Source of the DNA: a virus
DNA length: 40,516 bases
Reading direction: 5' to 3' (one strand)
IMG/VR virus record: IMGVR_UViG_3300038441_001922
Location: 1-40,516 of that record
Under the pieces are notes generated by a model, which had not been told where the DNA came from, did not search any database, and was given only the letters and a program-made list of their open reading frames with translations. Each line of letters begins with the position of its first letter. Within the stretch, counting starts at the first letter, position 1. The position numbers and the translations under genes are program-made. Below are positions 1-40,516 of the stretch, one piece after another.

Positions 1-1
1 G

Positions 2-154
2 CACGTGCGCGCGCTGGCGCACTACTTCGGCGGCTGGGTGTGCTCGGCCTCGTGCGAGGTGCGCGTGTTCAAGGAAATGCGCGACGCTGGCGTGTGGGGC
101 TCTACCGAGGCGCGTTTGATGGCCAGCGCCCACGACAGACACGCCAACCGCTAG
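2..154 (+). CDS. Partial small protein, C-terminal 50 residues
   Basis: An open frame enters from the window edge and stops at 152-154. The visible part contains HYFGGWVCSASCEVRVFKEM, with two cysteines four apart followed by a charged helix. I do not recognise the family. It is co-directional with the small genes that follow but 95 bases separate it from the next start, so it may be the end of a different transcription unit. The start codon lies outside the window. Confidence 0.5.
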   Translation, partial: HVRALAHYFGGWVCSASCEVRVFKEMRDAGVWGSTEARLMASAHDRHANR

Positions 155-249
155 TCCAGGAGCCGCCGCAGAGATTTCAGCGGGTTAGGTCGACCACCGC
201 TGGATGTAATGAACAAGCGTCGACCGCACTCTATCGGAGCTAGAACCCG

Positions 250-396
250 ATGAATGATGAAGCCAAGAAGCAGATCGAAGCGATGATCAAGAAGGCGTCC
301 GAGACCGACAAGGCCGACGACGCCATGAAGTTTTCCCAGGCGGCGCTCAATGCAGCCAACGCGCTGTGCTCGCTCGCGGTCGTCGACAAGAAATAA
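250..396 (+). CDS. Small phage protein, 48 aa, helical
   Basis: The frame starts MNDEAKKQIEAMIKKASETD and is mostly one or two amphipathic helices rich in Lys, Glu and Ala, with a single Cys near the end. The length and composition are those of the tiny accessory proteins found between phage early genes. The antisense frames over this stretch are less protein-like. No function can be assigned. A UAG three bases from the start region (241-243) ends any upstream frame, so the ATG at 250 is the natural start. Confidence 0.6.
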   Translation: MNDEAKKQIEAMIKKASETDKADDAMKFSQAALNAANALCSLAVVDKK

Positions 397-453
397 CCAT
401 CGCGCCGCGCTCGGGAGCGGGCGCGGCGCCCATGTCCAAGGAACGCCCGACCC

Positions 454-699
454 ATGACGCCCGACGAAGCACGCAAGCGCGCCGCCAAGCTCACATTCGA
501 CCGCGACATGGTGCGGGAGATAGCAAGTCTTATGCTCGATGCGGTGGCAGAGGAGCGAGAGGCGTGCGCCCGCATGGTCGAGGCCGGACAAGAGACCAGT
601 TCGAACACCGAAGATGGCACCTACCTGACACCGCGCCGGCCGGGCAACGCTGCTGGCCTCGCCTATGCCGCAGCCATCCGCGCCCGCCGCAAATCGTAA
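454..699 (+). CDS. Small phage protein, 81 aa
   Basis: The product starts MTPDEARKRAAKL and has a charged amphipathic first half (Arg/Glu/Ala helices, including EEREACARMVEAGQ) and an Ala-rich end reading AGLAYAAAIRARRKS. This EREACA...AAAIRAR layout is common among small unknown phage proteins. The start is preceded by the sequence AAGGAACGCCCGA, which recurs before the next two genes. No catalytic motif is visible. Function unknown. Confidence 0.7.
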   Translation: MTPDEARKRAAKLTFDRDMVREIASLMLDAVAEEREACARMVEAGQETSSNTEDGTYLTPRRPGNAAGLAYAAAIRARRKS

Positions 700-710
700 A
701 GGAACGCCCG

Positions 711-929
711 ATGAAGCTCACGAGCCAGGAGATCGCCGCCTTGGGTCCGATGCTGCACAAGTTCGTGTCGGGCGTAGATGATGCTAGGCAGCGCGGCATC
801 CTGGTGGAGCTGCTGAGGAAGATAGACGACTTACCGGATGCTGCCGGACTGCGCCACGGACCGCCGCGTGGAATGACCGAGCCGAAACTCGTTCCGGGCA
901 AGTCCCGCCGCATACCGCGCAAATCGTAA
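711..929 (+). CDS. Small phage protein, 72 aa
   Basis: The ATG at 711 directly follows a 24-base stretch (688-711) that occurs again, identically, before the next gene. The product begins MKLTSQEIAALGPMLHKFV, continues as a helical, Leu-rich segment (VELLRKIDDLPDA) and ends in a basic tail (KSRRIPRKS). The longer frame open from 366 is an extension through the preceding gene and is not needed. No recognised domain. Confidence 0.65.
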   Translation: MKLTSQEIAALGPMLHKFVSGVDDARQRGILVELLRKIDDLPDAAGLRHGPPRGMTEPKLVPGKSRRIPRKS

Positions 930-944
930 AGGAACGCCCGACCG

Positions 945-1370
945 ATGCTCACCCGTGGCACATACGTGATCATGAACGACTGCGACGCGCCGGAAGCCCG
1001 CATGGTCGCGGTGCTCACGCGCTACGATGACACCAAGGGCATCTGGCACGCCCTCTACCTGTCAGCGCACACCAACATGGAGGCGCCGTATGGACCAGAG
1101 CCGACGCCGCTGTCAGCCTTCGGGCAGACGGTCGAATGGAAGTGGAACGAGTACCGCTGCGTCAGCAACAGCCAACCCGTCACCGCCACATATCGTGACG
1201 GCGTGCGCCGAAACTGGCAGGACTACTTCGGTGAGGACAAATGGTGGCCGGCACGCAAGAAGCCGGTCAAATTTCTTGAGCACCTAAGGTCCGGTTCGTG
1301 CCCCCGGCCCGCATCCAAGCCGGGGGCACGCCACGAGGCCCCGCCTACTTCGGCGGCACCCGGAAGTTGA
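945..1370 (+). CDS. Hypothetical phage protein, 141 aa
   Basis: The product has a beta-rich, aromatic core (GTYVIMNDC, WHALYLSAHTN, WKWNEYRCV, YFGEDKWW) typical of a small globular phage protein, then a Pro/Ala-rich tail from about residue 115. The tail is encoded by the strong hairpin at 1298-1329, and the frame runs 26 bases into the oppositely oriented barrel gene, so the tail is probably a late extension with little function. No family is recognised. The start follows the third copy of the AAGGAACGCCCGA cassette. Confidence 0.65.
   Translation: MLTRGTYVIMNDCDAPEARMVAVLTRYDDTKGIWHALYLSAHTNMEAPYGPEPTPLSAFGQTVEWKWNEYRCVSNSQPVTATYRDGVRRNWQDYFGEDKWWPARKKPVKFLEHLRSGSCPRPASKPGARHEAPPTSAAPGS
1298..1329. 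terminator. Hairpin between convergent genes, likely bidirectional terminator
   Basis: GTGCCCCCGGC (1298-1308) pairs perfectly with GCCGGGGGCAC (1319-1329), an 11-bp GC-rich stem with a 10-base loop. It sits where the rightward small genes meet the end of the long leftward operon. No good U-tract follows on either strand, so it may be a weak or protein-assisted terminator. Confidence 0.6.
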
Positions 1371-2094
1371 GCTTCACCGTGACCCGGTGGTCCTCCGGAT
1401 CAATGCCCAGGGTGTAGCACCCGAGGTCATAGTCGAGCCCATCGTACCGGGTGTAGGCGTAGTCGAGCGCCAGCGACACGAACGGGGCACCGGGGAGTTT
1501 CCACTCGACGCCCGTGCCTGCCCTCCATCCCTGCAGGTCCGGACCGGAGAAGCCTGCATCCGCGACGCTGCCGCCGGTTGCGACCTCCGTCCAGCCCGCG
1601 AACACGTAGGGCTTCACGTTGCCTACGGCGAGGCCGAGCACGCCATCGACGAACCAGCCGTCCTTCATCTTCACGGTGAGCACCGGCCCAGGGGAGATGC
1701 CCGCCTTGAAGGCCATGTCCGACCACGTGTAGCCGGCCCTGACGCCGAGCACGAAGATGGAGTTGGGCAGCTGGTAGTCGAAGCCGGCGTGCAGGCCGTA
1801 GATGGCGCCGTCGGCGGCGAGGCCGTCGAGGAACGCCGAGCCGTCGCCGTACTTCGGACGGAGGCTCAGGTCGTTCACCCCAATGCCGTAGCCCAGGTGG
1901 CCACCCACGTAGAATCCGGTCCAGGTGCCTGCCTTGCCACTGGAGACGAGCGGCAGGAAGCTGTCGGCGATGGCTGACCCCTTCTTGTCGCCGGCCTTGT
2001 CGGCGGCGTAAGCCGCGCCGATGCCGGCGAAGCCGCCGAGCATGATCCCTACGACCAGCGCCCAGAGCGCTGCTGTTGCGCGCATGCGCATCAT
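1345..2094 (-). CDS. Outer-membrane beta-barrel protein (porin/Omp25-like)
   Basis: The 249-aa product has a signal peptide (hydrophobic core at about 8-28, cleavage likely after AYA) and a barrel with alternating strands. The mature part opens with WTGFYVGGHLGYG, the first-strand motif of Hyphomicrobiales outer-membrane beta-barrel proteins, and ends VTVKLNFRV, a typical last strand with an aromatic near the C-terminus. A good ribosome site (AAAGGGA) precedes the ATG. It is the last gene of the leftward operon, after the HNH gene. A surface protein made by a temperate phage may alter phage adsorption or immunity of the lysogen, but this is inference. No lipobox is present. Confidence 0.88.
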   Translation of the reverse strand: MMRMRATAALWALVVGIMLGGFAGIGAAYAADKAGDKKGSAIADSFLPLVSSGKAGTWTGFYVGGHLGYGIGVNDLSLRPKYGDGSAFLDGLAADGAIYGLHAGFDYQLPNSIFVLGVRAGYTWSDMAFKAGISPGPVLTVKMKDGWFVDGVLGLAVGNVKPYVFAGWTEVATGGSVADAGFSGPDLQGWRAGTGVEWKLPGAPFVSLALDYAYTRYDGLDYDLGCYTLGIDPEDHRVTVKLNFRVPPK

Positions 2095-2171
2095 GTCTTG
2101 TCCCTTTCGGGTTGTTGAATGGAGTACGCCAGAGACGCAACATGGATCGCTACGGAAAAGCGAGATCTCAC

Positions 2172-2651
2172 CTAGCCTGACGCGGAGCCGGTGGTGGTGG
2201 CCTCCTGGTCACGCGTCCCCAGCGTTCGCGTCTGCCCCTCCTGCAGCCGCAGCAGCGCCACCACCCGCTCGTACCGCGCGTCACGCCGCGCCAGCAGCCA
2301 GGCTGCAAACAGGGCCAGCGTCATGTCCGCCTTGTCACCGTTGCAGCGCCGGCAGACCACAAGCCGGTTGGCCGGATCGAACCGGCCGCCCCGCGAGCGG
2401 GGATGCACATGGTCCCGTGTCGGCATCCGCCAAGGATTGCGCTTGTCCATGACATAGCCGCAGTAGGGGCACGGCCGGCCGATGGCCGCCTCGAGTGCGT
2501 CGGGGCGGAGGAACGCCGTGCGCGAGGTGGCGCGCTCGATGGCGTCTTCCAGGCTCTCCGCCGCCTTGGCCTCGCCGGGCGTGGCCAAGCGCCACCGGCA
2601 CTGCCTTGTGCAGTCGCAGGAGGGGAACGCGCACGAGTGGTGGCGGGGCAT
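2172..2651 (-). CDS. HNH endonuclease
   Basis: The 159-aa product has a zinc-knuckle HNH domain in its centre: CPYCGYVM at about 61-68, RDHVHPRSRGG with the catalytic His pair region, then N-x-L-V-V-CRRCNGDK. The two CxxC pairs bind structural zinc and the DH...H...N set forms the metal-dependent active site. An additional cysteine cluster (CAFPSCDCTRQC) lies at the N-terminus. Phage HNH proteins commonly help terminase cut DNA, or act as homing or nicking nucleases; the position next to a clamp gene, away from any terminase, favours a role in replication or recombination, but that is a guess. Confidence 0.87.
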   Translation of the reverse strand: MPRHHSCAFPSCDCTRQCRWRLATPGEAKAAESLEDAIERATSRTAFLRPDALEAAIGRPCPYCGYVMDKRNPWRMPTRDHVHPRSRGGRFDPANRLVVCRRCNGDKADMTLALFAAWLLARRDARYERVVALLRLQEGQTRTLGTRDQEATTTGSASG

Positions 2652-2761
2652 AGCTCAAAGACCCTCATCAGCCAGTTGGCCCGATCCCGTACCAGTGCTT
2701 GCCGTCCTCCGCCGCCAGCGCGAGCGAGATGGTGTCTCCGCCGTTGACGCCATGCCCCCCC

Positions 2762-3913
2762 TCACACCCGCATCGGCATCAGCACATACATTGCCCCCGC
2801 CCGTGCAGGGTCATGCACCACCATGGGTGAGCCCGGATCCGCGAGCCGCATCTCCAATGCCTCCCCCTCACCCTGGGAGAGGATGTCGAGCAGATATTTG
2901 GCGTTGAAGCCGATCTCCAGGTTGCCGGCGGAATAGTCGGCCTCCACCTCGTCCGATGCCGAGCCCGCGCCCTCGCCGCCCTTGGATGACAGCACCATGC
3001 GCCCATCCGACAGTTCGATCTTGACCGCCGCGCCGCGCTCGCTGGCGATGGTGTTGACCCGGTCCACGGCCGCGGCGAGCGGGGCGGTCTTCACCTTCAG
3101 GATCTTGTCGTTCCCCTTGGGCACCACCCGCTGGTAGTCCGGGAAGGTGCCGTCGATCAGCTTGGAGGTGAGGGTGACGGTGCCCACCTCGAAGCGGATC
3201 TTGGCTTCCGAAACCGCGATCGACACGGCGGTGTCCGGCACCTCAAGCAGGCGCACCACCTCGTGCACTGTCTTGCGGGGGAGGATCACGCCGGGCATGC
3301 CCTCGGCGCCGGCCGGCAGCGGCATCTCGGCCTGGGCGAGGCGATGGCCGTCGGTAGCCACGGTGCGCAGGGTCGGCGCCCCTCCGGCCGCGTTATCCAC
3401 CTTGGCGGGATGCAGGTAGATGCCGGTCAAGTAGTACCGGGTCTCCTCCGTCGATACGGCGAAGCGGGTGCGCTCGATCAGCCGCTTGAGGTCGGCGGCC
3501 TGGAGCTCAAAGCGGTGGGTGAGATCGCCAGGGGAAAGGTCGGGGAAGTCGGAGGCGACGATGGTGGCGAGCGTGAACCGTGATTTGCCCGCCTTGAACA
3601 CGACGCGGCCGGCGCGGCCGTCATCCGTGCTGGCATCGTATGTGATTGAGATCTGCGCCCCGTCAGGGAGCTTGCGGGCGATGTCGTAGAGCGTGTGGGC
3701 AGGCACCGTGACGGCGCCAGGCGTGGACACGTCCGCGCGCACGCCCTCCTCCACCTCGCGGTCAAGGTCGGTGGCGCGCAGGGTGAGGCCGCCGGCGCCG
3801 GTGGCACGCAGGAGGATGTTGGAGAGAATGGGAATGGTGGTGCGCTTCTCGACCACGCTCGTGACGTGGGAGAGGCCGCGGATCAATTCGCTGCGGTCGA
3901 TGGTGAGATTCAT
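2762..3913 (-). CDS. dnaN: DNA polymerase III beta sliding clamp (phage-encoded)
   Basis: The 383-aa product has the length and the whole pattern of DnaN: the start MNLTIDRSELIRGLSHV, the family motif TTIPILSNILL at about 26-36, TDLDREVEE at about 48-56, the inter-domain segment YYLTGIYLH, TDGHRLA in domain 2 and the terminal YVLMPMRV which closes the third domain. Three clamp domains are therefore complete. The clamp forms a ring dimer on DNA and tethers polymerase. A phage copy may redirect host polymerase or mismatch and translesion enzymes to phage DNA. It lies downstream of the DUF2303 gene, after a strong hairpin. Confidence 0.95.
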   Translation of the reverse strand: MNLTIDRSELIRGLSHVTSVVEKRTTIPILSNILLRATGAGGLTLRATDLDREVEEGVRADVSTPGAVTVPAHTLYDIARKLPDGAQISITYDASTDDGRAGRVVFKAGKSRFTLATIVASDFPDLSPGDLTHRFELQAADLKRLIERTRFAVSTEETRYYLTGIYLHPAKVDNAAGGAPTLRTVATDGHRLAQAEMPLPAGAEGMPGVILPRKTVHEVVRLLEVPDTAVSIAVSEAKIRFEVGTVTLTSKLIDGTFPDYQRVVPKGNDKILKVKTAPLAAAVDRVNTIASERGAAVKIELSDGRMVLSSKGGEGAGSASDEVEADYSAGNLEIGFNAKYLLDILSQGEGEALEMRLADPGSPMVVHDPARAGAMYVLMPMRV

Positions 3914-3949
3914 GCGTCCCTAATTCCCCATCCTCTGACTTCCGACCCG

Positions 3950-3974
3950 GCGGCGCCCACAGTATGGGCGCCGC
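3950..3974 (-). terminator. Perfect hairpin between DUF2303 gene and dnaN
   Basis: GCGGCGCCCA (3950-3959) and TGGGCGCCGC (3965-3974) form a perfect 10-bp stem around a 5-base loop, in the 78-base gap before dnaN. On the leftward transcript no U-tract follows, so it is not a classical intrinsic terminator. It could be an attenuator or a processing site that sets clamp levels apart from the upstream genes. Confidence 0.5.
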
Positions 3975-3991
3975 CGCTATTCAACCGACCG

Positions 3992-4828
3992 TTAGGCCGG
4001 CATCCCCAGAAAGGGCGTCACGTTGGTCGCCTCGCCCACCTGCGCGGCGATCTCGTCGAACGCGTGCTGCTCGGTGTATTCGGGCCGGTCAGGCTTCACG
4101 ACGAACGTCACCTTGCCGGTGTCGAGCCGGTAGCGCATGAGCATCTTGACCTCGTAGTTCACCCCCTTGAAGAACACCGGGATGCCCAGCGCCAGCTCGG
4201 ACGGGACGTGGAAGCCCTCGCGGCTGCCGTGAACGACGGTGTCCTCCTGGTAGCCCAGCACGATGTCGCCGTTGACCGCATTGGTGACGGAGTTGAACTC
4301 GGCCTTCTTGGTCGCCTTGAACTTGTTGACGATGTCGAGCAGCGCGGCCGCGCTCGGGTCGCGCACGTCGATGCGGTTCTCCTCGATGAACTCGCCGAAC
4401 TCCGCCTGGGCCATCGGCTTGCCCGCGATGGCGTTGGGGCCGGAGACCCAGCGCAACCACGGCTCGGAATACTTGGGGAAGTAGCGCGCGACGTGGGCAC
4501 CGTACTCGGCCGCCTTCGGCGTGTGGTAGTCCAGGATGGCGACGAGCTTGGCGACCTTGTCGGAGGAGAGGTGGCCCGGCATCGCGAAGATGCGCGAGGA
4601 GCCTTCCACCTTGAACTCATTGACGTAGGCGATGAAGCTGCGCTGGTCGTAGAACGTCGTCGTCTGGCGGATGCGCGGGAGCTTGGCCTCCAGCGGCGGC
4701 AGCTTGTGCACGCTGTACCCGTCCGGCACCAGCACGGCGGTGCTGCCGTCCGGAGCATCGATCGTCCGCGCGTTCGCGGCGCCCTTCTTGTAGACCTCGT
4801 CGAGCACGTCCACGCTCAGGTTTGCCAT
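3992..4828 (-). CDS. DUF2303 (YfdQ-like) phage protein
   Basis: The 278-aa product matches the layout of the DUF2303 family found in enterobacterial prophages as YfdQ: an N-terminal stretch ending in a 'VPDGYSVHKLPPLE' segment, the central block with FIAYVNEFK and AILDYHTP, and the C-terminal block with EVKMLMRYRL. The molecular function of this family is unknown; it is usually found among early phage genes next to recombination or replication genes. Here it is preceded by a 126-aa partner commonly seen beside it, and followed by dnaN. Confidence 0.85.
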   Translation of the reverse strand: MANLSVDVLDEVYKKGAANARTIDAPDGSTAVLVPDGYSVHKLPPLEAKLPRIRQTTTFYDQRSFIAYVNEFKVEGSSRIFAMPGHLSSDKVAKLVAILDYHTPKAAEYGAHVARYFPKYSEPWLRWVSGPNAIAGKPMAQAEFGEFIEENRIDVRDPSAAALLDIVNKFKATKKAEFNSVTNAVNGDIVLGYQEDTVVHGSREGFHVPSELALGIPVFFKGVNYEVKMLMRYRLDTGKVTFVVKPDRPEYTEQHAFDEIAAQVGEATNVTPFLGMPA

Positions 4829-4912
4829 TGTTGTTCGCCCCTTGCTTGGGTTTCAGGTTGTCGGCACCAACGCGCCGCACTCATGTCTTTCAGAGAGGGG
4901 AATGCGGGCGGC

Positions 4913-5293
4913 CTACTCCGCCGCGTTCACCCGGCGCACCTCGCCGGTGTCGGGCATGCGCACCACCTTCGCATCCCCTGCCTGCGGCACGGCCTGCCGC
5001 AGATACGGCAACTCTGCCTGCGCCGGGTCGTCCCGGAACAGCTCGTTGCCGTTGCCGACGAAGAACGTGGTGGCCTCGCGCGGATGCTCGGGCTCCTTGG
5101 CCGACATGATGCCGGCCACCTTCACGGTGCGGCGCCCCGTGGGTGCGATGCCCAGGGTGATCTTGAGCACGCCGGGCCGGCCGGTCTCCATCACCGCCGC
5201 CACGATCTTGGCCCAGGCCGCGTCGAGCTCGGCGGCGAGCCGGCCGCCTTCCAACTCGGCAATCACCTCTGCCAGTGTCTTTCCATCTGCCAT
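4913..5293 (-). CDS. Phage early protein upstream of DUF2303, 126 aa
   Basis: The product starts MADGKTLAEVIAELEGG and has an alpha-helical N-terminus followed by a beta-rich core (GVLKITLGIAPTGRRTVKVAG) and an unstructured charged end. Proteins of this pattern precede DUF2303 genes in several phages, but I know of no assigned function. Its start overlaps the stop of the MT-A70 methyltransferase gene by one base, so they are translationally coupled; 84 bases separate it from DUF2303. Confidence 0.75.
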   Translation of the reverse strand: MADGKTLAEVIAELEGGRLAAELDAAWAKIVAAVMETGRPGVLKITLGIAPTGRRTVKVAGIMSAKEPEHPREATTFFVGNGNELFRDDPAQAELPYLRQAVPQAGDAKVVRMPDTGEVRRVNAAE

Positions 5294-5976
5294 CAGGCGC
5301 CCTCCTCTGTTGCGCTGTCTGACCTATCGAATTTCCCGATTTGATCCCCCCACGCCAGCCATCGACTCCGATTTGTTCGGGAGAACAATTCAACTCGCCG
5401 TGCGTGTGGCATCAACGACTCACATGCGGCGTAAGCTGCCTCAGGCTTGCGCGAGTGCTCTCGCACCTGCCCGACCACGAGATTGCGCACGGCCTTGCCC
5501 TCGATCTTCGGCTCGCCGATCGCGCCGATGACAAAAGGCTCGCAGGAGGAGCGCAGCACATACCCCGGCCCGAAAGCCGCCTTGTCGTTGACGGTGCGCT
5601 TGGCCCAGGCCCCCATAGTGACGTAGCGGAACCCCCACCGCTGCATCACCGCGAGCTGCTGCGGCAGCATCGGCGCCGTGCACCACAGCCAGAGGAGGCA
5701 GCCCGACGATGCAGCCAGGTCGCCCACTGGCAACGCAGCGATCTCCTCCAAGGACATGGTGGCGTAGTGCTTCTGTGGGGACTTGCCTTCCCCCTTGGGG
5801 CTCCAGACGTGGAACCGCCACGGCGGATCCGCCATGATGAGATCGACGCCGAACATGGAGAGAGAGCCGAAAGGCCAGCCGCCTGTTGCCGCACGCACGG
5901 GGGCCGGAACCGTCAAATGCGATTTGATGGTTGGGGTGGGCTCCATGTCGGGGAACAGGGTGGGCTGGTGGAGCAT
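5293..5976 (-). CDS. MT-A70 family adenine-N6 methyltransferase
   Basis: The 227-aa product carries the MT-A70 catalytic motif DPPW at residues 50-53, preceded by GVDLIMA, and the downstream family block with MSLEEIAALPV, LWLWCTAPMLP, WGFRYVTMGAW and a SRKPEAAYAACESL segment. The family transfers a methyl group from S-adenosylmethionine to the N6 of adenine in DNA or RNA. Phage members modify phage DNA, which can protect it from restriction. It sits directly downstream of a second adenine/cytosine-N4 methyltransferase, overlapping its stop by one base. Confidence 0.92.
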   Translation of the reverse strand: MLHQPTLFPDMEPTPTIKSHLTVPAPVRAATGGWPFGSLSMFGVDLIMADPPWRFHVWSPKGEGKSPQKHYATMSLEEIAALPVGDLAASSGCLLWLWCTAPMLPQQLAVMQRWGFRYVTMGAWAKRTVNDKAAFGPGYVLRSSCEPFVIGAIGEPKIEGKAVRNLVVGQVREHSRKPEAAYAACESLMPHARRVELFSRTNRSRWLAWGDQIGKFDRSDSATEEGA

Positions 5977-7436
5977 CAGGCGGGCCCCTCCTGCATCAAT
6001 GCCTCCAGGGGTGTCGGTGGCAGCTTGGCGGCGGTAACATCCGCCATGGTGCCTTGCTTGCGCTCCAGTCGGTCTCGGGCGATGCGCTTCTCGGCCATCT
6101 CCTTGTTGACCGGGTCGATGTCGATCAGGACAGCGTCGCGCCCCAGGCGATCAGCTACCATGCCGACGGTGCCTGAGCCGCCGAAGGGGTCGAGCACCAC
6201 GGCCGGCACAATGCCGGCCTCGGGCCCGTGCTCGCATGGGAGCGCCCAGCCCAGCGTCTCGCGCTGCGTGCTGCCGCGGGGGAAGCCGTCCCAGCCGTTC
6301 GAGTCATCCATCGTCTTCTGACCCTCGGCGCCGTTGACGCCCTGCGCTGGAGACACGTCCGGTTGCGGGAAGAAGGTCGCCACGGTCTGCCGCACCCATG
6401 GGGCCCCGCACTGAGTGCAGCATCCGTGCGCGCTGGTGCCTGCCTTCACGCACCGCTCCGCCAGCGCGCTCGGGAACGTGGCGTAGTGTGCATCCGGAAA
6501 GGGTTCGGTGGGGATGACCCACACATCCCTGCAATTGCGCGTCGCCGGCGCGGCGCCGTCCGCTTCCCCCCCATCCCAACGGCCGTTGAAGCCGTGCTTG
6601 CGCCTGTCGCCCGTCGTCTCGTTCTTGCGGCCGTCCCATTGCCGACTCATGCCGGTCTGTGGTGGCGTGCCTGGTGGCCGGGCCCCTTCCTTGCAGGCCA
6701 CAGCGCGGGCAGTGGGCCGCCCCTTCTCCCGCCCCTGCCGATGGAAAGACCCGTGGCCACCCGGGCCCGTATCCCAGCCGTCCGGCATCTTGGACTTGCC
6801 CGGCTGCCAGGACGCGGGCTCGGCGATCGCCTGGGCATCGTAGAAGTAGGCAGCCGACTTGGAGAGCAGGAACACGTACTCCTTCGCCGGCGTCGGTCGG
6901 TCCGTCACGCTGGACGGCATCGGGTTGGGTTTGTGCCAGACGATATCCGAGCGCACCCACCACCCGTCGTCCTGCAGCGCGATGGCGAGGCGGTGCGGCG
7001 CCATGCAGAGGTCCTTGGGCTTGAGCACGGGCCCGAACCTCGGCCCCGCGCCTACACGCACGTCGATCGGCGTCAGGTCGTGCAGCTTCGGCCCCCCACC
7101 CACATGGCCGTTGCCCCGCAGCGTGGATTTGGAGCTCGGCGCCGCGCCTCGTTGCCCAGCACCGGGGCCGCCGGCCCACATGTCCCCGTAGTTGAGCCAC
7201 AGCGTGCCGTCTTTGCGAAGCACCCGGCGCACCTGCCGAAGCACCTCCACCAGCTTGGCGATGTGCTCCGCGAGCGTGGGCTCCGAGCCGATCTCCAATG
7301 CCTTGTCCGGGTGGCCGCCCGGCAGGTAGCTGCGTAAGCCAAAATACGGCGGGCTCGTCACAACGCAATGCACGGACTCATCCGGCAGCTGGGCGAGCCC
7401 GGCCATCACGTCGGCACAGATGAAGCGGATGGTCAT
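5976..7436 (-). CDS. Site-specific DNA methyltransferase, beta class (N4-cytosine or N6-adenine)
   Basis: The 486-aa product has TSPPY at 27-31 (catalytic motif IV) near the N-terminus and DPFGGSG at about 416-422 (SAM-binding motif I) near the C-terminus. This motif order defines the beta class. SPPY leaves N4-cytosine or N6-adenine both possible. The middle (about 200-340) is a low-complexity Gly/Arg-rich insert plus a CxxCxxP-type cysteine pair (CCTQCGAPW), probably part of target recognition. Its start overlaps the ASCH gene by four bases. No cognate restriction gene is visible, so it acts as an orphan modification enzyme. Confidence 0.93.
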   Translation of the reverse strand: MTIRFICADVMAGLAQLPDESVHCVVTSPPYFGLRSYLPGGHPDKALEIGSEPTLAEHIAKLVEVLRQVRRVLRKDGTLWLNYGDMWAGGPGAGQRGAAPSSKSTLRGNGHVGGGPKLHDLTPIDVRVGAGPRFGPVLKPKDLCMAPHRLAIALQDDGWWVRSDIVWHKPNPMPSSVTDRPTPAKEYVFLLSKSAAYFYDAQAIAEPASWQPGKSKMPDGWDTGPGGHGSFHRQGREKGRPTARAVACKEGARPPGTPPQTGMSRQWDGRKNETTGDRRKHGFNGRWDGGEADGAAPATRNCRDVWVIPTEPFPDAHYATFPSALAERCVKAGTSAHGCCTQCGAPWVRQTVATFFPQPDVSPAQGVNGAEGQKTMDDSNGWDGFPRGSTQRETLGWALPCEHGPEAGIVPAVVLDPFGGSGTVGMVADRLGRDAVLIDIDPVNKEMAEKRIARDRLERKQGTMADVTAAKLPPTPLEALMQEGPA

Positions 7437-7993
7437 GCCGCCTCCACACCCTCCACGGCCGACGCCCTGGCATAGGCGTCAGACCGCCACTCCCAGAACC
7501 CCTGCTTGCCCTTGGCCTCGATGGGCGGCATCACGGGCTCGATATCGGTGAGGGGCCAGCCCCAGTTGAATGCCGACCCGGAGCCGAAGGGCGTGCGCAG
7601 GCCCTTGCCCCTCCCGAACTCCTGAGCGCACAGGTCGCCACGCTTGGGCTCACCGATGACGGCGGTGCATACGACCGCGGAGAGGGGCACGCACAGCGCT
7701 ACGGGCGCATGCTTCGCCCTCAGCTCGAAGCCATCCCAGATGCGGCGCAGGAGCGCCAAGGCCGGCTCGCGGATGAGGCAGGGGTTCACCGCCCCGTCGT
7801 TGCGCTCCAGGCGGTTCAGCAGGTCCGCCACCTCACCTCGCTTCACGAGGCGGGCGGCCGCGTGGATGGCGATCCGCTCGCCAGGCTTGGGGGCGTTGAT
7901 GTAGAACTTGTAGGGCTTGGAGCGGAACTCGTAGGGCTTGGCGCCGATGGCGATGAGTGACGCCCAGGGCTGCCACACAGTGAGGGCTTTCAT
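7433..7993 (-). CDS. ASCH-domain protein
   Basis: The 186-aa product opens LTVWQPWASLIAIGAKPYEFRS, the standard N-terminal strand-helix of the ASCH domain (PUA-like beta-barrel), with IAIHAAAR further on matching the second core strand. ASCH proteins bind nucleic acid or modified nucleosides; related EVE/ASCH modules read modified bases or act as small hydrolases such as N4-acetylcytidine amidohydrolase. Placement between three DNA methyltransferase genes suggests it may bind or process modified bases, but this is inference from position. Confidence 0.85.
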   Translation of the reverse strand: MKALTVWQPWASLIAIGAKPYEFRSKPYKFYINAPKPGERIAIHAAARLVKRGEVADLLNRLERNDGAVNPCLIREPALALLRRIWDGFELRAKHAPVALCVPLSAVVCTAVIGEPKRGDLCAQEFGRGKGLRTPFGSGSAFNWGWPLTDIEPVMPPIEAKGKQGFWEWRSDAYARASAVEGVEAA

Positions 7994-8523
7994 TCCGCAG
8001 CCTCCCTTACCGGTGCGGGCGTGGCCGCTTTGGGCTTGTGCGCCAGAACCTCGGCGATGTTCACCACCTGGATCTCACCGCCCGTGTAGATCTCGAAGCC
8101 TGACACCACCTTGACGGCGTGCTCGGCGGAGGCTCCATCCTTCAGAAGGGAGTAGGCGTAGTCGCTGCCAGACCCGAAGGCATGCGGAATCAGGAACGGC
8201 GTTGGGTAGGGCAGATCCGACGTGATGTAGACCGCCTGCTTCTCGTCGATAACGACCAGCGTCCATCCGGACACCTCGGTGGCGCCCGGCGGCACATGCT
8301 TAGGTTCGTGCCCGGCCTCGAACCAGTCGATCAGCGCGCGTTGCATGGCAAAAGGCCCAGTCGTTGCGAAAATACGCGCCGGCCGGCCCGATGCGGTCGG
8401 GGTCGCGGCCGCAGCCTCGCGCACCACGATTTTCTTGACATCCGTTCGGTGACGCATGTTGCCGATCACCGAGAGCCCGTCCGCGGCGATGGTGCCGTGC
8501 TTGTCGATTGCGATGGTGGTCAT
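7990..8523 (-). CDS. HslV/proteasome-like Ntn-hydrolase
   Basis: The 177-aa product starts MTTIAIDKHGTIAADG, matching the HslV start TTIVSV...AGDG. Aligned to Escherichia coli HslV, Thr2 takes the place of the nucleophile exposed after Met removal, Asp15 of Asp17 and Lys31 of Lys33, so the catalytic set is intact. The later FGSGSDYAYSLLKDGASAEHAV and EIYTGGEIQVV match the HslV helix and C-terminal strand. HslV normally needs the HslU ATPase; no unfoldase gene is seen here. It may use the host HslU or act alone on small proteins. A four-base overlap couples it to the ASCH gene downstream. Confidence 0.85.
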   Translation of the reverse strand: MTTIAIDKHGTIAADGLSVIGNMRHRTDVKKIVVREAAAATPTASGRPARIFATTGPFAMQRALIDWFEAGHEPKHVPPGATEVSGWTLVVIDEKQAVYITSDLPYPTPFLIPHAFGSGSDYAYSLLKDGASAEHAVKVVSGFEIYTGGEIQVVNIAEVLAHKPKAATPAPVREAAE

Positions 8524-8530
8524 GATCCCT

Positions 8531-8689
8531 CTACCTCTTGGCCAGCCGCTTCATGAGCGCCGCGTTGCGCTTTACGAACGCCTTCATGATCTCACGCGAG
8601 GACTCGGCCGATGACTTCCTCTTGGGCCTAACCGGCTTGTTGGATGGGTCTTGGCGGAGCGTCGGGGCTGGCCGTTTCCGCTTGCTCAT
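8531..8689 (-). CDS. Very basic small protein, 52 aa
   Basis: A short frame runs from the ATG at 8687-8689 to the stop at 8531-8533. The product starts MSKRKRPAPTLRQDPSNK and consists largely of Lys, Arg, Ser and Ala, with an ATGA overlap (8686-8689) with the membrane-protein gene upstream and seven bases to the protease gene. The composition suggests nucleic-acid binding or partnership with an acidic protein. It is too small for family assignment; the tight junctions are the main reason to believe it. Confidence 0.65.
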   Translation of the reverse strand: MSKRKRPAPTLRQDPSNKPVRPKRKSSAESSREIMKAFVKRNAALMKRLAKR

Positions 8690-9129
8690 CCCTCAATCCC
8701 CTCCAGTGCCCGTTCCAGCCGGTGCCGGGCGTGCGTCGCCTGCGGAGCCCCCACCATTTCCTCTGCGGCCTCTATCAATTCTGCCCAGCGCCAGTCCTCA
8801 TCGAGCATCACCTCTCCGTCTTCATCCTTCTTCGGCATACGCCAGCGCCGCGCGTGCGGCACGGGGACCAGCCGAAACGGCGGAGCAAGTGGCTGGCTTG
8901 GCCGGCGAGCCGTCAGCGGCGCCAGCAGCACGACCACCCCGAGCGTGAGGGCTGGGCCCGCCACAAACACGCCGAACGCCAGGAAATTCAATTGCCACCG
9001 TTCCATGGTAGCTAGCGGCAGCACGGCGCCTGCTGCCAAGCTGAGCAGCTCGATGGCGATGGCGCAGCCCAAGCTCACCAGTAGGACGGTGACGATGCGG
9101 TTGGCGCTGCGGATGCGGTGCTTGTTCAT
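8686..9129 (-). CDS. Membrane protein with cytoplasmic tail, 147 aa
   Basis: Two hydrophobic segments (about 13-38 and 47-70) are followed by a charged C-terminal half that begins with basic RLVPVPHARRW and continues with acidic EDGEVMLDEDW and helical EAAEEM. The positive-inside pattern puts both ends in the cytoplasm. I do not recognise the family. The gene overlaps both neighbours by four bases, which fits a tightly packed phage operon. Confidence 0.7.
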   Translation of the reverse strand: MNKHRIRSANRIVTVLLVSLGCAIAIELLSLAAGAVLPLATMERWQLNFLAFGVFVAGPALTLGVVVLLAPLTARRPSQPLAPPFRLVPVPHARRWRMPKKDEDGEVMLDEDWRWAELIEAAEEMVGAPQATHARHRLERALEGIEG

Positions 9130-9485
9130 GATATATCCGGCTCTTTGAGCAACCCCGCCTCCTCCAACGACGCGACCACCCTATTGGCGTAGTCGTCGCA
9201 TCCGCATGTGGGCCAGTCGCACTCCTGCGGATCACCGCCCCCAGGCGTCTGGAAGCTGCCGTTTGGCCTGGCCGCACAATTGAAACCGATGGGCCGCCAC
9301 ATGAGTGGCTCCGGTTGGCGCCACGACAGTCGCGGGAAGTGACCCGGCACACCCTCCACGCGTGACTCCGTGTCGATGCGCACCCAGCCTGCCCGCTCAT
9401 CCAACCATGCTGGGCGCCAGTCATCGCCCCACTGGGCGATGACCAGCGTTCCGAATACGGGGTTGACTGTCTCCGGGGCGTTCAT
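9126..9485 (-). CDS. Hypothetical phage protein, 119 aa
   Basis: Starting at the ATG 9483-9485, the product reads MNAPETVNPVFGTLVIAQWG and is rich in Trp and Pro, with four cysteines in the last 50 residues (FNCAARPN, ECDWPTCGCDD) that could bind zinc. The longer upstream frame overlaps the DHH gene and is not plausible. An ATGA overlap links it to the DHH gene upstream. No function known. Confidence 0.7.
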   Translation of the reverse strand: MNAPETVNPVFGTLVIAQWGDDWRPAWLDERAGWVRIDTESRVEGVPGHFPRLSWRQPEPLMWRPIGFNCAARPNGSFQTPGGGDPQECDWPTCGCDDYANRVVASLEEAGLLKEPDIS

Positions 9486-10507
9486 GGCGCCACCCGCGAG
9501 AACCCCGCGGCCGCAGGGTGCCCTCCCCCGCCAAGGGTCGCCGCGATCTCGGCGACGTTGGTGCCACCCTTCCGGGACCTGAGCGACCACGCCTCCACCC
9601 CGTTCCCCTTGCGCGCCCACGTTGCCGCAAAGGGTGCATCGGGGTGGAGCTCCAAGAGCTTGTTCCCGCAGTCGGAGGCGTACTGTCCGGGGCAGTTCAA
9701 GACCGGGACGGTATGGCCTGCCACCTCCTCCATGTAGGCATTGGAGCACAGTTCGGCGACCAGCTTGGTGTGGTGGCGGAGGATGGGGATACCCTCGTGC
9801 TCTAGCCGGGCCAGACCCGAGCCCATGACCCAGTTGTCGAAGGCGTGGAACGTCGCCGGGTAGGAGTGCAGCGCCTTGGAGATCTCCTCCGTCAGCCGCA
9901 ACGCGTGCCGGAACAGGTCCCGGTCCTCGATGTGCTCCAGCAGCCTGGGCATGGGCTCGCCGGGATGGCAGAACTCCCAGGCCAGGCGGGCGCCGGACTT
10001 GGACATGTCGAAGCCGACGAACAGCTTATGGACCCAGCTCAGAGTCGACAGATCTACGTCATCACCGTGATGGTCCGCCGACAACCAGTAATCGACCAAA
10101 TCGATGGTTGGCATGGAGCAACAAACAAGGCTGAGCCCAAAGTCATCCTGGTCGAGCCAGTGGCCTCTTAGCGCGCCTTCCTGATTACCGAACTCCTTCT
10201 CCGCGCTCTTGTGATGGTCGAGCACCACGATGGACTTGGCGAGCTTGGCCGCCTCGATCATGGCTGGACGCTTCAGGCTGTAGTCCACCATCAGCACGCG
10301 CTTGCCCTCGATGTCGGGGAGTGCCCCGCCGTACTGCATGGGGACGTAGACCGGGCCGGTCTTGTAGGGCGCCTTCTCGCCGCCGTCGTCGCCCCATTTC
10401 CGCCAGCAGGCCCACGCCGCTGCAAACCCGTCCATGCACCCCGGTCCATGGTAGATCACCACGTCGGGGCACCACTCCGCTTGCATCGCCTCAGTCGCGT
10501 TGCTCAT
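9482..10507 (-). CDS. DHH/DHHA1 family phosphoesterase
   Basis: The 341-aa product has the DHH superfamily layout: YHGPGCMDGFAAAWA at 19-33 (with the metal-binding Asp/His region), the second metal motif VDYS at about 74-77, VVLDHHKSAE with DHH at 97-99, and the DHHA1 glycine motif GGGGHPAAAGF at about 326-336. Members hydrolyse short RNAs (nanoRNase), cyclic dinucleotides, or act as 5'-3' ssDNA exonuclease (RecJ). The compact length and the missing RecJ OB domain favour a small-oligonucleotide or cyclic-dinucleotide phosphodiesterase. In a phage it could recycle nucleotides or blunt a nucleotide-signalling defence; the latter is speculation. Confidence 0.9.
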   Translation of the reverse strand: MSNATEAMQAEWCPDVVIYHGPGCMDGFAAAWACWRKWGDDGGEKAPYKTGPVYVPMQYGGALPDIEGKRVLMVDYSLKRPAMIEAAKLAKSIVVLDHHKSAEKEFGNQEGALRGHWLDQDDFGLSLVCCSMPTIDLVDYWLSADHHGDDVDLSTLSWVHKLFVGFDMSKSGARLAWEFCHPGEPMPRLLEHIEDRDLFRHALRLTEEISKALHSYPATFHAFDNWVMGSGLARLEHEGIPILRHHTKLVAELCSNAYMEEVAGHTVPVLNCPGQYASDCGNKLLELHPDAPFAATWARKGNGVEAWSLRSRKGGTNVAEIAATLGGGGHPAAAGFSRVAP

Positions 10508-11154
10508 CGTCCCACCCTCTCCTTGAGCGCGGCATCATGTGCCGCGTTGATCTCCGCCATCGCTGCCGCCGAGCCGCCCACGTCAGGGTGTGCGGCCTTG
10601 GCCCGGGCCCTCCACGCCGCCTCGATCTCGCCGGCGGATGCCGTGCGGCCGACGCCCAGCACCTCCCACCACGCCTTGGTGGCCGTCGGCGCCGGCAGCG
10701 CGGCGAAGCCCTGGAAGGCACGGTCGAGGATGACGGCGCCGCCGTGCCGCTCGATCGCCCGCATGGCCTCCAGCGTCGCAGCGATGGCGCCCAGGTTGTC
10801 GGCAACCCGGTAGTAGGTATCGACCGCCATCACCCGCATGGGCGCGTTCGCCTTCTGCCAAAAGACGGCGACGCCGGAGTCTCCGGGCTCAGCCTGGTCG
10901 CCGCGCGGTAGGCCCGACATGTTGAGCTTGAGGTTCGTGCTCACCACCATGTCGTTGGCCACATCGACGCCCATGCGGGCGAGTTGCTCCCGCACGCGCT
11001 TGTAGCCCTCGGCAATCGAAAGCTGCGCCTTCCGGGTGCTGTTCCCGTAGGGCGATGATGTCGTCTTGGTCACGCCGAACTGCGCGCGCTTGCGGTCACT
11101 GGCGGCGGTGCGCTTCCATCCGTCGGGCCATTTCAGGGGATAGGCGGTGGTCAT
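10504..11154 (-). CDS. J-domain (DnaJ-like) phage protein
   Basis: From the ATG at 11152-11154 the product is 216 aa. The C-terminal 60 residues form a J domain: WWEVLGVGRTASAGEIEAAW, then the HPD tripeptide at about 189-191 (AKAAHPDVGG) and the last helix. HPD is what stimulates DnaK ATPase. The N-terminal 150 residues are a phage-specific region beginning YPLKWPDGWKRT. J domain proteins in phages recruit host DnaK to remodel complexes; since the operon holds an initiator with internal iterons, a role in initiation-complex remodelling, as host DnaJ does for lambda, is attractive but unproven. Four-base overlaps on both sides. Confidence 0.85.
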   Translation of the reverse strand: MTTAYPLKWPDGWKRTAASDRKRAQFGVTKTTSSPYGNSTRKAQLSIAEGYKRVREQLARMGVDVANDMVVSTNLKLNMSGLPRGDQAEPGDSGVAVFWQKANAPMRVMAVDTYYRVADNLGAIAATLEAMRAIERHGGAVILDRAFQGFAALPAPTATKAWWEVLGVGRTASAGEIEAAWRARAKAAHPDVGGSAAAMAEINAAHDAALKERVGR

Positions 11155-11363
11155 CTGCCCTCCTTGCCCGGCACCCTGCTCGGCGCATCCTCCACGCACA
11201 CCCACCGCGCCAAGTCGCGCCACCCGCCCCGGCTCCACTCCGCCGTCATCGCCCGGCCGGCCGCCTCGCACGCGGCCCTGGAGGAGAACTCGATGTGGTC
11301 GATGGCGACACCGCCCTTCTCGGCGGTGAGCCAGATGGCAAAGATCAAGACCCAGGTCTTCAT
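11151..11363 (-). CDS. Small exported protein with two Cys, 70 aa
   Basis: The product starts MKTWVLIFAIWLTAEKGGVA, a short signal-like hydrophobic stretch, followed by the pattern EFSSRAACEAAGRAM...RWVCVED. One Cys in a helix and another in a C-terminal strand is a recurring design of small phage-encoded periplasmic proteins with one disulfide. Function unknown. It overlaps the next gene by four bases. Confidence 0.65.
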   Translation of the reverse strand: MKTWVLIFAIWLTAEKGGVAIDHIEFSSRAACEAAGRAMTAEWSRGGWRDLARWVCVEDAPSRVPGKEGR

Positions 11364-11605
11364 GGCATCCCCTCGTTGCCAGGCGCCGGCAGCGCGAGCA
11401 CCGCGGCGGGCGCCGCCTCATCGGCCGGCGTTATGTCCTGCTTGTCGTAGCTGCGCACGAGATCTTCGGCTCGACGCAGCGAATACTGCGCCGCTTCAAA
11501 CTCCTGCTTGACGCGGAGAAAGTGCTCCCGCTCGATGTCAAGCAGCCACCGCGCATGCTCCTCCGCGGTGCGGTGATACGAACGAGCGCCAAGGTGAAGA
11601 CCCAT
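11360..11605 (-). CDS. Small helical protein, 81 aa
   Basis: From the ATG at 11603-11605 the product starts MGLHLGARSYHRTAEEHARW and forms one long amphipathic helix (about 14-57, EEHARWLLDIEREHFLRVKQ onwards) with an Ala/Pro-rich end. Coiled-coil character is likely. The longer frame upstream overlaps the zinc-type gene and lacks protein-like composition. No function known. Confidence 0.65.
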   Translation of the reverse strand: MGLHLGARSYHRTAEEHARWLLDIEREHFLRVKQEFEAAQYSLRRAEDLVRSYDKQDITPADEAAPAAVLALPAPGNEGMP

Positions 11606-11610
11606 GTCCC

Positions 11611-11838
11611 TCAGTCCTTCTGTTTTCCTCGCACTGCCTCGTCCCCCACATGCCAGAGCCGGCACACGGGGCACCGGTAGGGCTGCATGCGCTCTCCATC
11701 CGCCCACCTCCTGCGCCGCCTGCGCTTGCGCGACCTCAGCGTGCGCTTGATCGCGACCTCCGCCCCCCGGCGGGCTGTGAAGGCCGCCTTGCCGACGCAG
11801 GCAACCTCCGCCAACGTCATGGGTGACAGCATAGTCAT
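11611..11838 (-). CDS. Small basic protein with CxxC...H knuckle, 75 aa
   Basis: The product has a helical N-terminus (MTLAEVACVGKAAFTARRGA), a run of Arg/Lys (RSRKRRRRRRW) and a C-terminal RCPVCRLWHVG, half of a zinc knuckle. The 'add all residues then display as typed, CPVC-x-LWH' motif is common in phage proteins that bind nucleic acid. Function unknown. It is separated by nine bases from the gene upstream. Confidence 0.65.
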   Translation of the reverse strand: MTMLSPMTLAEVACVGKAAFTARRGAEVAIKRTLRSRKRRRRRRWADGERMQPYRCPVCRLWHVGDEAVRGKQKD

Positions 11839-11847
11839 GGGCGCGCC

Positions 11848-12540
11848 TCACTCCCCCTCCGGCCTCTTGTCGATCACCTGCTTGTCGATGCTCCAGCACG
11901 GCCGGGCCGCCACCCGGCATCGCACGTGGCTGTCGATCACCCGCTCGCCTGTTCCGGAGTGCCAGCACTGCTCCATCCGGTCGGTCGCCTCATTCCAGTT
12001 GGTCCAGGGCTCGCCCAGGATGGAGCGCACGGTGCCGCGCCAGTTCTCCTTGCCCCGTTCTGCTGCGGTCGTGTCGCTGCGCTTGTATTCGGAGGTGGTG
12101 ACGTGGATCTGCTCCTGCAGGCACAAGCGGCGGTCCTTGCCGTCCTCGATCCAATCGGCGTGGTAGGTGCCCCAGCCGGGGGCTGGGATGCGGTAGGGGG
12201 CGACGTGCTTGCCGCCGTAGCCGCCGCGACGTGCCCAGCGCTTGCCGCCGGCGCCGCCTGCGTAGACGCGCTCGTAGTGCTCCGGCACCTTGCGCACCGT
12301 CACGTACTTGGTGACGGGGATGTGCTCGATGGTGGAGTGCCTCAATGCCTTGCGCCTGCCCACGATGGGGCGGCCGTTGCCCAGGGCCTCCGCAATCCAA
12401 GCCTCCTGGTCATAGGCATGGGCCTTGGGGAGTACCCCCAGCATCACGGCGCCGACGAACAGAACGTAGAGACAGATGGCCAGGAGGAGGGGGAGCAGGG
12501 CACGCCAGATGGCGGCGGGGGTGATGGGGTGCGGGGTCAT
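11848..12540 (-). CDS. Membrane-anchored or exported protein, 230 aa
   Basis: A hydrophobic segment at about 14-37 ends in KAHAYDQ, which could be a signal-peptidase site (AHA|Y). The rest is soluble and polar, with Gly/Arg-rich YAGGAGGKRWARRGGYGGKH near the middle and five cysteines in the second half, suitable for disulfides outside the cytoplasm. I do not recognise the family. The gene overlaps the C5 methyltransferase gene upstream by four bases. Confidence 0.65.
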   Translation of the reverse strand: MTPHPITPAAIWRALLPLLLAICLYVLFVGAVMLGVLPKAHAYDQEAWIAEALGNGRPIVGRRKALRHSTIEHIPVTKYVTVRKVPEHYERVYAGGAGGKRWARRGGYGGKHVAPYRIPAPGWGTYHADWIEDGKDRRLCLQEQIHVTTSEYKRSDTTAAERGKENWRGTVRSILGEPWTNWNEATDRMEQCWHSGTGERVIDSHVRCRVAARPCWSIDKQVIDKRPEGE

Positions 12541-13988
12541 GCTGCGGTCCTCAATTGCTCAAACAGGTCGATGCGGACGCCGATCCACGTCATGCAGTTG
12601 ACGGCCATGCTGTTGCCGAGGGCCTTGTACCGCGGTCCGTCGGCCGCCTTCCGTCCTCGGTAGGGCACGTCGGTCCAAGAGTCCGGGAAGCCCTGGAGGC
12701 GCTCCCATTCGAGGGGCGTGAGACGGCGCACAGCCCAGCCGTGGGCGTGGTGCGCGAGCGCAGGCGCATGCGCATGCGCATGCGCAGCGAGCGGATGACA
12801 CGGCCCACCGTCAACAGGCTGGCAGCGATTGCCCTTGGAGGTGATCTGCGTGGTGTCGAAGGGGATGGCTATCGCGTGCGCAACGAACGTCTCGCTCTCG
12901 AAATCGCCATGACCGGTGCCGCCCTTGGCCCTGCAGGCTGTCGCCACGTCGACGGGACCCGCCGTGTTGTTGCCGCCGAAAGCGATGGCTAACTGGCCTC
13001 CGGCGTTGGCGTGGGAGGCGTCGTGACCCATCGCGCGGAGCGTCGGCGCAACGTCCTCCTGGAAATCGGCGCCGTAGTCCTTGGACGAGAAGGCGACCAG
13101 CATGCCCATCTCGGCATCCTGCTGTGTCGCCGAGCCGGCCGCCTTGCCGTTGTGGTTCAGGGTGCCGGTGATCTCCGGGATGTACGTTTCCTGGTCGTCG
13201 GCGTTGGCGGCTGCCCGTCCTCTAGCTGCGCTGAGGGGCTTGGCGTACTCCGGGACGAGATGGTTGGCTGCGGCTTCCCGCCGGCCAACCCTGCCGCCAC
13301 TGCGCTCAGAGCCTGCTCCAAGGCTGCCGGCAACCGCTTGTCCCGCTTGGCGGCGCGGCGGAGGATGCCCGCGCAGGCCTTCGGGCTCAAGTAGTACCGC
13401 CGCAGGTGGTCGCCAGTCTCCAAGATATCCGACAAGGAACACACGCTCCCGTCGCTGTGGGACGGCCCAAGGGTGCGATTCCACTCGCACGAATTGAGCG
13501 TCCAGGACACGCCAGCATGCCGAATACCCGCACTCCTCCAGGGTGTCGAGGAATGCCCCGAAATCACTGTCCTCGTCGCCTTCCCAGCATTCGCCGGGCG
13601 CGAGATCCTCATCCTCCGGCGCACCGGACCAGTTGGAATGCACGCCAGGGACGTTCTCCCAGACCACCCACCGGGGGCGCAGTCGCCGAGCAAGCCGACA
13701 AAAGTCGAGCGCCAGGTTGCTACGCGGGTCATCCAGGCCGAGGCGCTTGCCGGCGACGGAGAAGCCTTGGCAGGGGGTGCCTCCAACGAGAAGGTCGATT
13801 GGGCCGACATCGGCTGCGGTGATCCTGGTGAAGTCGCCGAGGTTCGGCACATGGGGGAAGCGGTGGGCGAGGACGGCGGAGGCGAACGGATCGATCTCCG
13901 CGAACGCGGAAGGCGTCCAGCCGAGCGGCTCCCAGGCAACGCTGGCCGCTTCGATGCCGCTGCACACCGAGAGATACCGCAAGCTCAC
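12537..13988 (-). CDS. DNA cytosine-5 methyltransferase
   Basis: From the GTG at 13986-13988 (GTGA overlap with the upstream gene) the product is 483 aa. Motif I is LSVCSGIEAAS (about 6-16), motif IV GGTPCQGFSVAGKR with catalytic Cys73, motif VI WENVPG with ENV at 111-113, motif VIII QRRER at about 178-182, and motif X YKALGNSMAV near the end. All are intact. The target-recognition region between VIII and IX is long and includes a His/Ala run encoded by tandem GCGCAT units (12763-12787). It methylates C5 of cytosine in DNA; no partner nuclease is present, so it likely protects phage DNA. Confidence 0.95.
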   Translation of the reverse strand: MSLRYLSVCSGIEAASVAWEPLGWTPSAFAEIDPFASAVLAHRFPHVPNLGDFTRITAADVGPIDLLVGGTPCQGFSVAGKRLGLDDPRSNLALDFCRLARRLRPRWVVWENVPGVHSNWSGAPEDEDLAPGECWEGDEDSDFGAFLDTLEECGYSACWRVLDAQFVRVESHPWAVPQRRERVFLVGYLGDWRPPAAVLLEPEGLRGHPPPRRQAGQAVAGSLGAGSERSGGRVGRREAAANHLVPEYAKPLSAARGRAAANADDQETYIPEITGTLNHNGKAAGSATQQDAEMGMLVAFSSKDYGADFQEDVAPTLRAMGHDASHANAGGQLAIAFGGNNTAGPVDVATACRAKGGTGHGDFESETFVAHAIAIPFDTTQITSKGNRCQPVDGGPCHPLAAHAHAHAPALAHHAHGWAVRRLTPLEWERLQGFPDSWTDVPYRGRKAADGPRYKALGNSMAVNCMTWIGVRIDLFEQLRTAA

Positions 13989-14515
13989 GGCCCCACCCTC
14001 CCCGACCGCGTATAGCTCCGCGCATGCCGCACCTTGGCCGACTTCTCCGCCGGCGTAGGCCGTACCAGGGAGGAGACCCGCACCCGCCCTGCCTTGTCGG
14101 GGAATGGGTAGCGGCAGACCATCGGCCCCGCTGCCGGCGTCACGCTGCGCCTGGGCGGCGCTTCCGCCGCCGGCGGTGGCACCAAGATGGCCGATGCCGG
14201 CCGCCACCCCTCGATCCGCTCCAGCAGATGGGCGGCAAGGCGCGCCAAGTCCGGATCGCCGGCGCGCAGCGCGGCCTCGGCCCGGCGCGCGCCCTTGCGC
14301 ACCGCGCCATCGGGCTTGTCGAGCACGGCCGCAATCGCTCCGACCGCAATGCCCTGCCTTCGGGCGAGGTACATGGCGAGGTTGCGCACGCGGGAGACGC
14401 TCGGCGTCTTCTCCGATCCGCGCATTTCCGACAGGGTGAGGCCGGCCTCCCGGGCTGCGATCTGCATGATCGCGTAGGCGTTGGGCTTGGCGTTGTGGCG
14501 GCCGTCGACGGTCAT
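13985..14515 (-). CDS. DnaA domain IV-like DNA-binding protein
   Basis: The 176-aa product contains, at about 13-80, a segment resembling the DnaA C-terminal DNA-binding domain: helices around AYAIMQIAAREAGLTLSEM, then the basic-loop to helix pattern SVSRVRNLAMYLARRQGI, and AIAAVLDKPDGAVRKGAR where DnaA has the helix-turn-helix that reads DnaA boxes. The signature 'RHxTV' is not exact (KPDGAVRKG). The rest is Pro-rich and disordered with no ATPase domain. Such solo domain-IV proteins in phages may act as repressors, or compete with DnaA at its boxes. Assignment is by pattern only. Confidence 0.7.
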   Translation of the reverse strand: MTVDGRHNAKPNAYAIMQIAAREAGLTLSEMRGSEKTPSVSRVRNLAMYLARRQGIAVGAIAAVLDKPDGAVRKGARRAEAALRAGDPDLARLAAHLLERIEGWRPASAILVPPPAAEAPPRRSVTPAAGPMVCRYPFPDKAGRVRVSSLVRPTPAEKSAKVRHARSYTRSGRVGP

Positions 14516-15108
14516 GCGCGCTCCGCCTCCGCCTCGGCGATGGCCTGCTCCAGCCAGTGGAGCGCCCCCGCTGCTGACGTGGCAGGGGCGTCAGCCACGC
14601 CGTTCAGGAGGCGCAGCACCGCCTGGCGCCGCGGCCCGGCGAGATTGAAGGCATCGACGATCACATGCGGCAACTGCCACTCCTCGCCAGGCGGCGTGCG
14701 CTCGGGCTTCCCGCCGCGCTCAAACGTGAGTTTGCGGATGGCACGACGGATGCGGTGGATCGTCTCCGCCCACCAATGGCCGTCCTGGTGCGCCTCGATC
14801 CAGCGATTGATCCACCACCGCGCCTTGCGCAAGTCCTCGAGCAGATCGCCCTTCTTGCCGGCCCGGAGCAGGTAGGCCATGGCGGTGCCCAGGTGCAGGC
14901 CGAGGCCATAGCGCTCCATCACGTCGATGGCCTCGATGCCGGCCTCGGTGATGTAGTGCGGAGGGGAATTGATCATGTCCGGCTTGGGTGCTGACACGAC
15001 GCGCACGGCGGCCGGTTCATCAGCAGGGAACGTGTCGCGCTCAGACACGGGCCGCAGCGCGTCCTCCATGACGAGGTCTCCCAACCGCTTTGTCTGTGTC
15101 TTGCTCAT
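14512..15108 (-). CDS. DUF3310 (SaV-like) phage protein
   Basis: The 198-aa product holds the DUF3310 core at about 46-106: INSPPHYI, GIEAIDVMERYGLG, HLGTAMAYLLRAGKKGD and EDLRKARWWINRWIE. The family is widespread in phages, often annotated as nucleotide kinase without proof. A second, unique region follows with a helical end. It overlaps the DnaA-IV-like gene by four bases, consistent with a replication or nucleotide role. Confidence 0.85.
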   Translation of the reverse strand: MSKTQTKRLGDLVMEDALRPVSERDTFPADEPAAVRVVSAPKPDMINSPPHYITEAGIEAIDVMERYGLGLHLGTAMAYLLRAGKKGDLLEDLRKARWWINRWIEAHQDGHWWAETIHRIRRAIRKLTFERGGKPERTPPGEEWQLPHVIVDAFNLAGPRRQAVLRLLNGVADAPATSAAGALHWLEQAIAEAEAERA

Positions 15109-15416
15109 ACGGTCTCCCCTGCCATCATCCGCGGTGATTGCTCAGACGCGGCCGTCTCGTCCTTCACCGCCTTGGCGACGGTGCGATGCCTTGTGCCTGC
15201 CGGCTTGTTCCAGGCCGTGGCGATCCTCTTGGCTTCGGTGGCGGTGAACAGGCCCATGGGCCCCTTGGCCCCCACGAACCCCCAGCGGGGGAACCCGTTG
15301 GGGAAACTCGGGCCGGTGCGCTCGGCGTAGTCCATGACCCGGTAGGTGAAGCGATCGCGGAACTCCACGCGCCACACCTGGGCGTTGCGCGGGGTGGGAT
15401 TGGAGGACTTGGTCAC
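15105..15416 (-). CDS. Hypothetical phage protein, 103 aa
   Basis: The GTG at 15414-15416 overlaps the stop of the upstream cupin-like gene in a GTGA junction, which fixes the start. The product reads VTKSSNPTPRNAQVWRVEFR, has a beta-rich centre (YRVMDYAERTG, WGFVGAKGPMGLFTATEAKR) and a polar, helical end. The short 'GPMGLFTATEAKRIATAWN' segment looks like an element seen in phage proteins with a repeat of about this size, but I cannot name it. Confidence 0.7.
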   Translation of the reverse strand: MTKSSNPTPRNAQVWRVEFRDRFTYRVMDYAERTGPSFPNGFPRWGFVGAKGPMGLFTATEAKRIATAWNKPAGTRHRTVAKAVKDETAASEQSPRMMAGETV

Positions 15417-16003
15417 TCGCACCCCCTCCCGATCTTGGCGCTGTCGCCGGTGGTGCCCGCCGCCGTGAAGTCCTTCCAGTGCACCCAGCGCCGATCCGTC
15501 GGCACCGCCACGACGCCGCCATTGCCGTCGTAGCCCACGGCCTGCTTGCCGGGGCACCAGAAGCCCCACTCCCGCAAGCGCGGGCCGGTGATGAACAGGG
15601 TCCAGGCCTCTCCAGGGGCCGCAGTGGCCTTGGACAGGAACAGCCGGTGGGAGAATTTCGCCCTACGCCAGACGGTCGCGCCTGGCGCCAGGAAGCGCAC
15701 ACGCTGCACCGGCACGCCGAGCCCGTCCTCGTCCACCTCGTAGACTTCGCCCAGCAGGCCGGCCAGCATCAGGGACAGGCTCTGCCACGGATGATCATGG
15801 CAAGCGCGGTCGTCGTCGTCCCGGACCACGTGGTGCAGGTAGACGTTGAGCCACCGGTTGCGGGGGATGACGTACCAGCGGTGCATGTAGGGGGTATCGG
15901 CCCCGCCGATGATGAAATCCGCCGGCCGCTTGGCGACGACGTTGCACATGAGGCTGGCGTAGAGGCGCCGGGCAAGCCAGCGGGTAAAGCGGTTGGCGAT
16001 CAC
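15413..16003 (-). CDS. Cupin-like phage protein
   Basis: The 196-aa product has an all-beta core with CHDHPWQSLSLMLAGLLGEVYEV at about 68-90 and RRAKFSHRLFLSK at about 112-124: His-x-His and a later His at the spacing of a metal-binding cupin barrel. Small phage proteins with the HDHPW-type motif are widespread but of unknown substrate. A metal-dependent enzyme (dioxygenase or isomerase) or a non-enzymatic barrel are both possible. Tight overlaps on both sides. Confidence 0.7.
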   Translation of the reverse strand: MIANRFTRWLARRLYASLMCNVVAKRPADFIIGGADTPYMHRWYVIPRNRWLNVYLHHVVRDDDDRACHDHPWQSLSLMLAGLLGEVYEVDEDGLGVPVQRVRFLAPGATVWRRAKFSHRLFLSKATAAPGEAWTLFITGPRLREWGFWCPGKQAVGYDGNGGVVAVPTDRRWVHWKDFTAAGTTGDSAKIGRGCE

Positions 16004-16392
16004 AGGGGCAGCTCCGGTCTGGCGTTGGTCTCAGCCGCCTGGACGGCGGCCCGTTGCGCGGCCTCGGCCTTGCGGCGCGCCTCCTGCGCCAGCTTGGCCA
16101 CGTCCCGCGCCGACAGCGGCCGCTCGATCGGCTTGGCACCGGCCCTCTCATGTCCCTCGGCCGCGGCCTCCGAGCCGTCGTCCACGATGGGGTGGGCGAG
16201 GTGGGCCGGCATCTGCCGGCGGAACCGGTGGGCGATCTTGGCCATGTAGGCGGCCTGCTTCGCCGTGAGAGGCACCTGCGGGGCGTGCTCCATGTGGGCG
16301 ATCATGTTGCGGGCGAAGCGCTTGGCGGCCGTCGCCGGCGGGAAGGACACGTTGCGGAAGGCGCGGGCGATGGCGATCTCGCGGGGGGTCAT
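16000..16392 (-). CDS. Hypothetical protein downstream of initiator, 130 aa
   Basis: From the ATG at 16390-16392 (ATGA overlap with the initiator gene) the product starts MTPREIAIARAFRNVSFPP and is helical and basic. The block FARNMIAHMEHAPQVPLTAK followed by QAAYMAKIAHRFRRQMPAHL is a recurring pattern in alphaproteobacterial phages. Position directly after a replication initiator is where lambda-type phages place a helicase loader, but no ATPase motif is seen and the assignment is open. Confidence 0.7.
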   Translation of the reverse strand: MTPREIAIARAFRNVSFPPATAAKRFARNMIAHMEHAPQVPLTAKQAAYMAKIAHRFRRQMPAHLAHPIVDDGSEAAAEGHERAGAKPIERPLSARDVAKLAQEARRKAEAAQRAAVQAAETNARPELPL

Positions 16393-17480
16393 GGGCGGAC
16401 CTCCGTTGCCTGATGGGTGGGTGGGTGCATGGTCGGCACCCGCACAAAGCCGTGCCGCTCCATCAACTCCACCTTGCGGTCCTTGCGCTCCCGGTAGTGG
16501 GCGAGCCATGCCGCGAAGGCTCCGGGGTGCTTGCGTACTGAGATCGTGGTGAGCCCGTCCGGCTCCACGGCGGCAGCTCCAGGCCTGTCGACGGTCAATG
16601 CGACGCCGATGCTGCCCTGCACCGCGCGGACCGCTTCCACGAAGTGCTCGCTGCGGACCGTGACCTTGCGCGCCTCGAGCAGGCGATGCGCCGCGGCTCG
16701 AAGCAACGTCTCGGGGAGCGCCGCCTCGGCCGCCCACTTCGCAATCTCGGCGATGACGTAGGCCGGATCGGGCGCGTCGATCTGGCGCTGCCGGAGCACG
16801 GGCTCGATCAGGTGCGCCACCGCTGCGGCCCACTCGGCCTTGGTGCGCAGAGAAGCGAGGAGGTGCCCGACCTCTTGAGGAGAATTTAAGTTGTCCCTCC
16901 CTCTCTCCCCCCGAGCGCGCTTGCGCGCTTGGGGGGTAGGGGGGCGAGGGTCGACATGATCGATATGATCGATACGCGCGCGTGTAGTCTTTACCGGGCT
17001 CTGAGGGGGTGTCGCCTCCAGGGCGACACGGGTGTCGCCTACAGCGGACACTGGTGTCGCCTGTACACGACACTCCCCCCCCTGGGGGGTGTCGCCTGTA
17101 GACGACACTCCCCCCCCTGGGGGGGTGTCGCCTGTACACGACACTCCCCCCTCCTCGTCGCGGTCGATCACGATGCGGTAGAGGCAGAAGCTCTCGCCGC
17201 TTTCGGCCTGCGATTGCTTCTCGATGTAGTGCCAGTCGACCAGCTCGCGCACCGCGGCGTTGATCGCCTGCCGGCCCACGCCGAACATCTCGGCGAGCCC
17301 CGCCTGGGAGAGCCGGCACCAGCCCTTCTTGTGGTTGAAGCGGCCAAGGTGAGACAGGACGCGGAAATGCACCAGCGTCAATCTCAGGTCGGTCGCCGTT
17401 CGTCCGGCCATGATCGAAAACCTTGCATCCTCGCCGCGCTCGCCACGGCCGTCCCAAACGAATGTGTGCTTCTTGGCCAC
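16389..17480 (-). CDS. Winged-helix replication initiator-like protein with internal iterons
   Basis: The GTG at 17478-17480 is chosen because GGGGAAGG precedes it; a TTG start 24 codons upstream has no such site. The 363-aa product has an N-terminal helix-turn-helix (LVHFRVLSHLGRF, RLSQAGLAEMFGVGRQAIN, AVRELVDWHYIEK) followed by a strand with YRIVIDRDE, then a Gly/Thr/Pro-rich linker made of repeated 'SCTGDTPP'-type units, and a helical C-terminal domain. This mirrors lambda O: DNA-binding N-domain, origin repeats encoded in the linker, C-domain for partner binding. It is the first gene of the 16-kb leftward operon, which contains J-domain and clamp genes. Confidence 0.8.
   Translation of the reverse strand: MAKKHTFVWDGRGERGEDARFSIMAGRTATDLRLTLVHFRVLSHLGRFNHKKGWCRLSQAGLAEMFGVGRQAINAAVRELVDWHYIEKQSQAESGESFCLYRIVIDRDEEGGVSCTGDTPPGGGVSSTGDTPQGGECRVQATPVSAVGDTRVALEATPPQSPVKTTRARIDHIDHVDPRPPTPQARKRARGERGRDNLNSPQEVGHLLASLRTKAEWAAAVAHLIEPVLRQRQIDAPDPAYVIAEIAKWAAEAALPETLLRAAAHRLLEARKVTVRSEHFVEAVRAVQGSIGVALTVDRPGAAAVEPDGLTTISVRKHPGAFAAWLAHYRERKDRKVELMERHGFVRVPTMHPPTHQATEVRP
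16914..17144. other. Candidate replication origin: five GTGTCGCCT iterons plus side repeats
   Basis: On the + strand GTGTCGCCT starts at 17009, 17032, 17054, 17089 and 17125 (steps 23, 22, 35, 36). Four copies are inverted repeats: 17009-17029 (GTGTCGCC, 5-base loop, GGCGACAC), and 17054-17073, 17089-17108 and 17125-17144 (GTGTCG, 8 bases, CGACAC). To the left are two tandem ATGATCGAT units (16956-16973) and a GC palindrome AGCGCGC-TT-GCGCGCT (16914-16929). The block lies in the linker part of the initiator gene, as oriLambda lies in gene O. Weakness: no strongly AT-rich unwinding element is present in this GC-rich DNA. Confidence 0.65.
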
Positions 17481-17685
17481 GGCCGGGCCTTCCCCTGCGG
17501 TTGTGCGTTCCCACCCACCGCTGCGGACACCGGCCTTGCACACCCGAATCAAGGTGTGCTAGACATCAGCCCGTCAGCGGGTACGCCCACTTGTTCCTGA
17601 CCATCGCTCGGTACTCGAACAGTTACGCGACCCACTCAACGCACCCGCCAAGGTGCGTCAGACCCAAAACCCAAACCCATCATCG
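17481..17685 (-). promoter_or_regulatory. Leader and control region of the long leftward operon
   Basis: No gene lies here. Two perfect 7-bp hairpins flank the probable promoter zone: ACGCACC/GGTGCGT (17639-17658, loop CGCCAA) and GCACACC/GGTGTGC (17538-17559, 8-base loop). The arms are related (GCACC/GGTGC cores), so they may be two copies of an operator for a dimeric regulator, or leader-RNA structures. A clear -35/-10 pair could not be fixed by eye. Confidence 0.4.
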
Positions 17686-17715
17686 AAGGCTCTGGAGCGC
17701 CAACTCCGGAGCCTT
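17686..17715 (-). terminator. Rho-independent terminator of the 17723-20347 gene group
   Basis: A 12-bp stem (17686-17697 with 17704-17715, one G-T pair) closes a 6-base loop (CGCCAA). On the leftward transcript it is followed by a G/U-rich stretch (GATGATGGGTTTGGGTTTTGG). It lies eight bases past the stop of the last gene of the group, which separates this group from the rep operon that restarts at 17480. Confidence 0.7.
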
Positions 17716-17722
17716 CCGCATT

Positions 17723-17950
17723 TCAGGCGTCCGCGGCGGGAGGCATCACGTTCGTGATGACGCCGCCACGCTCATCGACCACCGGCGTCAGCGCGTTGCC
17801 GACCACGGCGAAATCGACCGTGTTGCTGTCCTTGCCGTTGACGTGGGCATAGAAGATCACCGGGCTGTCGCTGGTGTACTGCCGCGGCACCAGGCGCACC
17901 TCGCCGTTCTTGGCGATTGCCTCCTTCAGGAACTCCTCGAACGTCTGCAT
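17723..17950 (-). CDS. Small phage protein, 75 aa
   Basis: The product reads MQTFEEFLKEAIAKNGEVRL and continues with VIFYAHVNGKDSNTVDFAVVG as regular beta strands and an acidic end. This mix of an N-terminal helix and three or four strands is a compact single domain, seen in several phage early regions without assigned function. It ends eight bases before the terminator, so it is the last gene of its group. Confidence 0.7.
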   Translation of the reverse strand: MQTFEEFLKEAIAKNGEVRLVPRQYTSDSPVIFYAHVNGKDSNTVDFAVVGNALTPVVDERGGVITNVMPPAADA

Positions 17951-18012
17951 GTGCTGTGCTCCCCAATTCGTGAGTAGATGTGAGGGAAGGTGAAGTTAGG
18001 TAGTCTCAACGC

Positions 18013-18474
18013 CTACGCAGACACCCGCCAGTTGGCGCCTTGCCCATCCAGGCTGTCGACGGTGCGGCGGATGCGGTCCCGCATCCGGTCGGCCTGCCGC
18101 CGCGTCAGGCCCGCGCCAAGCCGGCCCTCCTTGAGAACGAGGGCGCGCCGTTGTTTACGCGCCGCGTTCTGGTGCGCTCCCCGGTAGCTCTCCGCCGGTC
18201 TCGGCTCCTGTCGACGCACGCGTTTGCTGGCGGGTGCCGGCGACATGGACGCGCAGGCCTCGCGGTAGCGAGCCCGCGCGATACGCCCGTGCTCCAGGCC
18301 TTGCTCATGGTCGAGCGTGACCTGGTCGAGGTAGGCCTCGTGTACCTCGCGCTTGGCCCTCATGCGCGCGCTACGGACGAGGCGGAGGCTGGCCACCGCG
18401 CCGGCGTAGCGCTTCAAGCGGTTGCGCTCGCGCCGTGCCGCGGCCTTGCGCGTGCGTTGGGTTGCCGATGCCAT
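18013..18474 (-). CDS. Very basic protein, 153 aa
   Basis: The start ATG at 18472-18474 overlaps the upstream stop in a TGATG junction. The product starts MASATQRTRKAAARRERNRLKRYAG and stays strongly basic through two long helices (about 10-65 and 105-140), suggesting nucleic-acid binding. It contains ARKQRRALVLKEGRLG and TRRQADRMRDRIRRTVDSL. No recognisable domain. The longer upstream frame is not protein-like. Confidence 0.6.
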   Translation of the reverse strand: MASATQRTRKAAARRERNRLKRYAGAVASLRLVRSARMRAKREVHEAYLDQVTLDHEQGLEHGRIARARYREACASMSPAPASKRVRRQEPRPAESYRGAHQNAARKQRRALVLKEGRLGAGLTRRQADRMRDRIRRTVDSLDGQGANWRVSA

Positions 18475-18842
18475 CAGGCGATGCCCTCCTTGCCCGTGAG
18501 CATGGGCGCGTCGCGTGGGGTGTCCTCGTCGCCCGGATCCCGGTCGGTGATGAAGGCCGGCGCCGGCCGCCCGCCGTTGCCTCCCCGTCTGAAGGGGAGC
18601 GGCATCACCACGATGCGGCCCTCGGCCCTTGCGACGGCCTCCTGCCTCGCCAGCTTCCGGTCGCGCCGAGCTATGAACCACGCGGCGTACTCGTCCGCGT
18701 CAGCGGCCGGGAGCACGATGGAGGCCTTTGAGTTTCCGCACGTGGTCGTCACCTGCACGCTGCCGTCCGGCAGCTCCTCGCACAGGTGCCCCTGTGTGAT
18801 GGGGTGCGCCAAATCCATGTAGGCGTACCGTTTTGCGCTCAT
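18474..18842 (-). CDS. Hypothetical phage protein, 122 aa
   Basis: The product reads MSAKRYAYMDLAHPITQGHL, followed by short beta strands (GSVQVTTTCGNSKASIVLPA) and a helix (EYAAWFIARRDRKLARQEAVA). The C-terminal third is polar and likely disordered. The start overlaps the neighbour upstream by four bases. I do not recognise a family. Confidence 0.65.
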   Translation of the reverse strand: MSAKRYAYMDLAHPITQGHLCEELPDGSVQVTTTCGNSKASIVLPAADADEYAAWFIARRDRKLARQEAVARAEGRIVVMPLPFRRGGNGGRPAPAFITDRDPGDEDTPRDAPMLTGKEGIA

Positions 18843-19129
18843 GCTGCCCTACGCTCCCTCTGCACGCTCTGCTTTGCTGCCCCTTTGGGCGGGCTCTCGA
18901 TGTTCACGCCGTGCCGCTTGGCGATCTCGGCGAGCTCCAAGCCCGGCTTGCCGTACCGGCGCTCCAGGGCCTTGATCGGCGGGCCGCCCTTCTCCTGCGA
19001 TTGGGCCACGCTGCGGGCTACCCTGCGCTCCCACTGGACGCGATCGATGTGCGGAGCGCCTGCGGGTGGGGCGGGGAAGGTGCCGACGAAGCCGTCGATC
19101 ATCTCGGCGGTGGCTTGCTCGCGGGTCAT
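18839..19129 (-). CDS. Hypothetical protein, 96 aa
   Basis: From the ATG at 19127-19129 (ATGA overlap with the next gene upstream) the product reads MTREQATAEMIDGFVGTFPA and contains a helical segment PPIKALERRYGKPGLELAEIAKRHGVNI that may be a simple helix-turn-helix. It ends in a very basic tail. No assigned function. Confidence 0.65.
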   Translation of the reverse strand: MTREQATAEMIDGFVGTFPAPPAGAPHIDRVQWERRVARSVAQSQEKGGPPIKALERRYGKPGLELAEIAKRHGVNIESPPKGAAKQSVQRERRAA

Positions 19130-19653
19130 GCCGCACCCCGCTCGACCAGGTCGCTGCGCGGGATGTGTTCCCGGTAGCGCATGTCGGGAATATCCACCTG
19201 CAGGACCACAACACCCCCGGTGATCGCCTCGCACCCGTCGACGCCGACGACGGCGCGCAGGTTGCCCGCTGATTGTTCCCGCCACTCCTCCAAAACACGC
19301 CGCTCAAGGGAGTCCGGGTCGAGCCACTTCAGCTCGTTGGAGTGAATCTCAATCTGCACGAAGGTGCCGACGCCGCTGCCCGCCGCTCGATGGGCCTTGG
19401 CCAACGCTTCCAGGAGTTTCCCGCGCACCGGCTGCGCCATGGCATGGCTGATCTTCTCGACAACGCGGCCTCCGATCTTGGAGCCGATCACCGCCTCCAA
19501 CGCCTTCAGTGCCCGCTCGGTCTCAACGAGCTGTACGCGGGTGCGCATCAGTGCCGCCGCCACGGGCGCGCGGATGGTGGCCTCCGCCTGCTCCCGGCGG
19601 GCTCGCAGCATGTAGGCACGGGGGTAGCGCTTGGGATCGATGGGATGCGACAT
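19126..19653 (-). CDS. Hypothetical phage protein, 175 aa
   Basis: From the ATG at 19651-19653 the product reads MSHPIDPKRYPRAYMLRARR, with a long basic helix (to about residue 85) and a beta-rich C-terminal half (VGTFVQIEIHSNELKWLD, CEAITGGVVVLQVDIPD). The helix-then-sheet layout is clear but I cannot match it to a family. The gene overlaps its downstream neighbour by four bases. Confidence 0.65.
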   Translation of the reverse strand: MSHPIDPKRYPRAYMLRARREQAEATIRAPVAAALMRTRVQLVETERALKALEAVIGSKIGGRVVEKISHAMAQPVRGKLLEALAKAHRAAGSGVGTFVQIEIHSNELKWLDPDSLERRVLEEWREQSAGNLRAVVGVDGCEAITGGVVVLQVDIPDMRYREHIPRSDLVERGAA

Positions 19654-19654
19654 C

Positions 19655-20347
19655 TCAGGCGGCCCTCGTCTTGCGCCGGGTTGTAGACACAGGAAACGGG
19701 GTGACATTCGAGGCGGATGGCCCGCCTCCGAGGCCGGGCACATCCTGCGGGTGGGGGAGCACGTAGACGCGCTTGCGGGTGAAGGTCTGCTCCGCCCCCT
19801 TCTCGCCGATGTGGTGCCCACTCGAACCGAAGTTGGAGTAGGGCTTGTCGCCGCCGCACAGCTTGCGCAGCGCGCAACCGACACCGCGCGCGCTTCCCCA
19901 GGTGATGTGCACCCATCCCCGATCGATGCAGAGACGGGCATACTCCTCCTGCATGGTCCTGGAGGTGATCCGGTCGCCTGGACGGCAGCCGTCACGGAAC
20001 AGGAGCGCGAGCAGCTCTGCCGCGTGCGCGCGTGGGCTTGCGGCCTCCCCGACGATCAGCTGCTCGCGCCGGCTTGGCACGGCAGCAGCCCGCCTCCGTG
20101 CCGGCGATTTCGACCCCGCGCGGCGCCGAGGCGGAGTCGGCGCGGATCCGGAGTCGCACTGGAGCGGAGTCGGATGGGAGTCGGTTGCGCTTTGGCGCGC
20201 CGCCGGGGCCGCCTCAATTGCGTCCAGGGCGTGGTCTATGGCGGTGTCGAGCCGGATGGCCTCGATCACCTGGGAGATGGGGGGAGAGGCCGGTGTGCGC
20301 TTGGGAGTGCCACGGATGGCGCTGCGGACTGAATCAATGAGCGACAT
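19655..20347 (-). CDS. Possible winged-helix DNA-binding protein, 230 aa
   Basis: The N-terminal half (1-100) is Pro/Arg-rich and probably disordered. From about 110 the sequence becomes ordered: HAAELLALLFRDGCRPGDRI, TSRTMQEEYARLCIDRGWV, HITWGSARGVGCALRKLCGG and a strand pair ending TFTRKRVYVLP. This helix/helix/strand order is compatible with a winged helix. It is the first gene of a leftward group beginning 340 bases from the tRNA-Met gene. Function unknown. Confidence 0.6.
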   Translation of the reverse strand: MSLIDSVRSAIRGTPKRTPASPPISQVIEAIRLDTAIDHALDAIEAAPAARQSATDSHPTPLQCDSGSAPTPPRRRAGSKSPARRRAAAVPSRREQLIVGEAASPRAHAAELLALLFRDGCRPGDRITSRTMQEEYARLCIDRGWVHITWGSARGVGCALRKLCGGDKPYSNFGSSGHHIGEKGAEQTFTRKRVYVLPHPQDVPGLGGGPSASNVTPFPVSTTRRKTRAA

Positions 20348-20687
20348 CGAACCCCCTCTCCATGCGGCACCAGATGCAGTCCAAGCGGGCGGGAACGCGG
20401 GCGTAGGAGGTGTCCTGACCCACCACGCGTACCTGCGGTGGCCAGCCAGTGCCTGGGCGCCCGCGCCCCTATCTTCACGTGTGGGTCACCACGCGAAGCA
20501 GACGCCGCCGCGCCTGACGATCAAACCCCAGACACTGGGAAAACTGGTACCGGCCGGCGTTTCACGTGAAACGCCGTCGCGGCTTCCACGCGACCCCGCG
20601 AGACGCCGGCCGAACTCGGACGCGACTTTGCACACATCACGCACCGCACACCGAACCACAGACTACGGGACGCCACGTCACAAAATC
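20348..20687. other. 340-base non-coding region holding a parS-like site
   Basis: No convincing gene is present on either strand: frames run through the tRNA gene or have no start. The main feature is the perfect palindrome at 20555-20576 (listed separately). The remainder shows no clear hairpin or repeat. The region separates the tRNA gene from the leftward group beginning at 20347. Confidence 0.6.
20555..20576. other. parS-like ParB-binding palindrome
   Basis: A perfect 22-bp palindrome with core GTTTCACGTGAAAC (20559-20572), identical to the central 14 bases of the chromosomal parS consensus TGTTTCACGTGAAACA. The outer pair is C/G instead of T/A, positions that vary among natural sites. 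A 14-base exact match that is also the centre of a 22-base palindrome in non-coding DNA is unlikely by chance. No parA or parB gene is in this window, so host ParB or a phage ParB elsewhere would be the ligand. Confidence 0.75.
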
Positions 20688-20764
20688 TGGTTGCGGGGGT
20701 TGGATTCGAACCAACGACCTCCAGCTTATGAGGCTGGCGAGCTACCGGGCTGCTCCACCCCGCA
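20688..20764 (-). tRNA. tRNA-Met (CAT), initiator-type body
   Basis: A 77-nt tRNA with CCA encoded at 20688-20690. The anticodon loop is CTCATAA (anticodon CAT). The D arm, GAGC-AGCCCGGTA-GCTC, has the A11-U24 pair and loop typical of initiator tRNAs. Two identity features differ: position 1 is U facing A72 (a weak pair, not the usual C-A mismatch), and the anticodon stem is CCAGC/GCTGG, so of the usual three G-C pairs (29-31 with 39-41) only 30-40 is G-C in that orientation. It may still start translation, or it may have shifted towards elongation. Encoded by the phage on the early-left strand. Confidence 0.9.
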
Positions 20765-21366
20765 GAACTGAGACTGACGCCGACAACGCAGCACCAGGGC
20801 GGAGAGCCAAGGCCGCTCTCGCACCCGCCCGCGCGGCTCGGCCAGAACCGGGCGCGGGAGGTGGGTTTGCGATCCTTGGCTCCCGGCGCTGCCGCCGAGA
20901 CATCGAATTTGCCGATCGGTCCGGCACTTTTTCTGTGCCGGTTGTTGTCCTGCCGCAACAAGCCGCGGCGTCCTGCAGAGTGGGCGAAGACGCTCATGCT
21001 GCGCATCGAGCCTACGGTTGATGCTCCGTGCCCGGTGGCCCGGCTTATGGCTGACTCGACAAGTGCTTGAGCCACCGCTGGCGTGACCAGACGCACCCGG
21101 CGACGCAGCGCTGACGGACGCTCCCGGTGCGCCATGCCACGAGCAGGCAATGCGCCCGCTGGCGCTGTGGCATGTACGCTCTGCATCTCCTGGGGTTGCA
21201 CTGCCTACCTGTCCATGCCTACGTTGCGTGTGACAAGATCATCACGGGAAACGCGATGATCTGAGATTGACTGACGCAAGACGGCAACAAAGTCAGCAAA
21301 CAGAGAGAGGAGACGCATCGTGCGGACGGATGCGACTGATCCCCACCCCACGCCCCTGGGCCGGCC
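20765..21366. other. 600-base region between tRNA-Met and the Cro-like gene, no firm gene
   Basis: A leftward frame (start near 21201 or 21132) stays open through the tRNA gene, but its composition is Arg/Ser/Ala-rich and off-frame in look, and its end is the tRNA itself. I therefore do not call it. A perfect 8-bp inverted repeat, AGATCATC (21236-21243) and GATGATCT (21255-21262), with an 11-base spacer lies in the Cro-proximal part and could be an operator or hairpin. Confidence 0.45.
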
Positions 21367-21663
21367 CTACGCAGCAACATCCCCCGCGTTGTGCGCCTGC
21401 AACGCCTGGGACATCCCGCCATGGCGCGACGTGCACCGATTGGCGATGTGGATCGCCTCGACGGTCAGGTCTGGCAGCAGCGACTGCACCAGAGGCCAGT
21501 GAATCTCGGGGATGCCGTTGCGATACCACTTGAAGACTGCATCCCTCGTGATCTCCCGGCCTGAACCCCGCGAAGCGTGAGCCACTCGCGAGGCGCCCCC
21601 GCAAGCACGCACGATCTCCTGGATCGACGAGAGTTTTGGCGCCGGCACTTGGTGAACCGTCAT
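21367..21663 (-). CDS. Cro-like/Cox-like helix-turn-helix regulator, 98 aa
   Basis: From the ATG at 21661-21663 the product reads MTVHQVPAPKLSSIQEIVRA, then CGGASRVAHASRGSGREITR-DAVFKWYRNGIPEIHWPLVQSL, the helix-turn-helix layout of Cro/YdaS-type phage regulators (a recognition helix around DAVFKWYRN and the GIPEIHWP segment). It is divergent from the CI-like gene. The likely promoter (TTGAAA, 17 bases, TACACT) places the RNA start at or within a few bases of this ATG, so the mRNA is probably leaderless. An upstream start ten codons earlier would lie inside the promoter and is disfavoured. Confidence 0.8.
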   Translation of the reverse strand: MTVHQVPAPKLSSIQEIVRACGGASRVAHASRGSGREITRDAVFKWYRNGIPEIHWPLVQSLLPDLTVEAIHIANRCTSRHGGMSQALQAHNAGDVAA

Positions 21664-21671
21664 GGCGAAGC

Positions 21672-21700
21672 AGTGTATGGAAGATTTATCCATTTTTCAA
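21672..21700 (-). promoter_or_regulatory. Leftward early promoter with operator O1 between -35 and -10
   Basis: On the minus strand TTGAAA (21700-21695) and TACACT (21677-21672) are 17 bases apart. The 17-bp palindrome ATGGA-N7-TCCAT (21677-21693) fills the spacer, ideal for repression. The first transcribed base falls at 21663-21665, at the ATG of the Cro-like gene. The same half-sites recur at the rightward promoter. Confidence 0.75.
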
Positions 21701-21750
21701 GCCGACTTTTTCCACTATAGTGGCTTGACCGTGCTGGTAGAGTGCGGCGC

Positions 21751-22449
21751 ATGGAAGAATGGCACACACGTCTTGGGCGTCGGATCGAGGAAAGGGGCTG
21801 GACCGTGGCGGAGTTCGCGCGACGCGCGGGACTCCCCGTCAGCCGGGTCTACAAGTATGTCCAGGGCCGCGTTAAGCGTCCGCCGAGCAACCGGACCATC
21901 GAAGCGCTTGCACGCGCAGTCGACTGGACTCCGGCCATGCTCATGTACGGCACAGCGGCAAGCTCTCAGGCGAGCCAGGCCGAGGTCCCCGAACGACTAA
22001 ACGAAGAGCCATTGTCCATGCGCCGCATTCCGAAAATCCAATGGGGGGAGATTGGGATGCTGACTACGTCACCTAATGGCGCTCGGACGGCACGGGTAAA
22101 GAGTTCAATGCCAGTCCCACCAGAGGAAGACGTAAGCGAGGGGGCTTTTTACACGATCGCCCCGGATGATGCCAATGCGCCTGAAATCGCCAAGGGCGCG
22201 CTGTTGATCTGCGACCCAGGGCTGGAGCCGGTCCCCGGCTACTATGTCATCGCGTTGATCAAGGGGCATGAGAAGCCCGTACTCGCCAAGTATGTGGTCG
22301 AGCGCTACCGCGACGGTGCGCCAGCCGACATCGCCCTCGTCCACGGCGACGAGTTGCACTACGGCCGCCACCAGCTCCAGGCCGCGAACGTGCGCATCAT
22401 CGGGCCGATCACCCACGTGACCTCGCGGATGCTGCCGGCCCGTCGGTAG
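21751..22449 (+). CDS. CI-like phage repressor, XRE DNA-binding and S24-like domains
   Basis: Starting at the ATG 21751 the product is 232 aa (a GTG at 21742 adds three residues). Residues 5-66 form an XRE helix-turn-helix (TVAEFARRAGLPVSRVYKYV). Residues 130-225 have the S24/LexA-like fold pattern: APDDANAPEIAKGALLICDP aligns to the usual 'GdSMxPxIxxGDxlxvDp', with Ala141-Asn142 where the nucleophilic Ser-Met should be, and Lys180 (LAKYVV) near the place of the catalytic Lys. Without the Ser it should not self-cleave on DNA damage. It probably binds the three 17-bp operators on both sides of its gene. Confidence 0.88.
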   Translation: MEEWHTRLGRRIEERGWTVAEFARRAGLPVSRVYKYVQGRVKRPPSNRTIEALARAVDWTPAMLMYGTAASSQASQAEVPERLNEEPLSMRRIPKIQWGEIGMLTTSPNGARTARVKSSMPVPPEEDVSEGAFYTIAPDDANAPEIAKGALLICDPGLEPVPGYYVIALIKGHEKPVLAKYVVERYRDGAPADIALVHGDELHYGRHQLQAANVRIIGPITHVTSRMLPARR

Positions 22450-22453
22450 GGGG

Positions 22454-22492
22454 CCTCGATCCGCGGCCTCGATCCGCGGCTTCGATCCGCGG
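22454..22492. repeat. Three tandem 13-bp repeats directly after the repressor gene
   Basis: CCTCGATCCGCGG occurs at 22454-22466 and 22467-22479, and CTTCGATCCGCGG at 22480-22492, in tandem without spacers. They begin five bases after the repressor stop codon. The unit contains the SacII palindrome CCGCGG. The role is unknown: protein-binding iterons or slipped-strand duplication are both possible. Confidence 0.85.
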
Positions 22493-22560
22493 AACGTGGC
22501 ATGCTCACGCCGCAGCCAAGCCTGCGATTTATGCGAGTGCCGACAAGCTGATCCAGGAAA

Positions 22561-22617
22561 ATGGAAAAAACATCCATTTTCCTGTTGACGTGCTCTGATG
22601 GTGGAAATATCTTCCAC
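22561..22617 (+). promoter_or_regulatory. Rightward early promoter with operators O2 and O3
   Basis: TTGACG (22585-22590) and TATCTT (22608-22613) are separated by 17 bases, a good sigma-70 promoter. O2, ATGGA-N7-TCCAT (22561-22577), lies just upstream of the -35; O3, GTGGA-N7-TCCAC (22601-22617), covers the -10. Centres are 40 bases apart. O2 and O1 have identical half-sites, so one repressor dimer should bind all three. Transcription starts near 22620. Confidence 0.8.
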
Positions 22618-22621
22618 ATCA

Positions 22622-22719
22622 CCGGCCCGCAGGGACCTGTCCTTCGCTTCGCTCCGCATGCCCGCACCTGCGGAATGCGGTGTTGGGCAGGCAAGTCCTC
22701 AGCCCACCCTGCGGGCCGG
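22622..22719 (+). promoter_or_regulatory. Structured 5' leader of the early-right transcript
   Basis: CCGGCCCGCAGG (22622-22633) pairs perfectly with CCTGCGGGCCGG (22708-22719). Inside, CCGCAT (22654-22659) pairs with ATGCGG (22675-22680), and an alternative small stem CCGCA-CC-TGCGG lies at 22662-22673. The whole sits between the transcription start (about 22620) and the first gene (22747). Position and structure resemble cis-acting antitermination RNAs such as put of phage HK022, though no sequence kinship is implied. Confidence 0.55.
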
Positions 22720-22746
22720 CCACCGAGTTTCACCGGGGCACATCCG

Positions 22747-23106
22747 ATGTTCGCGCTGATCCAGGCTGTACCGCCTCCCGCCGACGCCGCCCGTGATGCG
22801 GCGCGCCGCCCTCTCGCCCGCATCGGGTTCGTGGCGTGCGCCAAGTGCAGCGGGGCACTGGTCTGGAACGAGGCGCTCAAAGTCTGGATGTGCCCCGCGT
22901 GCCAGGAGGCCGTTGACCTGCCGGCCTCTGTCTTTCCCCGTTCGGGTGTCGCCAGCCGCAGCTTTCCCCGTTTGTTGCGCTGCCCCCTGCGACGCCCCGC
23001 CTGCCCGGTCTCCAGCATTGCACATGCGCGCACTCCCCCGTCGCATGGGCAGGGGACCGGGCATTTTCGTTTGCGTAACCGCGTAACCGCCGCGCCGCCT
23101 CCTTGA
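22747..23106 (+). CDS. Small protein with zinc ribbon, 119 aa
   Basis: The product reads MFALIQAVPPPADAARDAAR and carries a zinc ribbon: CAKCSGALVW then MCPACQEAV, two CxxC pairs 14 residues apart (about 39-58). The last 60 residues are Arg/Pro-rich and could be a non-conserved extension; in that part the DNA has TGCCCGGTC (23002-23010) pairing with GACCGGGCA (23055-23063) followed by TTTT, a terminator-like structure. It is the first gene of the early-right operon, where phages often put an antiterminator or regulator. The start has no strong ribosome site. Confidence 0.55.
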   Translation: MFALIQAVPPPADAARDAARRPLARIGFVACAKCSGALVWNEALKVWMCPACQEAVDLPASVFPRSGVASRSFPRLLRCPLRRPACPVSSIAHARTPPSHGQGTGHFRLRNRVTAAPPP

Positions 23107-23192
23107 TGTGGGGCGGCGCAAACGAAACGGCCCGACGCAGCGTCTCGAACACGCCGGCCGGGCCATCATCACCATGATGGAGATAGACCACC

Positions 23193-24122
23193 ATGACGAC
23201 TGAAGCCGCCACTACCCTGAATGGCGATGACGCCGCAAGCGTTGTCGCTATCACGCCCTCGCGAGGGCGTGGAAAGCGCATGGCCATCGCCTCTGCTCCC
23301 GCCGCCGCCCAGGCCGGCCCTACTCGGATCGGCACGATTATCGGCGACCCCGTGCTCGCGCTGATCGAGCGCGTCGCTTGCGATCCGGCCGCAGATATCG
23401 ACAAGCTGGAGCGCATCCTCTCCATGCGCACGCGCATGGAGGCGGAGTCGCGGGAGCGCGCGTTCAACGAGTTGATGGCCGAAGCGCAGAAGCGCATGGA
23501 GCCGATCAACGCCGACGCCCGCAACCCGGAGACCAAGAGCAAGTACGCCTCGCTCGCCAAGGTCGATCGGGCCATCCGGCCGATTTACACTGAGCTTGGC
23601 TTTGCTCTGAGCTTCAACACCTCTCCGGATGCTCCCCCGGAGCACGTCCGCATGCTTCTGGACGTTTCCGCCGCGGGCCACACCAAGCGCTATCAGGTGG
23701 ACATGCCGACGGACGGCAAGGGGCCGAAGGGCGGCAACGTCATGAGCCGCACCCACGCCGTCGGGAGCGGCATGAGCTACGGGCAGCGCTATCTACTCAA
23801 GCTTGCCTTCAACCTTGCCATCGACAGTTCCGCCGACGACGACGGCAACGCCGTCGGCAAGGCTACCGGCGGCATGATCACCGCCGAGCAGGTCGAGCGC
23901 ATCAAGACGCTCGCCGCCGCCGTGAAGGCGGACCTGCGCCGCTTCTGTGAGTTCTTCGGGATTGCCTCCATCGAGGCGATCCCGGCCGTCCACTTCGACA
24001 AGGCTGTGGCGGCGCTGGCGGCCAAGGGCAGCAAATCCCTTGCTGGCGGCGTGACCGCCGCCACGCAGCCGCCAACCAACGCCCAACGGGCGCTGGGTGC
24101 TCGCTCGAATGGGAGGGCCTGA
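23193..24122 (+). CDS. erf: ERF family single-strand annealing protein
   Basis: The 309-aa product carries the ERF core at about 80-225: RERAFNELMAEAQKRM, then NPETKSKYASLAKVDRAIRPIY, THAVGSGMSYGQRYLLKLAFNLAI and DDDGN. ERF proteins form rings on single-stranded DNA and anneal complementary strands, replacing RecA in phage recombination. The C-terminal third is linker plus a helical region ending AQRALGARSNGRA. A YqaJ exonuclease follows two bases later, making a classical annealase plus exonuclease pair. The ribosome site GGAGA precedes the start. Confidence 0.93.
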   Translation: MTTEAATTLNGDDAASVVAITPSRGRGKRMAIASAPAAAQAGPTRIGTIIGDPVLALIERVACDPAADIDKLERILSMRTRMEAESRERAFNELMAEAQKRMEPINADARNPETKSKYASLAKVDRAIRPIYTELGFALSFNTSPDAPPEHVRMLLDVSAAGHTKRYQVDMPTDGKGPKGGNVMSRTHAVGSGMSYGQRYLLKLAFNLAIDSSADDDGNAVGKATGGMITAEQVERIKTLAAAVKADLRRFCEFFGIASIEAIPAVHFDKAVAALAAKGSKSLAGGVTAATQPPTNAQRALGARSNGRA

Positions 24123-24124
24123 GC

Positions 24125-24805
24125 ATGGCCGTCACCATCATCCCTCACAGCCCTGAGTGGCACGCGTTTCGCTGTGGCTCCCTGGGGGGGTCCGACATCG
24201 CAGCCGCGCTCGGGCGCACCCAGAGGGGCGCTTGGTCCTCCACGCGCGCCGATGTGGCGACGCGGCTGCTCATCGAGCGCCTGACCGGCAAGCCGGTTCA
24301 GACGTGGGTATCGCGTCCCATGCAGCAGGGCATCGAGCGCGAGCCGGAAGCCCGCCGCGCCTATGCCTTCCGCACCGACAACGACGTGGAGGAATGCGAC
24401 CCCATCCGGCACCCGGCGATCGCCGGCGCGCATGCTTCGCCGGACGGGCTCGTCGGCGAAGAAGGCATGGTGCAGTTCAAGTGCCCGCAGGAGAAAGCCC
24501 ACATCGCGCTGCTTATGGGGGGCGCGGTCCCTCCGGAATACGTAATGCAGTGCCAGTGGGAGATGGCCTGCGCCGGCCGCCAACGCGTGTGGTCGGACTT
24601 CACGAGCTATCAGCCCGACTTCCCTGCCTCGATGCAGCTCGTGGTGCGCAGGATCGAGCGTGACCCTGAGTACATCGCGGAGATGGAGGAGCAGGCGGCC
24701 CTCTTCCTTGAGGAGGTCGAGATGCAGTTCCGCGCGTTGAAGACCGCTTACGACCCAATGGGAGCGTTCCAGGATGCGCACCAGTTTCTGGTCGCGGCGG
24801 AATGA
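24125..24805 (+). CDS. YqaJ/lambda-exonuclease-type recombination nuclease
   Basis: The 226-aa product matches YqaJ/Red exonucleases: WHAFRCGSLGGSDIAAALG at about 12-30, the GIEREPEARRAY helix at 69-80, and the core SPDGLVG...VQFKCPQ at 105-121 with Asp107 and Lys119. The usual Glu of the E-x-K pair is Gln117 here, a Q-x-K variant known from other PD-(D/E)XK enzymes. It degrades one strand of double-stranded DNA ends to give 3' tails for the ERF annealase. A strong hairpin follows the stop. Confidence 0.9.
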   Translation: MAVTIIPHSPEWHAFRCGSLGGSDIAAALGRTQRGAWSSTRADVATRLLIERLTGKPVQTWVSRPMQQGIEREPEARRAYAFRTDNDVEECDPIRHPAIAGAHASPDGLVGEEGMVQFKCPQEKAHIALLMGGAVPPEYVMQCQWEMACAGRQRVWSDFTSYQPDFPASMQLVVRRIERDPEYIAEMEEQAALFLEEVEMQFRALKTAYDPMGAFQDAHQFLVAAE

Positions 24806-24815
24806 GTAGCCCGAT

Positions 24816-24845
24816 GGAGCCCGGCCCAGCGTTGGGCCGGGCTCC
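24816..24845 (+). terminator. Strong hairpin after the recombination pair
   Basis: A perfect 13-bp stem (24816-24828 with 24833-24845) closes a 4-base loop. An outer arm GCCCGATGG (24809-24817) can pair with CCATCGGGC (24863-24871), competing with the inner stem. No U-tract follows, so it may protect the ERF/YqaJ mRNA end or cause partial termination before the HNH gene. Confidence 0.6.
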
Positions 24846-24928
24846 AGCCTCGCCCGCGTAGCCCATCGGGCGGGGCTCAGTCAGTCAGCATCCGGTAGCG
24901 TCCCGCGTTTGTGGAGGAGTGCGTAGCC

Positions 24929-25456
24929 ATGGCTTTCAAGACCATCAAGGCCTTCCAGGTGAGCGACGTGCACATCTACGGCAGATTCCGCAACCCCTAC
25001 GCCAAGCTCGACGCCCCGCGCCCGGAGCGCGCCCGCGACCGCCGGGCCGGCATGTCCAAGACCCACCTGGAGAATATCCGCCAGCTGCAGTGCACGATCT
25101 GCTGCGCCACGGCGCCGTCCGTCATTATCGACGCGCACCACCTCAAGTCCGGCGCCGCCGCGACCGAGCGTGGCATCGGCCTCAAGGCGACAGACCGCCG
25201 AACCATCCCGCTCTGCCGCGAGCACCATATGTTCGTGGAGCGCTTCGGTTCCCGCCGCGAGCGGGCGGTCATCATCGACGCCTGCGGGATCGACCCGCAC
25301 CACCTCTCCGATGCTCTGTGGCGCCAGTCCTCTGACAAGGACAGGGAAAAGAGCGTCGACAACATGCGCGCCGTGCTTACGCGCTTCCAGCTTGAGGGCA
25401 TCCGCATGCTGTCGGCGCGGGATCAGGCGGAGCGCCTGGAGGCGCGCCGCTCGTGA
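24929..25456 (+). CDS. HNH-type nuclease, Ref/DUF968-like
   Basis: From the ATG at 24929 the product is 175 aa. It has CTICCA at about 55-60, the active-site block IDAHHLKSG (His70-His71), then the segment GLKATDRRTIPLCREHHMFVE with Cys96 and His99-His100. This 'HHLK...KASD...PLC..HH' layout is that of the Ref/DUF968 group of phage HNH nucleases, of which P1 Ref is a RecA-dependent nuclease. The place next to ERF and YqaJ supports a recombination role. It ends in a GTGA junction with the next gene. Confidence 0.82.
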   Translation: MAFKTIKAFQVSDVHIYGRFRNPYAKLDAPRPERARDRRAGMSKTHLENIRQLQCTICCATAPSVIIDAHHLKSGAAATERGIGLKATDRRTIPLCREHHMFVERFGSRRERAVIIDACGIDPHHLSDALWRQSSDKDREKSVDNMRAVLTRFQLEGIRMLSARDQAERLEARRS

Positions 25457-25650
25457 GACCCAACAGCCTGCTCATCCTCTTCATCGTGATGATGACCTGT
25501 GCGGCGGTCGCCGTCGGAGAAACCCTGCGTGTTGCCGGCATCACCACCTGGTCGCCGCTCTTCCTGGGCGTGCTGGGCGCCGCAGCAACGTGGTGGTTCC
25601 GTCCACGCTGGCTCGCCTATCGCAAGCACTGGGAGGCTCGCCGCTCATGA
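25453..25650 (+). CDS. Small membrane protein, 65 aa
   Basis: The GTG start lies in a GTGA overlap with the nuclease gene. The product has two hydrophobic segments (about 6-22 and 30-48, the latter WSPLFLGVLGAAATWWF) and a basic C-terminus (RPRWLAYRKHWEARRS), so both ends face the cytoplasm. Function unknown. Confidence 0.65.
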   Translation: MRPNSLLILFIVMMTCAAVAVGETLRVAGITTWSPLFLGVLGAAATWWFRPRWLAYRKHWEARRS

Positions 25651-26033
25651 GACCAAGCACACGGAGGGATGCCGCCATGGACCGCCACCCAGACCCCACC
25701 CGCTTTCCCGAATCATGGTGGCCGCCGCATCTGTTCGAGCGCGGCACCACGCTGCACCGCCAGCACCCGCCCGCGCGGGATCCTGGCAGCCCGATGCAGC
25801 GCCTCACGGCCCTGTCGGAGCCGCTCCTCAACAGCCCCTATCTCAACCCGACCGATGCCGGCCGCATCGTGCGCGAGAACGCTTTTCTACGCGGGCTCCT
25901 CGCCGCCCTGCTCGCCGGCTGGATCGTGAGCTACGGCATCGCCATCGCTGCCTTCGGCATCCCTGCGCCGATCAAGTCCGCCTGGGCAGCCGTCGCCAGC
26001 CCAGAGGCCTCCCAGGATACTACCCAACCGTGA
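25647..26033 (+). CDS. Membrane protein, 128 aa
   Basis: The ATG at 25647 overlaps the previous stop (ATGA). A second start at 25677 follows a GGAGGG sequence and is an alternative. The N-terminal 75 residues are soluble, with Pro/His-rich WWPPHLFERGTTLHRQHPP and LNSPYLNPTDAGRIVRENAF; one membrane helix follows (LLAALLAGWIVSYGIAIAAF). The 'NPYLNPTDAG...NAFLRGLLA' pattern is typical of single-pass phage proteins of unknown role. Confidence 0.65.
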   Translation: MRPSTRRDAAMDRHPDPTRFPESWWPPHLFERGTTLHRQHPPARDPGSPMQRLTALSEPLLNSPYLNPTDAGRIVRENAFLRGLLAALLAGWIVSYGIAIAAFGIPAPIKSAWAAVASPEASQDTTQP

Positions 26034-26170
26034 CGTTCGTTCGCACCGCCCTCGGCGTCATCGCCGGCATCGCCCTGATGCTGCTGCTCATCGACAGCGA
26101 CTGCACCAGGGGGCGCGCGGTGCGCGACGGCGCCAACGTTTCTGCCGCGACTGTAACCAAAGGAGATTGA
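26030..26170 (+). CDS. Tiny membrane protein, 46 aa
   Basis: The GTG start overlaps the previous stop (GTGA). The product reads VTFVRTALGVIAGIALMLLL, one membrane helix, followed by IDSDCTRGRAVRDGA, a short polar tail with one Cys. Too short for family assignment; the overlap and the good ribosome site for the gene after it support a compact operon. Confidence 0.6.
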   Translation: MTFVRTALGVIAGIALMLLLIDSDCTRGRAVRDGANVSAATVTKGD

Positions 26171-26172
26171 CC

Positions 26173-26313
26173 ATGAGCAGCAAGGGAGCCGGCGACACGA
26201 AAGTCGACGCCAACGCCAAGTTGCTGGGCAGCAAGGCCGGCAAGGGCGGCTCGGGTACGGGCAAGCCGCCTGGCCAGACGAGCCCGCACGAAAGCAAGGG
26301 CAAAGGCAAGTAG
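26173..26313 (+). CDS. Lys/Gly-rich small protein, 46 aa
   Basis: A short frame with a perfect ribosome site (AAAGGAGATTGACC before the ATG at 26173). The product starts MSSKGAGDTKVDANAKLL and is otherwise Lys, Gly and Ser, ending KGKGK. It is likely disordered and may bind nucleic acid. It is listed because of the strong ribosome site and clean spacing. Confidence 0.6.
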   Translation: MSSKGAGDTKVDANAKLLGSKAGKGGSGTGKPPGQTSPHESKGKGK

Positions 26314-26382
26314 CGCTCGCCCTCAAGGAATGCGCGGGGGCGCACGACACAGCCGGCGGACCACACGGAGGGGAAAGCACTC

Positions 26383-26568
26383 ATGGATGACGCACACATC
26401 ACGTCCAGCCAGGCGAACGGCACAGAGCACGCCCGCGCACCGTCACGCGGCGCGGGCTGGCTCCTGCCGGTGCCGCCGCCGCGGCCGGATTGCCCCCGCG
26501 CGGTCATCCGCTTTCGCCTCCGTGACCGGGCTTTCGAGGACGGAGCGCGCGAGGGGAGGCCCCATTGA
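26383..26568 (+). CDS. Small unknown protein, 61 aa
   Basis: The start is preceded by GGAGGGGAAAG. The product reads MDDAHITSSQANGTEHARAP, a polar N-terminus, then a Pro-rich turn and RAVIRFRLRDRAFEDGAREG. It ends in a TTGA overlap with the next gene. No function can be assigned. Confidence 0.55.
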   Translation: MDDAHITSSQANGTEHARAPSRGAGWLLPVPPPRPDCPRAVIRFRLRDRAFEDGAREGRPH

Positions 26569-26816
26569 CTGACAGACCGCAGGCAACGGGCGTGCGCCTC
26601 GCCGAGCCCCAAGACGCCGACGCGGCGGAGGCGCCCGCCGCCGAGAAGGCGGCCATGACCGCCCGCGTCCTCACCTACGCCGAGCTCGGCGCCATCGAGC
26701 GCAAGCTCGACGAGGTCGAGCTCCACTTCACAGGCCGCAACGATCCCAAATCGAAACTGGCCCGCGAGACCCTTCGGGAGATCGCCGCCATGCTCAGAGG
26801 AGAAACAACCCCATGA
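26565..26816 (+). CDS. Small helical protein, 83 aa, TTG start
   Basis: The TTG at 26565 is in a TTGA overlap with the previous stop and follows GAGGGGAGG. The N-terminal 30 residues are Ala/Glu-rich; the rest forms a helical segment (LTYAELGAIERKLDEVELHF and SKLARETLREIAAMLRGE). Coupled to the MarR gene by a four-base overlap. Function unknown. Confidence 0.65.
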   Translation: MTDRPQATGVRLAEPQDADAAEAPAAEKAAMTARVLTYAELGAIERKLDEVELHFTGRNDPKSKLARETLREIAAMLRGETTP

Positions 26817-27223
26817 CGACTGCAACCGACACAAGCCGGGAGGCGCCGTTCTTCGGTGCCCTTATGTGGCAGCAGCTGCAGGAGTACAGCGCCAAGGTTG
26901 ACGAGGCGCTCCAGCCCATCGGAGCCGACCTGACTCGCGCGCAGGTGCAGATCCTGGACGCGGTCAAAAACCACGCCTCATCGAGCCAGACGGATCTTGT
27001 CGCCCTCACCGGCATCGACCGCTCCACCCTGGCGGACATCGTCCGGCGCCTCGTCCGCAAGGGGCTCCTCCAGCGCCAGCGCAACAAGCAGGACGCCCGC
27101 GCCTACGTCGTGAAGCTCACCGACGAGGGCAAGAAGGCGCTCGCCGCCGCCCGCGCGGCCATCCGGCCCATCGACCGCGCCATGCGCCCACAAATCCTGA
27201 GCACCCTGCAGGCCTCGGCCTAA
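26813..27223 (+). CDS. MarR-family transcriptional regulator
   Basis: The 136-aa product has the MarR winged-helix core: LTRAQVQILDAVKNHASSSQ, TDLVALTGIDRSTLADIVRRLVRKGLL (recognition helix) and the wing QRNKQDARAYVVKLTDEGKK, with helices at both ends for dimerisation. MarR proteins bind palindromes as dimers and respond to ligands. It may control its own early-right operon; a terminator follows it. A phage-borne MarR regulator is unusual. Confidence 0.92.
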   Translation: MTTATDTSREAPFFGALMWQQLQEYSAKVDEALQPIGADLTRAQVQILDAVKNHASSSQTDLVALTGIDRSTLADIVRRLVRKGLLQRQRNKQDARAYVVKLTDEGKKALAAARAAIRPIDRAMRPQILSTLQASA

Positions 27224-27242
27224 AGGTCTGACAGGGAATGCA

Positions 27243-27313
27243 CCCCCGGCCCGGCGGACCTGCTCACGCGGGGTAGGCTTTGATGCGGAGGCCCGCTGGG
27301 CCGGGGGAGTTTT
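27243..27313 (+). terminator. Rho-independent terminator after the MarR gene
   Basis: A 15-bp stem (27243-27257 with 27293-27307, one G-U) with a 35-base loop is followed by AGTTTT (27308-27313). It separates the MarR group from the Gp37/Gp68 gene that begins at 27336. The loop contains a possible secondary stem. Confidence 0.7.
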
Positions 27314-27335
27314 CGCCATTTGCATGGAGGCGGCA

Positions 27336-28529
27336 GTGAGCGACAAGACCGGCATCGAGTGGACCGACTCGACGTGGCCCATCGTCCAGGGCTGCGACCC
27401 AGTCTCGCCCGGCTGCGCCAACTGCTACGCCGTACCGCTCCTGCACCGGTTGGCCGGCAACCCGAACGCCAAGATCAGCGCGCCACTTCAGGGTCTGACC
27501 GAGGTGCACACCAACGCCGCCGGCAAGCGCGTCCTGCGCTTCACCGGCAATGTGGTACTACGGGAGGATCGGCTCGACTGGCCGCGCCGCTGGCGCGAGC
27601 CCCGAAGGATCTTCGTGCCATCGCATGGGGATCTGTACCACAAGGACGTGCCGGATAGCTTCATCGACCGCGTCCACAACGCGATGCTCGGTGCGAGGCA
27701 GCACACCTACCAAATCCTCACCAAGCGCTCGGAGCGCATGCGCGGCTACTGGTCTCGCTTCAAGCCGGACGGTCAAGGCTTCGTCACGCGCGACGGCAAG
27801 AGCGCGATCGCAGGCGAGACCGTTGGCGAGTGCGTCTTCGCGGACCACAATTTCCCGCCCAAGGGTTGGTGGCTAGGCGTCTCCTGCGAGCGCCAGCAGG
27901 AGGCCGACGAGCGCATCCCCCACCTGCTCGCCACGCCGGCGGCGGTGAGGTTCATCAGCGCCGAGCCGCTGTTGGGACCGATCGACCTGCGCCAGTACAT
28001 GGCACGGGATCGCTTCTACAACGCAGTCTGCGAGTATTGCGGCTATACCGGCAGCACCGAGCATTGGCCGCTATCGCGTGGTTGGGATGACGCGGACGTG
28101 GTCTGTCCCAAGTGCGAGCGCATTTCTCTTGCCGATGAAGTCGGCAAACTCGACTGGGTAATCGTCGGTGGCGAGAGCGGACCAGCCGCGAGACCAATGC
28201 ACCCAGATTGGGCGCGCAAACTCCGAGACCAGTGCGTCGCTGCCGGGGTGGCATTCTTCTTCAAGCAATGGGGGGCATGGGCGCCCACAAGCACGCACCC
28301 GGTCCCCGACCCGGAGACCGGCCTCCGGAAAATGACGGTCGTCGCATCATCTGAAAGGCGACGCGTCGGCGAGACCACCTACTGGGCCGGCCGAGGCCCG
28401 GGACTGCTGCCGGACATGCTGGATTGCGTCGGCAAGGCCCGCGCCGGCCGCCTCCTGGACGGCCGCGCCTGGGACGAGATGCCCACTATCCGCCCTGAGC
28501 CGGGCACCAACCGGGAGGAGTTTGCATGA
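27336..28529 (+). CDS. Phage Gp37/Gp68 family (DUF5131) protein
   Basis: The GTG at 27336 is chosen because GGAGG lies five bases upstream; an ATG at 27324 would put that sequence inside the gene. The 397-aa product starts VSDKTGIEWTDSTWPIVQGC, with a C-x6-C-x2-C cluster (GCDPVSPGCANCYA) at about 20-32, the invariant opening of this family. The conserved blocks FVPSHGDLYHKDVPD, LTKRSERM, GVSCERQQEAD, FISAEPLLGPIDL and DWVIVGGESG follow. An extra zinc ribbon (CEYCGY and CPKCERI) is inserted at about 235-265. The Cys cluster suggests a metal centre, perhaps radical-SAM-like; the reaction is unknown. Confidence 0.88.
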   Translation: MSDKTGIEWTDSTWPIVQGCDPVSPGCANCYAVPLLHRLAGNPNAKISAPLQGLTEVHTNAAGKRVLRFTGNVVLREDRLDWPRRWREPRRIFVPSHGDLYHKDVPDSFIDRVHNAMLGARQHTYQILTKRSERMRGYWSRFKPDGQGFVTRDGKSAIAGETVGECVFADHNFPPKGWWLGVSCERQQEADERIPHLLATPAAVRFISAEPLLGPIDLRQYMARDRFYNAVCEYCGYTGSTEHWPLSRGWDDADVVCPKCERISLADEVGKLDWVIVGGESGPAARPMHPDWARKLRDQCVAAGVAFFFKQWGAWAPTSTHPVPDPETGLRKMTVVASSERRRVGETTYWAGRGPGLLPDMLDCVGKARAGRLLDGRAWDEMPTIRPEPGTNREEFA

Positions 28530-28792
28530 CGGACATTTCAACAGCCGTAGCCACCGCGCTCGGCAAGATCATCGACAGCGGAAAGATCGAGGCCGCCATC
28601 GCAGCTGCGATGACTAAGCACGCCATGATCGACGCCGCCTTGATCGCCGCGTCGGCGGCCCTCCTCACCCTCGCAGCCCTGGCAGCCACGCTGCGCGCCA
28701 TCGCCGCCCTACGGCGATACCGGCGCCAGCGGAAGCTGGAGGCGGCGAAGCAATGGCTGCTGCGGCTGCAACGGTGGGAGATCCCGCAATGA
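28526..28792 (+). CDS. Small membrane protein, 88 aa
   Basis: ATGA overlap with the previous gene. The N-terminal third is helical and Ala/Ile-rich (ALGKIIDSGKIEAAIAAAM), followed by a membrane helix (LIAASAALLTLAALAATLRAI) and a basic C-terminus (RRYRRQRKLEAAKQW). The type is a single-pass phage protein of unknown role. Confidence 0.65.
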   Translation: MTDISTAVATALGKIIDSGKIEAAIAAAMTKHAMIDAALIAASAALLTLAALAATLRAIAALRRYRRQRKLEAAKQWLLRLQRWEIPQ

Positions 28793-29031
28793 CCACCTAC
28801 ACCGACCCAGCCGGTCGCGAAATCACCGTATGCGACGGTTGCGGCATCGGCCAGCACGACGGCAAGCCGGCGAACCTCGCCAAGCTCAAACCCGTCGACC
28901 AGAGCGAGAAAGTGCGCGCCTACCTTCTCGGGCTCGGCGCACCGGAGTCGAGCCTCAAGGGGTGCAGCCTGACATTCCGGGACACCTGCCCGGCGTGCAT
29001 TGAGAGGAAGGAAACAGGAGCCAAGCCGTGA
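28789..29031 (+). CDS. Zinc-ribbon protein, 80 aa
   Basis: ATGA overlap with the previous gene. CDGCGIGQ at about 15-22 and CPACIERK at about 67-74 give two CxxC pairs that can bind one zinc. Between them lie charged helices (SEKVRAYLLGLGA). No family is assigned. It starts a chain of four-base overlaps up to 30347. Confidence 0.65.
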   Translation: MTTYTDPAGREITVCDGCGIGQHDGKPANLAKLKPVDQSEKVRAYLLGLGAPESSLKGCSLTFRDTCPACIERKETGAKP

Positions 29032-29462
29032 GCCGCTATCGAGACGAGCGCCGCGACAAGAACCGCAGGCGCCAATGGCAGGATCGGGACGACGAGCCCC
29101 GCACGCGCGAGCGCGAGACACCGCGCCACCCATTCGGGGAGAGGAGCGGCCCACCGCGGCAGCGGCCTGAGCGGCCCGCGCGTGAGCCCGAAGCCGCGAC
29201 CGCCGGCGGCGGCAAGGACGAGGGCATGGTGAAGGTGTCCTGCTACTTACGCATGGCCGACAATCCCAAGAGCCGCAAGTTGGTGCTCTGGAACGGTCGG
29301 GACAAGGCGCCCAACCCCACCACGGGAGAAGTCGACGAAGCGTGGATGTGGGTCTTCCGGGACGACATCCGCATCATCCAGCACAAGGGCGGGCGCCACG
29401 ACCTCGCCGTGGTGGCTGTCCCCAAGCAGATCGCGGAGAAATTCGACCGGGTGGGTACATGA
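29028..29462 (+). CDS. Small phage protein with basic tail and beta domain, 144 aa
   Basis: The GTG start lies in a GTGA overlap. Residues 1-60 are highly charged, mostly Arg, Asp and Glu, and likely disordered. From about 66 a folded part begins: MVKVSCYLRMADNPKSRKLV, LWNGRDKAPNP, AWMWVFRDDIRIIQHKGGRHDLAVVAVP, with regular beta strands. The layout resembles a small single-strand-binding or OB-like domain but I cannot confirm it. Confidence 0.6.
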   Translation: MSRYRDERRDKNRRRQWQDRDDEPRTRERETPRHPFGERSGPPRQRPERPAREPEAATAGGGKDEGMVKVSCYLRMADNPKSRKLVLWNGRDKAPNPTTGEVDEAWMWVFRDDIRIIQHKGGRHDLAVVAVPKQIAEKFDRVGT

Positions 29463-29671
29463 GCGAAGACCGCCGCCCCACCGCCGCAGGGCTCACCGAG
29501 CGGCAGAGGAAGAGCATCGTCGCGGCGATCGCCTCCGGCGTCACCATCGCGGACCTGAAGCGCTCGCGCCGTTTTGGGGCGGTGTCGGATGACACCATCG
29601 CCAGGATTGCGGCGGAGGCTGGAGTCACGTCGCCGTGGCAGCGCCGGGAGAAAGCGAGACGGAAGGGATGA
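29459..29671 (+). CDS. Small helix-turn-helix-like protein, 70 aa
   Basis: ATGA overlap with the previous gene. The product reads MSEDRRPTAAGLTERQRKSI and has helix-turn-helix spacing in LTERQRKSIVAAIASGVTIA, DLKRSRRFGAVSDDTIARIA. The C-terminus is basic. A DNA-binding role is likely but unproven. Confidence 0.6.
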   Translation: MSEDRRPTAAGLTERQRKSIVAAIASGVTIADLKRSRRFGAVSDDTIARIAAEAGVTSPWQRREKARRKG

Positions 29672-29955
29672 CCCACATCCTCATCAACCCGCCCAACCAC
29701 CTGCTCCGCATCGATGCGGTGTGGCTCGCCGTCTCGGTCGACGAGGACGGCAACGAGGGCGCGTGCGCGACAACCGTCATGCTTGCCGGCGGACCGATGA
29801 TGGTGCCGCTCATCGCGGCAGATGAAGGCCGCTTGGCCTGGGTAAAGGCTGAAGCGCGCAAGATCGCCCTGGCCTCTGGCCAACGCGTGCGCGTGATCCG
29901 TCTTACCACGCGCGAGGAAATCGAGACCTATGAGGGCAAGGGAGGGAATGCGTGA
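29668..29955 (+). CDS. Hypothetical beta-rich phage protein, 95 aa
   Basis: ATGA overlap with the previous gene. The product reads MTHILINPPNHLLRIDAVWL, with alternating strands (AVWLAVSVDEDGNEGACAT, MMVPLIAADE) and a helix ending in IRLTTREEIETY. The fold is a compact alpha/beta unit. No function is known. Confidence 0.65.
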   Translation: MTHILINPPNHLLRIDAVWLAVSVDEDGNEGACATTVMLAGGPMMVPLIAADEGRLAWVKAEARKIALASGQRVRVIRLTTREEIETYEGKGGNA

Positions 29956-30347
29956 GCACGTCCGAGGCCTACTCGCGAAGCATGACAATCCTCAACGAGC
30001 GCGGGGATACCACGATCACGTGGGAGCCCGACCAGGACGACGCCATGCAGGAGCTCATCGAGCGCAAGATGGCGGCTGGCGTCACCTTCTACACCGTGCC
30101 CCAGCGCAAGGCGGGGCAGCGCGGCAGGCTCCCCAAGCAGGAGAAACTCACCGAGCCTGCCAAAGCCCGCGAGCACCGCGCGCTCTCGATCCCCGATGCC
30201 GACTTCTCCAAGTTCGTGCTCGAGGGGAAGGGAGAGGCTGTGCAGGCCCCAGCGCCGGAAAGGATCGCGGGAGCCAAGCGGGCGAGGACCGCCAAGGAGG
30301 TCGCGAGCGGCCACAGCGTCGCAGTCCAGCCGAGGCGGGGAGGCTAG
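29952..30347 (+). CDS. Hypothetical phage protein, 131 aa
   Basis: The GTG start lies in a GTGA overlap. The first half reads MSTSEAYSRSMTILNERGDT and TITWEPDQDDAMQELIERKMAAGVTFYTVPQRK, an alpha/beta unit. The second half is Lys/Arg/Ala-rich. A pattern 'WEPDQDDAM.E.IERKMAAGVTFF.V' recurs in several alphaproteobacterial phages, always unassigned. Confidence 0.7.
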   Translation: MSTSEAYSRSMTILNERGDTTITWEPDQDDAMQELIERKMAAGVTFYTVPQRKAGQRGRLPKQEKLTEPAKAREHRALSIPDADFSKFVLEGKGEAVQAPAPERIAGAKRARTAKEVASGHSVAVQPRRGG

Positions 30348-30349
30348 AT

Positions 30350-30694
30350 ATGGACGAGACCGGAACATTCGCTGCGATCGACGCTGCGCCCGGCAATACG
30401 GCGCTTGTGTTCGACGACGTGGCTCTCGCGGACCGCTACGTGGCGCACCGCGCGCGAGCTGGCGCCGTCGGCTTGATCTGCCGCGTCGAGGATACGCGCA
30501 CGAGGTCCGGTCTGCTGGTGCAGTGGCGCGACCCGGTCCCGGCCGCCGAACTGCCTAGGCGGCAGTCCGAGGCTCTGTGGCTCCTGGAGCAGATTCTCGC
30601 CGGCCGCGCACCGCGGCCTGAGCGCGGGGTGATCATGAACATTTCGCCTCAGGTCGAGGCCTTGCGCCAACAACCACCGGCGCACGAGGAGTAA
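30350..30694 (+). CDS. Hypothetical phage protein, 114 aa
   Basis: The product reads MDETGTFAAIDAAPGNTALV, with an alpha/beta core (FDDVALADRYVAHRARAGAV, GLICRVEDTRTRSGLLVQW) and a helical end (SEALWLLEQILAGRA). Two bases separate it from the gene before. The family is not recognised. Confidence 0.65.
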   Translation: MDETGTFAAIDAAPGNTALVFDDVALADRYVAHRARAGAVGLICRVEDTRTRSGLLVQWRDPVPAAELPRRQSEALWLLEQILAGRAPRPERGVIMNISPQVEALRQQPPAHEE

Positions 30695-30699
30695 GGCAC

Positions 30700-32013
30700 A
30701 TGCCGCTCGACGCGCCGCTGCAGGAAAGCGCGGAGGACACCATTGCCGCATGCCGGCAGCCTTACCCGCTGCCGCCGGACGTGCGCTACGTGGTCGACAA
30801 CATCTTGGCCGATGACGAGATTGACGAGGGCTCCTACATCGCGCTCAACCTGTTTCTGCCCCGCCAGCCGATCTTCGATGTCATTGGCAACCCCAATGTG
30901 GGCGATGAGCACGAGCCGTCGGGCTACGTACGTCGGCGCGGCCTCGGCCTGAAACTCATGGAATTGGTGGAGGCGGCGCTACCGGCTCTGCCGATGGAAG
31001 TGCAAAACGGCTTGGCGTTCAGCTCGCTGCAATGGCTGCGCCGCGATCTGGAGAACCTCGCCTGGGTCTATGCGCGGTGGGCTTTCGAGGACTCGATCAT
31101 CGGTGGTTGCCAGAAGGCGTGGCTGCGTCCCCCGCGCATCCGCCGCACCGGAGAGCCGTTCAAGCGTACACTACGACGGCTCCACGCACCCTCGTTCATC
31201 GCTCGCCAGGTCAAGGCCCAGGAGGAAAGCGAGCCGCGGCGCGCAAGAGCCAGCCGGATTCTTGACCGCGTCGAGGGCGCCACAGGCCTGTCCGACCGCT
31301 TTTGCCTCTACGCGCTCGATTTGGCGGAACAGCGCGAGCAGGCGCGCCGCGAGGCCATGCGCCAGTTTCTCGCCGCCCACAGAAAAACTGCGGACAAGAC
31401 TGCCGCCACGAGGAAGCGCGTGCACCTTGAGCGCGCCGTCATCAGGCGCTCGCTGCGCGTCGCCTCCGCCGTCCTTCCCGACGCCCAGGTCCGCGCCTTC
31501 GTCCACGGTGAAAGCATCCGCATCCCGGGCGCCGCCTTCGATCTTGCCGTGAAGCTGCAGACGAGCATCACCAGCCAGGGCCATGGCGTGCTCGATGTCA
31601 ACGCCGTGACCCGCGACGGCGCCATGCTCGCCAGCTTCTGCGTCTACCACACTAAGACGCCCGCTCTCGACCAGTTGACCGCCATGGCGCTCGCCATGGG
31701 CGCCGGGGAGGAAGCGGAGATCATCCGCGACGCCAACATCATCCAGATGTTCCCGGCCGGCCGCGAGCACCCGCTTCTGGCCGACCGCGAGAAGCGCGAA
31801 GCCGCGGACCGTGCGGCGGCCGTGGCGCGCATCGAGGCGCAAGACCGGGTGCGGGTCGACCGCTCCCACTGGTCCAGCCAGGAGTTGGAGTGCCGCGCGA
31901 ACGCCTACTGGGACGCCACCAAGCACATCTGGATCGGTCGCTTGGCGGTGTTCGCCTGCGGCCGGCGCGTGAAGCTGCTTGGACTGGCGGCCGCCACAAA
32001 CCCAAGCGCATGA
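30700..32013 (+). CDS. Large hypothetical phage protein, 437 aa
   Basis: The product is the largest unknown of the rightward operon. The N-terminal 200 residues are helical (ALNLFLPRQPIFDVIGNPN, LKLMELVEAALPALP). The centre is basic and helical with RKTADKTAATRKRVHLERAV. Residues 265-345 form a beta-rich region (FVHGESIRIPGAAFDLAVKL, GVLDVNAVTRDGAMLASFCV), then a helical segment (TAMALAMGAGEEAEIIRDAN). The last 25 residues are hydrophobic/basic. No catalytic motif is obvious. It probably forms a unit with the next gene. Confidence 0.75.
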   Translation: MPLDAPLQESAEDTIAACRQPYPLPPDVRYVVDNILADDEIDEGSYIALNLFLPRQPIFDVIGNPNVGDEHEPSGYVRRRGLGLKLMELVEAALPALPMEVQNGLAFSSLQWLRRDLENLAWVYARWAFEDSIIGGCQKAWLRPPRIRRTGEPFKRTLRRLHAPSFIARQVKAQEESEPRRARASRILDRVEGATGLSDRFCLYALDLAEQREQARREAMRQFLAAHRKTADKTAATRKRVHLERAVIRRSLRVASAVLPDAQVRAFVHGESIRIPGAAFDLAVKLQTSITSQGHGVLDVNAVTRDGAMLASFCVYHTKTPALDQLTAMALAMGAGEEAEIIRDANIIQMFPAGREHPLLADREKREAADRAAAVARIEAQDRVRVDRSHWSSQELECRANAYWDATKHIWIGRLAVFACGRRVKLLGLAAATNPSA

Positions 32014-32027
32014 AGGAGTAGACGACA

Positions 32028-32657
32028 ATGCCGAGCGACAAGATCAACCTCAGCAACCCCGCCGCACTCGGAGCCGCCCTCAAAGGCGACATTGAGAATG
32101 CACGGATTGCCTCCACCCCTGGCGGGATCGAAGCTCAAGAGGCGGCTGGCCAACAGAGCCTCGTCTCCAACTTCGACCGCATTCCGCGGCGGTGGGGCTG
32201 GGGTGACGAGAGCTTTCCGGCCGAGGTGCTTGAGCGTCTCGGCTTCAAGATAGGCGAGCCCATCGACGACATCTTCATCGCCGTGACCCCGCCGGCCGGC
32301 TGGCGCATGGAGGCGACCGGCCACTCCATGCACAGCGACATCCTGGACGAACATGGACGCAAGCGCGCCAGCGTCTTCTACAAGGCCGCCTTCTACGACC
32401 GTCGGGCGGATGGCCACCTCCTGACACGCTACCGCGTCGACTCGGAAAACCGCGGACCGGAGGAGTGGCGGAGCCAGAAGTGGGAGACCGCACAAAACCG
32501 ATACGTCGTGGTCGATACCGCCACCGGCGCGCGGGTGAATGAGCAGCCGTGGATCACCACGCGCTCCTGGGCCGATAGCGACCAGCAGAGGGCGGCATGT
32601 GAGGCGTTCCTGAATCAGCTCTTCCCGGATTGGCGCAACCCCGAAGCCTACTGGTGA
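32028..32657 (+). CDS. Hypothetical phage protein, 209 aa
   Basis: The product reads MPSDKINLSNPAALGAALKG, with a conserved-looking core of IPRRWGWGDESFPAEVLERL, FIAVTPPAGWRMEATGHSMH, RKRASVFYKAAFYDRRADGH and a C-terminus rich in Trp. The 'AGW...ATGHSMHSDI.D..G..R' pattern recurs in phage proteins without assigned function and is usually encoded next to a large protein like the preceding one. AGGAG lies 10 bases before the start. Confidence 0.75.
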   Translation: MPSDKINLSNPAALGAALKGDIENARIASTPGGIEAQEAAGQQSLVSNFDRIPRRWGWGDESFPAEVLERLGFKIGEPIDDIFIAVTPPAGWRMEATGHSMHSDILDEHGRKRASVFYKAAFYDRRADGHLLTRYRVDSENRGPEEWRSQKWETAQNRYVVVDTATGARVNEQPWITTRSWADSDQQRAACEAFLNQLFPDWRNPEAYW

Positions 32658-32674
32658 GAGGGAGGAGCAGATCG

Positions 32675-32989
32675 ATGGCAGCCGTTCTCACCGCTCCAGG
32701 CCAGCGCGATGAACCTCAACCCGACGACTTCATGATCGTTACGATTGGCTTGGCGTTCCAGGCCAAGGAGAATCCTGGCAACTCGGAGCCACATCCTGTC
32801 GATTTCACAATCGACACGGTGACGTATCTTCCCGCCGAAGAAGACACGGCCGATCTACTTGAGCAGATTGCCAAGGCTATCCGCGAGCGGCGGCTCTTCG
32901 GGTTCGCGGCGCAATGGTGTGCCGAGTTGCCCGTTGCTACCGGCGAATGGGTCAGCTCCGAACATACCGGTGATCCGAACCGGTCATGA
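32675..32989 (+). CDS. Hypothetical phage protein, 104 aa
   Basis: GAGGGAGGAG precedes the ATG at 32675. The product reads MAAVLTAPGQRDEPQPDDFM, followed by strands (IVTIGLAFQA, DFTIDTVTYLP) and a helix (ADLLEQIAKAIRERRLFGF). It ends in an ATGA overlap with the excisionase gene. No family recognised. Confidence 0.65.
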   Translation: MAAVLTAPGQRDEPQPDDFMIVTIGLAFQAKENPGNSEPHPVDFTIDTVTYLPAEEDTADLLEQIAKAIRERRLFGFAAQWCAELPVATGEWVSSEHTGDPNRS

Positions 32990-33288
32990 CCCGCAAGCGC
33001 GAAATCGAGCGGCCCTACACCCCGGCCTTGGTCTCGGCAGAGACCTTGGCCTACCTGCTCGACTGCTCGCGCTCCACCGTGGACGACTACGTGGATAAGG
33101 GCTACCTGCCTAAGCCTATCGAGATCGGCGCTTTGAAGCGCTGGTGGTGGCAGGACGTGGAGGCCTTCATCCGCGGGTGGCCCGCCTCAAACCAGCCCCC
33201 TGCCAATGGAGCCGGCGCTGCGCTACCCTCAAAGGAGGAAGACCCATTCCTCCAGGGGGTAGCCCGTGTCGCGTCCTCGCATGCCTAA
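32986..33288 (+). CDS. Excisionase/AlpA-like helix-turn-helix protein
   Basis: The 100-aa product has ETLAYLLDCSRSTVDDYVDKGYLPKPIEI followed by ALKRWWWQDVEAFIRGW, the MerR/AlpA-like layout of phage excisionases (helix-turn-helix, wing, then WxxxDVxxFI). It overlaps the integrase gene by 23 bases and is directly upstream, which is the usual xis-int order. Xis would bend DNA at attL/attR and direct excision. Confidence 0.85.
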   Translation: MTRKREIERPYTPALVSAETLAYLLDCSRSTVDDYVDKGYLPKPIEIGALKRWWWQDVEAFIRGWPASNQPPANGAGAALPSKEEDPFLQGVARVASSHA

Positions 33289-34468
33289 AGCGCCATTGCC
33301 CAAGCACGTGCACGTCACCAAGCCCAGGGGGAAGGAGTATTTCGCCTATCACCCGTGGCGCGGCACCAAGCGGGCCGGCAAGCGGGTTCCCCTTCCCGGC
33401 ATGCCGTACAAGCCCGACGGCACCCCCAACGAGGAATGGTGGGCGGCCTACCGGGAAGCAGCCGGCCAGCCCGCACCGGCGCCCAAGGCGGAGACATTCG
33501 GCGCGCTGATCGCAGCGCGCGAGAAAAGCGCGGAATGGGCCAAGCTCAGCGAGGGGACGCGGGTGGAGTGGGGCCGCCACCACAAGACCATCAACAAGGC
33601 CTGGGGTGGGCTGCTTGTGAAGAGCGTCGAGCCCAAGCACGTCATGGCGCTCCGCGATGCCTTCGCGGATATCCCGCCGGCCGCGCCGGAGCTGCGCGAG
33701 AAGGCGCTCGATGCCTATGCGAACCGGCCCGGCGCCGCCAACAACCTCCTGCGGGCGCTGTCGGCTCTGGTGAAATGGTCGATCCCCCGTGGGTGGCGGC
33801 CGGACAATCCCTGCCAGCACGTCCCGAAGTTCGAGGATGGCGAGGGCTATCTGCCCTGGCCGATGCGGGCAATCGAGCACTACAAGAAGCACGGCGAGCC
33901 CCACCTGTGGTGGGTGGCGGCGCATGCGCTCTACACCGGGCAACGGCAAGGCGACGTGCTCAACATGCGCAAGGCGGACGTGCGCGACGGCGAGATCCGC
34001 GTCAAGCAGGCCAAGACGAACAAGCCGCTCTGGATCCCGCTGCACCGAGACCTACGGTCTATACAAGACGAGATGCGCGAAACGCTCAAGGAGTGGAGCA
34101 AGAAGTGGGAGGTGCCGCGGGTCTCCAGTCACCTGCTCGTGAACAGCCGCGGCGCCGAATGGACGCAGGACGGCTTCCGGGCCTCCTGGCAGACGGAGAT
34201 GGGCCGGCGCATCTTCGGCCCGTTCCGCACCCACCGGCTGGTGTTCCACGGGCTGCGTAAGAGCGCGGTCGTGATGCTCCTGGAGGCAGGGTGCACCACG
34301 GCAGAGGTCGCCGCCATCACCGGGCAGAGCATGCAGATGGTCGAGCACTACGCAGAGAAGGTCAACCAGCGCCAGCTCGCGCGAGCGGCCATCCTGAAGT
34401 GGGAGCGGGCAGGCTCGGCGCCGGCCGCTGCGCCGGTGGAAACCGAGGCACGGAGCGCGAACAAGTAG
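33266..34468 (+). CDS. int: Tyrosine integrase
   Basis: The GTG at 33266 begins a 400-aa tyrosine recombinase. Catalytic residues can be read: Arg227 (ALYTGQRQGDVLNM), Lys250 region (VKQAKTNKPLWIPL), His328 and Arg331 (FHGLRKSA), and Tyr362 (MVEHYAEKV). The H/W position of the second box is Gln354 (ITGQSMQ), a variation seen in some phage integrases. The N-terminal 70 residues include an arm-binding-type segment (KEYFAYHPWRGTKRAGK). The attachment site lies directly downstream. Confidence 0.95.
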   Translation: MSRPRMPKAPLPKHVHVTKPRGKEYFAYHPWRGTKRAGKRVPLPGMPYKPDGTPNEEWWAAYREAAGQPAPAPKAETFGALIAAREKSAEWAKLSEGTRVEWGRHHKTINKAWGGLLVKSVEPKHVMALRDAFADIPPAAPELREKALDAYANRPGAANNLLRALSALVKWSIPRGWRPDNPCQHVPKFEDGEGYLPWPMRAIEHYKKHGEPHLWWVAAHALYTGQRQGDVLNMRKADVRDGEIRVKQAKTNKPLWIPLHRDLRSIQDEMRETLKEWSKKWEVPRVSSHLLVNSRGAEWTQDGFRASWQTEMGRRIFGPFRTHRLVFHGLRKSAVVMLLEAGCTTAEVAAITGQSMQMVEHYAEKVNQRQLARAAILKWERAGSAPAAAPVETEARSANK

Positions 34469-34477
34469 AGGCGGGGT

Positions 34478-34693
34478 TTGTAGACGCCCTTGTATACGCG
34501 GCGGGATTTGAAGAGGGTCCGGACGCGTAAGTCCTTGATAAAATTGGCGTCCCCGGCAGGATTCGAACCTGCGACCCTCAACTTAGAAGTTTGGCGCCAT
34601 TCAGCTAAGCTACTGTATATCAGAGAGAATATGTATACCAGGAAAGCCGGAATCGCCGTGAACAATCCCGATACATCGGGCGGGTTTGTATAC
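34478..34693. other. Probable attP region with repeated TTGTATAC motifs
   Basis: Five related octamers flank a tRNA-like core: TTGTAGAC (34478-34485), TTGTATAC (34490-34497), CTGTATAT (34613-34620), ATGTATAC (34631-34638) and TTGTATAC (34686-34693). The core (34545-34596) is the 3' half of tRNA-Arg. The layout fits arm-type integrase sites on both sides of a crossover site in a tRNA 3' end. The next gene downstream is at 34708, so nothing else occupies the region. Confidence 0.6.
34545..34619 (-). pseudogene. Degenerate tRNA-Arg(TCT), 3' half intact: attP core
   Basis: The T arm (GCAGG-TTCGAAT-CCTGC), the 3' acceptor strand CGGGGAC, discriminator G and CCA (34545-34547) are perfect. The anticodon loop is CTTCTAA (TCT). 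The 5' part is broken: the acceptor 5' strand (TATACAG) cannot pair with CGGGGAC, the D stem has three usable pairs and the anticodon stem has A31-G39. So this is not a working tRNA but the 3' portion that a phage keeps so that the host gene is restored on integration. Confidence 0.75.
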
Positions 34694-34707
34694 TCTGGAA
34701 CCGCCCC

Positions 34708-34803
34708 TCACAACGCCAGATACCAGGCCCCCGCAAGCGAGCCGCCGACCACGATGGCGGCCGCTCCCCAGTCGTATGGCGATGTCAGGCGCCAGACCCT
34801 CAC
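34708..34803 (-). CDS. Tiny membrane peptide, 31 aa
   Basis: The GTG at 34801-34803 is in a GTGA overlap with the upstream frame's stop. The peptide reads VRVWRLTSPYDWGAAAIVVG and continues as one membrane helix (AAAIVVGGSLAGAWYLAL). It could also be the in-frame end of the longer open frame from 35292. I give it as a separate gene because of the GTGA junction and composition change. Confidence 0.45.
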   Translation of the reverse strand: MRVWRLTSPYDWGAAAIVVGGSLAGAWYLAL

Positions 34804-35292
34804 CACAGGCCGAGCCACCGTACCGCCTGATTGCCGAGCCACCCGAGCCAGCCCACGCCACAGATGCGCCACGCCCAGGTGAACGCCGGCGCCGCCTTGC
34901 TGAGAGCGGCGCTCCAGGCGAGCGCCTCCTTGATGTAGAAGGCCACCGTGCTCCATGCCTCCGACCGCTTCATCATCGTGGCTCCAGAAGATGTGCGGGT
35001 CTCGGTTCCGTGCGCTGCCGCCGCTGTTCCCCCCGGCCCCGGCTGGGGAGGGGTGGCGCCAGTGGCGTGCATCCATGCCCGCTCCCGCCACTCCCGCTCG
35101 CGCGTGCGCTCCTGCGCCGCCTCGGTCAGCTGTGCCTGCAGGATGACGAGCGCCAGCCTGGCGAGCTCCAAGGCTACCCCCAGCAGCGCGGGCGCGCTCG
35201 GGGAGGGCTGCGAGCCGGCGCCTGTACTGGTCCAGGGCTGCTGCAAGCTCGGACTCGCTGAAGTCGTGGGTTTTGCCATTGGTGATAGCCAT
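34800..35292 (-). pseudogene. Membrane/coiled-coil protein gene, apparently frameshifted at a G run
   Basis: The N-terminus is protein-like in one frame (MAITNGKTHDFSESELAAAL ... PERARA) up to a run of five G (35177-35181 on the + strand, C on +). Beyond it the protein-like reading is in the +1 frame: LLGVALELARLALVILQAQL, TEAAQERTREREWRERAWMH and VAFYIKEALAWSAALSKAAP, with a Trp-rich end. Removing one base would give about 160 aa. The frame of the start stays open but is Gly/Ala/Arg-rich. A real mutation, assembly error or programmed +1 shift are possible. Confidence 0.55.
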
Positions 35293-35373
35293 GGGGTGGG
35301 GCTTCTCGGGGCGGATGGTGGTAAGGAACGCGGTGGGAACGCAGAGGCACGCGAGCGAGGAAAGTGAGAGCCG

Positions 35374-35961
35374 ATGGCTGACGATCCAATCACCGATGCC
35401 GTTCGCCGCTCGATCGCGGCACGCATGGACCGGATGTTGCTGGACGCCTTCTTCCCGGCTGCGTCGATCTTCTCAGACGCCGTGGCCAACCCCAGGTCGG
35501 ATGAGTCGTTGACCCTTGAGAAGGTGATGGCGGCAGCCGCTGCGGCCGGCACGGCCTTTGGCCGCTTCCAGGAGAGCGATGGCGACGTGTCCTTCTCGCT
35601 GATGCAGGACCCGTGGTCCTTCGCCCCGAGCCCCAGCTTCGGCGGCATGCAGTGCGTGATCAAGGACGCCCAGGAGCAGGCGCGCACACCCCGCGACGTG
35701 CGAGGCCCGTGGACGCGGCCGGGCCGCGTGCCGTCCAAGCGCGTTGGGCGGAAGGGAACGCGGCGGGCATGGAAGCGGGCGCATCCGCCGGGCTATGTCT
35801 GGTACTACCGGGAGCCGACGGACGTACTGGTGCTCAATGGACAGATGGCCATTGCGACGCCTCGGCAGTGGGATGCGATCAAGCGGGCGACGCCATGCGG
35901 CAACGCGGGGCCGTCATCCCTCAGCCTTCGTCCAAGTACCGGACCAGTTGCTTGTCGATGA
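35374..35961 (+). CDS. Hypothetical phage protein, 195 aa
   Basis: The product reads MADDPITDAVRRSIAARMDR, with a helical N-terminal half, then aromatic segments (FSLMQDPWSFAPSPSFGGMQ) and a basic region (GRVPSKRVGRKGTRRAWKRA). The last 25 residues (after AIKRATP) run over the 47-bp duplication shared with the oppositely oriented gene and are Ser/Pro-rich, so the original stop was probably earlier. No family known. The start has GAAAGTGAGAG upstream. Confidence 0.6.
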   Translation: MADDPITDAVRRSIAARMDRMLLDAFFPAASIFSDAVANPRSDESLTLEKVMAAAAAAGTAFGRFQESDGDVSFSLMQDPWSFAPSPSFGGMQCVIKDAQEQARTPRDVRGPWTRPGRVPSKRVGRKGTRRAWKRAHPPGYVWYYREPTDVLVLNGQMAIATPRQWDAIKRATPCGNAGPSSLSLRPSTGPVACR

Positions 35962-36246
35962 TGCCGGCCCGCCTTCGCCCAAGTGCCGGCCAAGGTGCTT
36001 GTCGATGATATCGGCCAGATGCAGGCTCTCGTCCCAGTCGTTGTCGCCGTGCTCCTCGCAGACCCGACGCAGTGCGGCGATGGCCTGCTCGCGCTCTGAA
36101 ACCCACGACAATTGAGAGCGGGTTTCGGCATTGAGCTCTGGCAGCGCTTGCCTGAGAAGGTTCAGCCATACAGACCGCTGCCCCAGGATGTAGGCACGGT
36201 CGATGCGATCCTGGTCGGTTTCTGGTTTCGTCGGCTTGTCGGTCAT
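35914..36246 (-). CDS. Small acidic protein, 110 aa, C-terminus altered by duplication
   Basis: The product reads MTDKPTKPETDQDRIDRAYI, with helices (QRSVWLNLLRQALPELNAET, EREQAIAALRRVCEEHGDND). It reaches IIDKHLGRHLGEG, after which a 47-base duplicate of the same coding stretch puts a second IIDKQLVRYLDEG-like segment in another frame. The present C-terminus (SSTSNWSGTWTKAEG) is therefore a by-product. ATGA overlap with the Xre-type gene upstream. Function unknown. Confidence 0.65.
   Translation of the reverse strand: MTDKPTKPETDQDRIDRAYILGQRSVWLNLLRQALPELNAETRSQLSWVSEREQAIAALRRVCEEHGDNDWDESLHLADIIDKHLGRHLGEGGPASSTSNWSGTWTKAEG
35925..36016. repeat. 47-base-step tandem duplication
   Basis: The 45-base stretches 35925-35969 and 35972-36016 align without gaps, differing at about eight positions; the step is 47 bases. 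Both encode on the minus strand an IIDK(H/Q)L(G/V)R segment. Since 47 is not a multiple of three, reading frame is lost in the second copy. Confidence 0.8.
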
Positions 36247-36488
36247 CGCTGCGGCTCCCTCAGCCTCACCCCAGGCCCTGTCTTGTCGTCACCGTCGATG
36301 AAGACGACGCCGCCCTTCGACAGCGCACGACGCCACGCGATCAGCGTGGACTGCTTCGGATCGGACTTGCCGGTCTCGAACCTCTTGATCGTCGCCGACG
36401 TGCCGGAGCCGGCACAACGCGTCGCCAACTCCTCCTGAGACCACCCAAGGAGAGCACGAGCCGCACGCAACTGAGCCGGGGTCAGCAT
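36243..36488 (-). CDS. XRE-type helix-turn-helix protein, 81 aa
   Basis: From the ATG at 36486-36488 the product reads MLTPAQLRAARALLGWSQEE, LATRCAGSGTSATIKRFETG and KSDPKQSTLIAWRRALSKGG, a single-domain HTH of the type 'LRAARALLGWSQEELA' followed by VVFIDGDDKTGPGVRL. The C-terminal end matches the usual small phage or plasmid regulators. It lies divergent to the gene at 36610, with a palindrome between them. It is distinct from the main switch at 21367-22449. Confidence 0.85.
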   Translation of the reverse strand: MLTPAQLRAARALLGWSQEELATRCAGSGTSATIKRFETGKSDPKQSTLIAWRRALSKGGVVFIDGDDKTGPGVRLREPQR

Positions 36489-36609
36489 GACCCGGTCGGT
36501 AGTGCCCGCGCCCCCCTTCCTCAATCCAACGGCCTCATTCTGGTTATTGACGATGCTAAACGTATCGTGCACGATGCTGCCTCGAAAGTCCAGAGGAGAG
36601 CCAAATCCC
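36489..36609. promoter_or_regulatory. Divergent control region with 12-bp palindrome
   Basis: ATCGTGCACGAT (36564-36575) is a perfect palindrome, flanked by related ACGATGCT copies at 36550-36557 and 36571-36578. TTGACG at 36547-36552 could be a -35 element for the rightward gene, whose ribosome site (AGAGGAGAG) lies near 36593. The HTH protein at 36243 is the natural ligand. Confidence 0.5.
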
Positions 36610-36804
36610 ATGCAACCTGCCCGAAAAGCCTTTGCGCTGATGCATGTGCTGACGCAGAAGGAGATCGACGACCTGCCGCCTTTCGTCCGCAAGCGCTTCG
36701 CCGCCATGTGCCGCCAATTGGCGGATATGGCCGAGTCCCCGCCCAATCGCCTGCCGCCGCCCGGCATACTGCGCGACCTCCGTATGGGGGAACGCGCCCT
36801 ATGA
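36610..36804 (+). CDS. Small phage protein, 64 aa
   Basis: AGAGGAGAG lies 10 bases upstream of the ATG. The product reads MQPARKAFALMHVLTQKEID, followed by a helical segment (LPPFVRKRFAAMCRQLADMA) and a Pro-rich end. It ends in an ATGA overlap with the next small gene. Function unknown. Confidence 0.7.
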   Translation: MQPARKAFALMHVLTQKEIDDLPPFVRKRFAAMCRQLADMAESPPNRLPPPGILRDLRMGERAL

Positions 36805-36911
36805 GCGGCCACGCCGAGGACAAGCCGCCGCCGACGCCGCCCGGCCCGCAACCGTGGCCCGCTCCGCCGCCCGGCCCTCCACCCAGCGACCCAAGCCAGG
36901 ATTGCAAATGA
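36801..36911 (+). CDS. Proline-rich peptide, 36 aa
   Basis: ATGA overlaps on both sides (36801 and 36908). The product reads MSGHAEDKPPPTPPGPQPWP and is nearly all Pro after residue 8. It cannot fold alone; it could be a spacer gene that couples translation of the glycosyltransferase. Support is from the two overlaps. Confidence 0.5.
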   Translation: MSGHAEDKPPPTPPGPQPWPAPPPGPPPSDPSQDCK

Positions 36912-37708
36912 TGGACACCCAGGAGTACGGCCGCGTGCTGGCCACGGTTCCACCCGCCGACATCAAGGGCCTTACCCCTGCAGGGGACTGGCTCGCGATC
37001 GGCTGGTTCACCCCAGACTATCGCCCCCTGGCGGAGACCTTCGCCGGGAACCTCGATCACTACGGGATCCCCCACCACCTCTACGCTAAGCCCAAGCTCG
37101 ACGGCGGTGGGTGGAACACCCTGCGTAAGCCGTCGGTGGTCTTGGAGGCGATGGACGCCTACCCAGGCAAGACGCTGGTGCTCATGGATGTGGACTGCAT
37201 CGTCCGTGGGGATATCGCGCCGGTGGCGGATATCGCGGGCGATGTCGGCATCACCATCATCGCCCAGAATGTGCCGGGGCGCCGCGACCGCCGCTGGCGC
37301 CGCGGACGCGATGCTGAGTGGCGCCACTGGATTGCGGCAGAGTGCTCCTCCCGCGTGGTGGTATTCCGCCCGACGCCGGGCGCGCGTGCCTTCGCCACCG
37401 CATGGCAATGGCGCATCGACAACAGCCACGTGAACCATGATGAGCACAGCATGGTGTGGGCCTTCCTCGCCTCCACCGGCTCGGTGGCCTTCTCGTACAT
37501 CGACAAGCGCTACTCCGGACGCGAGGTCTCCGACCTGCCGGATGGCGTCATCGTTCACGATAGCGCGCATCACAAGCAGATCGTCAGCGTGCGCGGCCGG
37601 ATCAAGACCGCGCTACGCTCCTTGGAGCGGCAGTGGCTGCGCAGCGGCCGCTCGCGGGCGATGAAGCATCAGCTGCAAGCCGGTGCTACCAAGGTTCATC
37701 TCGGCTGA
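36908..37708 (+). CDS. Glycosyltransferase, GT-A fold (DxD)
   Basis: From the ATG at 36908 the product is 266 aa. The start of the fold is WLAIGWFTPDYRPLAETFAG, NLDHYGIPHHLYAKP, and the sugar-nucleotide motif is KTLVLMDVDCIVRGDI with DVD at 94-96 binding the metal. A second part with ECSSRVVVFRPTPGARAF and HVNHDEHSMVWAFLA resembles the acceptor side of GT-A enzymes such as family 8/77. It probably transfers a sugar to a cell-surface or phage component. A terminator follows the gene. Confidence 0.8.
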   Translation: MMDTQEYGRVLATVPPADIKGLTPAGDWLAIGWFTPDYRPLAETFAGNLDHYGIPHHLYAKPKLDGGGWNTLRKPSVVLEAMDAYPGKTLVLMDVDCIVRGDIAPVADIAGDVGITIIAQNVPGRRDRRWRRGRDAEWRHWIAAECSSRVVVFRPTPGARAFATAWQWRIDNSHVNHDEHSMVWAFLASTGSVAFSYIDKRYSGREVSDLPDGVIVHDSAHHKQIVSVRGRIKTALRSLERQWLRSGRSRAMKHQLQAGATKVHLG

Positions 37709-37743
37709 AACGCGTGCGGGGCGCGTCACCGGCCAGAGAGAGG

Positions 37744-37777
37744 GGGCGGGACCGGTGCCGATCCGGACCCGCCCTTT
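37744..37777 (+). terminator. Rho-independent terminator after the glycosyltransferase gene
   Basis: A 12-bp stem with one mismatch (37744-37755, GGGCGGGACCGG, and 37762-37773, CCGGACCCGCCC) is followed directly by TTTT (37774-37777). It stops rightward transcription before the leftward spanin genes, whose stop lies at 37780. Confidence 0.85.
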
Positions 37778-37779
37778 TC

Positions 37780-38085
37780 TCATTTCATTCCGCCGCAGAA
37801 CGCCGCGTAGGCCGCGTTGTGTCCGGCGATGAACACCCGCGCCTCTGCCGGCTTCACCTTACTGACCGCCCCCGAATAGGGCTTGAAGGCTTGCGAACAG
37901 GCCGGGCTCTTCAGCTTTCTTGGATCCGGACCCTCCGGCACCTGATACGCCTGGGACGTGGCGCAGGCGCTTGTAGCGGTCGAGAGCGCCGCGAGCAGCG
38001 CGAGCCTCGCCCATGGCCTTGGCAACGTCGGCCTCGGCCTTCTCGCGTGCCTTGACGGCGCCAGCGGCGCGCTGCTCCTCGTCAT
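37780..38085 (-). CDS. Rz1: Rz1-like outer-membrane spanin lipoprotein
   Basis: The 101-aa product has a basic N-region (about 1-26), a hydrophobic core (WARLALLAALS) and the lipobox TSAC with Cys41 the likely lipidated residue. The rest is short, Pro-containing and polar. It starts inside the preceding Rz gene in a different frame and ends 79 bases beyond it, the classical embedded/overlapping Rz1 arrangement. O-spanins with Rz disrupt the outer membrane at lysis. Confidence 0.8.
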   Translation of the reverse strand: MTRSSAPLAPSRHARRPRPTLPRPWARLALLAALSTATSACATSQAYQVPEGPDPRKLKSPACSQAFKPYSGAVSKVKPAEARVFIAGHNAAYAAFCGGMK

Positions 38086-38422
38086 CGAATCGTTCCTTCC
38101 ACTTTCCGATTTCCGCGATCGCGCGCGCCACGTCGGCGAGCGCCTTGTCCCGCTCTGTCGTGACCGTCTCCAGCTTCTTGGCGGCCGCCTTCACAAGGTG
38201 GGCGTCCCACTTCATCCCGAGCCGCATGCCGCCGGCGAAGCAGATGAGGCACAGGCAGCCTGCAGTCACGAAGGTGGCGGGGTTGGCCAGCATCTTGGCG
38301 AAGCCCTCCAGCGCCCATTTGAGGATGGTGGCGAAGAAGGTGACGATCGCTCCGAAGAACGTGCCGATGGCCGACAGGATGGGGCCGCCTGGGGCGACCC
38401 AGGTGAGGGCTTTCAACAGCAT
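37859..38422 (-). CDS. Rz: Rz-like inner-membrane spanin
   Basis: The 187-aa product has hydrophobic N-terminal segments (about 12-38 and 48-68, FVTAGCLCLICFAGGMRL) and a long coiled-coil region (75-145: KLETVTTERDKALADVARAI, EKAEADVAKAMGEARAARGA). This membrane anchor plus periplasmic coiled coil is the i-spanin layout. The overlapping Rz1 gene fixes the assignment. It sits upstream of the amidase and holin-like genes on the same strand. Confidence 0.78.
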   Translation of the reverse strand: MLLKALTWVAPGGPILSAIGTFFGAIVTFFATILKWALEGFAKMLANPATFVTAGCLCLICFAGGMRLGMKWDAHLVKAAAKKLETVTTERDKALADVARAIAEIGKWKERFDDEEQRAAGAVKAREKAEADVAKAMGEARAARGALDRYKRLRHVPGVSGAGGSGSKKAEEPGLFASLQALFGGGQ

Positions 38423-38540
38423 GGGGGTTGCTCCGTCTCATGAGCGGGTGTAGATGATCTGCATGATGCTTCGACCCACCCCACGGACAACGACACGACC
38501 GACCCGGTGAAGGACCGGGCTCGCTGTTTCGTGCGTTAAT
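38423..38540. other. 118-base spacer before the tRNA cluster
   Basis: A small stem CCCGGT/ACCGGG (near 38503-38519) lies in the stretch, which could process the leader of the tRNA transcript. No gene is seen. Confidence 0.3.
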
Positions 38541-38617
38541 CGGGGTGTAGCTCAGCTTGGTGGAGCGGCTGGTTTGGGACCAGCAGGTCGGAGGTTCAAA
38601 TCCTCTCACCCCGACCA
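38541..38617 (+). tRNA. tRNA-Pro (TGG)
   Basis: A 77-nt cloverleaf with CCA encoded. The acceptor pairs CGGGGTG/CACCCCG; the anticodon stem is GCTGG/CCAGC around TTTGGGA, anticodon TGG. The T arm has GGAGG-TTCAAAT-CCTCT with a weak pair. It is the first of three tRNA genes read rightward. Confidence 0.9.
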
Positions 38618-38621
38618 GAAT

Positions 38622-38698
38622 GCCAACGTAGCTCAGTTGGTAGAGCAGCCGCCTTGTAAGCGGCAGGTCGGGGGTTCAAATCCGCCCCGTTGGCACCA
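38622..38698 (+). tRNA. tRNA-Thr (TGT) with bulge in the T stem
   Basis: The acceptor GCCAACG/CGTTGGC and anticodon arm GCCGC-CTTGTAA-GCGGC (anticodon TGT) are regular; CCA is at 38696-38698. The T stem pairs GGGGG with CCGCCC and so leaves one G bulged: one base more than a standard tRNA-Thr. The tRNA may work less well, or the base may be a sequencing error. Confidence 0.85.
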
Positions 38699-38751
38699 CC
38701 GCCTTTGCAAGCATTCCGATCAGTTTGCGCACTTGCGCAAGTTGATGGGTT

Positions 38752-38827
38752 GCGCTCGTAGCTCAGAGGATAGAGCATCCGGTTCCGAACCGGGAGGCCG
38801 CAGGTTCGACTCCTGCCGAGCGCGCCA
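38752..38827 (+). tRNA. tRNA-Arg (CCG)
   Basis: A 76-nt cloverleaf with acceptor GCGCTCG/CGAGCGC, anticodon loop TTCCGAA (anticodon CCG), a regular T arm (GCAGG-TTCGACT-CCTGC) and CCA at 38825-38827. The gene ends two bases before the holin-like gene's stop on the other strand. Confidence 0.9.
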
Positions 38828-38829
38828 CA

Positions 38830-39261
38830 TCAAGTGCCGGCCGTCTCCTCTGCCGCCCGCTTCTCCTCCAGTTCCTGCTTGTCCGCGAGGTGGCGCAGGA
38901 ACACGACCGCGAGCAGCACACCCGTCACCCAAAGGGAGACGGCACCCCAGTCGATCTTGAACCACTTGGCCACCTCCTCCGTGGTGACGAGGGTGGTCTT
39001 CACCTCGCCGGCCACATCGGGGAGGGCACCGACGGCCCACACGATCACATCCCACAGCTGGGGGAGCCAGTCGGTGAGCCAGGCGACGGCCTTGAAGGTG
39101 CCGGCCACCAGGATGGCCACCAGGGTCTTGGAGCGGCGGACGGTGCGGAGGGTGCGCGCAGACTTGGCCATTCGCGCCCGAAGCTTCCGGGGTTTGGCGT
39201 CCGGCTTTTTGTCCGCTTTTGCACCTGGGGTTTGGGCTTGCGCAGTCATGGGTTGGCGCAC
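38830..39261 (-). CDS. Holin-like membrane protein
   Basis: The product is 143 aa from the GTG at 39261 or 139 aa from the ATG at 39249. The N-terminal 45 residues are Lys/Arg/Pro-rich. Hydrophobic segments (about 46-62, 68-80 and 108-126, WVTGVLLAVVFLRHLADK) are followed by a charged C-terminus (EEKRAAEETAG). The size, charged end and location between the amidase and spanin genes suggest a holin or holin-like protein. The exact topology is not certain. Confidence 0.6.
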   Translation of the reverse strand: MRQPMTAQAQTPGAKADKKPDAKPRKLRARMAKSARTLRTVRRSKTLVAILVAGTFKAVAWLTDWLPQLWDVIVWAVGALPDVAGEVKTTLVTTEEVAKWFKIDWGAVSLWVTGVLLAVVFLRHLADKQELEEKRAAEETAGT

Positions 39262-39299
39262 TCCGTAGTGGTGTCTCTGTCCGGGTTTTTGTCCGGTTT

Positions 39300-40274
39300 T
39301 CAGGCGCCCGCCACCAGCTCGCCGAGCACCTCACCCCGCACCTGCCCCAGGGGGAACAGCGGGTTGGTGTCCACCTTGCGGCCCGGCGAGATCTCCCAAT
39401 GGGTGGAGATGAACGAGATGGACGGGTAGGCCGCCGCCAGCGCCTTGCAGAGCGCCGTCACGGCCTCGATCTGCTCGGGCGTGTAGGGCAGCCACCAGCC
39501 GTCGCCGTGCGCCTTGGTGGCCTTGTGGACGATGCCGGAGTAGCCCGCCTGCCCGGTCTTGTGGAACCACGCCTTGCCCGCCGCGGAGAGCGCGCCGGGG
39601 TTCACGATCTCGATCCCGACCGTGAAGGAATTGCAGTTCGGCCGCCCCTTGTAGGAGGACGGGCCTGCGTGCCATGCCACGCGATCGAAGGGCACCATCT
39701 GCACGATGGTCCCGTCGAGGTCGACCACCACATGCGCGGAGGCCTTGGCCTCGGACTGGGAGAGCCAGCCCGTTGCCGAGGAGAGGGAAGGGCCGGCGGT
39801 GTCGTGGAGGATGATTCCCTCGGGCTTCAGGGCGCCCGACATGTTCGGGGTGGCGATGAACTGGACCGGCTTGCCGCCCCGGTAGAGGCGGCCGGCCTTG
39901 ATGGCGAGCGCGAGGCCGCCGCCGCTCACCGGCTCGGGACGAGCGGCGCCGGCATCGCTCGCGCCCTTCGCCTGAGCGCCATTGGCCTTGCTCGCGCGCG
40001 CGGCCCATGCCTTCTGCGCCGCCTCGGTGCGCGGTCCCGTCAGCCCGTCGACGGTGCCAGGGTCGAAACCGTCATCCTTCAGGATGATCTGCTCCGCGGC
40101 CATGCGGCACCGCTCGGGTGACCAGGTGGCCGAGAAGACCGGGATGCGGGTGAGGTTGGCCGCGATCAGCGCCGAGATGGCCGCCTCAGACTTCGGGCCC
40201 AGGTCGCCGTCGATCTCGTCATGGGGGTAGAGCCCGCGCGCCGCGAGGGCGCGCTGGAGGGTGGAGGCATCCAT
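39300..40274 (-). CDS. N-acetylmuramoyl-L-alanine amidase endolysin
   Basis: The 324-aa product has an N-terminal peptidoglycan-binding-like helical repeat (LQRALAARGLYPHDEIDGDLGPKSEAAI, with a second unit around 70-90) and a C-terminal amidase_2-type catalytic domain: GIILHDTAGPS (first zinc His), ASAHVVVDLDGTIVQMVPF, VAWHAG and the last FISTHWEISPGRKVDTNPLF with His and the Lys/Asp proton relay. It cleaves the amide between muramic acid and L-alanine. No signal peptide is present, so a holin is needed. Confidence 0.93.
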   Translation of the reverse strand: MDASTLQRALAARGLYPHDEIDGDLGPKSEAAISALIAANLTRIPVFSATWSPERCRMAAEQIILKDDGFDPGTVDGLTGPRTEAAQKAWAARASKANGAQAKGASDAGAARPEPVSGGGLALAIKAGRLYRGGKPVQFIATPNMSGALKPEGIILHDTAGPSLSSATGWLSQSEAKASAHVVVDLDGTIVQMVPFDRVAWHAGPSSYKGRPNCNSFTVGIEIVNPGALSAAGKAWFHKTGQAGYSGIVHKATKAHGDGWWLPYTPEQIEAVTALCKALAAAYPSISFISTHWEISPGRKVDTNPLFPLGQVRGEVLGELVAGA

Positions 40275-40322
40275 GTGGGGGTAGCCCTGTATCAGGTGGG
40301 AGGTTTCAGGTACGGAAGGAGG

Positions 40323-40427
40323 TCACTCGCCCTGCTGGGCGGTGCCGATGAGCCATGCGCCGATGGCGACGCCGACACCCAGAGCGCAGAGGTGGGATAG
40401 GGCAAGGCCCCAGATGGGCAGGGTCAC
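40323..40427 (-). CDS. Tiny membrane peptide, 34 aa
   Basis: The GTG at 40425-40427 is in a GTGA overlap with the gene upstream. The product reads VTLPIWGLALSHLCALGVGV and is almost entirely one membrane helix (AIGAWLIGTAQQGE end). Located upstream of the endolysin gene, it may belong to the lysis group. Too short for family assignment. Confidence 0.5.
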   Translation of the reverse strand: MTLPIWGLALSHLCALGVGVAIGAWLIGTAQQGE

Positions 40428-40516
40428 AGCACCCGGCCCTGCTTTGCTGCAAGGTAGGTGCGGAGCGATGCTATCTGCCCGTCCGTCAGGGCATAGTCAA
40501 ATTGGACGAGGCCGTA
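40424..40516 (-). CDS. Partial protein, C-terminal 30 residues
   Basis: A frame enters from the right edge and stops at 40424-40426 in a GTGA overlap with the tiny membrane gene. The visible end reads YGLVQFDYALTDGQIASLRT followed by YLAAKQGRVL. The start and family are outside the window. Confidence 0.5.
   Translation of the reverse strand, partial: YGLVQFDYALTDGQIASLRTYLAAKQGRVL

Follow-up and report, generated by a model that had tools for sequence, protein, structure and literature searches.

A likely phage replication origin of the lambda plan inside a winged-helix initiator gene

In a viral DNA stretch of 40,516 bp, an IMG/VR virus record which was analysed whole and is called here the window, five short repeats lie in the middle of a gene for a winged-helix protein. 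The question is whether this array is the origin of replication of the phage and, if so, how the protein would recognize it and open the DNA. Iteron origins inside initiator genes have long been known. Taken as a whole, the observations are best explained if the array is a theta-type phage origin that follows the lambda plan and lies within the gene of its own initiator. Judging by the sequence comparisons given below, we consider this reading very probable.

The initiator gene and its repeat array

The replication initiator gene (complement(16389..17480)) encodes a protein of 363 aa and has matches in Pfam and PHROG. Its GTG start lies at 17480, with a Shine-Dalgarno-like AGGGGAAGG directly upstream. 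The protein matches Pfam MarR_2 with E 7e-9, and it matches the phrog_270 profile, "replication initiation protein", with E 9.8e-9 over residues 10-136 of the query. The PHROG "replication initiation O-like" families match it at E 1.7e-4 to 1.5e-3, and the match to Pfam Phage_rep_O is weak (E 0.08, 13.9 bits with a cutoff of 28.7). The protein consists of an N-terminal winged helix, a disordered linker and a helical C-terminal domain. The winged-helix DNA-binding domain (residues 20-106; 17163..17423) is covered by MarR_2, HTH_36 and phrog_270 matches and is the confident part of the AlphaFold model, in which the block-mean pLDDT of residues 21-100 is 84-97, residues 112-176 of the linker are disordered, and the helical C-terminal part has moderate confidence. 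Structural neighbours found in the PDB with Foldseek are winged helices of the MarR, SmtB and CodY types, all of them weak (best E 0.011). Residues 70-82 (RQAINAAVRELVD; 17235..17273) are predicted to be the recognition helix from the AlphaFold model and from covariation over 47 genes.

No helicase or loader gene was recognized among the window proteins scanned, many of which are small and without a match, in a record that is possibly incomplete. Among these proteins there was likewise no adjacent phage helicase loader (P) or helicase of the kind that makes up a lambdoid O-P module. Therefore, we class the locus by its origin layout and not as such a module. The following further genes lie on the minus strand. 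A DnaA C-terminal-like helix-turn-helix is encoded at 13985-14515, a few genes from the initiator (Bac_DnaA_C 1.6e-6, below the cutoff); in the Devosia SL43 plasmid a helix-turn-helix gene of the replication-initiation type likewise lies near the initiator. The window also encodes a complete DNA polymerase III beta clamp (2762-3913) and, in the leftward module, three DNA methyltransferases (12537-14207, 5293-5976 and 5976-7436). There is a cluster of tRNA-Pro, tRNA-Thr and tRNA-Arg genes (38541-38827) and a tRNA-Met gene (20688-20764). The latter resembles phage tRNA-Met genes at about 86-90% and was the sole match found in a search for DNA-level relatives in phages.

The repeat GTGTCGCCT starts at 17009, 17032, 17054, 17089 and 17125, i.e., with steps of 23, 22, 35 and 36 bp. 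Five copies were observed with 0.59 expected, none of the shuffles reached five, and there is no further copy in the whole window, all five lying between 17009 and 17133. The copies each form the left half of a dyad, GTGTCG-N8/9-CGACAC. The first in the sense of the gene is iteron 5 (17125..17144, GTGTCG-CCTGTACA-CGACAC), which together with flanking G/C runs folds as single-stranded DNA with -13.2 kcal/mol. Iteron 4 (17089..17108, GTGTCG-CCTGTAGA-CGACAC) and iteron 3 (17054..17073, GTGTCG-CCTGTACA-CGACAC) follow, so that units 3, 4 and 5 all have the form GTGTCG-N8-CGACAC. Iteron 2 (17032..17051, GTGTCG-CCTACAGC-GGACAC) has one imperfect arm and the weakest fold, -5.3 kcal/mol. Iteron 1 (17009..17029, GTGTCGCC-TCCAG-GGCGACAC), with 8-bp arms and an N5 centre, is the nearest to the low-stability segments described below. 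An exact 6-bp inverted arm is thus present in units 1, 3, 4 and 5, and the arm of unit 2 has a mismatch. The switch in spacing from 22-23 to 35-36 bp does not correspond to simple helical phasing. A preliminary description of the locus had reported five repeats at these steps in the linker-coding part of the gene, four of them with an inverted arm; the count, the shuffles and the gene frame bear this out. The interval that it gave for the array, 16914-17144, is too wide. The iterons occupy 17009-17144, and 16914-17008, which is free of iterons, contains a GC hairpin and a segment richer in AT.

The iterons encode residues 113-157, that is, the linker after the winged helix. Their copies occupy codon phases 0, 1 and 2, so repetition in the protein does not account for them. 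The gene has four exact GTGTCG dyads; 1,999 of 2,000 synonymous shuffles had 0-2, and one had 3. When dyads were counted with 5-bp arms, the window gene had 5, and among 3,000 synonymous shuffles one reached 4 and none reached 5. The use of all three codon phases together with the excess over synonymous shuffles indicates a constraint on the DNA itself: the iterons of the window are conserved as DNA, beyond coding need. The exact iteron was absent from all other viral contigs searched.

Related initiators and the recognition of the half-site

Relatives were picked by the winged-helix protein sequence alone and then reduced to 59 non-redundant genes. The relatives found are distant from the window initiator, being about 20-25% identical across the whole protein and 31-35% in the winged helix. 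Close relatives were found neither in viral contigs nor in genome contigs, tblastn gave no match in phages, and the same array was not seen in a close relative among those gathered. In 54 of the 59 genes, one and the same dyad is repeated three or more times in the 400 nt after the winged helix, as compared with 0.17% of synonymous shuffles. The half-site varies among the groups of the family (GTGCCC, GTGCCA, TGCCG, GTGTCG, TGTGAC and ACAAGC). With the same arrangement and differing half-sites, the arrangement is a property of the family and the site sequence is not. The relative L061 has an iteron almost identical to that of the window, CTGTCGCCTCACACGACAG, and its helix is also the most similar one (RQAVNDC versus RQAINAA in the window).

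Some neighbouring cases differ from this pattern. Through the adjacent "cysteine dioxygenase" gene, 18 syntenic loci were found, most of them without an initiator of the window type; one of them, L024, has dyad-like iterons of another type. Another initiator gene, in L025, which is also one of the 18 loci, carries seven non-palindromic TTTTTGGACGATT-like repeats (1439-1651) with steps of 22, 22, 35, 33, 36 and 36, close to the 23, 22, 35 and 36 of the window. The initiator ORF of L091 has four TGTAAC dyads at bases 957-1130 (steps 33, 32 and 33) beside TATATATAATAATATATA, far downstream of the winged helix, so that a similarly built origin would sit elsewhere in this gene. In the Azospirillum and Roseomonas megaplasmids L155-L157, L159 and L160, family members are divergent from another gene, annotated in L156 and L157 as "plasmid replication protein". 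It is possible that these plasmids use an initiator of the phage type. Their linkers are TGTC-rich and not clearly dyadic, and these members, being without recurrent exact dyads, were left out.

The predicted recognition helix of the family has the motif R-x-x-[VILA]-[QN]-X, and in 47 genes out of 47 residue X agrees with base 6 of the half-site. The sample that was aligned first paired GTGCCC with Arg, GTGCCA with Asn and GTGCCG with a small residue at X. Of the 47 genes, 23 combine Arg with base C, 4 combine Asn with base A, and 20 have base G together with Ala, Asp, Ser or Leu. The half-sites of the base-G class are TGCCG or TGTCG; this class includes L061 and the window, where A75 occupies the covarying position. 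All of the 19 genes that were fetched after the rule was noticed fit it, and so do phi2LM21 and Nostoc phage Nsp-JY10 from outside the original set (both Ala with TGCCG). Arg with the G opposite C, and Asn with A, are chemically sensible protein-DNA contacts. As the genes are related, the independent events matter, and only about four such changes underlie the complete match. A winged-helix tree with the recognition helix masked gave 4 base changes and 4 residue-class changes, with the Asn/A pair in two separate places; it is built on few columns, and the row of the window is a very long branch. The independent-pairs test yielded 2-3 pairs, too few to reach significance.

A second, weaker link concerns the preceding position, which is Asn with TGT (window and L061) and mostly Gln with TGC. 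By eye, the link of Asn with TGT is also present in L048, L051, L054 and L055. L048 and L051 have the helix RETVNR and TGTGA half-sites, and a Crp/Fnr structure aligns there; E. coli CRP reads TGTGA with RETVGR. Of all the observations made on these sequences, the covariation is the best evidence that the initiator reads the arms of the dyads. We lean slightly towards a joint reading of both links as a specificity code with coupled switches in this widespread family. The residue after Gln/Asn in R-x-x-x-Q/N-X would set base 6 (Arg for GTGCCC, Asn for GTGCCA, a small or acidic residue for GTGCCG/GTGTCG), and the Gln/Asn itself may set base 4, Q going with C and N with T. In the literature searched, mostly non-subscription papers, we found no description of this rule or of arrays in this family. 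If the code is true, new origins could arise by coupled switches of one residue and of one base across all iterons of the same gene, and the iteron sequence could be predicted from the protein sequence. The layout of lambda ori in a winged-helix initiator gene, proposed in the preliminary description, is thus well supported by homology, by the arrangement in 54/59 genes and by the covariation of helix and half-site.

Opening of the DNA and other roles of the dyads

The preliminary description saw no clear AT-rich element at the array. This was wrong: the two least stable segments of the gene lie just past the array, both on its gene-3' side. The first candidate unwinding segment (16951..16993), with a GATCGATATGATCGATA repeat and GTAGTCTTTA, is about 15 bp from iteron 1 and is the second least stable segment of the gene. 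By nearest-neighbour stability, only 0.2-0.7% of window positions are less stable. GATC sites occur within its part 16951-16975. The second candidate (16869..16908), a polypyrimidine/polypurine tract with GAATTTAAGTTG, contains the 25-mer and the 40-mer with the lowest stability in the gene, and only 0.1-0.3% of window positions are less stable. It is separated from the array by 100 bp, a greater distance than most relatives show, and lies beyond a near-perfect GC hairpin that separates the two segments (16907..16936, CCCCCCGAGCGCGC-TT-GCGCGCTTGGGGGG, 14-nt arms, 93% complementary). Among the relatives that were read in sequence, none had such a hairpin at this position. Such a location of the weak duplex is frequent in the family. 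In 37 of the 56 family genes that have an array, the 40-mer of lowest stability is located between -20 and +120 nt relative to the 3' end of the array, with 7.3 expected under uniform placement; the genes being related, the nominal p-value is not to be taken literally. GC skew, which the preliminary description offered as a check, has no turning point or minimum at the array; the record is linear and possibly incomplete.

By analogy with lambda, and given the position of these segments, the origin may work as follows. Dimers of the winged-helix initiator would bind the five dyads at 17009-17144, one subunit per GTGTCG half-site, and the helix of residues 70-82 would read the dyad arms, as the covariation suggests. 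Several dimers would form an O-some-like complex that strains and opens the weak duplex at 16951-16993 and/or 16869-16908. The helicase would then be loaded on the open strand by host proteins and/or a putative phage loader. We infer in this way both the dimer binding with opening of the adjacent DNA and the helicase loading with origin function of the locus. The half-site and the recognition helix may evolve together, which would give each phage a matched pair of initiator and origin.

The dyads might instead be operators through which the winged-helix protein controls transcription, with replication starting elsewhere. The winged helix does resemble regulators of the MarR and Crp types, which bind dyads. 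However, these dyads are in the middle of the gene and not at a promoter, they are present in multiple copies, always in the linker, and next to a low-stability segment. The nearest PHROG families are annotated as replication initiation. In addition, phi2LM21_p26 was independently predicted to be an initiator in a paper that does not mention iterons or an origin for it (PMC5537653). We consider the operator role unlikely.

Still less likely is an origin of the hairpin or cruciform type, in which extruded dyads nucleate opening or present a single-stranded structure to the replication machinery, so that opening differs from lambda. As single strands, all units can form a fold (-5.3 to -13.2 kcal/mol). 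Those of units 1, 4 and 5 are better than in any shuffle, and units 4 and 5 are flanked by G and C runs that extend the stems to 11-12 bp. Compensation and arm length across the family were used as the test of hairpin extrusion, and they gave it no support. In 159 perfect family dyads, complementarity falls to chance 3-4 positions past the 5-bp core, i.e., the arms are about 6-7 bp long. Arms that depart from the consensus within an array are not compensated in window unit 2, in three units of L061 and in two units of L046. Thus, arm pairing is not conserved beyond or independently of the sequence; the short arms and uncompensated changes argue against selection for hairpins and look like protein half-sites. 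The covariation of a helix residue with a half-site base is likewise what is expected for a protein-binding site, and lambda, with dyads of the same kind, works by opening the adjacent AT-rich region (PMC5043065). The J-domain/DnaK route, also suggested earlier, gains no support: the J-domain protein of the window had no match in ten records with related initiators, a weak negative that had no positive control. This protein (10504-11421, minus strand) has a C-terminal J-domain with an HPD motif fused to a phrog_9210 region. Hardly credible, and already disfavoured, is an expansion of a low-complexity linker by coding or slippage without function at the DNA level, since, although the linker is predicted to be disordered and its C8/G6 runs favour slippage, the copies lie in three codon phases in excess of synonymous shuffles, and diverged genes have arrays in the same position that differ in their half-sites.

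Comparison with lambda and other known origins

The proposal gives a probable location for the theta-type origin of a temperate phage about which little is known. The comparison also shows that the lambda plan, with dyad iterons inside the initiator gene, extends over a divergent family of initiators that is frequent in phages of alphaproteobacteria. If the rule linking helix and half-site holds, origins could be found and matched to their initiators from sequence alone, and a joint change of specificity in an initiator and in the multi-copy site array within its gene would become directly testable.

Among temperate alphaproteobacterial phages with initiators of the phrog_270 type, Bradyrhizobium phage ppBdUSDA122-1 and Sinorhizobium phage phi2LM21 (p26) have, like the window, a homologous winged helix, dyad iterons in the linker and a cytosine methylase gene in the same module. 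The half-sites in these phages are TGCCC or TGCCG, as compared with TGTCG in the window, and the low-stability segment abuts the array in most of them, unlike in the window. Iteron plasmids (P1, F, R6K and RK2) likewise have an AT-rich region beside arrays of repeats that bind the initiator.

In lambda, the iterons (ATCCCTCAAAACGAGGGA and variants) are annotated inside O at 39034-39118 (NC_001416). They are dyads of the TCCCTC-N5-GAGGGA type with 6-bp arms and a 5-nt centre. According to a review, O dimers bind to almost perfect inverted repeats in the lambda origin, and the A+T-rich region of 40 bp behind them opens when the DNA is negatively supercoiled (PMC5043065). Stx phages give a matching picture, with up to six iterons (PMC7466680). 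The earlier suggestion that palindromic iterons set this locus apart from lambda is therefore mistaken, and since lambda has them too, a special mechanism of opening is not needed. In both lambda and the window the origin is in the middle of the initiator gene, and the DNA-binding part of the initiator is N-terminal; in the window the iterons encode residues 113-157, after the domain of residues 20-106. The iterons in both are dyads with short arms, 4-5 in number and 18-21 bp long, some of them at steps of 20-24 bp (five units, four of them exact, in the window, compared directly with lambda). In both, a low-stability segment lies on the gene-3' side of the array, at 16951-16993 and 16869-16908 in the window. 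The differences are in the half-site (GTGTCG in the window, TCCCTC in lambda), in the dyad centre (8-9 nt and 5) and in the two 35-36-bp steps with C8TG6 spacers, which the window has and lambda does not. The low-stability region of the window is in two parts split by a GC hairpin; it is less AT-rich and more divided than that of lambda, and, unlike in lambda, no adjacent P-type loader was recognized. On these features of layout, we call the window locus a putative member of the lambda-type origin class.

Follow-up and report, generated by a model that had tools for sequence, protein, structure and literature searches.

Initiator-like tRNA gene of the phage

We found that the window (the whole stretch of DNA analysed, a 40.5-kb IMG/VR record) carries a tRNA gene at positions 20688-20764 that probably encodes a working initiator tRNA, by which the phage would add to or replace the host initiator pool (probability of roughly 0.78, as judged by sequence comparison). 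This reading is supported by the structure of the gene, its persistence at the corresponding position in a relative, the conservation of initiator elements across phage copies and the presence of compensatory changes. We infer that the tRNA is transcribed, charged, formylated and used in initiation, to the benefit of the phage.

The gene was called by ARAGORN as tRNA-Met(cat) on the minus strand, and its score of 67.6 bits with the Rfam tRNA model, against a gathering score of 29, indicates that the match is not due to chance. The gene and its parts are:

20688..20764, minus strand: initiator-like tRNA-Met(CAU) gene with encoded CCA (ARAGORN; Rfam tRNA, 67.6 bits; syntenic copy with compensatory changes at locus L339)
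20764..20764, minus strand: position 1 (U), which pairs with A72 at 20692, a weak pair instead of C1.A72 (sequence)
20721..20737, minus strand: anticodon stem-loop CCAGC-CTCATAA-GCTGG, with A29-U41 for G29-C41, C31-G39 for G31-C39 and G30-C40 kept (sequence)
20688..20690, minus strand: encoded 3' CCA (sequence)

The tRNA reads 5'-TGCGGGG TG GAGC AGCCCGGTA GCTC G CCAGC CTCATAA GCTGG AGGTC GTTGG TTCGAAT CCAAC CCCCGCA A CCA-3', with U-A at 1-72, A-U at 11-24 and an anticodon stem of C27-G43, C28-G42, A29-U41, G30-C40 and C31-G39. Among the features of bacterial initiator tRNA-fMet, it has CAU within a CTCATAA loop together with A73 and CCA, and A11-U24 in the D stem. Initiators have no strong 1-72 pair, and here the two bases form a weak pair with no mismatch, a state that is also present in chromosomal initiators and common in phage copies. 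The three consecutive G-C pairs at 29-31/39-41 are absent (A-U, G-C, C-G), and so are the features of elongator tRNA-Met or tRNA-Ile2, an elongator-type D stem and usually a strong 1-72 pair (the D stem is GAGC/GCTC and the end pair U1-A72). Overall sequence, A11-U24, G2-C71, C3-G70, A73 and G30-C40 are shared with E. coli tRNA-fMet, which has a C1.A72 mismatch, G29-C41 and G31-C39 where the window has U1-A72, A29-U41 and C31-G39. Reading of the sequence, ARAGORN and Rfam thus bore out every structural statement of the original prediction (the D arm, A11-U24, U1-A72, and 30-40 as the sole G-C pair in the usual orientation), and its assignment of the tRNA as initiator-type and phage-borne is supported. 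In single-sequence folding the minimum energy structure was not a cloverleaf, as is frequent for a single unmodified tRNA sequence, and a promoter scan near the gene gave no convincing match.

Comparison with chromosomal initiators

To place the unusual pairs, chromosomal initiators of alphaproteobacteria were sampled, and A29-U41 was found to be their norm. A pattern with C1 or U1, 29-41 left free and 31-39 fixed as G-C was matched in 50/96 alphaproteobacterial genomes, with A29 in all matches. U1 initiators occurred in 4 genomes of this 96-genome draw, facing A72 in two and U72 in two (one of the four on a contig of <6 kb). These U1 initiators are at loci L354-L358, and U1 is present in all four matched copies of genomes G047 and G061. 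Given A29 in all chromosomal matches and U1 in four genomes, A29-U41 in the window is host-like and U1-A72 lies within the chromosomal range. The statement in the original prediction that rhizobial initiators vary the outer pairs was therefore right, and more strongly than it stated. U1-A72 as a phage hallmark is ruled out because U1 initiators exist in chromosomes.

Chromosomal tRNA-fMet of alphaproteobacteria resembles the window tRNA in length, the D arm with A11-U24, the CTCATAA loop, A29-U41, G30-C40 and, in a few genomes, U1 facing A72 or U72, whereas it has G31-C39 and mostly C1. Identity to the host initiator, which had been named as grounds for abandoning the prediction, was not found with the alphaproteobacterial initiators seen, which differ at 27-43, 31-39, elsewhere and mostly at position 1; the true host may differ from them. 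Since these chromosomal initiators also fail the three-G-C rule at 29-41, the rule is not a strict family definition, and since the window tRNA fails it too, our claim is that this tRNA is initiator-like and probably works as an initiator, not that it is a textbook member of the family.

Genomic context and relatives

The window contains replication, recombination, methyltransferase, integrase and endolysin genes, and the closest matches of its sliding-clamp-like protein are phage records from human faeces, followed by Rhizobium phages. No match to terminase, portal or capsid was found among the 20 ORFs scanned, so the window may be a fragment. Other features relevant here are:

33266-34468: tyrosine integrase gene
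34555-34613, minus strand: 3' half of a tRNA-like sequence, truncated, with UCU where the anticodon would be; it follows the integrase gene directly
38541-38827, plus strand: cluster of three tRNAs, Pro(TGG), Thr(TGT) and Arg(CCG)

At the DNA level, the relative L339 is 74.5% identical to the window across some 2 kb in the ERF/YqaJ region, and it has an initiator-like tRNA at the corresponding place and on the same strand. Its tRNA retains U1-A72, A11-U24 and G30-C40 and differs by U29-A41, G31-C39 and C5-G68, three two-sided compensatory changes, and the non-coding DNA flanking the tRNA has diverged between the two. Two-sided changes were present at 12/21 pairs in a 10-sequence alignment of such tRNAs. 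The synteny with L339 and the compensatory stem changes indicate, from comparison of the sequences, that selection has acted on the folded tRNA. A tRNA ~90% identical to that of the window, with the same stem, is present in L017, and the L017 stretch compared has no other DNA match to the window. No relatives were found through the gene downstream of the tRNA (19655-20347), and no near-identical phages were found in GenBank, where the match was to the tRNA alone; sequences resembling this tRNA occur in 542 GenBank phage records.

These features argue against the gene being a neutral passenger, acquired from a host and now decaying. Several identity elements do differ from the chromosomal norm, as such decay would predict, but the intact fold with CCA, the two-sided compensatory changes and the synteny in L339, whose flanking non-coding DNA has diverged, make this reading very improbable.

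Census of phage initiator-like tRNAs

A scan that constrained neither the acceptor stem nor any of the five anticodon-stem pairs yielded 78 readable initiator-like tRNAs in the first 80 loci listed. Because the search patterns themselves specified the D arm, some of the D loop and, for the main sample, the anticodon loop, conservation of these elements carries no weight as evidence. Twenty of the 78 lay <=350 bases from the locus end (14 of these with C1.A72) and resemble host copies bordering prophages; the split into internal and edge copies is only a proxy for phage and host, loci were taken as ordered in the file, and the copies are related by descent. Within the 58 internal tRNAs, the 1-72 states were U-A 16, C.A 10, A.A 8, U.U 7, C.U 6, G.A 4, U.C 3, A.C 2, A-U 1 and G-C 1, or by class 40 mismatched, 17 weak and 1 strong (G-C). 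U1-A72, which the original prediction had treated as an oddity, is therefore the commonest state among the phage-internal copies sampled (16/58), besides its presence in some chromosomes.

Strong 1-72 pairs (G-C or C-G) were found in 1/58 internal initiator-like tRNAs versus 362/533 other tRNAs in the loci (Fisher 8e-25, with copies not independent by descent), and G30-C40 in 58/58 versus 386/533. At 31-39, by comparison, 46 of the 58 had G-C and 8 had C-G. When sequences from all scans were thinned to <90% identity, the remaining 135 had 89 mismatched, 42 weak and 4 strong 1-72 ends. Because a weak or mismatched 1-72 and G30-C40 were kept though left free in the search, initiator elements are retained in the phage copies. 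The initiator-like tRNA was the sole tRNA in the fetched stretch in 112/187 loci with an internal copy, which suggests that it is frequently carried on its own account.

A recurrent tRNA starting with GTCGG was observed in Sinorhizobium/Rhizobium-type phages (L331:3998-4074, L332:1347-1422, also L151, L156, L163 and L191), with adjacent mismatches G1.A72 and U2.C71 at the acceptor end; owing to the latter it is without the G2-C71 formylation element. Some phage initiator-like tRNAs have a changed anticodon loop at 32, 37 or 38 (L336, from Clavibacter phage CN1A, and L340-L347). A tRNA-Pyl(cta) is annotated beside tRNA-Met in the Mycobacterium phage Erdmann record (L353:76-148).

Predicted function in initiation

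Formylation needs a weak 1-72 end, A73, G2-C71, C3-G70, G4-C69 and A11-U24, and pairs 29-41 and 30-40 are touched in the P site by residues G1338 and A1339 (PMC9976931, PMC4611024, PMC7949028). These contacts fit the invariance of 30-40 and would permit variation at 31-39, but not at 29-41. In E. coli, initiation was impaired when the three G-C pairs were swapped for an elongator sequence (PMC7949028). We propose that the window tRNA would be charged with methionine via its CAU anticodon, formylated via its weak acceptor end (U1-A72) together with A11-U24, G2-C71, C3-G70, G4-C69 and A73, and placed in the P site via the conserved G30-C40. It would add to or replace the host initiator pool during phage expression, with the flanking A-U and C-G pairs as tolerated variants of the three-G-C rule. 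A29-U41 would be as in alphaproteobacterial chromosomal initiators, and C31-G39 may have arisen in phages.

The possibility that the tRNA is instead an elongator tRNA-Met (or Ile2) derived from an initiator, as the original prediction also allowed, appears improbable. E. coli tRNA-Gln has a weak U1-A72 pair, so that U1-A72 alone is compatible with elongation and does not exclude this reading; the window tRNA has a pair there and no mismatch, and just one of its three G-C pairs keeps the usual orientation. However, phage copies, when set beside the other tRNAs in the loci, conserve a weak or mismatched 1-72 together with G30-C40 and vary at other stem pairs, A11-U24 and G2-C71/C3-G70/G4-C69 are of the initiator type, the nearest relative L339 retains U1-A72, and U1-A72 is also present in some chromosomal alphaproteobacterial initiators. 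The special role with a leaderless Cro-like message that the original prediction suggested found no support in this analysis.

Distribution of C31-G39 and possible escape from host tRNases

Of the stem features, only C31-G39 looks phage-specific. The combination of C31-G39 and an initiator D arm was present in at least 119 viral contigs and at 21 loci in 84,980 species genomes, according to exact-pattern scans, whose counts are lower bounds. In all 21 genomes with such a copy, the other initiator copies found have G31-C39 (with A29-U41 in the rhizobial ones), and the 2/385 alphaproteobacterial genomes with a C31-G39 copy both have G31-C39 copies as well. Ten of the cellular loci were checked by scanning two neighbour proteins per locus, and 8/10 had phage-type neighbours (terminase or portal, replicative helicase, primase, antiterminator, integrase, RNA ligase and peptidase, or phage-only families); of the other two, L126 adjoins a transposase family and the neighbours of L129 were without a match. 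The 1-72 state of 99 distinct C31-G39 tRNAs was mismatched in 60, weak in 35 and strong in 4.

A special case of the working-initiator reading, which answers why the gene is kept, is that host tRNases cut the anticodon stem-loop of host tRNA-fMet and that C31-G39 leaves the phage copy uncut; we regard this as possible, though on the unlikely side. Enteric VapC cuts tRNA-fMet between A38 and C39 (PMC4105405), and the window has G39 instead of the C39 of alphaproteobacterial initiators (the true host of the phage may differ), so that the flip alters the base just 3' of the bond cut by this initiator-specific enzyme and might, speculatively, blunt cleavage. Evasion of tRNases by anticodon-loop changes has been proposed for phage tRNAs (PMC10264068); in those tRNAs the change lies beside a known tRNase cut site, as it does in the window tRNA when alphaproteobacterial initiators are the reference, whereas here the change is a stem flip in an initiator. 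The contrast between viral and cellular counts of C31-G39, with G31-C39 in the other initiator copies of those cellular genomes, is also consistent with escape. An altered 38|39 step was seen in 17/63 phage-internal versus 1/17 edge copies, but this excess is not significant (Fisher p = 0.10), A38-C39 is kept in 46/63 internal and 16/17 edge copies, and phages whose hosts have VapC-LT2 are reported to do, in general, without a gene for the tRNA-fMet that it targets (PMC10264068). As most copies keep A38-C39, nuclease escape is ruled out as a general reason for carrying the gene. The wider proposal that phages repeatedly evolved a C31-G39 class with a weak or mismatched 1-72, still working as initiators, that escapes initiator-specific host tRNases or favours phage start sites is doubtful. 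Extra initiator supply is our first choice for why phages carry an initiator, with escape from host tRNases cutting at 38|39 as a possible reason for the C31-G39 subset.

A link to integration, with the gene as a host tRNA piece from the attachment site or as a complement to a tRNA destroyed by integration, is scarcely credible: the window does have a tyrosine integrase and tRNA-dependent lysogeny exists (PMC10865867), but the tRNA-like half at 34555-34613 probably marks attP, in a gene of the tRNA-Arg(UCU) type, the initiator-like gene is intact over its full length and >12 kb from it, its isotype is not that of the integration tRNA (as far as the inferred UCU attP tells, attB not having been seen), and the rhizobial prophages studied carry tRNA-fMet/Met yet are integrated in other tRNA genes, which are rebuilt (PMC12429752). 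Attachment-site origin was accordingly rejected, the probable attP being a different tRNA-like half beside the integrase.

Relation to known phages and significance

Single tRNA-fMet or tRNA-Met genes are frequent in S. meliloti prophages (PMC12429752, PMC11476347), and prophage NV1.1.1 likewise carries one (PMC10460002). Like the window tRNA, the tRNA-fMet/tRNA-Met(CAU) of Sinorhizobium phages phiLM21 and NV1.1.1 and Rhizobium phage RHph_TM3_3_3 is phage-borne; in such phages it is often the single tRNA, and the CCAGC/GCTGG stems of RHph_TM3_3_3 and NV1.1.1 are identical to that of the window. In contrast, phiLM21 has U-A/G-C/G-C at 29-31, the tRNAs of phiLM21 and RHph_TM3_3_3 start with GTCGG and have a G1.A72 mismatch, and the window differs from them both in genome arrangement and in the location of the tRNA. 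The initiator-like tRNA of phiLM21 and RHph_TM3_3_3 (L331, L332) has a NusG-like antiterminator gene on one side and the terminase genes on the other, and an antiterminator gene also adjoins the one at L138. In the open-access literature we found no paper on stem variants or C31-G39 of phage initiators, and the literature on unusual initiators and '3GC' yielded no phage work; the C31-G39 subclass was thus not found described, while phage and prophage tRNA-fMet genes had already been reported, notably in rhizobial prophages.

Phage-borne initiator copies are common, and that of the window belongs to a minority that breaks the rule of three G-C pairs in a way almost confined to phages. Phage initiator-like tRNAs are variable at the two outer pairs and in the bases at 1-72, while G30-C40 and the weakness of 1-72 are fixed. 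Such variants amount to a ready-made mutational record of the needs of initiation and are natural test cases for the requirements of a starter tRNA, and defined variants make it testable why phages carry an initiator tRNA of their own.
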